Made by a program: the position numbers and the translations under genes
Source of the DNA: Tilletiaria anomala UBC 951
Taxonomy: Eukaryota; Basidiomycota; Exobasidiomycetes; Georgefischeriales; Tilletiariaceae
NCBI RefSeq assembly: GCF_000711695.1
Contig: NW_013546940.1
Location: forward strand, 20,913 to 84,912
Length of the DNA stretch: 64,000 nucleotides
Direction of reading: 5' to 3'
Notes under the pieces: model-generated
Databases searched by the model: none
What the model saw: the letters and a program-made list of their open reading frames with translations, nothing else
What the model was told of the DNA's origin: nothing
In this document: in pieces, positions 1 through 64,000 of the stretch
How positions within the stretch are numbered: position 1 is the first letter of the stretch
Layout of the letters: each line of letters starts with the position of its first letter

Positions 1-356
1 TCAGCATGGCTTGCGTCAATCATGATTGAGTCGACCTTGATGTGTTGCTTCTCAGCGAGCTCCTCCAATATCCATTTGATGTCTTCATCCTCCTGCGCAT
101 GGTCGACGTGCACGCTGATCGGCACGCTCGCAGCATGCGCTGCATCGATGCAGTACTTGACGAAAAGCGGGCCGAATTGGCGCATGGTGATGGGGAAGAG
201 CTGAAGGATTGCGGGCGAGCGTGCCGACTCACATGCACGCACGAGCGCTACGACTGACTGAATGTCGTATACGCACTGGGCGATCACGCCGTAGCCGCCC
301 TCCTCGGCTGCAGCGAGGATCTGCAGGGTCAGGTTGTTCTTTTTGAGGGCTTCCAT
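1..356 (-). CDS. Class II ketose-bisphosphate aldolase family protein, N-terminal 118 residues (cut by window edge)
   Basis: The reading frame starts at an ATG at 356-354 and stays open without an intron to the left edge of the window, so only the N-terminal part is visible. It shows the class II (zinc-dependent) aldolase pattern: an early EEGGYGV segment, then HVDHAQEDEDIKWI at about residues 88-101. This matches the conserved HxDH segment that carries the catalytic Asp and a metal-binding His. Enzymes of this family cleave ketose bisphosphates to two triose units. The remaining metal ligands lie outside the window, so the substrate cannot be judged. It is divergently transcribed from a D-erythronate-dehydrogenase-like gene. 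In bacteria and plants, class II aldolase-like domains occur with four-carbon acid sugar enzymes, so a role in acid-sugar breakdown rather than glycolysis is an inference. Confidence 0.75.
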   Translation of the reverse strand, partial: MEALKKNNLTLQILAAAEEGGYGVIAQCVYDIQSVVALVRACESARSPAILQLFPITMRQFGPLFVKYCIDAAHAASVPISVHVDHAQEDEDIKWILEELAEKQHIKVDSIMIDASHA

Positions 357-856
357 GGTGGAGGATTGCTTCGGCCTGTTTCCTCTCTGGGGGGACAAGC
401 TGCACGTGTGGAAGCAGGAGCTCATTTGACAGCAGATGCTTGTTCGTCGCTATTTATATAACCCGACAGCACTATCTGCCAAAGCGAAAGCCAATCCGAC
501 GTGGTGTCCACCCCATGTCTCTGTAGCCGGGGATGCGACTGACTCGCTCAGTTGCTCTTGGCGAAACGCCACCACTTGCGGGGACACCCCGTGGGGGTGG
601 GGGGTGGGGGATAAAGGAACGCCTCATTCTCCCGCGGCAAAACACGTCCACCTCCCATCACTTGCTCATCAAGTGTGTGTATATATATATATATATATAT
701 ACGCATATGATGCCTCACTGGTGCCCTCTGCTACCTGAGCATAGTATGTTCATGACTTGCATTCTCTTCCTTTAAAAGGCAATACCCTGTCAAGGTGGTC
801 ACAACCACTGTACTTTGACTTCTGGATGGCGAATTGCCTACCCTCTGAATGCAAGA
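357..856. promoter_or_regulatory. Shared divergent promoter of the aldolase and erythronate-dehydrogenase-like genes
   Basis: About 500 bp separate two divergent start codons. No other gene is visible. The interval holds a TG/TA microsatellite at 673-701 and a GC-rich stretch (about 575-620) with short direct repeats of a GGGG-containing motif. Joint control of the two genes is inferred only from the arrangement. Confidence 0.45.
673..701. repeat. Dinucleotide microsatellite, (GT)4 followed by (AT)10
   Basis: A run of GT units at 673-680 passes directly into ten AT units ending at 700-701. It sits about 155 bp upstream of the dehydrogenase-like start codon. Confidence 0.95.
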
Positions 857-2113
857 ATGTCACGAACAGAGACGATTCTCATCACCGGAGCGGGGGGCTG
901 GCTCGGCTCACTGCTCGGGCCCGCAATAGCATCCCTCGAGCCGGAGAAGTGCTTCAAGTTCATTCTAGCTGACGTTCACGAACCCAAACATCCCGTATTT
1001 CCCTTAACCGACACTGAAGAGACACAATATGGATGCATCTGTGTCAAGGCGGACTTGACCAGTGAAGATGAAGTCGAAAGACTCTTCCAGACAGAAATGG
1101 GCCGACCAGATGGTGAGCAAAAGCAGTCCCCCCTTCTATCAGCACGGTCTGACGGTTGTAGCTCGCATTTGCAGCTGTATTCGCAATGCACGGCGTCATG
1201 AGTCTTGGCTCAGAGGATGAGGACGCTTTGTCGGACACAAGCTAAGCTTGCTGAGACTGACATGCCTGGTTTCGGCCGGAAAAAAATTGGGACCTCGGCT
1301 TCTCGGTTAATTTCGACTCACATCGATCGCTTCTGAACAAAGCACGCAAGTACAAATACTCCCATCCGTCTGCATCCGGCGTCCTTCAGCCGATTCGCTA
1401 CGTTTATGTATCTGCAACCGCAGTCTACGGTCAGCCCTTGCCGGAGGTCGTGCTGCCCATGACTGCCTGCTTTCCCTTCGGTGCATACGGCACTGCTAAG
1501 TTCATGTGCGAACAGCTAGTCACCGAATACTCGCGAAAAGGTTGGATCGACGGTATCAGCGTGCGCCCTCCCACGGTCGTTGTGAGGCCTGGGCCTCCAA
1601 GTCGCGCATCGAGCGCGTTCGTCAGCGGAATCATCCGCGAGCCATTGCACGGGCAACAGGCGATCTGCCCGGTTGGTTCTGGTATGGATGACACAGAAAC
1701 GCTGAAGGGTACCAGGGTTTGGGTCGCGAGTTCAGGTATCACCGTGAGGAATATTGCGCGTGCGATGAAGGTCGACACTAGCAACATGAATGCGCATTCA
1801 AGGGCGGTCGAGCTACCCGGCTTCACCATCAGCCTCTTTGAGCAGATTGAAGCGCTACGACAAGTAGCAGGGCATGAGTAAGTTCCTACTTTCACATTGC
1901 CACCCCGGGCGCAGCAAAGGGTGCTAAGCAGTGCTATGCTTTCACAGAGCCGTCAGTCGCATACGGTTCGAGCCGGACGAGACTTGCCGGCGGCTAGTGA
2001 CATCTTGGCCAGCGTCATTCGACAATTCATACGCTCTCTCAATGGGATTCGAGGTGGACACGGAAGGGTTCATCGGCTGCATAATGGAGTACAAAGCTCA
2101 ATACGTTGCGTGA
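857..2113 (+). CDS. D-erythronate dehydrogenase-like (DenD) extended SDR, with one unexplained in-frame stop region
   Basis: The protein opens with a Rossmann motif (TGAGGWLG). It has SATAVYG, the catalytic YGTAK (Y-x3-K), and the segment RPPTVVVRPG followed by SAFVSGIIREPLHG, typical of the DenD/uronate-dehydrogenase branch of NAD-dependent epimerases. DenD oxidises D-erythronate at C2. Two introns are clear: 1113-1174 and 1878-1947; the last exon ends at 2113. The start at 857 puts the Rossmann motif near the N terminus; an in-frame ATG at 815 is possible. Between GSED (ending 1218) and NWDLGF (from 1285) lie 66 bases in the same frame with three stops (1243, 1252, 1258). They look like an intron in size and carry a CTGAC branch-like site, but have neither GT at the start nor AG at the end. 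The gene may use a non-canonical intron or be decaying. Confidence 0.75.
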
Positions 2114-2204
2114 TGGTCGCAAAGCTCCTTATGATTGGAACATTTGTGCATCACTGTCAAATGCATGCTCGCACTCTGTCTTATGGGTCACTCCTCGTCA
2201 CACC

Positions 2205-3238
2205 TTAGCTCTGAACCCCGTCGATCCCCATCTTCTTCCAATACTTTTCTCTGAGGCTGAGCGCCATTTGAATGGCGATCCAACTACTGAACGAGCTGGG
2301 CAGCCAATCGGCGATGGCTTGCGACCACCGCTGCGGGCCCCAGGGGTATATGAACGGAGCCGGGCGCGGTGTCCACCATGTTGAGCGAAGGGAAGTGATC
2401 GCTGCACGCACCCATGCTTCCGACGTGGGAACCATGATCCCTGGCTCGCCTTCGTGCATGCCCGAGACAACTTGGCCTGGCGCCATGCACACTACATCCA
2501 CTTTCTGCTTTTCTGCCCACATTTCGTTGTACAGCGAGCGGCTGAACGAAACGTCAAACCCTTTGGTGCCGCAATAGGGAGAGAGACTATAGGCGAGAGT
2601 CCAAAGTGTAAGTGCGCGAACAAGCAGTCAATATCGATCAGAATCGAAACGCACTACGGTGGAGGATTGGTCCATGCCATGCTGGTGATGGTGACGAGTA
2701 AGCTTGGCTGGTGCTGCTTGAGTTTCCCAAGAGTCAAACGCGTGACTTCTGCTGGAAACATTGAGTTCGCAATGATGATACTTGCAACGTCTTCTCTGGT
2801 TTCCGTCTCGAATCGCGGGTACGAGACCGAGTTGATACCGAGATTGTTTACGACAATCGTCAAACGTACACTTGAATCGTTCATGAGCGCCGTCAGACCT
2901 TGAGTGAGGGGTTCATTGGGCCAGATAGTCGCTTCCGTGACGAGCAATTTGACGTCGACCCCCTTTGATGCCGGCCTGGACAGGATCTCCTTTTTGACGA
3001 CTTCCAGTTTTGAGCGATTTCGCCCTTGAATGATCACATTGAAGCCAAGACCTGCGAGCTGATACGCCCACTCCTCACCCATGCCACCCGTGCTCCCGGT
3101 GACAAGCGCATAAGGTGCACCAGACGAGCGCGATGACGTGGTAGAACCATTGGCGTGCAGATAGCGTTGCAGAGGGTGCGACATAGCGTGGTCGACGATT
3201 CTACGCTGAAACAAGTGTCTAAGAGGGCCAAATGGCAA
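2205..3238 (-). CDS. Short-chain dehydrogenase of the 17beta-HSD / very-long-chain 3-ketoacyl-CoA reductase type
   Basis: The protein has 320 residues in two exons (3238-2658 and 2586-2205) split by a 71 bp intron. Visible SDR landmarks are TGSTGGMG (cofactor glycine motif, about residue 47), QGRNRSKL, NNLGIN (the NNxG motif), ITSMAW holding the catalytic Ser, and YCGTKGFD with the Y-x3-K pair rebuilt across the intron. The spacing and the GRNRSKL signature fit the 17beta-HSD12/Ifa38 branch, which reduces 3-ketoacyl-CoA or steroid-like substrates. Unlike true Ifa38 enzymes it shows no clear N-terminal membrane anchor, so it may act on another substrate. The gene converges on the erythronate-dehydrogenase-like gene with only 91 bp between the stop codons. 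Confidence 0.8.
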
Positions 3239-3758
3239 GCTTACTCCAGGAAACCTAACAAAGCATACTCTTCTTCACGATCCGTGAAGCTTTAATGTCG
3301 AGTCCCCCAGTCCCAATCTATGACCTGCCCTTCCAACAATCAGGCTTACACGCTTTCTGCGCTGGACCCTCTTCACTATCGGAAACAGTTGACCAGCTCG
3401 CGTCTAGAGTCGAACCACATTTTGAATGTGCAACTGTAAGTTCGAAATTGGGTGATCGACGATTCAAACCCACCAGAATTCGGTACGTCCGAAGCAAGAA
3501 GGTACCAAATGCCGGCCAGCAAAAACACATGAGAATGGGGACCCTCTGCCGTCAATTACTGTTGGTCCAGTCATCAGTCCGGCCACTCATGTCATTCGGG
3601 ACTCTCGAGTCCGTACCCGTTCGTAGCCAAGCTCGCACAGGTGCAAGCCGCACTCTTGGTTCAAAGGTCTTGAATAGGCCTGGGATTGCTTGCGACAGGA
3701 GGTCGAAACACATGCGAGGTACGCCAGCCACCTTGGTCTCTTAAATTGCACGCTGAGA
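3239..3758. other. Divergent intergenic region between the SDR and P450 genes
   Basis: This 520 bp stretch between two divergent genes holds no gene I can support. The segment 3400-3490 contains tRNA-like box fragments and a short hairpin, but no foldable tRNA. It probably carries both promoters. Confidence 0.4.
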
Positions 3759-5653
3759 ATGAGCGAGATGGCGTCCAAAATTTGGTCTTACCTCAGCATC
3801 AAGTCGACATTGCCGCCGCCTCCACGACCATCTCTGACGTCTGCTCTCGAGCGCCTACAGGCGGCCATGCATTGGAAAGCCAGACGAACGCCTACCTCAG
3901 TAGCAGATCACTTTTTAGACGGACAAATCAAGGCTAGCCATGTCGCGTCACCGCAACTAACTCTCCTCGTCGCCAGCATCGCTTTCGCAGTGTTTCTCTT
4001 TTGGCTCCTCTTTGTACCACCCAAGCGGCTGCACCACAGCATCAACAATGTGCCAATCTTGCCTTGCAGATTTCCTGGCCTTGGTGCTGTTGGCTTCTTT
4101 GGAAACCGCTATACTTTGTGAGTTAGCAGGGCGAGATGATCCAAGGTCTCTCAGAATTTGTCTCTGATCGGATTGTTCTTCGCAGCCTGAACAAAATGGT
4201 CACGAAAGATCCAGCACGACCGCATGAAGGCATCGCAAAGTTCAACCTCTTCGGGCACATCGTATACCACGTCGGGTCGAATGACGAAGCGACAATGCGA
4301 GCCATCGCCCAAAATCCGGACCTCAGCTTCTCTCAAGGAAACTCTCTGCTCTTTGCTGGCATCCAGGGCGCAGGTCAAAAAGGACTAGACGATGGCGGCG
4401 AAATGGATGCAGAGGAGAGGAAGGAAATGAGGGACTTGGCAAAAGCAATCAGCCCGCGACGTCTGGCAGATATCACGCCTGTGCTCGCGAGCGATGCGGT
4501 GAAGGCTTTTGACGAATGGATCGCGCGGTCGCCCAAGTCTCCAACCACCCGCGCAGCTTTGATTGATCTGCAACAAACCTATTACCCCCTCATTTTTCAA
4601 TTTAGCGTGCGGATGATGGGACTATCCGAGTATGCCTCCGCTCCCGCTGAGTTAAGCAAGCTCATGTGGGCATTCTGGCTGACGCAACGAAATGCCGGCT
4701 TCTGGACGACATTGGTTCCATGGCTGCCTCAGCCGCAGCTGATCAAACGCCTCGTGGGCGCAGCAACACTGTGGATCATGGTTCGCGCGTCTGTCAAGAA
4801 GCGCATCGAAGAGGGCCGGCGCGAAGATGACTACGCGCAAACATTGATCGATGAGGGACATTCGCCCGGCAAGATCAGCCGTTTTGTCATCGGTGGATTG
4901 ATTGCTGGCATTCTCAACACCATCGGTACAGGCGCATATGTTCTTGCCTGGATTGGAGCAGATGCAAAACTGAAGAAGGTGGTTAGGGATGAAATCGAGG
5001 ATCTGTGCAAGAAAAGCGCCGAGAAACGCGGGGAGGTGTATGAGGAGCTCACTAATGAGGAGCGGCTCACGCGCGTCACGCTCGAAGAGTGGGAGTCAGG
5101 CTTGGAAACGCTCATGCTCTGCTTCAGGGAAAGCATTCGCTTCTTGTTGACCAACAGCATCAATCGCTACTACCCTGGTCCGCGCAGAGACACCAAGGGC
5201 AACGTCAGGCCACGTCTCAAGCTGCTGGGTCATGAGATCGAGGACAATGCCTATGTCGTCTACTCGCCTTCGTCCAATTTGCACAGCGCCGATGCTTTCT
5301 CAGATCCGTGGAGATTCGACCCGTTCAGATACAAGCGAGGCGAGGGCCAGACCGAGTACACCATGGTCGGCTGGGGCTTTGGGCATCACCGTGAGTTCAT
5401 ACTTTCAACTTCACCATTCGCGCCGGCTTCTGACCCGCCCTGTGTTCTAGGCTGCACGGGGATACGCTTTGCCAAGCTCGAGACGATTATGGCCACCGCA
5501 ACCTTTATGCTGTGCAACGACTTTGTCACTGTCAACGACAAAGACGAGCCTTACGGCCCGCAAGAGGTACCGCTCCCCGATTTGAGCCAATTGCATTGGC
5601 GCGAGCCGCGGAGACCAATCCGCTTGCGCGTGCATAAACTCAAGTCAGATTGA
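3759..5653 (+). CDS. Membrane-anchored cytochrome P450
   Basis: Three exons (3759-4117, 4186-5390, 5451-5653) give 588 residues. Residues about 66-86 form a hydrophobic anchor followed by PPKR, as in microsomal P450s. The ExxR motif of helix K is E435-x-x-R438, the PERF-like segment is FDPFRYK, and the haem loop FGHHRCTG, with the axial Cys near residue 523, is completed exactly by removing the 60 bp last intron. The I-helix reads GILNTIGTGAY: the usual acid-alcohol pair for oxygen activation is replaced by Asn-Thr. This recalls the CYP7/CYP8 group (prostacyclin synthase, sterol 7-alpha hydroxylase), so peroxide rearrangement rather than ordinary monooxygenation is possible. The first 60 residues are an unusually long pre-anchor stretch. 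Substrate unknown. Confidence 0.88.
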
Positions 5654-5793
5654 CAAAGGGGGTTGTTCGAAGGTTCCCTGGCACAAGATGGGATATTTAT
5701 TCTATAGTCAAATAGACGAGAGTGGGTCTGCGCCATGAGTGAAATTATCATTCTTGAAATAGGTGTATGCTTTTGGCGTTCCTCTGTGGTATG

Positions 5794-6775
5794 TTAGGAG
5801 CCCAGCGCAGAGCACATGCTCTTGGCTTGCGGTACATTGTCGTTGTAGGGTACTGGGTAAGCCGGGACCTGGACCTTCTGGCACAGGATGCCAACGTCCA
5901 TGTTCTTACAGCCGCCGAACTTGACCATGCGGTCGGAGAACTGCTCGGCGATATTGATGTAACCCGCGACACGTTGCTGGAAGAGTCCAACGCAGTCGTG
6001 GTCTGATCCGACGTTGTCGTACCGGCTGAGATGCAATGATGATTAGAAGCGTTTGGCAACTGTCGTGGCTGGATACCGGTCCATTCGCGACTTACTAGTT
6101 GAATGAGGCAGACACGCCGTTATTTGCGTGGTTCTGCACGCCGCCTTCGGTGATGGCAGCCAGGAAGGCTTGGCGGCCCAGGCCCCTGGCCTTGACACTT
6201 GGAACGGTCTGGTGAATGCAGGATGGCGGGATCAGTTCGTATCCGTATAGATTAGCGCGCTGGTTCTGGTAGCACATGATCTCCGAGCTACCGGGACTGA
6301 TACCTGCCTAGAGTCGGTGCATACCATCTCGGGGCCGCTGGGGGGGGGTCGTCGAATGGAGGTTCGGTTCTGCGAGTCTCACGTTATGATTTGGACATGT
6401 CACGATGTACTCATCATCTACCGCTAGAGCAAGTGGGGTACGTGCAGCATTGGGCGGTGGGCAAATTAGAAGCAAATGTGCCGTGGGAAAGCATTCGAAT
6501 CCTCTATCAAAAGTTTTGCCACTCGCTGTTGGAAGCATCTGCGCAAGTCCCAGTGGGGCTGGCGCTAACCCATTCACCTGTTGGGAATTCGAGCTCGCAG
6601 CTCCAGCCTGCATTTCCCTTGGCGACAGCTGCTCACGTAGGATGTTGTTGACGAGGTACGTCTGCGAGGCAGCACGTGCTGTCTGGGCAACGACGAGTGC
6701 GCCGACAATGAAGAAGACAAGAGTGAACTGGATGTTGACTAGGCGTGGGCCAGATTGGTGCTTCTCGAGCGATCT
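5794..6775 (-). CDS. Secreted lysozyme-like / transglycosylase-like protein (start unresolved)
   Basis: Exons at 6775-6578, 6307-6096 and 6025-5794 join in phase. The N-terminal exon encodes a signal-peptide-like segment (FTLVFFIVGALVVAQTARA), so secretion is likely. The core has GRQAFLAAITEGG then SDHDCVGLFQQRVAGY, resembling the DHDSVGLFQQR signature of bacterial and fungal lysozyme-fold proteins. TEGG could hold the catalytic Glu. The C-terminal half has several Cys residues that could form disulfides. The family assignment comes from this motif alone. Two oddities: the first intron would be 270 bp, far longer than any other here, and I find no in-frame ATG before the signal peptide (a TAA lies just upstream at about 6781), so a further 5' exon is likely. 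Confidence 0.5.
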
Positions 6776-9357
6776 CAGTTAAGGCTGGATTGTTAGTGGG
6801 AGAGGCCAGATAGATGAGTCTTTCACTTTGATGGCTCTGCTGCTATATCTTCTTCACCTTCCAGGAACGCAGTGGTACAAGTTGTATTCTTTGGATAGGT
6901 GAACGATGAAACACAACTGTTGCATTAACCCGAGAACATCGTTTTCTGATTACAGTTAGTAAGCATGGACCAAGGAACTAGTGAACGCATCAGTAGAGTG
7001 GTGGAATTATCGTCAGTTCATGGTCGTGGATGTATGTGAGGACAGTACGACAGAAAGGCGAATCATTCCTATGTGGAGACAAAATCTTGCGCACTTGTCT
7101 TGAAATTCAACTGGTCCCGTCCTGCTGTCGACTAAAGCTGACTGCCATTTGTGGAAGTAGCAGAGAATAACAACAATCCTCTCACAGCAACAGGAATTGT
7201 GATTGTCAAAAGGAATCATGGAGGTCGTTCACACAAGTTGATGTGTACCGTAGATATATCTATATATTCTCTGGCTTCCCTGGACACTGGGGCAGCGGAA
7301 TCATGTCCTGCATGAGAAAAGGAATTTAGTAGTTAGGTTCTGTTCCTGGCAGCAGGCCACGCAGACTGATGGCACTCCTTGGTCAGGTTGTTACACAATT
7401 GTCTGCCGTGGATTTTGTATAACGTTTGGGGCTTGGCTGGTTGAGGTGAAAGCGTGAAGGACATAGTGAAGACGACTAAGCGACTCATGGCACATTGTGA
7501 AATTGTAATGAATGGATGTATAAGATAAGGTAAGGTACGGTACGGTACATACATGCACACACCGGTACCGCAACACTTAGTGTAACTAAATACGCGGACA
7601 ATTGATCGATCGTGATACGCCACCAGCTTACTGGGCCAACAAGCAGCAATGCCGGCGGTGTCGTCGTCAACATAGGTGGGGTTTTGCGGAGCGAATTGGC
7701 TGTCATCCTTACCGCCCCGCGCGCCAGCGTGCGCAGACGAAGTTGCAAGTGAGTTGACCGTCAATGTAAGCTGAGAGGTCGCCACCAGCTACAAGGCAAG
7801 GCATCGCTATAGCTCTGTGCTCGCTCGGTGAGATGCCGTCGCTTTGCGGCTCGGGGGCCGCGCCGCGACCCACGATGGCCAGAAGCGTGGTGTGGGGTAC
7901 AAAGTCTAGCTGAGAGCTTTAACCGGTTGGGCATGGAAGAGAAAAGTTTTCCAGCGATGATCAACTCATGCCTAACTGCGTATACTTGCTCAGAGAATCG
8001 CTGATGAAAGCGACACATGCTACAGAGATGTGTAGGCATCGTTCAAAGCCGTTACTTCTTGTCATGGGTCGTTACATCTTGCCTGCCATTATGCCAACAT
8101 GGAAGAAGATCACTCTCATTGTGATGCTAGGAACCCTCGGAGAGAGTCTGAATCTACTGTGACGAGGCGGGAGCATTTCACCCGTCGAGAGTCTGCCGAG
8201 TGGAGAGCGTTCGCACCACAGAACCCCGGATTCTGTCGTCCAAGAAAGGGTTGCAATAGAGCCCATCGCGTTTGCTCACACTGACGAACCCCGCAGCGTT
8301 TGGCAAGCTCGCAGCAAATCGGTTCTTCCGCTCGGTATCAGGGAGATGGAAACTGAGGTTGCAGGGTGGTTGAGGTGCTGAGCGGATGTCTGAACACCAA
8401 GCGAATAATGGCACGCATGCAAGCATGCACGCACGCCCACCCACACGCTATGCTGCATTGCCATCGGATCACTTGCCTGGCTCGTTTTGCTCGCATTCAC
8501 TACAACGACATTCGACGGCGCTGGGACCATATGTTCACCCCACATGCGGCCTCGAGACTTGCGCACCACCACAATGGCATTCGGTAGATCGAGTGTCCGG
8601 TGGGCCGGCGCAGGTGCATATGTAATGGTGGATGAATGGACGCTGCGCATACGACGTGTGAAACTGTGATGTACTGCACTTTGCTGTGCTCAGGGCTAGT
8701 CCGTTGCGTCCCTTACTGTCAAAGGGCGAACGAGGTGGAGTCTAGTGGCTGTCCCAAGAGCCCTGCAGGTGCATGCTTTGCACTTTTTCTTGGCTTCGCG
8801 CCGCTTCTCGGCTCCTGACCACGCGCTGGCACTTTTAGCCTCGCCTCTGTGCCGGCTGTCCCGGCTGGCTCGTGCCCCACACTGGCCACCCACGCGGACC
8901 CAAGACTGCTGGGATGCCATGCAGTCAAGGCAGAGCGGAACGGGACAGCCACCCCCACCCCCCCAAACCCCAAATAGCACCCAGCCAGCAGCCAAAGGAG
9001 TTGATAGTGTGGAGATTGCCACCCCCCGAGTCCATCCCATCCATCGGCCCGCCATCATCATCTTCTCCTTCCAACCCACCTGTTTGCCAATCAATTCACC
9101 CTGGACCATCTGCTCTTGTCGTCGAACGCCATTGCTTCCGTATCGCACCCCCACCTCCCCCCATCATCGTTGTAGCGGACATTGGCGTGTTCGCATCCTG
9201 CCGATTCGACCCACACTCCTGCCCCCACGTTGAACCGCCCGGTCCGCTCGGGAAGTAAGGAGTACATATCGCCTCTGATCTCTTGGTACACCCATCAGCC
9301 TCACCCCCTCTTTGTGCAGACCGCAGTCTCGAGCGTAGCAGGTGAGATTTTCCCATC
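6776..9357. other. 2.6 kb region without a recognisable gene, upstream of glycerol kinase
   Basis: Short ORFs occur on both strands but none shows a domain or a sensible exon join. Around 7525-7575 there is a small cluster of GGTACGGTAC-type direct repeats. From about 8940 to 9180 the plus strand is strongly C-rich and pyrimidine-rich, which suits a promoter or 5' UTR of the glycerol kinase gene starting at 9358. The region may also hold an unseen 5' exon of the lysozyme-like gene. Confidence 0.4.
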
Positions 9358-9590
9358 ATGACAAACTGCGTTGCCTCCATCGATGCCGGCACCACCTCGG
9401 TGCGCTGCATGATCTTCGACGAGACGGCCAAGGTGCTCGCCTCACACCAGCTCGAGTTCGCACAGTACTTCATCCATCCGGGTTGGCACGAGCAGGACGC
9501 CCACGAGATTGTCGAGAAGTGCTACCAGTGCATCGAGAGGGCCGTCGCCGACCTTGGCAAGCTCGATGGCGGCAAGTGGAACGTAAAAGT

Positions 9591-9633
<43 letters not shown>

Positions 9634-11069
9634 AAGGATACGGGTTTGGCCCTGACCCGCGCGATCGCCTGGCCCGACACGCGCACCGCACACACTGTCC
9701 GAGAGCTTGCCAAGAAATCGCCCAAAGGCACTGATGCGGTCAAGGCTGAGACGGGCCTGCCGCTGTCGACGTACTTTGCGGCGGTCAAGTTGCGCTGGAT
9801 GCTCGACAACTTGCCCGAGGTCAAGAAGGCGCACGATGAAGGCCGCTTGCGCTTCGGAACCATCGACTCGTGGCTGCTGTACAACTTTACCGGCGCCACC
9901 GCCGGCCCGGACGGCGGGGTGCACGTGACCGACTCGTCGAACGCATCGCGGACAATGTTCATGGACCTGCGCAAGCAGACATGGGACCAGGCGCTGTGTG
10001 ACTTTTTTGGCGTCCGCATCGACGTCCTCCCCCGCATCGCTTCGTCTTCTGAGGTGTACGGCCAGATGCGCGGTGGCCCACTCGATGGCGTCGCCATCGG
10101 CGGCATCCTCGGCGACCAGATGGCCGCGCTCGTCGGCAACAAGTGCTTCGCTGCCGGCGAGGCCAAGAACACGTACGGCACCGGCGCTTTCCTCTTGTAC
10201 AATACGGGAACGCACGTTGTCAACAGCGCCAACGGCCTGCTCTCGACCATCGCGTACAAGGCTGGCCCGAATGCGCCAGTGCACTACGCGCTCGAAGGCA
10301 GCATCGCCGTCGCCGGCAGCGCTATCAAGTGGGTCCGCGACAGCCTCGGCCTCATCAAGGACGCCAGCGAGATCGGCCCACTCGCCGCGCAGGTTGAAGA
10401 TGCCGGTGGAGTGTACTTTGTTACCGCATTCAGCGGCCTGTTCTGCCCGTACTGGGACGACAGCGCCGCTGGGACTGTCGTGGTGCGTATGATCACATAT
10501 TCGCCTTTGTGAATGCTGCATGCTTGCTTGCTGGGTGCTGATGCCCTTTCCACGTTGGGAAACAAAACTCGCAGGGTCTCACGTCATACACGGACCGACG
10601 CCACTTCTGCCGCGCGACAATTGAGGCGACGTGCTACCAGACCGAGGCGATCCTCGATGCGATGGCCAAGGACTCGGGGATCCACCTCAAGGCGCTGCAG
10701 GTCGACGGGGGTATGACCAACTCGGACGAGGCAATGCAGATCCAGGCCGACATCCTGGGTATCGCCATCGAGCGCCCCGAAATGCGCGAGAGCACGGCGC
10801 TCGGCAGCGCCATCATGGCCGGCAGCGCCATCGGCCTCTTCGGTTGGAACGTCAACGAGCCACACACGCTCGACAAGGTCAACCGCGCCGGTAAGCAGCG
10901 GTTTGAGCCACGCATCAGTGCGCAAAAGAGGCGCGCCGGCAAAAAAGGCTGGGAGCGCGCTGTGCAGCGCTCCCGCGGCTGGAACGTCAACGAGGACGAG
11001 GATGACGGCGGAAAGGAGAACGCGTCCGCGACAGGCGCCGCTAGGGTCGGCGAGAAGGCGGCAATGTAG
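9358..11069 (+). CDS. GUT1: Glycerol kinase
   Basis: Two exons (9358-10482 and 10575-11069; 92 bp intron) encode 539 residues of an FGGY-family kinase that converts glycerol plus ATP to glycerol 3-phosphate. The start shows the phosphate-binding SIDAGTTSVR loop, then GITNQRETTVVWD (glycerol site region), GILGDQMAAL, YGTGAFLLYNTG and LQVDGGMTNSD (ADP site), all in family order. The C-terminal GWERAVQRSRGW is typical of fungal Gut1. It is followed by an extra acidic, low-complexity tail of about 30 residues that is probably disordered. The start is supported because the loop begins nine residues in. The gene converges on the NDUFAF6-like gene. Confidence 0.96.
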
Positions 11070-11373
11070 GCGATGCATTGCAAAGTAGAGCAGACGCCAG
11101 GGCAGGTCCTCATGCCAGCAGCGGTCACTTACTCGCATATCCTTTCCATCGTCGCAATCAAGCTCAAGCAGACACCCCTGTAGCATTTTTCAAATTTATG
11201 CCTTCATGTCCAAGCAATCGTCAGTTACAGCATCTCATGGTCAGGCTATAGCGCATGATCAGAGGAACATGTATTCCAATGCCTTCGTCGACTTGCTTTG
11301 CAAGCGAGAAGAAAGGAGCAGAGCGCCGGTTTGAACACAGGCGCGGAACAGTCTGCTGCCTGCCTCGGGATGA

Positions 11374-12760
11374 TCAGATGTTACGGCTCCGGCTCGTTCG
11401 CCACATTGCCCACGCCAGCTTCCAGTCGCGCCCGGCGGCGACGGCTTGCAGCGCCGGGTGGAACGGGTCAAAGTCGTGCTTCTCGAGCTGCTCGAGGTAG
11501 TAACGCGCAGGTACCTGTGGACATGTGAGCAGCAGCGGGCGGGCGGCGTTTCAGTTGCGAAAGTTCGTATCTGCGCATAGGTACTGCATAGAATTAGCAT
11601 GCGCGACGACTCACAGCACCAACTAGCGGGCCAGCCAGCTGCTCCGGCACTGTTCCCCGCCGGAATGAGTCGCGGATCAGCGTCCTGGCCGTAATGAGGT
11701 AATCGTTCGCCCTTGTTGCAGTCTCAAACACGGCATCTCTCACGCCCTGCGCTCGCCCGCCATTGCGGTAAACGTCTTCCTCGACAACGCGGTGGGCGAG
11801 CAGGTGCTCGTGCGGTAGCATCAACCGTCGCTGCCCGCGCATCATTGACGGGCGGTGCGACGGCGACGGACCGGCTGATGCACTCGCAGTGCTGTCGCCT
11901 GGCGAGGCAGTCTGCTGTGGGAGGAAGCCGGCGTGAAAAGGCACAGAGGCGAGCTGCAGCGTCAGACCCGACGCTTTGCCGAGATGCGAGAAGATCTCGT
12001 CGGTGCTTCGCGCGTCGTAGCCGAGCAGGTTAAGGGAGAGGTAGTAAAGGCGCGAGGACGTCGCTTCGGCATACTCTTCCATGTCCTCCAGCGTCGGTGG
12101 TGTCAGTGGAGCCGCAAGGTCGTCTTCACGTGCACTGATGATCCGTTGGAAATGGTCTTGCACCAATCCGCCCTGCGCGAGGACTGCCGGGTCGTGGATC
12201 GCTTCTGCAAGCGCGAGAGCAACAGGGTGCTTTGGTGGGCGTTTCTGAAGGCCCACATTGTCAAACACAGGCCTTCAATCGTTCGAATCAAGTGGAAAAA
12301 TCGCCCTCACATTGTAGCATCCCCGAATCGCGTCCCTCCACCATCCTATTCGAATGCGGCCCAGTATCTCAGAAGAGACGGTCTCCTTGATCGATGCCAG
12401 CTCTGCATTAAAAGCGCGCAGTGCCAGGTAGTGCCGCTGTAGGCGTCTTGGATAAAAGTAGTGCGCCAGGTAGGAAGAGTAGTCTCGCACCGAGACGAAC
12501 GCTTTCGTCTCTGCCGTTGACGTCACTGCGGCGCCATAATTCGAAGACGGGGATGGAGATGTGCCTTCCGGTCCTCCAGGCGTTGCTGGTGACGCAGCCA
12601 AGGTTTTTGAGCTGATTGATCGTTCATAAGGTCTTCGGGCGTGAAGCAGGCAACAACAGCATTCGCTCGCCCGGGTGGGTAAGGGTGCCAGGCGAGACCT
12701 GCTCTGTGCAAGCACCGTCGCTCTTGCGGTCGACCAGGCTGTGGTTAACGCGATCGCCAT
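11374..12760 (-). CDS. Squalene/phytoene synthase-fold protein, NDUFAF6-like mitochondrial complex I assembly factor
   Basis: Three exons (12760-12311, 12244-11615, 11514-11374) join in phase 0 to give 406 residues. The N terminus (MAIALTTAWSTARATV, rich in Arg, Ser and Ala and free of acids) looks like a mitochondrial presequence, which is why I chose this start over an upstream in-frame ATG at 12910. The body shows the trans-prenyltransferase-like helices of NDUFAF6: YFYPRRLQRHYLALRAFN, IGWWRDAI, EATSSRLYYL and LGKASGLTLQL. The Asp-rich metal motifs of true squalene or phytoene synthases are not obvious, which fits a non-catalytic assembly factor acting on the ND1 module of complex I. A Ser/Pro-rich insert of about 30 residues follows FLPQQTASP. 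The end KLAWAMWR is family-like. Confidence 0.85.
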
Positions 12761-13343
12761 CGCGCTCTCTCTTTTTTTCCTTCGGAGGTTGGAAACTCCG
12801 TTGCCGTGAGTCTTGCCGTATTTCCACCTACGGGTGAGGCGCCCAAGGGAAGAGCAATGGCCGAAAACGAATGCCTGACTGTGCAACCACAGTTGGCAAG
12901 CACAAGACATCGTTGGGGTTGAGCAAGGAACACAAGAAGATGTCAGTAGTCACCCTTTGACAATATGACGGCATTGTTCAACATTTGATGCTGCTTGTGC
13001 ATGAAGTAGGGTTGTTCCCTTCACCTTCTGACCGCTCACACCCAGAGACGCATCGGGAGTCGAGAGAGCAAGCCATGGTGGCTTTCAATCGAATACTTCG
13101 CAATGGGGGATTGCGACGGAAGAATGGCCTTCGCGAGGTCCTGCTCGGCTGTCGGTCCATGGCGCGAGATGCTGCAACAGTGCTGTGCCCAGCGAAACCC
13201 CTGTCTGATGTGAACAGCATGGACGCGACAATGGGAATGCCAAATTTTACCGTGATGCACGGCCCGCCCAGCTGACCCGTCCAACGTCTGTCGGCCGCCT
13301 GGAGCGAAGAAGCATAATCATCGCACGCTACGCATTTGCCACC
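12761..13343. other. Divergent intergenic region between the NDUFAF6-like gene and ORC2
   Basis: A 583 bp interval between two divergent starts. It holds no supported gene and probably contains both promoters. An in-frame extension of the NDUFAF6-like gene up to 12910 is open but lacks targeting or domain features, so I treat it as 5' UTR. Confidence 0.4.
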
Positions 13344-15650
13344 ATGGTGCGGCGAGTGTCTTCGCGTGTTCCGACTGGCCCGCTGCGCATGGCAACGCGC
13401 TCAGGTCAAACGGCACGAGGCCGCCCTTCCAAGAGGGAAACGTCTCCTCCGCAGCCGGACAATGAAGTTGCCGCAGACGCAAAGGAGACAAAGGCTGCGC
13501 TCAAACACCCTTTTACTTCGTCGCCAGAGCCAGCGCCGCTTCCAATCCCAGTTTCAGTTCCAGCTCCAGCACCAACACCCGCACTTAGTGTCTCGCGACC
13601 AAAGGCATCCACATTGAAGCTGTCGACACGCAAGGGAAAGGAGCGCGCGATCGAGCCAACCCCGTCGCAGGAAAGCGTCGGCGGGTTCGATTCTAGTCAA
13701 CGAAGCGTACATTTTAGTCAGAATGTCGTAGACACGGATGATCAGCGGCTGCAGCTGCAGGCGACCTCGGCCGCAGCCTGTCTGGCGGCACCAAGCGGCA
13801 TGCCAGCGGCAGCAGAAATCGGGGGTAGTCACGCTGCGCCCCATCCCGATGCTGGCGGCGCACCCCCACCGAAGAGAACACGTATCAACTTCGAAGACAA
13901 GCTCAGAGCAGACACTGCTGCTGCCCGAGCTGCGTCTGCCACTGTTTCCACATCAGACAGCCTCCACGCCGACTCCCGAACGCCAGCATTGGCCGCTCTG
14001 TCGGGTACTTTACCGCATCGTGGTCCCGGGGTGTCCGGCCCATCCGAATCGATGCTCCGGCGTAGCTCGGCGGATCACTATTTCGAAGCCTTCGCCGCGT
14101 CGTCTGCATCACGCAAGAAGAAGCGTGTTACCTCCGACGCGCTCATCAGCGAACTGCTACCAGATCTGACGACGGAGATGGTCGCAGAGCTATACGACCT
14201 GCCAACAATTGACCAGCCCAAGGCATCAGTTGCATCTGCCTCAGTTGCGCAGCATGCCACAGCGCGGGTCGGTGGCAGAAAAGAGCCAGGCAGCTCTTTG
14301 ACAGGCAGCGGAGCGGGGAGCGCATTCAACACGCAGGTGCTCGAAGAGTTCAATATCAACATCCATCGACGCACGAGCTATGCAGAGTGGACGCTTTTGC
14401 TTAGCCAAGGGTTCAAGCTGCTCTTCCACGGCGTCGGCTCCCCCGAGGCAGTCCTGCAGGATTACGTAGAGCAAAGAGCGCGGGGGGCGTACGGTACTGC
14501 GGTCGTCGTACGAGGCTACATGCCGGGCCTGCGAATAGAGAAGCTGCTGGAAGCGGCTGAGTCAGCTACGGCGCAAGCTGGGGAGCAAATCTGGGACGAA
14601 TCATCCGACGAAGAGACTGGCGGCGAGAAAGCAAATGGCGAGGATGAGCAAGCCGTGCGGCTGGAGGAAGATGACCAGTCGGTCAAGCATGCCAACCATC
14701 TTGAGGCGAGGGCGCATCGATTACGCCAGAAGTACACCCCTGTTCGCAGGTCCAAGCGTAAACTTCTACCGGAATCGAAGATACAGACCGGAACCAGGAC
14801 GGAGTCGCTACCGCCTCTCTATCTGCTCCTCATCGGGGTCGATAACAAGACCTGGCTGTCCTCACGTGCGCAACGCGTCCTTGCGATCTTGGCGCGAGCT
14901 CCACGCATCTACCTGCTCGCGACTGCTTCACACATCAATTCCGGCCTGCTCTTGCTCGGTGGGAGCTCTGGCGATGCGTCTGAGGGCGGCGTGACGGCAA
15001 TCCCCTGGCTATGGCAGGACCTCAACACGTTTGTACCACCCATTGACGAAATGCTCGTCTCATCCAGCAACATGGCGCACAAGGGTATTTCGCTGCCACG
15101 CGCGTTGTCGCTGCATCTGTACTCGCACGCAGGAAGAGCAGGCGCAGAGAACTTTCCCCACGGCGCACCCTCGTCTGCGTCTACCCCTGCCGCTGCAGGG
15201 TTAGCGGGTCGCGCTGGCGCAGACCACCATGGTGCGGACGACGAGGAGCTCAATGTGGAGTTCTCGCCTCATGGCGCGATCAGCATCCTACAGAGTGTCA
15301 CAGTCAGGGCCAAAAAGCTGTTCCGGCTGATCGCCAGCATGCAAGTTCACCTGGACGAAGGCGGAGACAGAGGTGAGGGGGGAGCCTGCATCCAACCTCC
15401 AGCGCCGCGGCCCGTGCTATTTTCTGAGGTCCTCGATCGCGCGATGCGGGACTATACCGCGACATCCGATGATCAGATGCGCTCGCTCCTGCCGGAATAC
15501 ACTAGTCATTCGCTCCTGCGCATCGTTAAGTGGTCCGACGCCAACCCTCAGTTGCGCTCGCTGCAGCCAGGGAAAGAGTACCTCTGGATCAACATGTCGC
15601 GACAGAACATTCTGCATGTACTCTCGCAGTTGGAGCAACTCGTCCAGTAA
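13344..15650 (+). CDS. ORC2: Origin recognition complex subunit 2
   Basis: This single-exon gene encodes 768 residues. The first 310 or so are low-complexity, rich in Ser, Ala and Pro, with basic patches such as KRTRINFED and SRKKKRVT. The conserved ORC2 AAA+-like region starts near NTQVLEEFNINIHRR and includes SQGFKLLFHGVGSPEAVL, AVVVRGYMPG, PLYLLLIGVDNKTW, LLATASHINSG and WLWQDLNTFVPP; a winged-helix segment follows. As in other ORC2 proteins the P-loop is degenerate (HGVGSPE in place of GxxGxGKT), so no ATP binding is expected. An acidic linker (residues about 410-440) interrupts the domain. The product binds replication origins with the other ORC subunits. An in-frame ATG at 13389 could be used instead. 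Confidence 0.95.
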   Translation: MVRRVSSRVPTGPLRMATRSGQTARGRPSKRETSPPQPDNEVAADAKETKAALKHPFTSSPEPAPLPIPVSVPAPAPTPALSVSRPKASTLKLSTRKGKERAIEPTPSQESVGGFDSSQRSVHFSQNVVDTDDQRLQLQATSAAACLAAPSGMPAAAEIGGSHAAPHPDAGGAPPPKRTRINFEDKLRADTAAARAASATVSTSDSLHADSRTPALAALSGTLPHRGPGVSGPSESMLRRSSADHYFEAFAASSASRKKKRVTSDALISELLPDLTTEMVAELYDLPTIDQPKASVASASVAQHATARVGGRKEPGSSLTGSGAGSAFNTQVLEEFNINIHRRTSYAEWTLLLSQGFKLLFHGVGSPEAVLQDYVEQRARGAYGTAVVVRGYMPGLRIEKLLEAAESATAQAGEQIWDESSDEETGGEKANGEDEQAVRLEEDDQSVKHANHLEARAHRLRQKYTPVRRSKRKLLPESKIQTGTRTESLPPLYLLLIGVDNKTWLSSRAQRVLAILARAPRIYLLATASHINSGLLLLGGSSGDASEGGVTAIPWLWQDLNTFVPPIDEMLVSSSNMAHKGISLPRALSLHLYSHAGRAGAENFPHGAPSSASTPAAAGLAGRAGADHHGADDEELNVEFSPHGAISILQSVTVRAKKLFRLIASMQVHLDEGGDRGEGGACIQPPAPRPVLFSEVLDRAMRDYTATSDDQMRSLLPEYTSHSLLRIVKWSDANPQLRSLQPGKEYLWINMSRQNILHVLSQLEQLVQ

Positions 15651-15879
15651 GGAGATGTCGATGAAGCTATACCTTCGTCTCCCAATGCCAGGTTTCATTG
15701 TCCGTGCCCGTACTCTTGGAAAGATATCCGTAAAATACAATTTTAGATTCGTTGCAGACCCAATTCCAATGAAAGAGAACAAATGTCCTTGTAGATGATA
15801 GAAGTGGTTTGGGAGGTATGCGAAGATAGCGCGCGAGCCTCAATGTTGAGGGGAGCGAGAAGAAGAAAGGTGATGCTGC

Positions 15880-18062
15880 TCAAGGCAAGAAGCCAGCGAC
15901 CACAGCACCGCCGACGACGGAAACGGCCATGGCGATCCACAGCCTGCCATCGGTCGGAATGCACAAGCTGGGCAATGCGCCGCTCGAGCTACCCTTGGAG
16001 GTCGCGCCAAGCCTGTTGCCGCGGCTGCCATTGCTGTTGACGATGATGCTCGGGTTGTCTGTTCCATATGGCTCGAACGTCTGTGTCGGCACGGCTGCTT
16101 TCTCCGTCACGTCGGGCGTGAGGAAGACGAGCGCTACACCCGGCGCAGGTACCTGCACAGGGCACTGGCCATCGTTGCACGCAGCCGTCTTGATGTTCTC
16201 GGCTCCTTGTAGGACACCGTCGCTCCAGTAGCCAAATGTTTGGTTGGCCCAAGTCTGGCATGGAAGAACGGGTACGCTCTATGTTCAATACTGTAGCGAT
16301 CGCAGATGGCAAGTTCAATGAAACTCACAATCCCATCAAGCGAATCAACACTTTGTGCGGCGAGGAGCTTGTAGCTGACAGTCGTCTGCCCGCTCTGGGC
16401 GGGTATGTTGGCTGTCCAGGTGTTGGCACCGGAAGCGTCGTTGATCATGTTGATAAGCACGACCTTTTTGGCGACGGTATTCTCGAAGATGGCATATGCC
16501 GACGCGTCATCCCGGTCCACTTGTAAGTCGAGCACCTGGCTGCTGTTCGTCTGACTCGCCAGCGCTTCGGCGACGACGAGGCTCGAGTAGTAGATCGGGC
16601 CCGTCTTCCAGCTCTTGGTGGTGGCGTTGTACGCAGGCGGCGTGAAGACGTTATAGATCGTGTTGATACCGGACGTGTGCCAGAATACACCCGTGTGGTT
16701 GCGGTAGGCGAGCTGCAGTGCCGCGTCAACACCCCAAATGGCACTCGTGAAGGCGTTCGAGACGCCATTAATACCGATACACGATGCCGTGTTTGTCTCG
16801 ACTAGGTAGTATGGAATCTGGTTGGCGACCGCTGCTGCGATGGCATCTGCGTCATACTGGGCAAAAGTGACTGTATTGGTGTGGTTCAAGTAGAACTCAT
16901 GGCCCTGTACCCCATTACTAGAGCACAGCGATTGCGGGTCTGGGGTTGACACCGTTGTTCCACACCCGTTGAGTCAGCATTGCCGGTGTCACAGATCAAG
17001 TAGTCGCTCTTCCTGTAACTCACACTGAATGGCACTGATTGCCTTCAGCCGGTCTTTGAATCGCTCGCGCATGCCGTTCTCCTCGGTGATGCTGAAGGTA
17101 GTCCATCCGCAGCATACGTTGGGAGCGGTGAAGAGTTTCGGCTGTATCAAGTCGCCCATGACCCTGCCGGTGAGGTCACCCCACTCATCGAGATAGGTCG
17201 GGATGTCGTAGTCGGAGGGTCTGTTTCCGGTCTGCGGGTACCGATCTGGTTCGTTACCGACGAGGATGAGGTCTACATGGTCTGAAATGTAGCGGTTCAG
17301 CGTCTTGACCATCAGCTCGGTGAAGCTGGCGGTGTGGTTGACCATGTTGAGACCCCAGACGAAATGTGTGTTGAGCTTCTGAGCAAGGGATTGCATTGCC
17401 TGGAAAACTAGGTCATTGTATTCGATTGAAGGAGTGACAGGCACTCCTTTGTCTGTGTAGCCATGGTCAGAGACTTTGACGATCATATCCGTTGAAACGG
17501 TGGAGGTGGCGTTGTAGATGGCCGTGTCCTGCGTGTTGCCACCGATACGGAGAATGGGGCCCATACCAGAACGGGTGGCCAGCGCAGAGATGTAGTTCAA
17601 GAATGAAATGTTTAGTTTTTGGGATGTCTTGCCGATGATCTCGTCCACGACGGATAGCTCGATGGAAAGACCAAGGAAGTTGCCGAGGACAGGGATACCA
17701 GGGTAGATCGGCGCATCACCTTGACCATAAGCGAGGTTCAGCTGCGTTGTCCCAATCGCTGCACTTGGAGGAGAAGGGACAGGGTACGCAGTGCTATCGA
17801 GGGCGGGGATAGGTGGCCCTGTCGCATTGGCGCTGGTCGGCGTAGCCGGGGCGGCAATGATTTGCAGAGAAGGCGCGGCAAGGGGGATCTGTTGGGCTGC
17901 TGTACCGCTCCTCCATGTTGACGATGTTGCGAGCAGAGCAGTAGCCATGGATGTGAGTGAGAAGCGTGATCGCAACCGCCGTCGAATTGACCGGCTCTCT
18001 ATTGATCGTCGTCCATGACGCTGCGGGTACTGGGATCGGAGAGCCATGGTGGCTGGTAACAT
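15880..18062 (-). CDS. Glycoside hydrolase family 79-like surface protein, probably GPI-anchored
   Basis: Three exons (18062-17024, 16939-16329, 16254-15880) join cleanly. GH79 enzymes are TIM-barrel glucuronidases. The acid/base is in VGNEPDRY (E271, counted from the 18062 start) and the nucleophile in YYLVETNTA (E394); both are intact. LRIGGNTQDT and QGHEFYLNH are further family landmarks, and a C-terminal beta domain follows. Many NxT/NxS sites suit a secreted glycoprotein. The N terminus has a basic patch before a hydrophobic stretch around MATALLATSS (ATG at 17948), so the true start could be 18062, 18047 or 17948. The C terminus ends in a hydrophobic stretch (WIAMAVSVVGGAVVAGFLP) after a Ser/Gly-rich spacer, the layout of a GPI signal. 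The substrate is probably a wall or capsule-type glucuronide. Confidence 0.85.
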
Positions 18063-18667
18063 GTGTTCGATACCTAACGAGTTGCAACGCGTGTCGATCT
18101 AAGGTGACTTGGATACGCTTCCTGGCGTTTGACGTTCGAGCAGTGCTTCTATTCTGCGAGCAAAACGCTGCGAGCCCACGGAGCAGACCGAAGATGATCA
18201 ACTCGTGTACGATAGATAATGCGAGCCTCTATTGCCGACGAAATATTGTGTAGCTTGGCTTGTGGAGGATCGTGGTGAAGTCACCCAGTTCGATTCATTT
18301 CAGGATCACTCCTGTCGATATTTTCGATACTTGCTGTGGGTACCGAGATGGAATCCCCGGAATTTGAAGCACAGGAGGTGTTGCCGTAATGCCGAAGCCC
18401 CCGGAATAAAGCTGGTAGGGGCGGAACCGCGGAGTCGATCATTTTTTTTTGAAATGCGGATCATTTCTGGATGCTGTGAGGCTCAAAAAAACACTCTTTC
18501 TGGAGGCAACTCTCTGCAAGACATGTGGGTAGGATGAATGACGGCACCCACCGGCAAATAGCATGCACAAGCGTGGGAAGGTCACGTTCTGAGTTGTGCA
18601 GTGTGTCCTGAGTAGCGCGGACAGAAGCGACGCAGCGAACGGGAAGTGTGCGTAGAAGCGATCGACG
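18063..18667. other. Divergent intergenic region between the GH79 and RPC11 genes
   Basis: A 605 bp interval with no supported gene. It includes a short T run near 18440. Both promoters are expected here. Confidence 0.4.
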
Positions 18668-19079
18668 ATGCTCCTGTTCTGTCCAAATTGCGCCAACGCG
18701 CTGACAATCAAGAAAGGCAACGAGTTCGAGAACCGCTGGGCATGTCAGACGTGTCCGTACGAGTACCCGATCAAGCGGCAGCTGCTCGAACGCAAGCGTC
18801 TGCCGCGCAAGAAGGTCGACGATGTCATGGGCGGCGAGGACAGCTGGAAGAACGTCGATAGCACCGAGGCTGTCTGCCCCAAATGCGAGCATGGCCGGGC
18901 GTACTTTATGCAGATCCAGATTCGCAGTGCTGACGAGCCAAGTGAGCACAGACCGAAGACCTTTCTCTTCATGCATTATGGGAGGACTGACAGACGGCAT
19001 CATTCCTCCCTTCCCTTTTTCGCCAGTGACAACGTTTTACAAGTGCTGCAGCTGCGGAGAACAATGGCGTGAAAACTAA
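18668..19079 (+). CDS. RPC11: RNA polymerase III subunit C11 (TFIIS-like)
   Basis: Two exons (18668-18941 and 19027-19079; 85 bp intron) encode 108 residues, the usual length for this subunit. The N-terminal zinc ribbon is CPNC...CQTC. The C-terminal TFIIS-type ribbon is CPKC...CCSC, with the acidic hairpin RSADEPMTTFYKC restored by the splice: the split codon becomes Met. The invariant Arg-Ser-Ala-Asp-Glu-Pro stimulates RNA cleavage by the polymerase active site. The subunit acts in termination, proofreading and reinitiation by RNA polymerase III. All eight zinc-binding Cys are present. Confidence 0.97.
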
Positions 19080-20213
19080 GTGGGCTATTGCCTCTTGGCC
19101 CCGTTAGCTTGTCTTCGCCATATCCACCTTTCGCCTACTCGTTTTCTCCCTGCTGCAGGCAGTGTGAGCAAGATACTAGACGAACTTTGCTGTGCAGAAC
19201 GCATTCTCGCCACTACGCGTAGCAAGCAAACCCGGCTGGTCGCTGCAAGTCATGCCACAAGAGTCTGCCCCCAACGGCTCCCCGGTTGGACCCTCCCCTT
19301 TTGGTATGCACTCAATCCTTCCACATAATATGGGATATGGACGTGCGGGTACTCTTCACCCTCAAGCCCTCCCCACGCATCCGCCCCGGCGCACATCTAT
19401 TGCGCAGAAAAAAGGCAGGCCACGTTGCGTCAGATGCGCCACATGCGATTCCATACATGGCACCGAGCAGCCAGGCAAGCGATGCCATTGCGCCCTGAAG
19501 ACATTCTGTCGCTGCCGATGGCCAGGGTGTGTAACAAACGCCTTGATGCGACCTCATCAGACGGCTTTCTGCACACGAGCGGCCCCCTTCTCGAATCAGC
19601 ATTTCTCCCAATCAGCAATTCTCCCTTAGGCGTGGACGCCGCCGAATAGTCTCGCGCCTGCCATGGAGAGTTCGTTTGTGGAACGGCTGCTTCTAGCAAT
19701 CTTGGTCATCTCTTTGACAGCGGCTACATCCGCTCTCGCTCTGGTCGCAATCAGCATATACTTGATCATACAGGCGGCTCTGCTCCGCTACCATGCATCC
19801 GCTGAAAGCTAGAAGGATCTCCTATGTCCAAAGCATGTAGATCCAACATCAAACACAAAAGGGCACGGTATGCTTCATTTTGTTTGCTTGCACTCGAGAA
19901 CCATCTGCTTCTCGTAGACATTCATCCTGCGTGAAGCGTAGACGCAAGCGGAAGTATGCGCACGCGTGAGAAACAATCTCTCGTCCACACATTTCTGTTC
20001 CACTCTCTTTCATCGTGTCTCTTGCTCTCGGCCGATGCTTCCTCTCCTTCTCTTCTGTGAATCGAATGGAATTCGCTCTGCTCTCCTGTTAAGTATGCGA
20101 ACCAGATGGGGCGATGAGCTATCTGGCTGGGTGGTGCGACTGCTGTATGAAAAGTCGCATGCAGAGGGAGTGCGGAATGATGCCGACGACATGACGTGTG
20201 GTGGACTCGGCAT
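19080..20213. other. Convergent gap of 1.1 kb, mostly without recognisable genes
   Basis: This gap separates RPC11 from the downstream SDR gene. The only candidate inside is a 49-codon ORF at 19663-19812. An overlapping open frame at 19192-19629 has no recognisable domain and a composition unlike the neighbouring genes. Confidence 0.35.
19663..19812 (+). CDS. Possible small single-pass membrane protein (49 residues)
   Basis: The ORF begins in a good context (GCCATGG) and encodes a short acidic start, MESSFVER, then a nearly continuous hydrophobic stretch of about 30 residues (LLLAILVISLTAATSALALV onwards) and a polar tail ending HASAES. That is the layout of a small membrane protein such as a subunit of a membrane complex. 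I recognise no family. It could instead be the last exon of an unseen gene, or chance. Confidence 0.25.
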   Translation: MESSFVERLLLAILVISLTAATSALALVAISIYLIIQAALLRYHASAES

Positions 20214-22489
<2,276 letters not shown>

Positions 22490-23747
22490 TCACGCCTTGG
22501 CGACGAACTTGTCGCCCTTGGTCTCTGCCAATCTTCGCTCGTGCTCCATCGCCTCTTGGAGCTCCTGCAGCATCATCTGCTGTCCTTCCTTCCCGAGCGG
22601 CTGCAGCGGTCTGCGTGGTACGCCCATGTCATAGAACCAGTGCCCCAGCGCCCACTTGCTCCCCGCGATGCCTGCTTTCGCCATGCACCAGTCAGCGCGC
22701 CCTACGAGCTCCTGCAGCTTCTGCGCTTGCTCGAGCTTGCCAAAGTCTTTCTCGCGAAATGCAGCGTCGATCAGCATGTACAGCTCGACGAGCGTGTGCG
22801 GGAACAGGTTGCCCGTCCCCGCGATCACGCCCGTCATGCCGATCGTCATGGCGGGCAACAGAACGTCCGCAAAGCCTGGCCAGACGTGCCACACAGGCTT
22901 GGCGTGCGCAGCGGCCTGCGCTTGGAGAGCAGAGACGAGCCGCGCACCTTTGCCAATCTGCGAGCAGGTCAGCTTGCCGCCGATCACGTTCGGGTGCTCG
23001 GCGATCGAGCAGAGTAGGTCGCTGTCCATGTCAATCCCTGCCGCAGCTGCAGGGAAGTTGTACAGCATCACTGGTACTGGCGAGGCCGAGGCCACTTCGC
23101 TGCAGGCAGCGAGAATGTGTGTGTTTATGTGTTAAAACGAGAGCGTGTCAGCTGAGCACTTTTTGCCTTGGCCAACTGCCTTAGAGAACGCACGTAAAGT
23201 ACTCCTTGAGCGCATGTTGGTTCTTGCCGATCGCAGCGCTAAAGTATCCTGGAGCAATGACAAGCACTGCGTCTGCGCCCGCCTGCGCCGCATCCTTGGT
23301 CAGCGTGATGGTCTCTTTGAGCGAGCCCGTGCCCGTGCCCGCGATGATCGGCGTCGTCGGGAGCAGCTTGCGAACCGTGCTGATGACTTGCTGCCGTTCT
23401 TCGCGGGTCATATGCGAGGCTGCGAGCGAGCATCAACCAACATGGAGAGTGTCAGCGTCTACTTCGAGGTATCTACTAGCACAGCAACAATCCAACCAAA
23501 TGTCATATGCACCTTCGCCATTCGTGCCCATCAGCACGATGCCACAGCCGGCCGAAGCGAGACGCCCACAGTGCTTCTGTAACGTGGGCAGGTCCAGTTC
23601 TTCGCCTTGTTCCTTGGAGAGAAACGGTGTCACGATCGGCACGTAGATGCCGCCGGGGACGTTGGGTTGTGACGTGCTGCTACCATTGGTGTGGTGTGTC
23701 GAACTGGCACTGCCGTTGCCGTTCAGGGGGGAAGCGGTGGGAGCCAT
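22490..23747 (-). CDS. DapA-family 2-keto-acid aldolase (4-hydroxy-2-oxoglutarate / L-threo-3-deoxy-hexulosonate aldolase type)
   Basis: Three exons (23747-23513, 23419-23194, 23099-22490; introns 93 and 94 bp) give 356 residues. Class I pyruvate-type aldolase signatures are complete: GTNGEASH at the first splice junction, VPVMLYNFP with the conserved Tyr, and VIGGKLTCS with the Schiff-base Lys. These enzymes split a 2-keto acid into pyruvate or glyoxylate plus an aldehyde. In fungi the best-known members are GaaC/Lga1 of D-galacturonate breakdown and hydroxyproline-pathway HOGA enzymes; sequence inspection cannot separate them. The first 25 residues are low-complexity (Ser, Thr, Asn, Gly). 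The C-terminal segment is helical and charged. Neither GaaA nor GaaB is in the window. Confidence 0.9.
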
Positions 23748-26700
23748 AGTATTTGTAACTTATGAGGAAGGCCGAGCTGGTCGGGGTAGCGTGAAACAAC
23801 GGGTGGGAGGTTGGCTGAGATGGGGAGCTAAGTCGCGTCGGTCAACGTCAGCAAAAGATGCAAAGGTGGGACGCAGGGAATTCAGATAAGGATGCAAAGG
23901 GAGAAAAGGTAAGGAAGAGGAAGATGCTCACGGCTACGGGAACTTCTCTTTATAGTATTTCTCGTAGTAGGGACAAACCGAGTCCAAGACCGATCCCCCC
24001 GCCCCAACTAGTCGCTAGTGGTGGGTGGCCAAAGTACGGCGACTGAATTAGCCAACAAAGTCCAAAAGGCTTGCCCACCTTGGGTGTATATCTCTTTGGC
24101 TTTGGGGGAGGGCGTGGGGTATCGCCATCGGGTGGATCGCTCTGTGACGCTCTCGCAAGGGTCTCCGTTGCACCGGGGCCGTCAGGGCAGCGGACAATGA
24201 GAGTCTACAAACCCATAGAACGATCAAAGAGGGATGAAGCTTGAATCCTGGATGCGAACCCACAGGCGAAAAGTGCGTCCGAATACCGAAAGGCGTCCCC
24301 CCAATTCGACCATGCGAAGGAGAGTCTGAGTTTACATGAGCGTGGGGGAGAGTTAGCCCTGGAGCGTTAGGCACTGCAGCAGTGCTGAAGCGCCTCTCGC
24401 CTTTACAGGCGGGACGCTGCCTCCCCCCTCCCCCCGCGTCTTCACCCCGGACTGGTCTGCTGCGAGGGCAAGCTAGTTTTTTGCTTCCTTCTCTTTGGCT
24501 CCTCCGTTGTCTTGAATCCGGTGTATTGCATACATCGTCACTTCTTTCCTCCATGGAGCGTCGTGAGGTTGGGACTGGGGAGCACGAGAGCGGTTATGTA
24601 CGAGCAGTTCCATTCCTCTATGCATTATGGTGGTCCTGCACGAATCTACATCGCTTTGACATTCTTTTCCCCTCCTGATAAACCTGGATCACTGCAGTTG
24701 CACTCGTGGATCTTGCTTCTTGCTCGCAGCATTGCAGTCGATGTCGATGTCGAGACTCGGGACCTTTGCCCACTCGACTTCAGTTAAATAATAGCCTTCT
24801 GGATCTACGCTTCGGAGTCGAGAGCTCTCACGAACGTCGTGCCTCGATTCTCTACTCTGTACCACTCAATTCAGGACTGAGCAGTCTCCCCTCACCGACC
24901 TCTCATATTGGCTAGCACTCCGCATGGAGGAGTTCTTGAGGAGATTGGACAATGCAGTGACATGGTTTATGAGCTCCTTGAAAGTCGATGTGCCGATGGT
25001 TTTCGGTTTGAGTTGGTATCCGATATCGAATGCTGGTCAGTGCTGGCCGCGGGTAGGCAGGTAAGACGGCACCTAGCAAGCACTTATGCACTCCTTCAAC
25101 CCATCATCCAGTGGGCTCATTAAGCGGCTGAATGGCACTGTCTTGCTTGTTGTCTTTTTTCGCTGACTAGAACTGGAATGCATCTGAGAAGGCTTTTCGG
25201 GATACTGACTCGGTTGTAGCCTGTAAACCAGCGCGATGCGGGCCAGCAAATAGCAGGATACAAGTCCATGGAACTTTGTTGCACTTTTTGCACCCCGTCA
25301 ACAGCCACAATTGGGACGGCCTGTGTAAGCACGTATTTTGATGCATGCAGAGGCCGGTGACAGGTCGGGATTTGTGGGGACTGAAGAGGTAATTTCGCTT
25401 TTCGGGGTGCATCAACAAATGTACAGAGCTAAGAGCGTATGCGACATCCCTCGTACAGGCAACCTTGGCCCGGTCATTAGGAAAGTCTGTATAGAGTTCC
25501 ATATCTCCATACATGAACTAAAACCCATGCGTGAGCGCAAATTATGCGATTTTGTATGCCGAACTCTCTGTGCGCTGGATCTTGTCTGCATTCAGGTCCT
25601 AGCACATCAGTACGTCACGCCACCTAATAACCACCCTGAACTACGCGCGATACGACGATCATGAGACAGATAACGAGGGTGACGCAGTGATGGACGACTA
25701 TATGATGGATTGGGAGACTTTCTGGCTGATATATGCATGTCGTCACAATTCACACGTTACATGACTGCATGTGCAGCTGAGCCCAAGCTGCATCTGAGGC
25801 TCTGGGACCTGGGCCCAGCGGACGGCGTCCCCTCTCGTCTCTGTCACGATTGATATTCTCCAGCTGCCCGTGGCTCAGACTCTGGAGAGTGAAGAGGACT
25901 GACACTCACCAATCGGCCAATCGGTCAATCCTATTTGACCCAGCGCGCGGGTCTCTTCTATGCTCCAGGAAATGGAAGAATCGCATGCCTTGGAGACGAA
26001 GAAGGAGTGGTCGAGTGTCGCTGTCTCTCTGTGTTTCTTCGTGCCCTTTCTACTTGCTCCTTCTGACTTCTATTGCTCCACTAACTGGACTTTTGGGATG
26101 TTGGAGCGGTGCTCGATCTTTCTCATCGAGTAAGATTGCCAGCGTCTTGGAAGAGAAAAAAAAGTATGTACCTGGCGAGGCAAGTACCTATTTGTGTTGC
26201 GTGGCGCCCCTCATTTGGAGAAGCAAAAGCGCCTTTTCGCTGCCTTGTCACTGCTGCATTTTTCACTTTCGTTTCCCTCGGCGTCGCCGAGGGACGACTT
26301 CGAATTTCGCGGCACTGCGCCCTTCCGCCCTTGTTCGGGCACGGGACCGCACTGCGCACGGCTCCACTCTGTCAGCTATGGACACCGCCACCGCGTACGT
26401 ACATCAACACAAGTACAACAGCCAAGGACACAGCCAATCAAGAGTCAAATGCACAGCATGCACACGAGCATGAGCACGACACAAGGCGAACCACCGTACG
26501 CAACGTGTATCGTATATGCCTCATCCGCATGGCCTCATCGATGCTGAGCGTTGAGAGGCAAACAACAGTGTCGTACATGCGTAGCGCTGTCTGCCATCCC
26601 ATCCCGTTACATCACATCACACCCCCCCTGGCGCTCACCGCTCTCAGACTTCACCTGGCATCACCCGCTTCTTGCCGGAGCAGCCCAAACGACTTAAGTG

Positions 26701-27323
26701 TCGCCGATCAGCCTCGTTGACTCCACGCCTTTTCACCTCTACCCGACCTTTTTGTCGTTGGTGGCATCCGGCAAGGGGGACATTCTTCGCCTGCATCCCC
26801 ATCCATGGTACATGCCGGCATTTGCAAAGCAAGCATCCAGATGTATGCATCGCGCGTGACAGCCACGTCGACTTGACGAGCGGCCGACCGGGGACGCCAA
26901 CGCGAACGAGGCTCAGCACCTATCCATCCCCTCTCTGGCGCCAACCCTTCGGAAGACTTCATCCTTCCCATTTAATTATCTCGCTTCAGGAAGCATTTCG
27001 CACCGAATCACACTGTGCACTGGGGAGCAAAGCTCAAAGGTCGGGCGCTCGGACTGCATACACTGCTCTGCAAGCGCTGAGGGCCTGGGTGCGCAGTGCT
27101 CATATTCTGTCGAGTGTCGACAGCAGTGAACGTATACCCGCATCTGATCTTCTCTGCACCATCCCGCGCCGGCTTGGAATTTTCATTTGCACAGCATGAT
27201 GAGATTGGATTCTTCCGCGTAAAAGTACATCCGTTTGCTCGATTCGCCTTTCCCATCCACCACAACCGAAGCGAAGTCCGGCTCGGGCTACTTGCTCGCG
27301 ACGGGATAAAACGCGCATCACAA
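23748..27323. other. 3.6 kb without recognisable genes, upstream of the Ste5/Far1-like gene
   Basis: This is the longest gene-free stretch in the window. Open frames of 60-207 codons occur (for example 25850-26473 and 26109-26720) but overlap in different frames, are Arg/Ser/Cys-rich and show no domain or believable intron. A tRNA-like pair of box sequences at about 24245-24330 (minus strand) does not fold. The region may be a long regulatory and 5' UTR region for the gene at 27324, or hold a non-coding RNA. Confidence 0.4.
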
Positions 27324-30300
27324 ATGCCAAAGGAACTCAACCACGGCAGACCGCGCCTCGGTAGTCGACTGCACAGCATGCCCATTTTTCGCAAGGACAG
27401 AAAGGCTTCTGCTTCCGCCGGCTCGTCGATGCCGACAACTCACTCGGGCCCGCTCCTTTCGCCAGAGATGCACAAAGAATACATCTACCCCGATCCACAG
27501 CCCGGCCTCGGAATCAACCTACCGGCTCACTACAAGATAAGCGTTGCTGCAACTGGAGCCTCCAGCAGCAATGGCCATGGCAATGGCACGCTGGACAGTC
27601 GGTATGTAGGCGGGAGCGTCGGAGCCGCAGGTGGATACCCATCGCCCGCCTTATCGCAGGGCAGCGCATTTGACAGCCCGAATGGCAGCGCCAACGGTGG
27701 CAGCGGTACCTTTAGCTCCGCTTCGCTGCGCTCGGCCGGGCATTATACTGGTTATCCCACTATGCATGGCGAGTTGGGCGGGGGAGCAGGACCTGCAGGA
27801 ATGACAGCAGCAGGAATGGGATGTAGGCCATGGAAGAGCAAGTTGGAGCGCTTGACTGGCGAAGACGTACCTTTGTCTACGCCCAGCGTCATTATCTCGC
27901 GTGCAACCACTTCAAATACTACTGCTGGAAGATCGCAGTCGCATGCCGACCCTATCGGCACATCGTCCAACACTACCGCTTCCGACACGCTGTACAACGA
28001 CTATGCCGGTGCAGGGGCGTCGTATCCATCGACCCGTATCGCACATGCGCATGCACCTACCGGCTCGCTCAGCTCCGGCTCCGCGGATGGTTCGACGCTG
28101 CATGGTGGCGTTGGCGGCGGCGCACTGATGTTCCAATACCCCGGAACAGCCATGAGCGGCAACAGCCGGTACTGCTCAAACGGTATGCCGGTTCACCACC
28201 TCTCCTCGGTGCTCGACACGTCCGCTGAGGAGCCCGACTGCCCAGTGTGCCTCGAGCCGCTGTCGCACCGTCTGGCAGGCGAGAAGCCGCACGTCGTACC
28301 ACAATGCGGACACGCGCTGCATAACGCCTGTTTCACGGCCGTGTACGGCAGCCCCGATTCGGTGCTCGCGGCGCAGAAGCGACATGCGCTGCTCAGCGCT
28401 GCGCAGCACGCCGGCGGCACTCCCGCCACCACCGGAGGAGAGGCAAGGCAGGACTACCAGATGAGCCAGGCGCCAGGCATGTGCGGTGTCTGCAGGAGGG
28501 CCATCATACTCGGCGGTGACAAAAAGCAGAGCGAGAAGCGCGTGGCGAGTGAGTATATGCTGTGGCTTGGCTTTTCCGAGTTGAAAACAAGTGATCTCGA
28601 CGCGCTGACTGTTTGTTATGCCTACATTGCGTGTAACAGAGGCGACGGGTATAATGGGTGCTGGTGGTATGGGTGACATGTTCGACTCGACCCAGCAGCG
28701 CGAAGACCCGTCTGGCTCTGGTGTGTTAATGCGCGATGACAAAATCGAGCTGCCCCAGCGCCTGTACCACCATGCTCCTGGCATATCCAGCTCACGCGGC
28801 ATGGTCGTCCCCGTCATCCGCGCACGCCCCGAGTACGCCACCATCTACCGCCGCGACCCGACGGGAACGAACACCAAGCAGAACGTCGTCTGCGTCATCT
28901 CGGTCGAGGTGCCGAGCCGCCGGCCGGTGCCGCTGCCTTCGCCTGCTCCAACAGCGACGGCCGTGGACGGGTATGGATATTTTGCTCATCATCATCATCA
29001 GCAACAGCAGCAGCAGCAGCATCTTGGCACCATCCCGGATGGAGAAGACGAGGATTACGGGAATGCACGCGAAATGGCGTCGGCGGGAGGGTCGATGTAT
29101 ATATCCGCGCGCCGCGCGCCGAGCACAAGAAGCCGGGCAAACACGATCGACACGCAGGACTCGGAGCGCGACCGTGACCGCGACCGCGTCCTGACTACCG
29201 CGGGCGCTGATCCGCTGCCGGGTGTGGCCGAGGAAGGGCAGAACCAGCACCACCCGCGGCAGCCCAAGCAGACGCCTTCGCAGAACGGGCATGCGGCGGA
29301 TACAAACGGGAAAGGAGCAGCGTCAGGTGCAGAGGAGGAAGAAGCCGGCTTTTCGTTTGGCGCGACGCCCTCTGCCAACGAAGCGAAGAGCGACCCGTAT
29401 CGAGCGGTGACAGTGGACCTGCGGGCGCGCATCCTGGATTGGAAAGGTCACACACTCGAGCACTTTGGTCCGCTGCACCTGTACGACACGCTTAATGTGC
29501 GCCAGGACACTATCGTGCGCGAGTTCTACGTCTACCTCTTCCAGGAGGCGCTGCTCTGTGTCACTGAGGAGCGCAAACGTGGACTCAGCAAGCTCGTCGC
29601 CGCCACCGTTGCCGTGACAGGCAATGAGGACGCCGCCAAGCCGGGGCTGAAGCTCAAGGGCCGCATCTATCTGCGCCACATCAAGCGTGTTAGCGAGAGC
29701 TCTGTGGCGGGAGAGGCCAGCCTCAGCATCAAGATGGACGATGACCATCTCGACCAGTTTGTCCTCTGCTTCAACACCGAGGCGCAGGCGACTGCGTGGA
29801 GGCACAAACTCGATGAACTTGTCGACTTCATACAAACCCCCGAGAAAGCCCTCTCCGTTCCGCCCAGGCCTGGGCTGCATCCCACAATTAGCGAGCAGGC
29901 GAAGAGGGTGCCGAGCCCGGGAGCGGCCAACCAAGACGCTCTCAATCATGGCGACGCCGCGTCCATTGGGCACAGTCGCAAGAGCGTAGGCAGCAGCGGC
30001 GCTGGCAAGCACACGTCTATCATCAGTGGGAGAGCGGGCTCGGCGGGCGATGCTGCGTCCATCGCCGAGTCAACAGGCACGCGCAGGAGCATGCGCAGAG
30101 CAACCGTACGGAGCGATACCAACAACAGCAGCAGCAACAGTTGTCGATCGAGCGTCGTCACAGGGCCACGGCTACCAATTGTGCCCCTCCACCAGCAGTG
30201 GTCTGCATCCGGCGGACACGACCCGAGCAAGGAGCCTCCCGAGATTCTGCCGCATGCGCCGCTCGACCTCGTCATCATGATCTCCGTCCCGGTTGTCGTC

Positions 30301-32045
30301 GAGGCGCAGCGCAGCTCGACCGCATCGATCAGCTCGTCTGCAGCGCTTAAGCTGCGCCTTATACGTTCGTCGCTCGAGTTCATTGTCAACAATGTCGGGC
30401 CGACAGACCGCGTCTCGCTCGTCTCGTACACCGCCGGCCAGGAGGGACAGGTTCGCAAGACGCCGCTGCTCCAGCCGGCAAAGGACGCGAGCCGGCTCTG
30501 TCTGCTGCGCTTCATCGAAGGTATGGGCACAGCGGGCGACGGTGTAGACGGAAGCAGCGCCGATCCGTTCGTCGCTGATCTGTCCGGGCTCGGTGGCGGC
30601 TCGGATCGCGTCGACACCGTCACGGCCATCAACGTCGGCCTTGACATTGTCCTGCAACGGACAGTGAAGAATCCAACAACGGGCATGGTGCTGGTTAACG
30701 ATACCGCCTCCGGTCCAAAGCGCAATCAGATGGATCTCGTCATGGCTCGTGCAGAGGCCGCCAATGTCCCGATTCACTGCTTCGGCTACGGCAAAAACCA
30801 CGATCCTTCTTCGCTCTGGCTCATTTCCAATCACACGCGAGGGTCCTACACGTGAGTCGTCTGACATATGAATCCATTTCCCCCTTCACGCGTACTGATC
30901 CGCGCTATGCTCTCGGCAGGTACATTCGCGAGTGGTACCAGCTGAGAGAGTGCCTGGCGGGCTGCATCGGCTCCCTCATGTCCGTCGCGCTGACAGAGGT
31001 CAAGGTGCACGTCTCCTTGCCCGCCGACAATCGCTTCTACGTGCGCAAAGTATCCGGCGTCATCGGCTCGATAGTCTCTGCCAACGGCAAAGACGTCGAC
31101 ATCGAGCTCGGCTACCTTTACTTTGGCGATGTGCGCGAGATCTTTGTCGAGCTATCTGTCGACTTTCACGAGCTTCTCGCATACGTGGTTCCACAGCGCG
31201 TACTAGCAGCTTCAGCTGCTGCTGCTACAAAGAAAGGGATAGCTTCGAGGAGCGGGAGAACGCTGGATGGTGCTTCAGCGATGGATGACTTTATGCAACG
31301 CCTTGGCATCCAAACACTGTCGCTCACCGATGCAGACTCTGTTGGCAACGACAGCGAAGTGATGGGCAATTCGATGGTAGAGGAGGTCGCGGTGCTCGAA
31401 GTCGATGCTGGGTTCAAAGATCCTGCCACGCTTCAATCCGTCACACACATGGTTACCTCGACCGTGCTGACACTCGACGTCGACCCCTTCACGCCTGATC
31501 CGACCGCCGCCACCGAGAACTCAGCATCCGTTGTCGCGACTCTCGCCGACCCGGTATCCACTCGACGCCGCATCGAAGTGATGGTCAGCGATCTGATCAC
31601 GCGCTCACTCTTGCTCGTCTCGCGTCAGAATCACTCGCACGCCTCGCGTTTGCTCATCGAGACTCGTCGCATTGTTGAGACAGTTCTGGCCTCCATCCCC
31701 GCACCCAAGCAGGAATCGCAAGCTGCTGCGACGGCCTTCCGCACCGCCCGCGACCACATATCGCGAATGGGGGGGCCGCGCCGCCAGCGCGAGATGCTGC
31801 ACGCGCAAACGCTTGAATCCTTCCATGCCATCATTGACGATCTTGACACCCTGATTGACAGCCTAGAGCGCAACAAGTCCGGCTTCGAGCGCGACACGCG
31901 GAATCTGGGTGCTCAGCAGGCGATCTGCCTGCGTGACCAGCGCGCATGGACGACACGAACAAACACGGAGTATCTGAGGTTTGGGACGGACAACGGTAGT
32001 GCCTATGCAGCACTTGCTTACGTGCACAGTCTTCCATCGAGGTAG
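27324..32045 (+). CDS. RING-PH-VWA scaffold protein of the Ste5/Far1 type
   Basis: Three exons (27324-28548, 28640-30851, 30920-32045; introns 91 and 68 bp) give 1520 residues. In order: a disordered Ser/Gly-rich N terminus beginning MPKELNHGRPRLGS; a RING-H2 domain near residues 303-395 (CPVC, CGHALHNAC, CGVC); an acidic linker with His/Gln runs; a PH domain at about 660-805 (RAVTVDLRARILDWKGHT to WRHKLDEL); and a VWA-like domain from about 945 (LDLVIMISVPVVVEA) in which the metal-binding DxSxS is missing, followed by IREWYQLRECLAGCIGSLM and a C-terminal helical region. RING, PH and degenerate VWA in this order is the layout of Ste5 and Far1, which hold the pheromone MAP-kinase module at Gbeta-gamma. 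The role is inferred from architecture. The frame is open back to an ATG at 27096, but that part looks non-coding. Confidence 0.82.
28986..29023 (+). repeat. CAT/CAG triplet repeat encoding His and Gln runs
   Basis: Four CAT codons pass into a CAG/CAA run inside the linker of the RING-PH-VWA gene, giving about four His and seven Gln in a row with a final His. Confidence 0.9.
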
Positions 32046-32416
32046 AACGGCATGCATTGCGTGTTTTTCAACGAGTTCAGCCTGGCTTCCCAGAATTGAC
32101 CTTCGTATTTAAATCTGTTCGCATCGTATTCTGCATTCGAAAATTTCAATTTTCAATATTTCGAATTGGCCTCCCACGGATGCAATTCTTCTAGCTTTCA
32201 CCGACTAATGAGTTTCGGGAGAATAAGGCAGAACGGGTTGTCCCCCATTGTGAATTTTCAATAATCCCACACTTGGAGGTACGCGCTCAATAGGCTGGAG
32301 AATCTTCTCTGCATGGTGAGCGAATTGTCTATGCGGTTGCGAGCAAAAACTACGAATACACGATGAGATGTGCTTGCGCGCAATGCGATGCGACGTACCC
32401 GGAACCAGCTTGCGGC
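32046..32416. other. Convergent 3' region of the scaffold and alpha-actinin genes
   Basis: This 371 bp gap separates two converging stop codons. It is AT-rich near 32100-32170 (AATTTTCAATTTTCAATATT-like), which suits 3' UTR and polyadenylation signals for the plus-strand gene. Confidence 0.4.
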
Positions 32417-34813
32417 TCACGCCAGCGAGGGTGAGAAGAGCTGGGGCAATGGGGCGAAATGTAAATGGTCAGTTCGGTGGCATACTCTGATCGCAGGAGA
32501 GCAGGAGTATATTCACCCCCGTAAGGTACGCGCCATAGTCGTACTTGGTCTCCTCTGCGTGTTCTCCTTGCGCTTGCGCCTCTGCGCCTTCGCTGTTGCC
32601 GGTGACATGCATTTGCGGCATGCTCTCCTTCAGGTAGTCGATGGACCCTTGCGGGAGCAGGGCCATCCGGAGGTCCAGCTCTGTGACGTATGGCTGGGAA
32701 GGCGAGAGAGGCATTTCAGTTGCTTGTAGCTCGTCGCATGCGTTTGCGACGAGAGGAGTAATCGGGACATACCTTTTCGCCCGCAAGGCCCTGGAAAGCT
32801 TCGAGGAGTTGATCGGGTGATGTCGTATCTTCGATGATTTCGCGCTGGAAGAACCATCGAATGTGCACGGATCAGCATCTCTGCATTTATGTGGGACGGA
32901 GTATAGACGCGTGGGTTTATACGCGACGCACTAAGAAAGTAAGGAAAGCGTCGTAGTTGACGCTGCCAAAGTTTTGAGAAAGCTGCAGGTGAATCTGCTC
33001 CATGTCCTCGTCGCTGTAGACAATACCCAAGCTTGCCAGAGCGCCGCTGAGCTCGGCGACACCGAGTGTGTTGGTGCTGTCCTTGTCAAAGAAGCGGAAG
33101 GTAGACTCGAACTCTTCCAGTTGCGCTGGCGTCAAGTTAGTGTGGTTCCGCGAGACAATCTATGGAATCGGTCAAGATATGGTGTCAGTGTCACGGTGAG
33201 CGACGGGCGACAGAGAGAAGGGGGGTTCTGGCAGTTGGAGCACGGGCTCACCTGATTCTCGATGAAGGCCAACTTCTTTGCGACACTGGCGACGACGAGC
33301 TCAAGCTCGAACTGAAGATCCTCCATGGTGAAGACGGTGTGGTCGTTCTCCTCGACGTTGGCCTCCCCGCACTCCCGATCGACAATCTCGATGCTGCGCA
33401 GCTCCTGCTGGATGATAGGCGCCAGGACCTGCTCCTGGATGCGCTTCACTTCCCCGCGCTGATCCTCGAGGCTTCCGAGCGCGTCCAAAGCCGAGAGGGA
33501 GGAGTTGATGGAGCGCAGGTTGCGCTCGAAGCTGTTTGCCTGCGACGCGAAGCGGACGCGCAGCGCCTCCTTTGCCTGGCGGATCTGCGCGTTGATCGAC
33601 CGCGACCGCGCGGCCTCGGCCGCGGCGAGCCTCTCCCACGCGGCGTCTAGGTCGACCTGGCGGAGCCCAGGTGCTGGGGCCCATTCGCGCAAGTGGTACG
33701 TCTTCAGCTTGGTCTGGATGTTTCCGAGCAGCGCCGCGAGGTCGGTGCGCTCCTGGACCCACGAGCGCTTTGGCCCCTGCTTGTACGCATTGAATGCTGT
33801 AAGCTCTGCCCTGGCGGCCGCGTATGCTGTGACGCCGCCAGCGGCGGCGACATGCGCGTCGGCGTCGCGCCACGCGGCATGTACATCAGCGATCTGCGCG
33901 AGGAGCGCACGTGCGCGGCGCTCATAGTCATGCTGCATCGTCCACGCGCCCTGCATGACGTCCGCGAACGTCGCGACGCGCCGCGAGACAGCCTCAGCCT
34001 GCTCCATGCTGCTGAAGGCGTGGAAGTACTGTGCGACGTACGTCATGACCGACTTTTCGTCCGGCTTGGCGCGGTCGCAAAGGTCCTCAACGTCCAGCAG
34101 TTGCGGGATGCCGAGGTGCTGCGAGGCAACGGCAAAGGCCTGGCGCGTGCATGCGTGTGCGTCGTGCTTGGGCAGCGTCTCCCATGCGATGAGGTCCGGG
34201 CGATGCCGGTGGATGAGCGCGCAGAGCGCGAGCCCGTCTTTCCAGGAGGTGGAGAAGTTTTGCACGTCAACCACCGGGTGGTAAGGCGTGGTCTTGCGCT
34301 GGCACCACAGCAGCAACCCCTCCTTGGCCGTGACGCCCTCCTCGCTGATGTCGGCGATGGTGAAGCGCAGGATGAGAGTCCAGATCATGCCGAGGATCAG
34401 CTTGAGATTGCCGTCGATGATGTCCTCGGCGCCCACGTTGGTGAGGACGACGCCGCGAGACTTGATAAAATCGAGGGCTTTGTTAACGTTCTCGGCCATC
34501 TGGACACGCATGCGCGGCGTCTTGTAGTATCTCCCGAGGGAGATGTCACCACCCATGATCTCCATCAGTTGGACGAGCAGCACGCCGTCGGCGAGGTCGC
34601 GGACCAGCGAGGTCATCGGGGGGATGTCGCGCACGGCGAGCTTGGTGTTGAGCCTGCGCCAGTCGAGGCGGTGGGGTCAGCCGCCAAAGGATGTGGAGCC
34701 GCATCGGCTCGCACGCACCATTTCGTAAACGTCTTGGCTTGCACCTCTTCCCAGCCCCTGTCGAGGTCGGGTAGGCCCATCAGCGTAGACGCACGCTTGT
34801 ACGCCGCGGACAT
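32417..34813 (-). CDS. ain1: Alpha-actinin (actin cross-linker)
   Basis: Six exons (34813-34719, 34653-33252, 33159-32932, 32844-32773, 32693-32517, 32440-32417) join in phase to 665 residues, close to S. pombe Ain1. Two calponin-homology domains form the actin-binding head (FTKWLNTKLA, then GLLLWCQRKT, WKDGLALCALIHRHRPDL). The rod is short, with about two spectrin-like helical repeats. EF-hands close the protein: TFRFFDKDSTNTLGVAEL has a full calcium-loop pattern, while YVTELDLRMALL belongs to the second, weaker pair. The protein would bundle actin filaments in the cytokinetic ring and patches. The donor of intron 3 could be GTGCGT (used here) or a site nine bases downstream, and the final 8-codon exon (LFSPSLA) is the least certain join. 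Confidence 0.92.
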
Positions 34814-36217
34814 CCTAACCACGAGCACCGGTGCTTGTTCGCTGCTTTGCTCCACAGGTCGTCAAGCAACACGTGCGGCAGTGAGAGCAGCCGACGGCGG
34901 TTTATTAACACAGCGCGCGTGTGTACGCTACTGGATATGAAGATGAAGGGGCCGTGCGGACCGAGACGAAAACTGGTGGCAAGGGGGTGTTGTAGCTCAA
35001 CTCGAATATGACCCAGCACGCGAGTAAGGCAGGCAAGTTCCGAGTAGTGTGACCGCCGGATAAGCAGAGGGGGGGCGGTGTGCGGGACCAATTCTCCCTA
35101 GATGCCGCATTGAGCATGGTACTCGAGCAAGCCGTGCGGTAGAGTACAATATCTATTTCCAAGGTGTGTTGTAAGAATACAACACACCAAAAGGGACTCG
35201 AGGCGTTGTGGGGGTGTTGATCTCGGTCGGCGCTGGTGGGTGTCTCTCGTCGCGCGAGGAACTGAGCTTGGTTCTTGCAGGGTAGAACTAGTGAGGACCC
35301 GTTCTCGGCGGTGGACTGTGCACGGCACGACCAGGACCTGGTTGATACTCCGGTAAGGTTCGTGAGAGAGGCGGGCGACGAGATGTGCCGAGGGATGGGC
35401 TGTGTGCACAGCCGCGAGAGGATGGAGATTGAGGCGGGACGGGGCGGAGATAGTACAGCTGAGAGCGATGCTGCCTGCCTGCGCTCCACCAGCGGAGTTC
35501 GCTCGCCCGCCCGTCTCGCAACGACGACAATGCTACATAGCGTGGCCACGCGTCCGTCTCTTTTTCTCCAGGCTGCGGGTCGTCAGCTGTCAAACAGCAC
35601 CCACCCACAATATCCATGTATGGAGAGAAAGAGCAAGAGAAGGACCTTTGTGGGAATATTCCTATATGCTATCGATCTCAACAAGGAGGATTGAGCCTGC
35701 ATGAGGCAGAACTGTTAACCCCCAACCTTCATCCGGACTCCGCGCTGCACACTGCCACGTGGCTATCATAGCTGCATGAGCCTGTCACCCTAAAGGCATG
35801 AGCCCTGTGTATGTATGTTCCGGGCAGGACTGTGCACAGCGGGAGTAGCGAGCACTTGGGCAGGACTCTGGACACCATGGGGCACCTTCTTCACACAGGC
35901 GTTCAGACATTCACTCCATTCAGGCCCTTCCCAGAACCACATCCAAAGCAGAGCCATCCCGAGGCCACGATCGCGAGACCTATGTACGAGGTCTGCCGGG
36001 CAATCTGCACGTCGTACTCTCGTTTGCTCCTGGTTGGGTTATCGCGCTAGGTCACGTGATATCAACTCAATAGGCCCGACCTCGAAGTGAAATTGATTCG
36101 GTGGGGAGTGCTGCCGTGCCGGTGTTAATCGGCCGGACAAATAGGGTGGCACTGCAGTGTGCTCTCTTTTGCTCAGCCACATCCACGCTCGCGCTGCATG
36201 GCTGCGCACCAAGAAGA

Positions 36218-36229
36218 GGTTAGGGTTAG
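36218..36229 (+). repeat. Two tandem telomere-type TTAGGG units
   Basis: The sequence GGTTAGGGTTAG appears once in the intergenic region. Two units are well within chance and need not mark a former telomere. Confidence 0.5.
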
Positions 36230-36360
36230 AGCGTTGGAATAGGTGCATCACACCATGCAGCGGCCGATGACAACATCCTTTCGTACGATCATGTCCCCTG
36301 GGACTCATCGGCGTACAGGGGACCAAGTGTCGCGGGAGTGGTAAACGATTATCATCCCAA

Positions 36361-36391
36361 GAGAGAGAGAGAGAGGGAAGGAGAGAGGGAA
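36361..36391 (+). repeat. GA-rich purine tract in the 5' UTR of the peptidase gene
   Basis: Alternating GA units with short G runs end 22 bp before the ATG at 36414. Such purine leaders are common in 5' UTRs; no function is shown. Confidence 0.7.
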
Positions 36392-36413
36392 ACCCACCCC
36401 GCACGCCGGCAAT

Positions 36414-39400
36414 ATGGCGGACGAAAAAAAGGCAACCGTTCACGTCGCCGAGGAAGGGGGCGTCGTGGCGCAGGCCGAATACTTTGACCGCCTCGCGAAG
36501 CGCTCCGCCCGCCGCCACCGCCTCGTCACACTCGCCACTCTCTTCCTCTGCGGCCTGTGCTACTATCTCCTCTTCGGTGGAACCCTCCCGGACTGGCCAC
36601 ACGAGCTCCAGCCGATTTCGCTCATGTCCGACGGCTCGCAGGGGCACTGGTCCCCGTGGAGCTGGCTCACCCATGCGCTTCCACTCGGCCATCGCCCCGC
36701 CTGTGCCGGCCACCGCGGCGGCAAGCCGACTCATGACCCCTTCAACGATTCAGCCAGTGAATACGGTTACCTGTCGTACCTCAGCCGCTCGGTAGGCTTG
36801 CGCAAGCCACTCCATCACGCGCTGAGCGTGAACGGCATAGCCTGCATCGATGCATCGCGCGGCGGCATCGGCTTTGGCAACAAGGTCGATGTCTCCATCG
36901 CTTCCTCTCCTTCCCAGCTGGAAGGCTCCAACTTGGAGCAGATGTATGAGTCGCTCTTCCTCTCCATCCCGTCCGCTGAAGGCGCACGCGCAGCAAACTT
37001 GCTCTACGCAAACCACACCCATGTCAGCTCCTCCAAAGGTGACCGCAACACAGCCATATATACGGCCAAGCGCTGGGGCGAGCTGCTGGGCGTTCAGATG
37101 CCCGAAAAGATAGGCAAGATCGTCTACGAGGCAGGCAGCACCGAGTCCCAGCAAGCCGTCAAGGGCTCCGACGGAGAGTCGGGCCACTACCACCACCACC
37201 ACCGCCGCCGCCGCCACTTTGGCACTGAGAGCAGCAAGAATAGCAAGGGCAACAAGGGAAAGCATGGGAAACCACACTATGGCCCTACTACGGACCCGCG
37301 CGTGTGGATTGACACATACCACGTCTGGATCAACACGCCGCTCAACCAGTCCCTCGTCCTCACCGCCTCGCCTTCGGCCGCGGTCCCGCACCCGGAGCCG
37401 ATCTTCACCGCAAGCCTGACCGAAGACCAAGTCGGCGACGACCCCAACATCCCCGCCGAGGTCAGCCCGACGTATCACGGCTACTCCAAGTCCGGGCGCG
37501 TCGACTATGCACAGGTTGTCTATGCCAACCTTGGCCGCAAGGAGGACTACGACGCGCTGGACGCAGCGGGCATCTCGCTCCAGGGCAGGGTCGCGCTCGT
37601 GCGCTACGGCGGCCCGTTCCGCGGCCTTAAGGTGCGCGGTGCGGAGATGCGCGGCGCCGTCGCGTGCCTGATCTACACAGACCCGGCCGAAGACGGCGCG
37701 GTGACGCTTGCAAACGGCTATGCGGCTTACCCTGACGGCCCGGCCCGGCAGCCGTCGAGCATCCAGCGCGGCAGCGTCCAGGCGCTGTCGTTCTACCCAG
37801 GCGACCCCTCGACGCCGGGGCGGCCGAGCTACAAAAACGCGACGCGCCTTCTCCCGCATGAGGCTGACTCGCTGCCGGCGATTCCGTCGCTGCCCCTTTC
37901 GTACCGCGACGCCGCGCCTCTGCTGCGCGCGCTGCAGCACCACGGCAGACCCGCATCCGCCATGGGCACCGGCCGTGACTGGGACGGTGCCGTACCCGGC
38001 ATCGCCGGTGAGTACTGGACTGGTCCCGCGCCGGACGTCGTCGTGAGTCTGCAAAATTTTGGCGAGCTGGCGGTACGCAAGATATGGAACGCCTACGCCG
38101 TCATCCCCGGCCACGTCGCCGACGAGGTCGTCGTGCTCGGCAATCACCGCGACGCGTGGACCTTTGGCGCTGCCGACCCGTCTTCGGGCAGTGCCGTGTT
38201 TGAGCAGATCGTCAACGGCCTCGGCGCGATGGTCTCCAAAGGCTGGAAGCCGCTGCGCACCATCATGATCGCCTCGTGGGATGCCGAGGAGTTCGGTCTT
38301 GTCGGTAGTACTGAGCACGCCGAGGACTTCCCAGACTGGATCAAGGCGAACGTTATCATGTACCTCAACCTCGACATCGCCGTCTCCGGCTCAGCCTTTG
38401 GCGGCAGGGCCAGCCCGAGCCTGGTAGACCTCCTCGCGGACGTCGCGGCCAAGGTCGACGACCCGGACAGCCCGCTCGGCGCCAACGGGAAGCTCGCGTT
38501 CCCCCGCGGACATGCCCTCGGCAGCGGCAGTGACTTTACCAGCTACCTCCAGCACCTCGGCATCGCGAGCGCCGACATGAGCTTCAGTAGGAGGGAAACC
38601 GATCCCGTCTATCACTACCACTCGCAGTACGACTCCTTTGTACGTTTTGCTTCTCTTGCTTTTGCTCTTGTTTTTTTCGCTCCGGCGCACGGGACCGCAC
38701 CGCTGACGCTTCCTCGCGCACAGAACTGGATGGACAACTTTGGCGATCCCAGCTGGAAACGCCACGTTGCCGTCGCCAAGGTGTTTGGCCTCGCAGCGTT
38801 GCGCAGCGCGTCGAATCTCTTCGTGCCTATCAATACCACGGCCTACGCCGAGGAGCTCGGAAGGTACGTGCAAAATGTCGAACGCCTCCCCGCCGCCCCT
38901 GCAGCCGCCACTTCCGCTGCGGCGGACTTTGGGCCGCTGCGCAGGGGCGTCAAGCGCATCGTCGACGCGGCTGCTGCGCTCGATGCGACCAAGGAGCGCC
39001 TCGCGGCCCGGCTGCGCAAAGCTTTGAAACACGCGCACGAGGCCGACGAGATTGAAGACCAGCTACCTGCTGAGAAGCACAACAACCATGACGGGTCGCG
39101 GCCGGACCGCCGCAGGGGGAGAAGGGAGGCTCGACAGGAGCTACGCAGGATCATCACTGAGATCCGCAGAGTCAACGCGAAAGCGACCAAGTTCGAGCAG
39201 GGCTTCATCTCCGAAGACGGCCTCGTCGGCCGGCCGTGGTACAAGCACCTCGGCGTTGCACCTGGCAGGTACCTCGGCTACGGCGCGACGACGCTGCCCG
39301 GCGTCACGGAAAGCATTACGCTCGATGGCGGCAAGGGGACGCAGGAGGAGATCGACAGGCTCGCGGCGCATCTGGAGAAGATCGCCGCGCGGCTTCTGGT

Positions 39401-39416
39401 TGCTGGTGCGCAATGA
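36414..39416 (+). CDS. Glutamate carboxypeptidase II-like M28 metallopeptidase (Vps70/NAALADase type), type II membrane protein
   Basis: Two exons (36414-38639, 38724-39416) encode 972 residues. A cytosolic basic N terminus precedes a signal anchor (LVTLATLFLCGLCYYLLFG, about residues 38-56). A PA domain follows (GRVALVRYGGPFRGLKV), then the M28 catalytic domain with every zinc ligand visible: H578 in NHRDAW, D588 in ADPSSG, the E625-E626 pair (catalytic base and ligand), D654 in LNLDIAVSG, and H736 in YHSQYDS. A transferrin-receptor-like dimerisation domain closes the protein. It should cleave acidic C-terminal residues from peptides in the vacuole or at the surface. A His/Arg run from CAC/CGC repeats (37186-37217) interrupts the N-terminal part. 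The 84 bp intron has no stop and is a multiple of three, so retention would add 28 residues. Confidence 0.92.
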   Translation: MADEKKATVHVAEEGGVVAQAEYFDRLAKRSARRHRLVTLATLFLCGLCYYLLFGGTLPDWPHELQPISLMSDGSQGHWSPWSWLTHALPLGHRPACAGHRGGKPTHDPFNDSASEYGYLSYLSRSVGLRKPLHHALSVNGIACIDASRGGIGFGNKVDVSIASSPSQLEGSNLEQMYESLFLSIPSAEGARAANLLYANHTHVSSSKGDRNTAIYTAKRWGELLGVQMPEKIGKIVYEAGSTESQQAVKGSDGESGHYHHHHRRRRHFGTESSKNSKGNKGKHGKPHYGPTTDPRVWIDTYHVWINTPLNQSLVLTASPSAAVPHPEPIFTASLTEDQVGDDPNIPAEVSPTYHGYSKSGRVDYAQVVYANLGRKEDYDALDAAGISLQGRVALVRYGGPFRGLKVRGAEMRGAVACLIYTDPAEDGAVTLANGYAAYPDGPARQPSSIQRGSVQALSFYPGDPSTPGRPSYKNATRLLPHEADSLPAIPSLPLSYRDAAPLLRALQHHGRPASAMGTGRDWDGAVPGIAGEYWTGPAPDVVVSLQNFGELAVRKIWNAYAVIPGHVADEVVVLGNHRDAWTFGAADPSSGSAVFEQIVNGLGAMVSKGWKPLRTIMIASWDAEEFGLVGSTEHAEDFPDWIKANVIMYLNLDIAVSGSAFGGRASPSLVDLLADVAAKVDDPDSPLGANGKLAFPRGHALGSGSDFTSYLQHLGIASADMSFSRRETDPVYHYHSQYDSFVRFASLAFALVFFAPAHGTAPLTLPRAQNWMDNFGDPSWKRHVAVAKVFGLAALRSASNLFVPINTTAYAEELGRYVQNVERLPAAPAAATSAAADFGPLRRGVKRIVDAAAALDATKERLAARLRKALKHAHEADEIEDQLPAEKHNNHDGSRPDRRRGRREARQELRRIITEIRRVNAKATKFEQGFISEDGLVGRPWYKHLGVAPGRYLGYGATTLPGVTESITLDGGKGTQEEIDRLAAHLEKIAARLLVAGAQ
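37186..37217 (+). repeat. CAC/CGC triplet repeat encoding a His-Arg run
   Basis: Consecutive CAC codons pass into CGC codons inside the peptidase gene, giving about five His then four Arg. It lies between the anchor and the PA domain in a poorly conserved charged segment. Confidence 0.85.
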
Positions 39417-39610
39417 GTTGATCGCATTTTTCACTTTCCTTTTTTGGCCATCTCTCCCTTCCATTCTTTCCATGGACGCTTTGTTCCCTGCACCACCCAC
39501 ACGATGTGAAATGCATAACTAGTGTGTAATTGTCGTCTCACCGGTCCTAGTGTACAATGATAGAAGCTGATGCGGCAGCGCAGCTGAGTTGCTAGTGACG
39601 GTCAGGAACA

Positions 39611-41031
39611 TCAAGCCTTGACCTTCTTGGCTTTCCCTTCCTTGCCATTCACCTTGGCCTTGGCCTTAGCCTTGGCAGCATCGACCTGTACCTTCTCCGC
39701 TGCTTTGCGGGTGACAGCACCATCGGCCGCTGAGCTGCGCGCCTTGCTCTCCTTCTCCTTGAGGCCAGCATCGGCGCTACCGCCCTTCCTGGCCGCGCTT
39801 TTCTTCGCCTTTACATCAGGTGCTGCTTTTACCACATCCGTCTCGCCCTCGCCCTCAGACTCGCCGCGACCGGCGTTCGCGCGCGCACCAGCATCGAGCA
39901 CAGCCTCCATGTCTTGCGCATCATCCATGACCACCTCTGTGCCGGCCCAGCGCCCTTCCTCGTCCATCTCGCCGACACCAGCGCCGACTTTGCAGTTCCA
40001 AATGGGCAAGCTGGCAGAGGCGCCCAGCTTGACCTCGAGCGCTTGGATGTTGCTCCATTTACCGGGGACACGCGAGACGATGTGCGGCAGCGCGGAGCGC
40101 AGATTGTCGACCAGCTGCATCGGCGTGTGCGAGCGCAGATGGCCCAGCTTGATTGCGCTTTTCGAATAAATAGAAGCCATCACAGATGTCAGCCTGCTAC
40201 AACCCGAGTGTTCATATGAGTCGATGCAACACTTACGTGTTAGTTCCTCGGTTCTGGATGTAGTATGTACCTGACAACGCCTTTTCGATGTTAGCCTTCA
40301 CCGCCTTCTTCTTCGAGATGTCAATCAAGATGGGCTGTTTCTTGCTATCAAAGAATTTCTTGCCCAGAAGAGTGGGTAACAGTGGGACAATTCGATCGTC
40401 CGCGAGGAAGAGGTCGTGGTCTTGCAACAGCTGTCGGCGGGCATCGAAAGGCTTGAATTTCCCTTTGAGCTTGCTGACTCCGACGACCCGTGAAATGGAA
40501 GTGATTTGCTGTTCTACGAGAAGATCCTTGTACTCTCGCTGCGGGTCTTTGGTGAGCAGGCAGATAGAGGTGACCGAAGTGAAAATAGGGTGCTCAAGTG
40601 GACTGTAAGGGGTCGATGATGAGCATCAGCGACGGAAGAGATTCGACTGGGAACGCAGACTTTCCTCACATTCTCACTGGCTTGACCATCTTCTTGGGGT
40701 TCAACTGCTTCACGGTTACCTGCAGCCACACCGTCTGCTTCTTGTCACTCGTATCGCCATCTAACCCATCGCCTTCTTCGACATCATCATCCGCAGCCAG
40801 AAGGTTTCGCTTCCCACCGGACACATGTTGCGATGCTCGGTGCTTCTTGTCATGTGCGGTTAGTGCATCAAATGCCAGTTGTGCTTGGCGCGGCGAGACA
40901 TGCGAGTCTATCAAGTCGATATCTGCTGCTGCAGGAGTTGCAGGTGCAGGCGTCGCCGCCACCGCGGCGGGTGCTTTGCCCTTTGCGGCTGCCTTCAGGC
41001 TCGAGCTCGAGCTCTTTCTGGAAGGTGGCAT
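39611..41031 (-). CDS. Ribosomal L1-fold ribosome biogenesis protein (RSL1D1 / Cic1 / Utp30 type)
   Basis: Three exons (41031-40670, 40602-40237, 40193-39611; introns 67 and 43 bp) encode 436 residues. After an Ala/Lys-rich basic start the L1 fold begins with TVWLQVTVKQLNPKK. VRIPLEHPIF is restored across the first splice, then comes SICLLTKDPQ, and the typical second half LFLADDRIVPLLPTLLGKKFF. The second splice gives SVMASIYSKSAIKLGHL, the segment that in ribosomal L1 reads as the GTxVSxKIG strand. The tail is highly basic (Lys/Ala), like nucleolar Cic1 and human RSL1D1. It probably works in nucleolar pre-60S or small-subunit assembly; Cic1 and Utp30 cannot be told apart here. Confidence 0.88.
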
Positions 41032-41565
41032 CTTCGACTTCAGCAAAGAGGCGCCTTTAGACTTGCAGAATAGACAAACACAGGGCAGCGGTTTCTGCTG
41101 AAATCTGTGGAGGGTGTTTTGCTATGGTACCATATCCTGGTGACAACAACAAAGGCGAAGACAAAGTCCAAGACCAAAAGAGGTGGCTCTTGACTCTCCC
41201 TGGCGATGGATGCCGCTCTTAGTTGAGGCTTGTGTGAGAGTCCCAGCTGCTCAGAAAAAAGTTGCAATTCCAATGCCGAATTCCGGATTCCGGGATCCGA
41301 ACATGGGCTCAACCAGCTGATTAGTATCTACAGTTTAGATCGGAGAGCGTGTGGCGGGCATGTGCAACTTTGAGACTAATAGACTTCCGGCAGTTGGTCG
41401 TCCTACATCGTCTCCTTCAGCATGCTCGTAGTGCAACATCCTGCTTCACGGAAAGCGATGGAAAGCGGTACTTTCGGCTGATATGTGGGTCACGCGCCTG
41501 TGAAAACTCTGTTGGAAATGAGTCGGCCGCACAGTCGCTGGCTGTATGCCGCGTGATCGTCGAGC
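41032..41565. other. Divergent promoter region of the L1-fold and RAD17 genes
   Basis: A 534 bp interval between divergent starts with no supported gene. Confidence 0.4.
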
Positions 41566-44542
41566 ATGGTTCCGTCGCGATCGTCAACGGCTGCAACTCC
41601 AGCCGGGACAAAGCATAAGCTCAGCAGCAATTCAGATACAAAGACGGGCAGCAAAAATCAACCTGCGTCGAGTAAGCGCAGCGCCGGTGGTACACAGAAA
41701 AGGCTTAGGGCTTTGGATAGCAAACCAGCAGGGTCGATTCTCAAGCAGTCAAGACTGACGTTTGGCCCACCCGGCAGCACAACGTCACCATGGCTCCCGC
41801 CATCATCCTGCTTTGACAGCGCTGCAAGCCAAAATTCACACGCTTCGCAACAAAATCGAAGCGGATCCGAGCAGCCAGATTCTCAACCAGTGACGCGGCT
41901 CTGCAAAAGGCGAGCGCAGGCGATCGACCTGCGCGAGGTGGAGGAAAGTGTGCAAGACCATTCGTGGGACGTCATTGACGATGCGACCAGCGACGAGGAG
42001 GAAGACGATGCGGCTCAATCCTTAAAAGGCCTATCATATTCTAAAAAGCTCGGTACAGCCTCTTTGAGCTCTATGAATACACCAGCGCCTGCAAGGAGTC
42101 CGTTTGACGACATTTGGTCACTCACCTTCCCCCCAACGACCCGCGCGGACCTGTCAGTACACAAGAAGAAGGTCGAGGAAGTGGAGCGATGGCTGCGGGA
42201 TGCACTTCAAGGCCCTAATCAGATGCGCAAGTACCGGCGTTTGCTTTGCTTGAGTGGCCCCAGTGGGAGCGGAAAGAGCACGGTGATGGACATTTTGGCC
42301 AAGCAAGAGGAAATCGGATTCGACGTAGCTAGCTTCGATAATCGCGCGACAAGCGGTGGGCAAGGGTATATGCAGGCGTCGCGAGCAATGGGCGAGCGTG
42401 GATCAACGGGTCTGACGGAGAAGTTTGCCGAATTTGTGCTCTACGCTGCTGGGCCCAGGCGGCTCAAGCTTGGCGACGATGATGAACCAAGCAAGCAACA
42501 CTCGAGCTCCACAGAGACAGGTGTCGTGCGGAAAAGCTTTCGCTTCGATACAGCACCGGAAACGTTGCCCTCGTCTTCCTCTAACGCCAATAAAGTGATC
42601 ATCATTGATGATTTGCCCAACTTGTCGCATCTGCCAACAAAGGAAACATTCCAAAGTTCGCTCGAAATGCTTCTTCGCAAACCATTGACTCAATTCGATG
42701 AGTATGGGAAGTTGCTCAACATTCCCGTTGTCGTCATCCTCTCTGAGTCATTGCCCAGGGCTAGCGAGGAAAGCTGGGCAAGCGGCGGTGGCGATGGTGG
42801 CGGCTGGAAAGAGAGGATGACTAGCACATGGGACGTGAGGACCGTGTTTGGGGATGTCATCCGAAATCATCCCGGGTTTGCAGAAATCAAGTTCAATCCT
42901 ATCCCAACCACGCTGATGAAGTCGGGTCTCAAGAGGATCGTCGATCTGGCCCTTGGACCGGGTCATGACAGCACTGCCACTGGCGCAATCTCCCCCACAT
43001 CCAATGCAAAAACGATCAGCAAAAAGCGCAAAGCAAAGTCAAAGCCGGACAGCGATGGTGATGCCAGTATTGGTGACGACATGCTGAGTACTGCCACGCT
43101 GCTTTCCGATGCCATTGCCAAGCACAGTGACGGCGACATCCGAAGTGCGATTAATGCATTGCAGACCGCTCTTCGTCTCGATGCTGCAGGTGCGCCAGCC
43201 CTAGCAACGAGTGCAGTCCTCGGTAGCGTGGAAAGCGATACTGATCTAGAGGTTGTCGCTGCCAAGAGCGCCAAGACGGCACGGGAAGGCAGAAGCAGGC
43301 GATTGGCAGTGGGAACGAATCAGGCCAGGAAGAGGGTCACTAGCAAGGAAAAGGTCGATCAGCTTATGACGCTCGTTGCGGAGCGGGAATCATCGATGGC
43401 TCTCTGGCATGCCCTGGGCAAAGTCCTCTACAACAAAAGTGAGTTCGATTTTGCTCTTGATAGTGTGGCACAGGAGAATTGAATGACTTGGCGTTTCTGC
43501 TGGCAGGAGCCGGTGAAGAGAAAGATGAAATGGAGCGTGCGATGATGCGCGACCTGGCAACTCGTACCAGCAGGCAGGACCTGCTCCCTGAGCATATGCT
43601 CCATCTAGAACGGAAGCTCAGCATGGTCGATATTGATGCCCTGTGGCTTCAAGTCTCAGTCGAGCCATCCAACTTTCTAATCTTCTTGCACCACAATTAC
43701 CCTCAATTCTGTGAGGACCTAGACGAGTGCGCCAGGATCGTCGATCAATACAGCTTTGTAGATGCTCGATTGCATCCTGAGCACGAGAGTGTGAGTGCTT
43801 TCCATCAATGGACGGTCCTTGTCCAGAGAACTGATAGACAGTTTCCCCTATATGTAGTGGCTCAGCTCATCTCTGTCTGCCTACTACCACTTCGTGGTAT
43901 CGAGCAAGGCCACAATGCTGCACCTGCCGTCGCCAGTACCACGCAATAGACAGAAGCTCAACAAGCCTCACTTCTGGGACGTCGGAAAGCGTAGCAAGCA
44001 GTTCAGTGATGGTCTTTCAGATGCTCAGGCGTACTTTCAACGCAAAGCTTCCCGATGTATGAGCAGTGCAGAGCAGCAAGACGATGCTTTTGCATATCTC
44101 ACTCTCAGCAGTAGTAGTTCCACTGCACTTGCTACGGAGGTCTTGCCTTTACTGGCTAAATTTCGGAGCTCAGAGGGTCAGTGGTCTTTTCCTCTTCAGA
44201 TGTGCACTTCTGCGCTAATATTCGGCTTCCCCCCATTTCTCAGGCAACGACAACGTTCTGCCGGAAAGCCTCAGCTCTCTCGGCGAATTGTCCTTCTCAT
44301 CGCGAATTGGCGTGCATGGTGAAGACGACTCCGACCTTGAGCATGGAGTCGATGAAGACACCGAGGACGGCGGCGCCGCACAGTCGATGGGGGCTATCGC
44401 GTTGCGCAAGAAAGACTTGCAAGCCGAAGCTAGCACCCTTGGGCGTTCAGATCGTAGCGGAGAAGCCCATCTCATAGATGTAGAAGACATTGAAGTGGAA
44501 ATGGGAGGAGAGCTGTCTGATGACGAGATTGACGACTTTTGA
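41566..44542 (+). CDS. RAD17: DNA-damage checkpoint clamp loader RAD17/Rad24
   Basis: Four exons (41566-43438, 43507-43790, 43858-44176, 44244-44542; introns of 67-68 bp) give 924 residues. The N terminus holds KQSRLTFG, then the family hallmark DIWSLTFPPTTRADLSVHKKKVEEV, and Walker A GPSGSGKST at about residues 231-239. IIIDDLPN is the Walker B-type segment. The helical domain includes SDGDIRSAINALQTAL, which is sensor-like, and LWHALGKVLYNKR, completed by splicing. The last exons are acidic and end DDEIDDF. With Rfc2-5, Rad17 loads the 9-1-1 clamp at damaged DNA. Ser-rich and acidic inserts (about residues 110-160 and 440-540) lengthen it relative to the human protein. All four exon joins keep phase. 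Confidence 0.95.
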
Positions 44543-44755
44543 AGGGATGAACTTGACGGTTTGTCCACATATCACATGTAGCGTAGTATCTGTATCATAA
44601 AACGTTCAAGCATCTCTGTTACTCTCCATCAATGGGCATATGCTTTGCATGCAACATCAGGACAGTCACACACCCCAGTGCACATATGGGTCTACGATGA
44701 CCGAAAGAATACCAGATGCAGAGAGTCCATAATACAACGAGATTTGGGGATTATA

Positions 44756-47700
44756 TCACACGAAGTCGAGCCCAGAATCGCTTGTGCTGCAGTCCTCCCA
44801 AATGGTGCCAATCGTGCGCTTTCCATGAGCAGCACGCTGGCCGAGGTGGTGGCACAAGCTTGACAATATATCGATGAGAGCTTCCTTCGCTTCCTGAGTG
44901 GCAGCGCTGTCGCTAGATGCATCGCCATTGATTGAGGGGCTCGTTGACTTCTGACCCAGAAGTGGCGTGCCGGGTCTGCTATCCATAGCCAGCAATGCCA
45001 ACGAGGAGCGGCACTCGGGTAAAATAGCACGAGCGAGTGCCCTACGCAGAGAAAACGCCTCCTCCAATACCGCCGCAAGGTGGTTCGAGTGGCTTGAAGC
45101 CGCGAAGAGACGCAGGAATTTGAGCCACATCAAGGAGGCAGAGACCAGTGCGAAGGTTGCATCATCTTCCGGAAGAGCAATGCGATCGGCAGCAAAGTCT
45201 GAGCTTGGGAAGATTGCTTGGTCGCCGAGGACGAGGCGCACCAAGGTGGCACAAGTGGTGGACGCTCCCAGCATCGACTTTGGACGACTAAGTTCCAGTT
45301 TTAAGCCCATTGCGACGTGATGCGCTATGTGTGCGTCGCCGAGTAGGAAGGACCATGCAGCGAGCGTGATGGAGGCGAGAACATGCGCTGGCGTTCCGCG
45401 AGCGGCCGTACGGTTGATCTGTGACACCTTGTCCGTGATTTGCATGCGACTGTTCTCGTCTTCGGTCACAATGAGTTGCAGGCCAGCTGTGCGCCTTGCG
45501 TTGAATTCTGATATGAAAGCTTTGACCGAGATGCCGCCTGCGTCGTCGTCTTTTGACGCAAGCGTCTCGGGTCCCGCGCACATGACGAGACTCGGGAAGA
45601 GCTGGCACCATAGGGCGCGGATCTGCTGCATCTGCAGCACGTTAGACACGAGGAGCAATGGCGTTGCAAGGAAGGTGCGCGTGTTGGCATCTGCAGTGAG
45701 CGCTGCGGTGCTTGCGGCGGATTCGCTTGGACATAGAGCCAGGGCCTCCTCGAGAGTAACTTGCAAAGTGTGGGAAAGCCAGGGATGGATTGAGTCGCTT
45801 TCGTTGAAGCCAACACCATTCCTCGCCGCCAGAATGTGTTCTTCTTCGAGTCCAACAAGCTGCGCCTGATGCGCAAGCCTCCAACGTGCAATAGCCGAGG
45901 CGCGCATCATGCGCCCGATCGCATTGTCCGTTGCACCCAGGCGACCCAGCGCGAGGGCCATAGTGGCATGCACGCGCGCAGGGTTGCAGGCCTGATCGCT
46001 CGCCAAGAGTTGGATGTTACGCACCTTGAGAATCGTGTGCGTCTTCTTGAGCAAAGAGGGCTCAGCAAACGGTCCCCAAGCCGTCTCCACTTCCAGCAAG
46101 CGTAGCCAGACCCGCGCTTCTTCCCGATCAGGTTGAGCAGCACCTTGCTTGCGGAAGATCGCGATAATTGGCGAGGGTATCGCTGCAACTGTCACTTCCC
46201 GGATGATGCCGATGGCTGCGGCTGCATCGGTGGTGGGAGCGCCGACGAACGCTCGCAGCACCTTGTCGACCGCGCGTGCGCTGATCCGATCGGCGCCGAG
46301 CGTGGAAAGCATCGCCTTCTTGCGTTCTGTCACATCTGCCAGCCTTTGCGCCGCGTTGCGCTGCTGCTCTGGCGTGGGTATCGCAGGGAAAGTCCTGCGA
46401 TTGCCTTGCCGCCTGATGTACCGAACGAAAGGCAGGATCGCAAAGAGCATGCAGGCGAAGAAAGAGGCGAAACGCAAAATCTCGAACAAGAGAAGATGCG
46501 ACGGCACATGGTCAAGGTGGTGTTCTGCGGGCGGCACGACGTTCGCACGTTTGAGCAGCTGGTGACTGGCGCCAATCAAAGTGGCGCCAGCCTGACGGGC
46601 AGCCGCGTGTGCGCTGTCGACCACTGAGGGAGGCGAAGAAGCCGCATTGTTCACTACATGATGCGACGCCGTCAGCTCGGTCCCACCGCCGAAGAAGGTG
46701 AAGCCCAAGAAAGCTGCCATCATGTAGTTGCTAGCTGAAGCGCGCGATGCGCCCTGCCCCGATGTCGACGACGTCGGAGAAGCTGCAAGCAGAGAGTCCT
46801 CTTCGTCCTCATCGGCGTCCATGTCGGCGTCGACATCGAAGGAGATGTCGCGCATCTCTTCATCGTCGCTGCCAACGAGTTCGTCCTTGGCATCGGCAGG
46901 CTGCAACGCCTTGAGGCGGGCCTTCTCAGCATCGCGCTCCTTCTTCGTCTGTTCCATCTCGCTCAACCAAACAGCGAGTACGTCTTCGCCTCCGCGCAAC
47001 GAGCGCACTAGCTCCTTCAAGCCCTCATTCTCACTGACGAGCGCGACCTCGCGGCGCTTGAGGTATTGGATGTACTCGGTCGCTTTACCTAAAATGGTGG
47101 CCTTGTTAAGCTTGGTCGCAGCGCTAACACCATCGACCAGGTCCCCCTGCTGTCCTTTGCCCCAGTTCGGCTTTTTGAGGACCTGTGTGCTGCCACCGTT
47201 GCTCTTGGGTCGCAGGTCACGCAGGGCGGGTACAGCATTGCGCAAAGCGGCGATACGGTCGTTAATGTTGTTCCTGTATCGCCGCTCGATGGCATTGTGC
47301 GGAACTTTGCGGGACGCCTTGCCTCCGTCGGCCTCGTCGCTGTCCTCAGCGCCGGCCTTGCTCTTCTTGCGCGAGCCTTTCTTTCGGCTGCCCTTGCCGC
47401 CTTTGCTGTTAGCATCGGCATCATTGGAAGAGCCGTCGCCTTGCATGTCGTCAACGCTCGAAGAATTCGCCGCTTGCAGTACATCCCTTTCTTGCTGCCT
47501 GACGTAGAGTTGTGCCAGAATGGCATCGAGATCGCTGAAGGCTGTGTATGTCCGAAGGAATGTCATGCGTGAATCTGGTCAGTTATGCCAAGTGAAATGT
47601 CAGCACGAAGCAGAACGCACCATTCTTATCAAGGATGCCCCATTTATCCTCAGCCCTGAGTGGTTCGGCGGCCAAACTCTTCGCATGCAGCGAAAGCTTG

Positions 47701-48383
47701 TGCGCGAGACTCGTCTCTGATTTGATTTTTTTGGTCGGTCCGCCATTGGCATCTTCCTCTTCGACAGCAGAAGCGCCGCCGCCGTCCGCGCTGGAAGAGC
47801 ACTGCTTTCCCGACGAAAGGGTCACCGGTGACGAGAAGGCGGGCTTGCTGCCATCCTTATCTTTGGCCTCGGGATCGCCACCTGCTGAGCTCGACCGCGA
47901 AGCACGGGAGCGTGCTGCGCTGCTATCAGGGTTCGGGCGCTTCTTTCCCCTGCCCCCGATCGACGGTGCTGGTGCGGCGCCCTTGCTCACCTGCTGCAGC
48001 GACGCAGCGCCAGCCGCGGACAGCGCATCCTGCATCTGCATCAATGTATTCACTTGCGTTGTTGGGTGAATGAATGCGCTTGGAGCAAAGCCGCCGAACT
48101 GCGAGAATTGCAGGATCTGCTGCGGTGTCACACAGCTGTTGCCGCTGGCGCCAGTAGCAGTTGATGAAAAAGAAATCGGCGTACTCGCCGTGGGCAGTGG
48201 TATGGACAACGGCAACGGCCAAGGGATCATCGGCAAGGCCATCTGCTGCGCTCCGCAACCAACTGCGTTGCCATTTCCATTCCCACCCTCATTCTGTGCC
48301 GCTTGCGCCATGGCAGCTGCAGCCGCTGCGATAGCCGCTTGCATTTGCATATGTGCGGCCACTTGCATATGCTGCAGATTCAT

Positions 48384-48416
<33 letters not shown>

Positions 48417-49733
48417 TTGTAGTAGTAGTAGTAGTTGTTGTTGTTGTTGCTGGTTTTGCTGCAGCTGGGGTGCTGTCGCCAAGGTGGGTGTCTGCGAAGC
48501 GTTAGTTAGGAAGGAGGAACCTGCTGCTGTCCACGCATTGGAGTCGCTTGAATTTGTACCTGCGGTTGCATTGACGTTGCCATTCAAGTTCGCCGCCAAG
48601 GCTTGCTGTTGCACCATCATCTGGTGGCCGACACCCGCGCTGGTGCTGCTGCCGCTCTCATCGTCGAATGACCGGGACGAGTGGGGCGGGCTGAGTGCGA
48701 AAGGCTCATTCTGCTCAGAGGCAGAGGTGACCGAGTAAGCGCTAAAGCCGGGTGTGGACATGTCGCTTGCCGGCTCAGCAATGACATTGGCGCTGCGGTG
48801 TCCTGTTGCAACTGCCTCTTCCGCGTCGAGCAAAGAGCTCGTCAACAAGCTGTTGTTGGTACTGCTATCATTCCCGTTGGAGTTGAACCCGCTCAGTAGA
48901 GACGGAAAGCCTTGCATGTCAAGCGCCATACCAGAGTTCAGCAAACCTGGCAACGGCATATCTGCATTTGTCGTGCTGCTGGCGAGGAATGAGGGCAAGT
49001 CTTTGCTCGCGATGCCCTCATCGATGATTATCTCACCGGTGGTACCGACGGTGAGAGGCGGTAAGAGGGACAGGGACGGTGCAGAGGGCGAGGCATTAAA
49101 GAGCATGTCATTGAATGTTGGCTGCTGGGCGGTATTGAGGGATGATTTCTTGGTCATGTCTGCGTCGTGCCGCTCGGACGCTTGAGTGCCAAAAGTAGCT
49201 GCATTGTAGAGGCTGAGCGGCGAGGCCTGCTCTTTGTGGTTGGCCATAGATTGAATCTGCGCCAGGCGCTTGACGAGCTGCACCTGTGTCTGTCGCTGTA
49301 AGAGCGCGCTTTGAAGATAGGCATCTGACTGGCGACAACCCGGCGAAGCGCTTCCTCCCCCAGCACCTTCATCTGCAATTGCGCCCGACATGGAAGCACA
49401 ATTCCCGGATAGCGCGCCTCCAAAGAACTGGTGGTCAATCAGGAGCTGTCTGGGAGAGAACGTGACACTGGTTGTAGATGGAGGTAGCGCAGCTACCAGA
49501 CGACTCGGCGTTGACGTTGACGGTGGAGCTGGCGCTTCTGCGTCGATCTCACGCATCGACGGTGATGCCGACGCTGCTGCTGCTGTTGATGTGGTTGTTC
49601 TTGCCTCTAGCGACGAAGAGCTTGGAGTCGCATCAGCCAGTGCACAGCCAGCATCAAGAGACGTTGGCGAAGGCGGAGGGGCAGCAGAGGGGGGCTGTCC
49701 GGCCGAAGTGATCGAGGCGCTCATCGTCGGCAC
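44756..49733 (-). CDS. SRE1: Sterol regulatory element-binding protein (SREBP), membrane-bound bHLH transcription factor
   Basis: Two exons (49733-47621 and 47574-44756; 46 bp intron) encode 1643 residues. The N-terminal 700 residues form a Ser/Ala/Gln-rich activation region with polyglutamine. The bHLH spans about 795-879 and reads NAIERRYRNNINDR: the Tyr (about 804) in place of the usual Arg is the SREBP hallmark that lets it bind both E-boxes and sterol elements. The loop is extended by a Lys/Gly-rich stretch. Two hydrophobic segments follow (about 988-1004, MMAAFLGFTFFGGG; and 1065-1091, ILRFASFFACMLFAILPFVRYI), the hairpin by which SREBPs sit in the ER, and then a long C-terminal domain typical of Scap binding. 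It would be released by proteolysis when sterol or oxygen is low. It converges on RAD17 with 213 bp between stops. Confidence 0.95.
48384..48462 (-). repeat. CAG/CAA triplet repeat encoding polyglutamine in SREBP
   Basis: On the plus strand a CTG run from 48384 to about 48411 is followed by TTG, GTA and GTT triplets. Read on the coding strand this gives five Gln, five Leu, Gln-Lys and then ten Gln in the activation region. The mixed triplets suggest repeat expansion with interruptions. Confidence 0.9.
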
Positions 49734-50484
49734 GGCCCCACCTTGTGCTGTTGCACAGCCGAGCGTAGCCTCTGCACCAGTTTCTTACGCCCCCTAGCTG
49801 ATATTATGAGCCGATCCTTAGTGGAACTCTCGTCTCCAACGCTTGACCGAGGCCCCAGCTGTCGTTCGAGAATTCGCGATGGGCGGTCGAACGCGTCGCA
49901 CGTCGTATACATACACAATTGTGAGCTGATTTTTGGGCTCCAGTCGAACAAAATTAATAAGTCAATTGGGGCCGGCTCCCACAATCCGGTGGGGACTGAC
50001 GGCCACCTGGCGAGCACCAGGGGCTCTTTGCTGATCTTCCCTCCAGCAGACTGTCATTACCTGTCATTCGCTGATGGCATCTCCCCATGTCGGTCTGTAG
50101 AGCCAATAGCTGTCGTTGTCGGTACCTAAAGCCCAAAAAAAAGTGGGACGAGATGCTGGCTGCAGACAACGGTATATGGATGCCTCACGTAATACGTGTA
50201 TCGGCCGAGAATCTGCCAGCTGCACTTGACTCTGTACAAGCAGTCACTATGCACACCAGCGCGGGCCTCCTGCCGATCTCCTCCGGGCGGTCTGATCACC
50301 TGACTACTATACTAGACGGCTTTATATGACGTGTTTGCTATATACAGTTTGTGAAAGATCTCTCATCCTGCCAAGTCCACTTCTGTCTCTCTTCGGCTTC
50401 CAGCGCCTCCGTCTGCTCCTCTCCCTCAGTGGTAGGAGGGACAGCACTATGCTGTGCCGGAGGAGCCGTCTTGACCTCACCCGC
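49734..50484. other. Intergenic region upstream of SREBP and downstream of DNA ligase
   Basis: A 751 bp stretch with no supported gene. It should hold the SREBP promoter and the 3' UTR of the ligase gene. Confidence 0.4.
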
Positions 50485-53400
50485 CTACTGCGCTCGATAG
50501 ATGACCGCCAGGTCCTCTGGCGTCGAAGCGTTCTCGACACTCTTGTCCTCCCTCCTCCGGATGAACCTCGGGAAGCGCATCGACAGGCCTCTCTCCTCGC
50601 TGACCAGCCCGAGCGCAGCATGATACACGGGCGAGAGTGTAATGTCCGCGCCGCGCACTTCCCACACCTCGCAGGGACGGAAGAGCACATCCGGCAGGCT
50701 CATCCCGCCGAGCTCGTATTCGTCCATCGGCTCACGCTTGCGAGGATCGTAGCACAGCTCGGAGCCCTCGGCAAACTTGGCAAAGATCCGTTTGTACTCA
50801 TTGTCTGTGAAGCCCGATATGCATTTGCATACCGCTTGGTACCCGCCCGTGTCCGGGTCATACAGAGCAAGTAGGATCGGACTCCACCAGGCCGCTTTGC
50901 GGCCCATGCCGTGCCACGCGCCAATAGGGACGAGATCGAGAGAGTCGCCCATGCCTTCGACGTAGTCGCGCTTGACCTTGAGCCAGGACTCGCAGCGTCT
51001 ATCTGGCTCGTATGTGGATAGTAAAGCTTTGCCTCGCCCATTGACGCCCTTGCCGATCGCATCTTGCTCTCGCTCCTCATCTTCCTCGCCTTCTTCCGTG
51101 TTGAGGACGAGCTCATCCGCAACCTCGTCATCAAGCTTCTCCAGCAGATGCTCGCCAGCCTTTCCATCCTCGGTTTCGCCAGTGGCTGCCTTCATATTCC
51201 CAGTGTGGAATGCTCGTGTCGTGCACCTGACTTCGGACCCCTCCACAGCCTCCCAGTGATGATCCAAGCTTTTGGCCATGATCCCTTCGCACTTGCTAGC
51301 CTGCGCCGCTTCAAAAAACGCAGAGATTTCATCCAAGTCGGTGCTCTCGCACGAGCGTACGTGCGCAAAGCGCGCAATGAGCGGATCGGGAGGGTTGAAC
51401 TGCGGGAAGCGCGTTTGCAAAGCCTTGCGTCGCTGCCGGAAGGAAGTCTTGAGCAGTGGCTGCATCATTTCCCAAACGGCATAGGCAGCTCAGTGCAGAG
51501 TTTTCGGGGAGGAGAATTGCAAGCATTTCACTCACTTTCCCATCGAGGTACATTAGATCAAATGCGAAGACACCGACTTTGACTTTGACATCCTTGATAT
51601 TGACTTCCTTCCGGCTGCGATTTGCCAGGGTCTGAAAGGGTAATGGCTCGCCCTGCAAGCCAATCGCAACAACCTCAGCGTCCATGATCAGCGATCTGGT
51701 CTTCACGGGCGGTGCAGCTGAAGCGGCAGGGTTCTCCAAAAGAGACGTAGAAGCGGTTGTCGCAGCATCACCCTCGCTAGGCCGTGCCGTCGGCAACGCC
51801 CCAAGGAAGCTGGCATCTGCCGTCGCCTCCCCGTGGCCCATCAGAAGAGGCATCAGATCGCAAATGTCTGGGTATTTTACGGTCATGTCCTCTAAATGCC
51901 GGCTGAAGAGCCGCACCCAGACTTCGCCGTCACCATTGCAGCACTTGACCCATCTGCCCTTCTCCGCAGGCACAGCCTCCCGACGCCTCTTTGCCCAGTC
52001 CGGTGCAGCGCCATCCTTCCCAGAAACAGCATACGGCAGGAAGAGCGCGTGAATCTGAACGCGCTGCCCGTCGTACTTGAATTCCGAGACGAAAGCCCGC
52101 TCGCCAAATTTCGCACGCATGTCTTGCAAGCTGCGTGTGATGCTGCCAAGCATCGGACTAAGAGGCGTCCCGACGCTGAGCGGGACGCGTGTGCTGAGAC
52201 CATCCAAACCTACTTCCTGGAGCGCCGGGACGATGACGCTAAAGTTGGGATGCCGCGCGCGGACTTGGCGCATGAGACGCTCAGAGAGCCGAAGACGTGC
52301 CATCAGGGTCAGGCGAGCAGGGCTGTGTCGCTCAGACTGCTTTGTCGGCGTAGCGAGGAGACCTTTCCGATCTTCGCGCGTGATGAGATAGTGAGACTTG
52401 CTAAATTCTACTGATTCGGTGGCCGTGCCATCCACGAGAGAGAACGTCATAGCTAGGGCTGTTGCGATCGTTGTTTTGACCGCTTGGATCCGCAAGTGAC
52501 TGACAAAGGTCCTCACAAGAAACCGTATCTCTTCACCTCTGCTCGCAACGAGCAGCTTGGTCACATGTGCCAACTTCGCATTCGCACTGCCTTGCCCTTT
52601 GATCCCTGCGATCAGCTGCAGCGTCTTGTATAGTTTCGAGACAGTGAGCGGCACATGCTGCACAAGCGTCTTGCACCCTTTCCTGGCCTCGAATGCCACA
52701 TCGCCCGAGTCGCCAGTAGAATTCCACAGCTGCTTCATGCGTGCTCGCGATACGCCCGTCACGTCGAGTATTGCCTTATTGAGGATGGAGCCACCCAGAC
52801 CGAGCTCTACGCCATCGTATGCAGGAGCAATGTGGTTCGAGACGAGATAGACGGCCGGTAAGAGGCTCGAAGCATCGTGCGCGCGAATGACACGAAGGAG
52901 ATTCGTCAAGAGAGTGGTGATAGCCAAGCGAGAACGTGTCGAAGAGATGAGAGTGAAAGCACGCGCCATCAAGCTGTAAGGGGTACTAGGGACGAGTGAG
53001 CCGCTGCCATCGCCTGCCGGTGCCCGTGGCCATGGAGAGGTATCGACCTGAGAAACCGGATCGAACTTGAAGATATCTTCATGCAACGGTATCGACTCAA
53101 TGGCACTGTCAAGGGCGGCGAGATCAATTTTGGGCGGCAGCGATGGACCAGACGGCATCGGAAGCGGGTCTGCCAGGTGGTGCGTGCTCAGTACCTTTGT
53201 AGCAACTGAAGACGATCGTTCCGCAAGAGTGCTCGGGCATGGCACTTCTTCCAAGTAGTTATCTTTGTCAAAGCCCTCCTCGTCTTCGTGCAGGAAGACG
53301 TCCTCGACAATTACATCCACGATCTCATCACCGCCTTTGCCTTTGCCCTTGCTCCTGTCCTCGCCTTCGTTCGCATTTTTTCCTTCAGCGTGCATGGTCG

Positions 53401-53776
53401 CTGATGGCATCCATTCATATCCAGCACGTTGGCAAGCTTCTTGTAGACTCAGGTTCCCTTCCAAAGCTAGGAGCTTCAGCGCGGCGAGAGCATCCGTATC
53501 CGCGCCGTTCGCGAGCAGTTGTCTTTCGAACATGCTGTCGTCCATTCGGTCGGCAGCCTCTGCTCCGGCGGACTTTTCTGCGGCTGGGACCACATGAACA
53601 TCAGGCAGATCACCTGCGCAGCTGCCCGCTGGGCCTGCCCTTCCATTCTTGCAGCTGATCGCAGCAGAGGGGCTGAAAAAGCTGGTGATCCTTTGACTCT
53701 TATCCGTCTTGTTTGGCGTGCTATTAGCTGAGCCGCTCCCCTCGATTTTGGTCTTCTTTCGCGGAGGCTGCACCAT
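50485..53776 (-). CDS. CDC9: ATP-dependent DNA ligase I
   Basis: Two exons (53776-51536 and 51459-50485; 76 bp intron) encode 1071 residues. An N-terminal PIP-box, QRITSFF, would bind PCNA. A Ser/Asp-rich region precedes the DNA-binding domain (LTLMARLRLSERLMRQ). The adenylation motif is KYDGQR with the active-site Lys near residue 567. Further motifs are LIMDAEVVAIG, FAFDLMYLDGK, CEGIMAKSLDHHWE and SWLKVKRDY. The protein seals Okazaki fragments. An insert of about 70 residues, acidic at its centre (EEGEEDEEREQD), sits between the last two motifs, making it longer than yeast Cdc9 (about 755) and human LIG1 (about 919). An ATG six codons upstream (53794) is an alternative start. Confidence 0.95.
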
Positions 53777-55700
53777 TTCGAGAGCAGCATGCAACCATCT
53801 TTGGCGTATCTAAAGCGAACTGTGGCCCGCGGAGCTGAAGCTCGACGTTGGCGAGAGGGTTGGCATTGGCAGGGCGCCTGATCGCCAATTCGCATCCGCC
53901 ATCCGGCCTCTGGGAAGGCGAGGACTTTGCTTGGCTCCGCCCGAAGCCAACCCGGCTCACTTGTACCGTAACCAGCACGAGTTCCGCACCGTGTGCTCTC
54001 TTTCATGTGTTATTGCCAAGATGACCATTGTCCCCTAGATTCTAGATCTGGTGAGAGATTACATCAACATTGGCTAGCTGACGTCATCCTCGTGAGCATG
54101 TGAGTCCCACACAGCGACTCCTTGTATTCCTTTTATGAGACGCGCTGTCGATGGGCTGTATGAATAAATATGACAGCTGCATCATCTCCCAAGCTCCAAC
54201 AATTCTCTACCTATACAAAGCGTGCAAAGCTCGTGTTCAGTCTCTGGGCCAAAATTTACCTTCGTTACCAAAATACTGCACCTGGAGTGCGGGGGCTGTC
54301 CAACCTATGACAAACATGCTCAAATTGACCGAGGCCTTTCGCACTTCCGAGCAGAAAGAGCAATGCAGCTCAGAAGGCGACAGCGGTACCAGCGCATTCT
54401 GACCAGCTGGACGCTCGCTTCAGATTCCTACCATCTTCGTCAGACATGAAGCGGTGGGCATCTACACCCAACGAGGCTTCATGCCGTACAAAGCGAAGAG
54501 CGGCAGCGGTTATCACCTCCCACCCCCTGCGTTCCAAAGTAGCATCACCAATCGGTATCTTCCACCAGCGTACCTACATTTGCAACATGCCCGTCTTGCT
54601 ACCATCAGCAGTTTCGCCTCCAAGGCTTTCGCAATTACAGCGTGGGGCAGAGTTTGCTGGCTCGACCCCTGCCACCCGAAACCAGTGACCGAGCACCACG
54701 ATGAAGCTGAGCACATTGATCCCGCCGCTGTCAGACAAGCCGGGCCGCAAGACAAGCAAGCCTGATGGTTTATCTGGTTTTGTATGAGGAGCAGTCTCGC
54801 ATTTGCGGGTTTTTGTCTGAGAAGAAGATCCAGGCAACCGCATGGTCCTCAAAAACGGCTGACGATGGACGGGCACGCCATCTCGGAAGCCGTAAATGGA
54901 CAGCAGGGTGTTGATGTGAGTGCAGCATCCATATTATTTTTTCGGCGCGTTCTGAATATCATGCATCTCATAGTGCTTTGAATCAAGCATACACGAAACG
55001 AATGCCATCCTTATGTAGCTTCAGATGTCGTTTCTCAATGGGAACGACGCATGCATCGAAGCTCGCAAGATCGAGAGCAAGCACTCGGACCAAGAAGAAT
55101 TTCAAGGATCGCCCGTCGAGTCACATCCTGAACGGACAAGTTCTCATCTTCGCTGTCTCAGCGACATGAACGGAAAACAAGCGGGAGGAGATGTAAAAAA
55201 ATTAGCATGGACGCATGGATCCCAGAGGCTGGCCATTTCGCACGTCTTTCCTTGTTGCTAAAAGGGCTAGCCCACTCAGCTCAATGCAAAGAAGACCAAC
55301 ACAGGCCTGACTACGTCTGGGAGAAGGATGCTGGCTTTCAAACCGATCTACTTGGACAGATTCTTGACCAAGATTCAAGCGGATACCAGGAAACACTTCT
55401 ACAAAATGCCATTCGCTAAGCATGAACGAAATCACATTTGCCCGTTCCTTTCACGGGACGTCAAGAAATTAAATGACATCGGTTTTCTCTCAAACCATGA
55501 CCGCTCAAACTCCTCAAAAGCGTTCAGGAAGGTTGTTCGGCCAAATTCAGGCCTTGATACATGTACATTTGCATGAGACCGCATTTTTGAACCTCACATC
55601 ATCTGTACACATTTCACACAAGCATCGCATTGCGGGTGCTGGATTGTCATCCGCGCCACCCATCCAGAGTGTCTACGAACATATGAACCAGCGATGTATG
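53777..55700. other. 1.9 kb region without recognisable genes
   Basis: It lies between the ligase start and the TAF8 stop. Short ORFs of 60-106 codons appear on both strands, without domains or splice logic, and the base composition is less GC-rich than in the flanking genes. It should include the ligase promoter and TAF8 3' UTR; the rest has no assigned role. Confidence 0.4.
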
Positions 55701-58087
55701 CTACACCAGCGCAATCCTTGGCTCCTGCTTTGCTCCCCTGCGCAGCTCGCGTGGGCGGTACCACGAATTCTTAAAATTGACCACGCCAGGTAGTGACGCC
55801 AGGCTTTCCAAAAGTGCATCGGCGCCTTGCTGCTGCGACTGCTGGGCCGCTACCGGCGTCGCGTTGACGGCTGTCCCCCCCGCAGGAGCGGGAGATTCGG
55901 CGGTACTTCCGGGTAAGGAAAGACTTGCGGCTCTGGAGCGGACATCGCTAATCACATCGGGTGGTAGGGGGGATGGCGGCGGGAAAGAAAACGCACTGAC
56001 AGCGTCGGCCACTCCGAACAGATTCGCTCTCCATATGGACCCGCCCATGAGGTTCTGTGCTTCATTCGGTGTGGCTGGGTACGTGTGCGCCAAGTAGAGC
56101 GGTGTCAGTGGTGTCGCAGGCGTCGAAGGAGGTATTCCGAATCCGGACGAGGTGTCGCTCGCGACGCGCAAGCTAATGGGGCTCGACATGGCAAACGAGC
56201 CCGCGTGCGGGGCAACTTGGACGCGATCGCCTGCTGCATTGGTGCTTGATGAGTCAAATGCAGATGCGAAGGTGCCTCGACGGGCATTGAGGGATGAGTG
56301 GATGCGCGAAAAGTAGCCGCCTCCTGCCGAGCCAGGTGCTGCTGCCGTGCTCGGCGTCTTGGCGAAAGGGGACATCGACATGGGGCCGTCGACAGGCATA
56401 CCGATTCCGAGGCCAAGGCCCAGCTTGGCTGCCCCGGCGCTGTATAGCGCTGAAAGGGGTGTACGCGCTGTCAAGGGGAGCGCTGTCGCAGACTCGGCAT
56501 CTGAGACGATCGACGCGCTTGAGGTGCGTGCTGCATGTGGTGCGGCTGTCTCGCCATGACTGGCGAACACAGAAGGCGTTCGTACTCGCAAGGAAAGTCG
56601 GCCGCTCTTGACAATGGCAGAACTTGGGCCTGCGTTCGTCTGCGGCACGACAGGCGACGAGGACACGCTCGAGGACGCGGACAAAGATGAAGGGGGTATG
56701 ACAGACAAACTTGGTCGACCCTCTCTTCGGATGTTGAGTGAAATGCTTCGCCGCGGAATATTCGTCCCGCCGATACTCGACGTAGAGGCAATTGGCGGCG
56801 GCATGGCTGCAAGCGGGGCTGATAATGCTGGACCAGCTGCGTCCGGCGTGATAGATAAGGGCGAGACTGCTTGACTGCTACCTGACATGCTAGGACGCAG
56901 TGTCAGACGTTTCTTCTTCGAAACTGGACCCCTATCTCGTTCGCTCGGCGGCACGTTCTCCAGCTTGACAGAATCGCTCCGCTGCTCTTGAATCCTGGAA
57001 CGTCCCTCATTCTGCGCATTCCAGAGCCCAGCCTGGGCTGCTTCGATTCTCCTGATGAGGCTTTTCAGGCTCGTCTGCGTGAGCTGCGAGTTGGTCCACT
57101 TCAGCTCGACGAATTCGAGCGGGCGGACGGCAACCGAAACCGCTGGTGTCTCCGACGCGGTGCCCGGCGGTACGGCTGATAGCGGTGCATTCTGATTCTT
57201 GGGAAAGACAGGTGTCTCTAGGAAGGTGTAGCTCGGCGGAAGATGCGGAAGATGAGAGTAGTGGGGATCTGAGAGCTGCCAGACGATAGGCCCGAGCGCC
57301 GGAACATCCTTGTATTCTGACAGCTCGTGACAACGGCGCCGCTCGGCAGTCGTCTGCAACTGCCCTTCATGAGTCAAGAATTTGGCCAGCGGGTCGGCCC
57401 AGTTTGGTATAGGATCGTCGTTGGTATCGGTGGCCTTACGCTTTCCAGTGGCATCGGCCGGGAGTGTCAAGCGCAGTACGGACGGCACCGGAAGTGTCCG
57501 GATCGCAATCGGGTGCACCTCGTCGATGGTAGGGTTACTCCTGGTGCGACGGCGCTTGATTTGGCGCTTCAAGTCGAGCTTTGTGATGCCTTGATCCGCG
57601 AGCGCGATCATCACATCATGCGCGGAAGGATGGGATCGCTGCGAAGATAAGGCGTGAGAATTCTGCGTGATGAGCGCCAGCTGCTGGATGACTGCGCACA
57701 CCCGCAATCCCATGTCAATAAACCGCTCAATGGAAGCCTTTATGAGGTCAAAAGGATTTCGAGTCACGCACACTTTTGGACCAGGTCAGTAAAGGTGGCC
57801 AATGCACTGCCAGTGGTTGCATGGAAACCCTCATCCTGGCAAACAGCTGAGACGACCTTGGCGATACATCCCGAGGCGGCAGCCGCATCTACGTGATGGT
57901 GCTTGGCAAGACTACCGCTGCTTTGGACCGTGTCATTGATATTTGACGCGTGGCCTACGTCGCTCAGCGGATATTGAAGCAGAGGCAGTGCGTACGGGTG
58001 AGCAAGATCGCGGCTGGATCCCTCGGACGCTTCATTGACGTTGGCATGATCGGGGACAGGAGGCGCGGAGCTCGATGCCATCGACAT
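55701..58087 (-). CDS. TAF8: TFIID subunit TAF8
   Basis: Two exons (58087-57772 and 57691-55701) encode 768 residues. The histone fold begins CIAKVVSAVCQDEGF and, after removing an 80 bp intron ending GCGCAG, continues as TDLVQKFIQQLALITQNS to HDVMIALADQGI, which matches the TAF8 bromodomain-associated fold with normal spacing. DPHYSHLPHLPPSYTFLETPVF is the TAF8-specific proline-rich motif (counterpart of the metazoan LPPFPDPHTYI). The remaining C terminus of about 480 residues is Ser/Ala/Pro-rich and probably disordered. TAF8 pairs with TAF10 and helps build TFIID. An alternative start is two codons downstream at 58081. Confidence 0.88.
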
Positions 58088-58596
58088 CGCTGCAGACTCG
58101 AGCCCTTGTCCACAGCAACGCTGAACCCCCTGAGGGTTGTTCCTATATGTTCAGCTGCAACCCCTCGATGTCATGCAACACTCGTGTGTCATAGAGTATA
58201 TATCTCGAAAGCGTAAATGTACGTGACACTGTAACCTTGAAGGATGAGTGCGCGACTCTGATGTGGCGGAACGGCAGCTCTTCGGAAGAGTAGGAGGATT
58301 GATTATTGATTGATTGACCGCAAGTTCTTCGTCATGGCTGATGGCATGAGGTGCCTCGCGTACGGTGCATCTCACTCGCACCTCTTCGTCAGACAGCGAA
58401 CAAGCTCTTAGATCATCAGGACGCAGAGCAGTGTGGGAATCGCCGCGAAATCGAATTGCTTGCGGCCCTCACGACGCCCAGTGTGCAGTTTCCTGGCACA
58501 GAAGCTGCTCCAACGGCCGTGCGGCTCTCAGAAGCGGTGGGCGAGGCGAGTCAACGTCCTGGAATGAACCGATAGGCCAAAGCTGGAGCCGCCATA
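58088..58596. other. Divergent promoter region of TAF8 and COX20
   Basis: A 509 bp interval without a supported gene. A GATT-type tandem stretch lies at about 58297-58317, equivalent to several near-CAAT boxes on the minus strand. Confidence 0.4.
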
Positions 58597-59086
58597 ATGT
58601 CAGCGGATTCTAATTCAAAGGTGTGTACTTGGTAGTGTACAGCGCTTTTCTGCCCTGTCCAGAAATGCGGCTAAATGGGACCGTACGGCCAATTCCTCGC
58701 TCATCCACAACCTTTCACAGCTGGAAGCGCACCGCGTGCGTTCAGCCATCTCGCAGCTCTCACTGGACGACTTCAAGAACATACCGCGGATACCGTGCGC
58801 CCGCAACTCGCTCTTGCTCGGAATCATGACTGCCGGCGGCGTTGTCGGCATCAGCGCTGTCGCGCGGCGAGGGATCCGGCGCGCGTTGAACTGGGGCGTC
58901 GGAGGCTTCTGCTTTGTCAGCCTTGCAAGTTGGGAAACGTGCAGACGGAGTAGAGCGGCGGAGAAGGCGAGAATGAAGATGATCGTCGAGTCGTATCAGC
59001 GAGGTGGCAAGGCTGCACCGTCGTCATCATTCACATCGCCACAGCCGATGCCGCTGGTTGGAGGAAGCACCGGTGCTACGTCATGA
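58597..59086 (+). CDS. COX20: Cytochrome c oxidase assembly protein COX20
   Basis: The second exon (58663-59086) carries the family pattern: IPRIPCARNSLLLGIMTAGGV, a first membrane segment, then RRALNWGVGGFCFVSLASWETC with the second. COX20 is an inner-membrane chaperone for the Cox2 subunit, with both termini in the intermembrane space. The first exon (58597-58622) would encode only MSADSNSK plus a split codon and needs a 40 bp intron with donor GTGTAC; this join is in phase but weak, so the N terminus is uncertain. The frame just upstream of 58663 has no ATG before a stop, so a 5' exon is needed. The tail is Ser/Pro-rich. Confidence 0.85.
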
Positions 59087-59300
59087 CGCGCGCCAAAGCG
59101 TGCAAATGGCAAGCTTGTGGACGTTGTGTACCCCGACACAAATTCTAGCCTACAAGCGTATATGTCTACTACAGTATAAGATCCAACAAGGGGAGGCGCG
59201 CTAGTGATACATGGGCCTGCTCCTTAACGAGGCGGTCCTGCAACGGGCAGTCCATCAAATGAACATTTTGTACTACTTCAGATATTGATCCCAGAAGCCT

Positions 59301-61246
59301 TTAGTGCCCTGAAAGGGCGCAAGGTAACGGAAGAAACTCAGAAAATGTTGACGCGGACCCGGACAGTGTGTTCTGCATGGCGCTTGCACTCACGTTGTTC
59401 GGCGCCCTGACGTCCGGAGGCACGCCGATGATTTCCGCGACAAGGTTCGCCACCTCGGTGTTGTCAAAGCTATACATGTTGTGCCATCCCACCAGGGCGG
59501 GCCCTTTGATCGACTTGCGCGGCTTGAACGATGGACCTCGCGCAACAAAAATTGCCGCCATGTCCGGTTCGTTGCTGTCGTAGCCGTGATTCCCGATCGG
59601 CTTGTACCGCCCGCCGAATTTGCGCATCTCCTCTCGACTCGTGATGCTCCACGGGAGCTTGGGAACCACCCACAGCGGTGCGATGCGCTCGTTGTTCCGC
59701 CAGTGCCAATGCTCTGGCAGCTCTTCCCTCTTGAACACTTGAAACGCCCTCCCGCTGAGCAGCGATCTTCGCAGCTGTGCCTCGGCTTGCTGCTGCAGCT
59801 CTTGCTGCCTTACAGCGTTTCCTTTGAAGTGCAGCCCGACGCTGGGCCAACCATCTTTGGTGTGCACTTCGCTCATCAGTGACGCATCGAGCAGTTCGTC
59901 AAGGTAGACGAGCTTCTCCTGCGACGTCTTCGTCATGCCGTGATCTGAGACGACGATCAGGTCGACGAGGTGCTCTGCACCGAATTCTTTGATCAAGTTG
60001 CGAAGCGTGGCAACGAAACCGTCGGCCGCTCCGAGCGCTTGGGCGGCTTCGTACGAGTCGGGTCCGTGCGCGTGCGCAGCTTGATCTACGACCGGGATGT
60101 AGACTTTTTGTCGGTTGCACCCCAGAGTAACACGAATCAGTGCTGTGGAATGGAGCCTTCGCTTTGAGCGAAACCACTGATTTACTCACGGCACATGACT
60201 TGCGGTCGCTTCTGGACCGGCAAGCTCAGCCACTCGCGCACTTTGTTTTCTCTCTTTTCCATGGTCCATTTCCCATCATACTCTTCAAACAGCGAGGGTC
60301 TATCCCCTGTACTGAGTCTAGGTGGTCCAGGCCAGTGCATTACCCCGCTTGGCACGCCAGCTCTCTCTGCAGTCGCCCAAAGTGGAATGCCTTTCCACCA
60401 CGCTCCGTCGTGGCTCTGCAGCGGATCCGTGTATTGAAAATGCCTTCCCGAGCTACCAGAAGGCGGGGGTAGTGGTGGAGCGATCGTAAAGTCGTTGGCG
60501 ATGATCCCATGGGACTCGACGTGGAGACCCGTGAGCAAACTCCAGTGGTTTGGGAACGTGAGGGTGGGGAAGCGCGGCTGCAGGTATTCGGCGATGATTC
60601 CGTTATTTCCGTCTCCCGCAACTTCAGATGCCTCTATACCCATCTCTACCAGTTGGGGCATCTGTCCATTTTCGAGGTATTGTGGCTTTGCACCGTCGAT
60701 GGAGAGCAGGATAACTGTCTTGCGCCAGGGGTGCGTTTGGTTGCTCAGCACATTCTCTTGCAGGAGCGAGGTGGCCAGTCGAGCCTTGTCTTTCGGGGGA
60801 TGGCTACTGCTGGTCGGTGCCCCAGGTGCATGCGAGGTGGTTGTATGCCATGCAGATCGAATGGAAAATACCGCGAGCACCAACGCTGTGAAGCCTATTG
60901 CTAGGAGGAACACGACCCGAGCTAAAGGGTACCATCGCTTGGTCGTCAGCCATTCGTAGCGATCCCTGGCGTCATAGGTCCTTGTTCGTCTTTTCCGATC
61001 TCTCTCCCGTTTCAATGATCGCATAAGGCTCTCTTCTTCTTCTAGCCAGGTAGTGTCTTCTTCGTCGCGAACACCTGCGACTCCCGCTTCCAGCAACCCT
61101 TGGACCTCAGGCGCATGTTCGATGTCGGCAGCAGCATTGTCGGCCGCGCTACCGGTGCATTGACTGGGGATGGGTCGGAGCGGTAAGGTTGAGCTTGCTG
61201 ATCGCGACATGCTGGGCCTTTGGCGCAGATTCACTTCCATCTCCAA
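59301..61246 (-). CDS. Ectonucleotide pyrophosphatase/phosphodiesterase-like (NPP family) type II membrane protein
   Basis: Two exons (61246-60190 and 60103-59301; 86 bp intron) encode 619 residues. A cytosolic basic N terminus of 108 residues is followed by one membrane span (VVFLLAIGFTALVLAVFSI, about 111-129). The alkaline-phosphatase-superfamily site is complete: D184 in SIDG, nucleophile T230 in FPTLTFPNHWS, D359 and H363 in VVDQAAHAHGPDS (restored by splicing), D406-H407 in SDHGM, and the late His in NHGYDSNEP. NPPs hydrolyse nucleotides or phosphodiesters outside the cell or in the vacuole, releasing NMP and phosphate. The C-terminal nuclease-like domain of mammalian ENPP1-3 is absent, as in yeast Npp1/Npp2. 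Substrate not decidable here. Confidence 0.93.
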
Positions 61247-61608
61247 GGTGGTTGCGGCGATGACAGCATCCTAGATGGAAGTCCAGCAAGCATTGGTGTG
61301 TGACCTCGGGAGGCTGTTGCATTCAATGCGTTCGAGTCGCGAGCTGTTGTCGCCGTGGCTGGTGCCCTGTTGGCCCAAGCGTAGTAACACAACCCTAACT
61401 CTGAGCTTCACGTTCGCACAGCTCCATGCCTCAACAAGCTGCAAGCATGGCCGTATTCAGACGCTACTATACAGACACACTAGTACATAGGATAGGGTGA
61501 ATGGTCACATTGTTGAGAGGCCTTGAAGAGGTTGCGAACCATAGAAACTGGAGGGTGACGGGTACGATACAATACGAGGAGCAAGGAGACGGAAAAGGTA
61601 CAACGCTT
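61247..61608. other. Divergent promoter region of the NPP and OHCU-decarboxylase-like genes
   Basis: A 362 bp interval between divergent starts. The plus-strand frame is open from an ATG at 61501, but the stretch before 61609 does not look family-like. Confidence 0.35.
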
Positions 61609-63599
61609 ATGTCCGAGCTGACCACCATCTGCTTCCCCACGATGAGTGTGCCCTCGACTCCTTGGCAAGCGCCGCAGCCGTCGACAATCGGCAAGCTCTC
61701 CCCGGCCGAGCTGGAGCCCGTCCTGAAACGTCTGCTCGAGTGTCCCAGCTTTTTAACGCCCGTATTGGCTTCCCAAACTGCCGCAGCCATCAGCGAGCTT
61801 GACGAAGACAGCAGGCCAGACACATTCGAAGGACTGCTCGATGTTGCGAGATACTGCATTGATGACGACCCCGGCTGGGATCTGGAGGAGAGGAGGCAGC
61901 TCGTCGGAGGCCACCCGCCAATCGGGACCAAGCTTACGCCGGGAAGCCTGAGCGAGGAGAGCAGAAGAGAACAACTCAAAGGCGGCGAGGCAGATCAGGA
62001 GACAATGGACCGTGAGCTGACTGCCAGCATCGCGAGTAGGTCGCACAACTGACTCGAGATTTGGCTGCACGCAGGACTAGCAAGGCTCAATGCTCTCTAC
62101 AACAAGCGATATCCTGGCCTAGCATTCGTCACGTTTGTCGCAGGGAGACCGCGCGCTGTCGTTGCAGACGAGCTCGGGAAGCTGCTTGGGCCAGAAACAG
62201 TCGATGCCAAGGTGAAGGCAGAGTCGTTCCCGGACACGCTGGTCTTCAAGAAAGGGAGCAAAGAATGGCTTGCAGAGTATGAGCGAGGGTACGACGCACT
62301 ATGGCAAATTGCATTCGACCGGGCAGGCAAGATGGCACAAGGGCAGCCAGCGAATACGGGAGCAGCAGCGCCGACAGCAGGAGCAGGAGCAGTAGCGCTT
62401 GCGGCGGCAGCGCCCGATCCAACTGCAGTAGCGACCGCGACAGGGAAGAATGAGAAGCGAGAAGAGCCTTTCATCTCTCTAGCGACGTTCCGCATGCTCG
62501 CGCTGTCGTCGCCTGTCCTTGAGTCGTTCTTTGAGCGAGATCTGTCTACTTCCTTCCAGCTCAGCGCACCGGAGCGCTCCGAGTCGGGTGGAGCGTTTGC
62601 CTGGCATGCCGCGCCATTGTTACCCAACTCGCCAAGGGCGATTCCAGGCGCGGACGGTGCCTCCTTATACTCGGCGGCAGCAGGCGGCGGCAGCGGGAAT
62701 GTGGGATCAGCAATGGGTGGTGCTATCTCGCACGCGAGCTACAGTAAGGACGTGACGACGGGCGCGCGTGGCAAGGTCGTCGGCTTCCTGGGCGGTCTGC
62801 TGGGCGAGGAGGGCAAGGCGAAGATGACGCAGCTGGCAGACTCGGTGGCGCAGCGGCTGCAAACGCATACCGTCACGGGGCCCGTGCCGTCATTTGGGCG
62901 CGACCGCACGCTGGACGGCATGGTGATGGACACGGCGGAGCTGCGCGACGCGGAGGAGCGCAGGAGGCGCCAGGCGGCCGACGAGCGCAAGGCATCGTTC
63001 GGCGCGCGCCTTGCCGGTGTCGTCCGGGGCACGCCAGCGAGCGCGAACGCCAGCCCACCGGGTGCGGACGCCGCCGTGCCACGGCTGGACGACGCGCCGC
63101 GCGGGCGCAAGGCGACGCGGGGCAAGCACGAGAAGACGATGTTAGTAGTGGAAGACGACGCGCTGCGCAGTGCGGCCGGGAAGCGGGCGAGCATGCGCGC
63201 GACGGACCTGGCGCAGCTCGGCCCCGGCGCGGCGGTCGAGGCCCTGCGGCTCGCCGCAACGCAGGAGCGCTCGCACTTTGTCATCGACGAGGTCGGCGAC
63301 GCGCGCGGCGGTGGCGGCGGTGGAGGTGCAGGAGGAGGCGCAGGGGACGCCGATGCGGAGGTAGAAGCGGAGGCGGAGGAGCTCGGTATGGATGATGCCG
63401 TCGCTGGCGCCATCGCGGCTGCGCCGGACGAGGCGGGCCGGTTGGAGGGCAAGGAGGCGCAGCTGGCGAAAGGTGAGTGGCCGTGCGCAGCGGTTCGGGG
63501 TTGACAAGTGCATTGGTGCGAGGCTGATCCGACGCGGCCGTCCCGTCTGTGCCCCTGTCCTTGTCCGCTGTAGACCTTCGATCAGCGCCCGCACAATAG
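61609..63599 (+). CDS. OHCU decarboxylase-like protein with a long C-terminal extension
   Basis: Three exons (61609-62035, 62075-63472, 63574-63599; introns 39 and 101 bp) give 616 residues. The first 230 match the OHCU decarboxylase fold (last step of uricase-type urate oxidation to allantoin): LLECPSFLTPVLAS, LVGGHPPIGTKL with the HPxxG motif, SRREQ, and LARLNALYNKRYPGLAFVTFVAGR, rebuilt across the 39 bp intron. The usual domain ends near EYERGYDALWQIAF. About 385 extra residues follow: Ala/Gly/Glu-rich, with a KVVGFLGGLLGEEGKAKM segment, basic patches and a polyglycine run. I recognise no domain there. The final 8-codon exon is set by a strong donor at 63473 and an acceptor at 63572. If the catalytic domain is active it would act in purine breakdown. 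Confidence 0.75.
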
Positions 63600-64000
63600 A
63601 AAGAGGGAGAGAAGCACAAGATGTAATGGTAACACAGAGTAACTCGCAGCGAGCGAGTGTCCACATGCTGGCGTTTAGGTGCTCGACTGGTTCTGGAGAA
63701 TACGCGAATGTGCGCTGGCGCTTGCAGGCCTGCAGAGAGCCTGCAGCGCGCGACTTTGCCCGTGGCCAGGAGGACGTCTCAACTTTTGAGGCATGGAGAG
63801 CTTTCCGGCGTCAAATATGCATGGTACCCACGCACGGACGCTCGGCAGCTCTGTCTCGTCTCGTCGTGCAGGGTTCATCCCCATGCTGACGGTGGAGGAC
63901 CGCGTATGAGCCCAAGAAGGGGTGTTGGACGCAGTGCGTGCCCGTGTGCGGCGGGTACCTCCCTTTCAACGAGAGCGGGGTAGGGGATGTAGAGCAGGAG
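63600..64000. other. Right edge of the window, no supported gene
   Basis: Short open frames cross this 400 bp stretch on both strands, but none shows a domain. It probably holds the 3' UTR of the OHCU-decarboxylase-like gene and the beginning of the next intergenic region. Confidence 0.35.

Follow-up and report, generated by a model that had tools for sequence, protein, structure and literature searches.

The gene at 27324-32045 (+) of the window, which is the whole 64,000-nt stretch of DNA analysed here, encodes a 1520-residue protein with an N-terminal RING-H2 domain, a central PH domain and a VWA-like domain. By its layout the protein looks like a member of a known family, the Far1-like or Fmp1 proteins, rather than a new kind of protein. 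It is probably a membrane-docked scaffold that links the MAPK cascade, and perhaps also Cdc24/Cdc42, to the pheromone G protein, its contacts with these partners being predicted by analogy. Three exons give 1520 codons and a stop in one spliced frame (Table 1), beginning at the first ATG of that frame after a stop, and both introns contain CTRAY branch-like sites. The coordinates, length and RING/PH/VWA-like layout given in a preliminary description of this DNA were found to be exact. A chance open frame is ruled out by the match of the PH domain to the PH_10 family (E 5.7e-27; 94.9 bits against a Pfam cut-off of 27.5). The gene is real and correctly read, and by its layout, from which we infer orthology, it is a Far1-like/Fmp1 family member.

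Table 1. Features of the scaffold gene (window positions) and of its product (residues)
Feature	Position	Strand	Description
Exon 1	27324..28548	+	residues 1-408 and one base
Basic N-terminus	27324..27413	+	net charge +6 in the first 30 residues
RING-H2	28239..28493	+	ligands C306 C309 C328 H330 H333 C336 C387 C390; below Pfam cut-offs
RING insert	28332..28481	+	50 residues between ligands 6 and 7
Intron 1	28549..28639	+	91 nt, GTGAGT...CAG, CTGAC at 28605; predicted from DNA
Exon 2	28640..30851	+	RING-PH linker, PH, PH-VWA linker, bulk of VWA
His/Gln run	28987..29022	+	residues 525-536, HHHHQQQQQQQH
PH domain, PH_10 family	29458..29811	+	residues 682-799; resembles the PH domain of Cdc24 from the same genome
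VWA-like domain	30259..30977	+	residues about 949-1165, split by intron 2, without DxSxS; below cut-off
Intron 2	30852..30919	+	68 nt, GTGAGT...CAG, CTGAT at 30895; predicted from DNA
Exon 3	30920..32045	+	includes the stop codon
Val-rich beta-like stretch after VWA	30993..31157	+	residues 1171-1225, LGYLYFGDVREIFVEL; read from sequence
C-terminal tail	31203..32042	+	residues 1241-1520, no known domain

The genome (18.4 Mb in 202 contigs, the window lying on contig C82) was searched in all six frames with introns ignored, and the numbers of places found are lower bounds, being counts among the best candidates scored. PH_10 was detected at E <= 1 in at least two places, the scaffold gene and Cdc24 (locus L002, C1:392579-393055). 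A search with exon 2 returned, among the best candidates scored, itself and one other place, the PH region of Cdc24, with 36% identity over query positions 240-347 (E 1.9e-8). Alignment of the two PH domains, in which the Cdc24 side consisted of parts of two adjacent ORFs joined end to end, gave a score of 158, while 500 shuffles gave a mean of 30.5 (sd 4.8) and a best of 54. Judged by these comparisons, the PH domain is most like that of Cdc24, the exchange factor bound by yeast Far1. That the gene is Cdc24 itself is ruled out: the two share PH_10 but only Cdc24, located on contig C1, also has calponin-like (CDC24-calponin), RhoGEF and PB1 domains, and RhoGEF was absent from the 12 Pfam families matching the whole scaffold protein at E <= 1. 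The PH region matched no solved structure at E <= 1.

In the RING, all eight C3H2C3 ligands are present. Its scores were under the cut-offs of all 11 listed Pfam families (best 24.5 of 25.2 bits), with the matches sitting on the first half of the domain; such scores are expected if the insert splits the domain. The insert had been described as long and Ala/Thr-rich. It is long, but its composition is Ala/Gly/Gln-rich instead (A 20%, G 12%, Q 10%, T 8%, S 8%). E3 ligases that combine a RING with a VWA are known, plant WAV3 for example, and with its full set of RING-H2 ligands the protein could be mainly a RING E3 ubiquitin ligase whose PH and VWA domains find membrane-bound substrates. We consider this unlikely, as the RING is both split and below cut-off and as PH_10, which among the best candidates scored occurs elsewhere in this genome only in Cdc24, points to polarity signalling.

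Of the three domains, the VWA is the least well supported, since a whole-genome scan with PF00092 missed it: at E <= 1 no match was obtained, this gene included, although 11 of 14 control genomes matched. PF00092 gave E 0.039 against the whole protein and E 7.5e-4 against the 304-residue region alone (20.2 bits, cut-off 23.8), the match covering profile positions 77-168 of 174. VWA_3 against the region alone gave E 0.033 and 14.7 bits (cut-off 27). The reported loss of the metal site holds for its DxSxS part. The pattern D-x-[ST]-x-[ST] is matched at residues 431 and 481 only, both in the RING-PH linker and neither within the VWA-like region, where the first strand, read by eye, has LDLVIMISVPVVV in place of the expected DxSxS. 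Only this part is clearly lost; the T (DTVTAIN) and D (VLVNDT) that come later in the usual metal site could be kept.

The predicted structure of the exon 2 part of the VWA, made without an alignment, was too poor for use (mean pLDDT 43.0, pTM 0.36), as was that of the first part of exon 3 (pLDDT 35.7, pTM 0.23). Strands and helices in the former low-confidence model are roughly in VWA order. In a PDB fold search with this model none of 260 matches reached E <= 0.001, and no entry among the best 50 of the 260 was described as a VWA. The VWA region had no hit among solved structures at E <= 1, and the VWA together with the stretch after it found nothing in NCBIfam (E <= 10) or by tblastn against plasmids (E <= 1). 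The Val-rich stretch is reminiscent of the beta portion located behind VWA domains in other proteins; neither it nor the C-terminal tail had a Pfam match at E <= 10.

A net charge of +6 was reached in 9 of the 1491 overlapping 30-residue segments of the protein. Six of these nine were located, five overlapping the N-terminal stretch and one at 890. By analogy with the PM motif of Ste5, the basic N-terminus may be a stretch that binds the membrane. The linkers were said to carry His/Gln runs, and a single run was found.

The RING-PH-VWA order has been published for BcFar1 of Botrytis (RING 134-186, PH 428-566, VWA 632-812) and its orthologues AN5167 and NCU07565 (PMC4010548). BcFar1 is shorter (1173 aa), its RING has 53 residues compared with 85 here, and the long low-complexity linkers distinguish our protein from all three. 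A basidiomycete protein, Fmp1 of Cryptococcus (CNF00230 in Cryptococcus deneoformans, at least 1690 aa), has PH, RING and vWA domains, in an arrangement described as similar to Ste5 (PMC9790007); the likeness to our protein is one of domain description, not alignment, and partner binding was shown in Cryptococcus. According to the same paper, deletion of Fmp1 almost abolished cell fusion in two Cryptococcus species, more than 91% of the genes affected by Fmp1 are also regulated by the MAPK Cpk1, Cpk1 was pulled down by Fmp1 735-1690, and deletion of NCU07565 causes a mating defect in Neurospora (PMC9790007). The view that such scaffolds are rarely studied outside ascomycete yeasts is fair, but they are not unstudied, as Fmp1 is required for mating and binds Cpk1. 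The names Far1-like and Fmp1 seem to stand for one family, because both papers, the only two in the literature searched that contain this gene name, mention NCU07565, and because BcFar1, of which NCU07565 is an orthologue, was found by way of yeast Far1p (PMC4010548, PMC9790007). Far1 has no mention in the main text of PMC9790007, which is also the only paper from 2022 on that uses the name Fmp1 among the matches listed. We noticed no study of a Far1-like/Fmp1 scaffold in smut fungi among the matches listed. Cote and others, in mBio in 2011, are said to have described a single Far1-like protein in basidiomycetes and Pezizomycetes, which would make the present finding expected.

Alternatively, RING, PH and VWA-like domains may have been gained independently of yeast Ste5/Far1, and the likeness would be convergence. 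Reciprocal BLAST found no orthology of Fmp1 with Ste5, the predicted vWA differs markedly, and the two were suggested to be remote or not homologous (PMC9790007). BcFar1 has very low overall similarity to Far1p, with the RING alone conserved (PMC4010548), and the VWA match in our protein is weak. However, BLASTP with yeast Far1p in Botrytis gave a single match, BcFar1 (PMC4010548), and the domain order is identical. We regard convergence as very unlikely.

Ste5_C (PF12194), which presumably covers the Fus3/Ste7-binding VWA, was not among the 12 Pfam families that matched the whole protein at E <= 1. It was not found in the genome at E <= 10 either (0 of 1 genomes), a search in which no control matched; the model may be narrow. 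The protein had been called a Ste5/Far1-type scaffold. This is partly supported: the RING-PH-VWA order is right and agrees with the published layout, but Far1-like/Fmp1 is the better name. The lack of a match to Ste5_C is a point of difference from Ste5.

Genes for several presumptive partners were found in the genome. One place for a STE3-type receptor was found, in three pieces on contig C145, and G-gamma lies in two pieces on contig C2. A Ste11-like kinase on contig C161 consists of a Ras_bdg_2 frame (L007), in which a very long Gln/His tract precedes Ras_bdg_2, and of kinase-domain frames that follow this frame directly. Solved structures gave no match at E <= 1 to the Ras_bdg_2 region and none at E <= 1e-40 to one of the kinase pieces. 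The MAPK motif TEYVATRWYRAPE, a pattern for EYVATRWYRAP, was present in four kinase loci (L012, L013, L014 and L015). L013, the only one of the four compared with solved structures, had yeast FUS3 as its best match (E 9.5e-131), and L012 and L015 have a kinase domain by Pfam. In the stop-to-stop frame of L014, read with introns disregarded, TEY is preceded by a long stretch rich in Ser and Ala, and the tail is long. STE2, Mating_N and Ste50-SAM were not matched in the genome; no control genome matched the first two, so those results are uninformative, and no control matched Ste50-SAM, so that result says little. With one STE3-type receptor found, a basidiomycete host, as taken for granted in the preliminary description, is plausible.

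We reject the reading of the scaffold as a mating-locus gene, since the sole STE3 place found is on C145 and the scaffold gene on C82, and since no pheromone-pathway family was found in the 18 neighboring ORFs scanned. The window contains 24 ORFs of at least 250 aa, of which three belong to the scaffold gene, and the scan covered 18 of the other 21; six of these 18 had no match at E <= 0.001. The next gene, at 32917-34634 (-), has CH domains followed by an EF-hand-like frame and, read by eye, looks like a protein of the alpha-actinin or fimbrin type. Other ORFs between 4136 and 63504 of the window match FGGY kinase, ORC2, SDR, M28/TFR_dimer peptidase, Rad17, HLH, ATP-dependent DNA ligase and a phosphodiesterase family; matches to P450 and GH79C lie below cut-off.

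In yeast Ste5, the RING-H2 binds G-beta-gamma, the membrane is bound through the PM motif and the PH domain (PMC4824985), and Ste7 through the VWA (PMC8022970). A RING-H2, a PH domain, a weak VWA-like domain and a basic N-terminal stretch occur in our protein, whose anatomy, on this analogy, fits the Ste5 plan. Saccharomyces cerevisiae Far1, likened to our protein by description, is a RING and PH scaffold for G-beta-gamma and Cdc24 (PMC4824985, PMC4010548), and a PH domain is common to Far1 and Cdc24 (PMC4824985). Yeast Far1 also acts as a Cdk inhibitor. We propose that binding of pheromone to the STE3-type receptor would free G-beta-gamma, which would be bound by the RING-H2 of the scaffold, while the PH domain and basic N-terminus would keep the scaffold at the plasma membrane. 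The PH and VWA domains would hold the Ste11-like kinase, its MEK and a Fus3/Kss1-type MAPK for activation in order, and the scaffold may also bring Cdc24 to the site, as Far1 does.

We counted in favor of a scaffold the presence of RING, PH and VWA-like domains in the published order, the mating and Cpk1 data for Fmp1 and the partner genes in the genome. Counted against it were the VWA, below cut-off and missed by the genome scan, the absence of Ste5_C, the similarity of BcFar1 to Far1p in the RING only, the lack of an obvious phenotype on BcFar1 deletion (PMC4010548), the finding of no reciprocal-BLAST orthology of Fmp1 with Ste5 and of a differing predicted vWA, and the lack of a Ste50-SAM match, where no control matched. 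The closeness of the scaffold PH to that of Cdc24 also suits a Far1-type polarity scaffold only, linking G-beta-gamma to Cdc24/Cdc42 and leaving the kinases to a Ste50/Ubc2-like adaptor. Homologues of Ste50, Ubc2 in sugarcane smut (PMC9530204) and Mst50 in Magnaporthe (PMC10429497), have been credited as adaptors. A role confined to polarity is possible but doubtful, given that Fmp1 binds Cpk1 with overlapping transcriptome effects (PMC9790007) and that BcFar1 deletion caused no polarity defect (PMC4010548). Because this explanation and the MAPK scaffold overlap in the Far1 job, their probabilities need not total one.

No Far1-like/Fmp1-type scaffold other than the one described here was detected among the best candidates scored in the genome. 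Since only one such protein was found, the MAPK scaffold may do the jobs of both Ste5 and Far1. We tentatively extend this, with rather less than even confidence, to fungi with a single Far1-like protein, in which one scaffold would combine both jobs and its PH domain, related to that of Cdc24, would hold a Ste11-type kinase as well as the membrane. If this is true, a single molecule would determine where polar growth occurs as well as the output of the MAPK. In two papers Ste5 is considered to be missing beyond Saccharomycotina or to have no distinct homologue in other fungi (PMC9790007, PMC10429497), and fission yeast is described as having neither Ste5 nor Far1 (PMC13144348). The family has been studied under two names, Far1 (2014) and Fmp1 (2022), and the gene described here looks like a further member. 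Taken together by way of NCU07565, the Far1 and Fmp1 proteins suggest that scaffolds of this sort are widespread in fungi beyond the yeasts and can be tested there.
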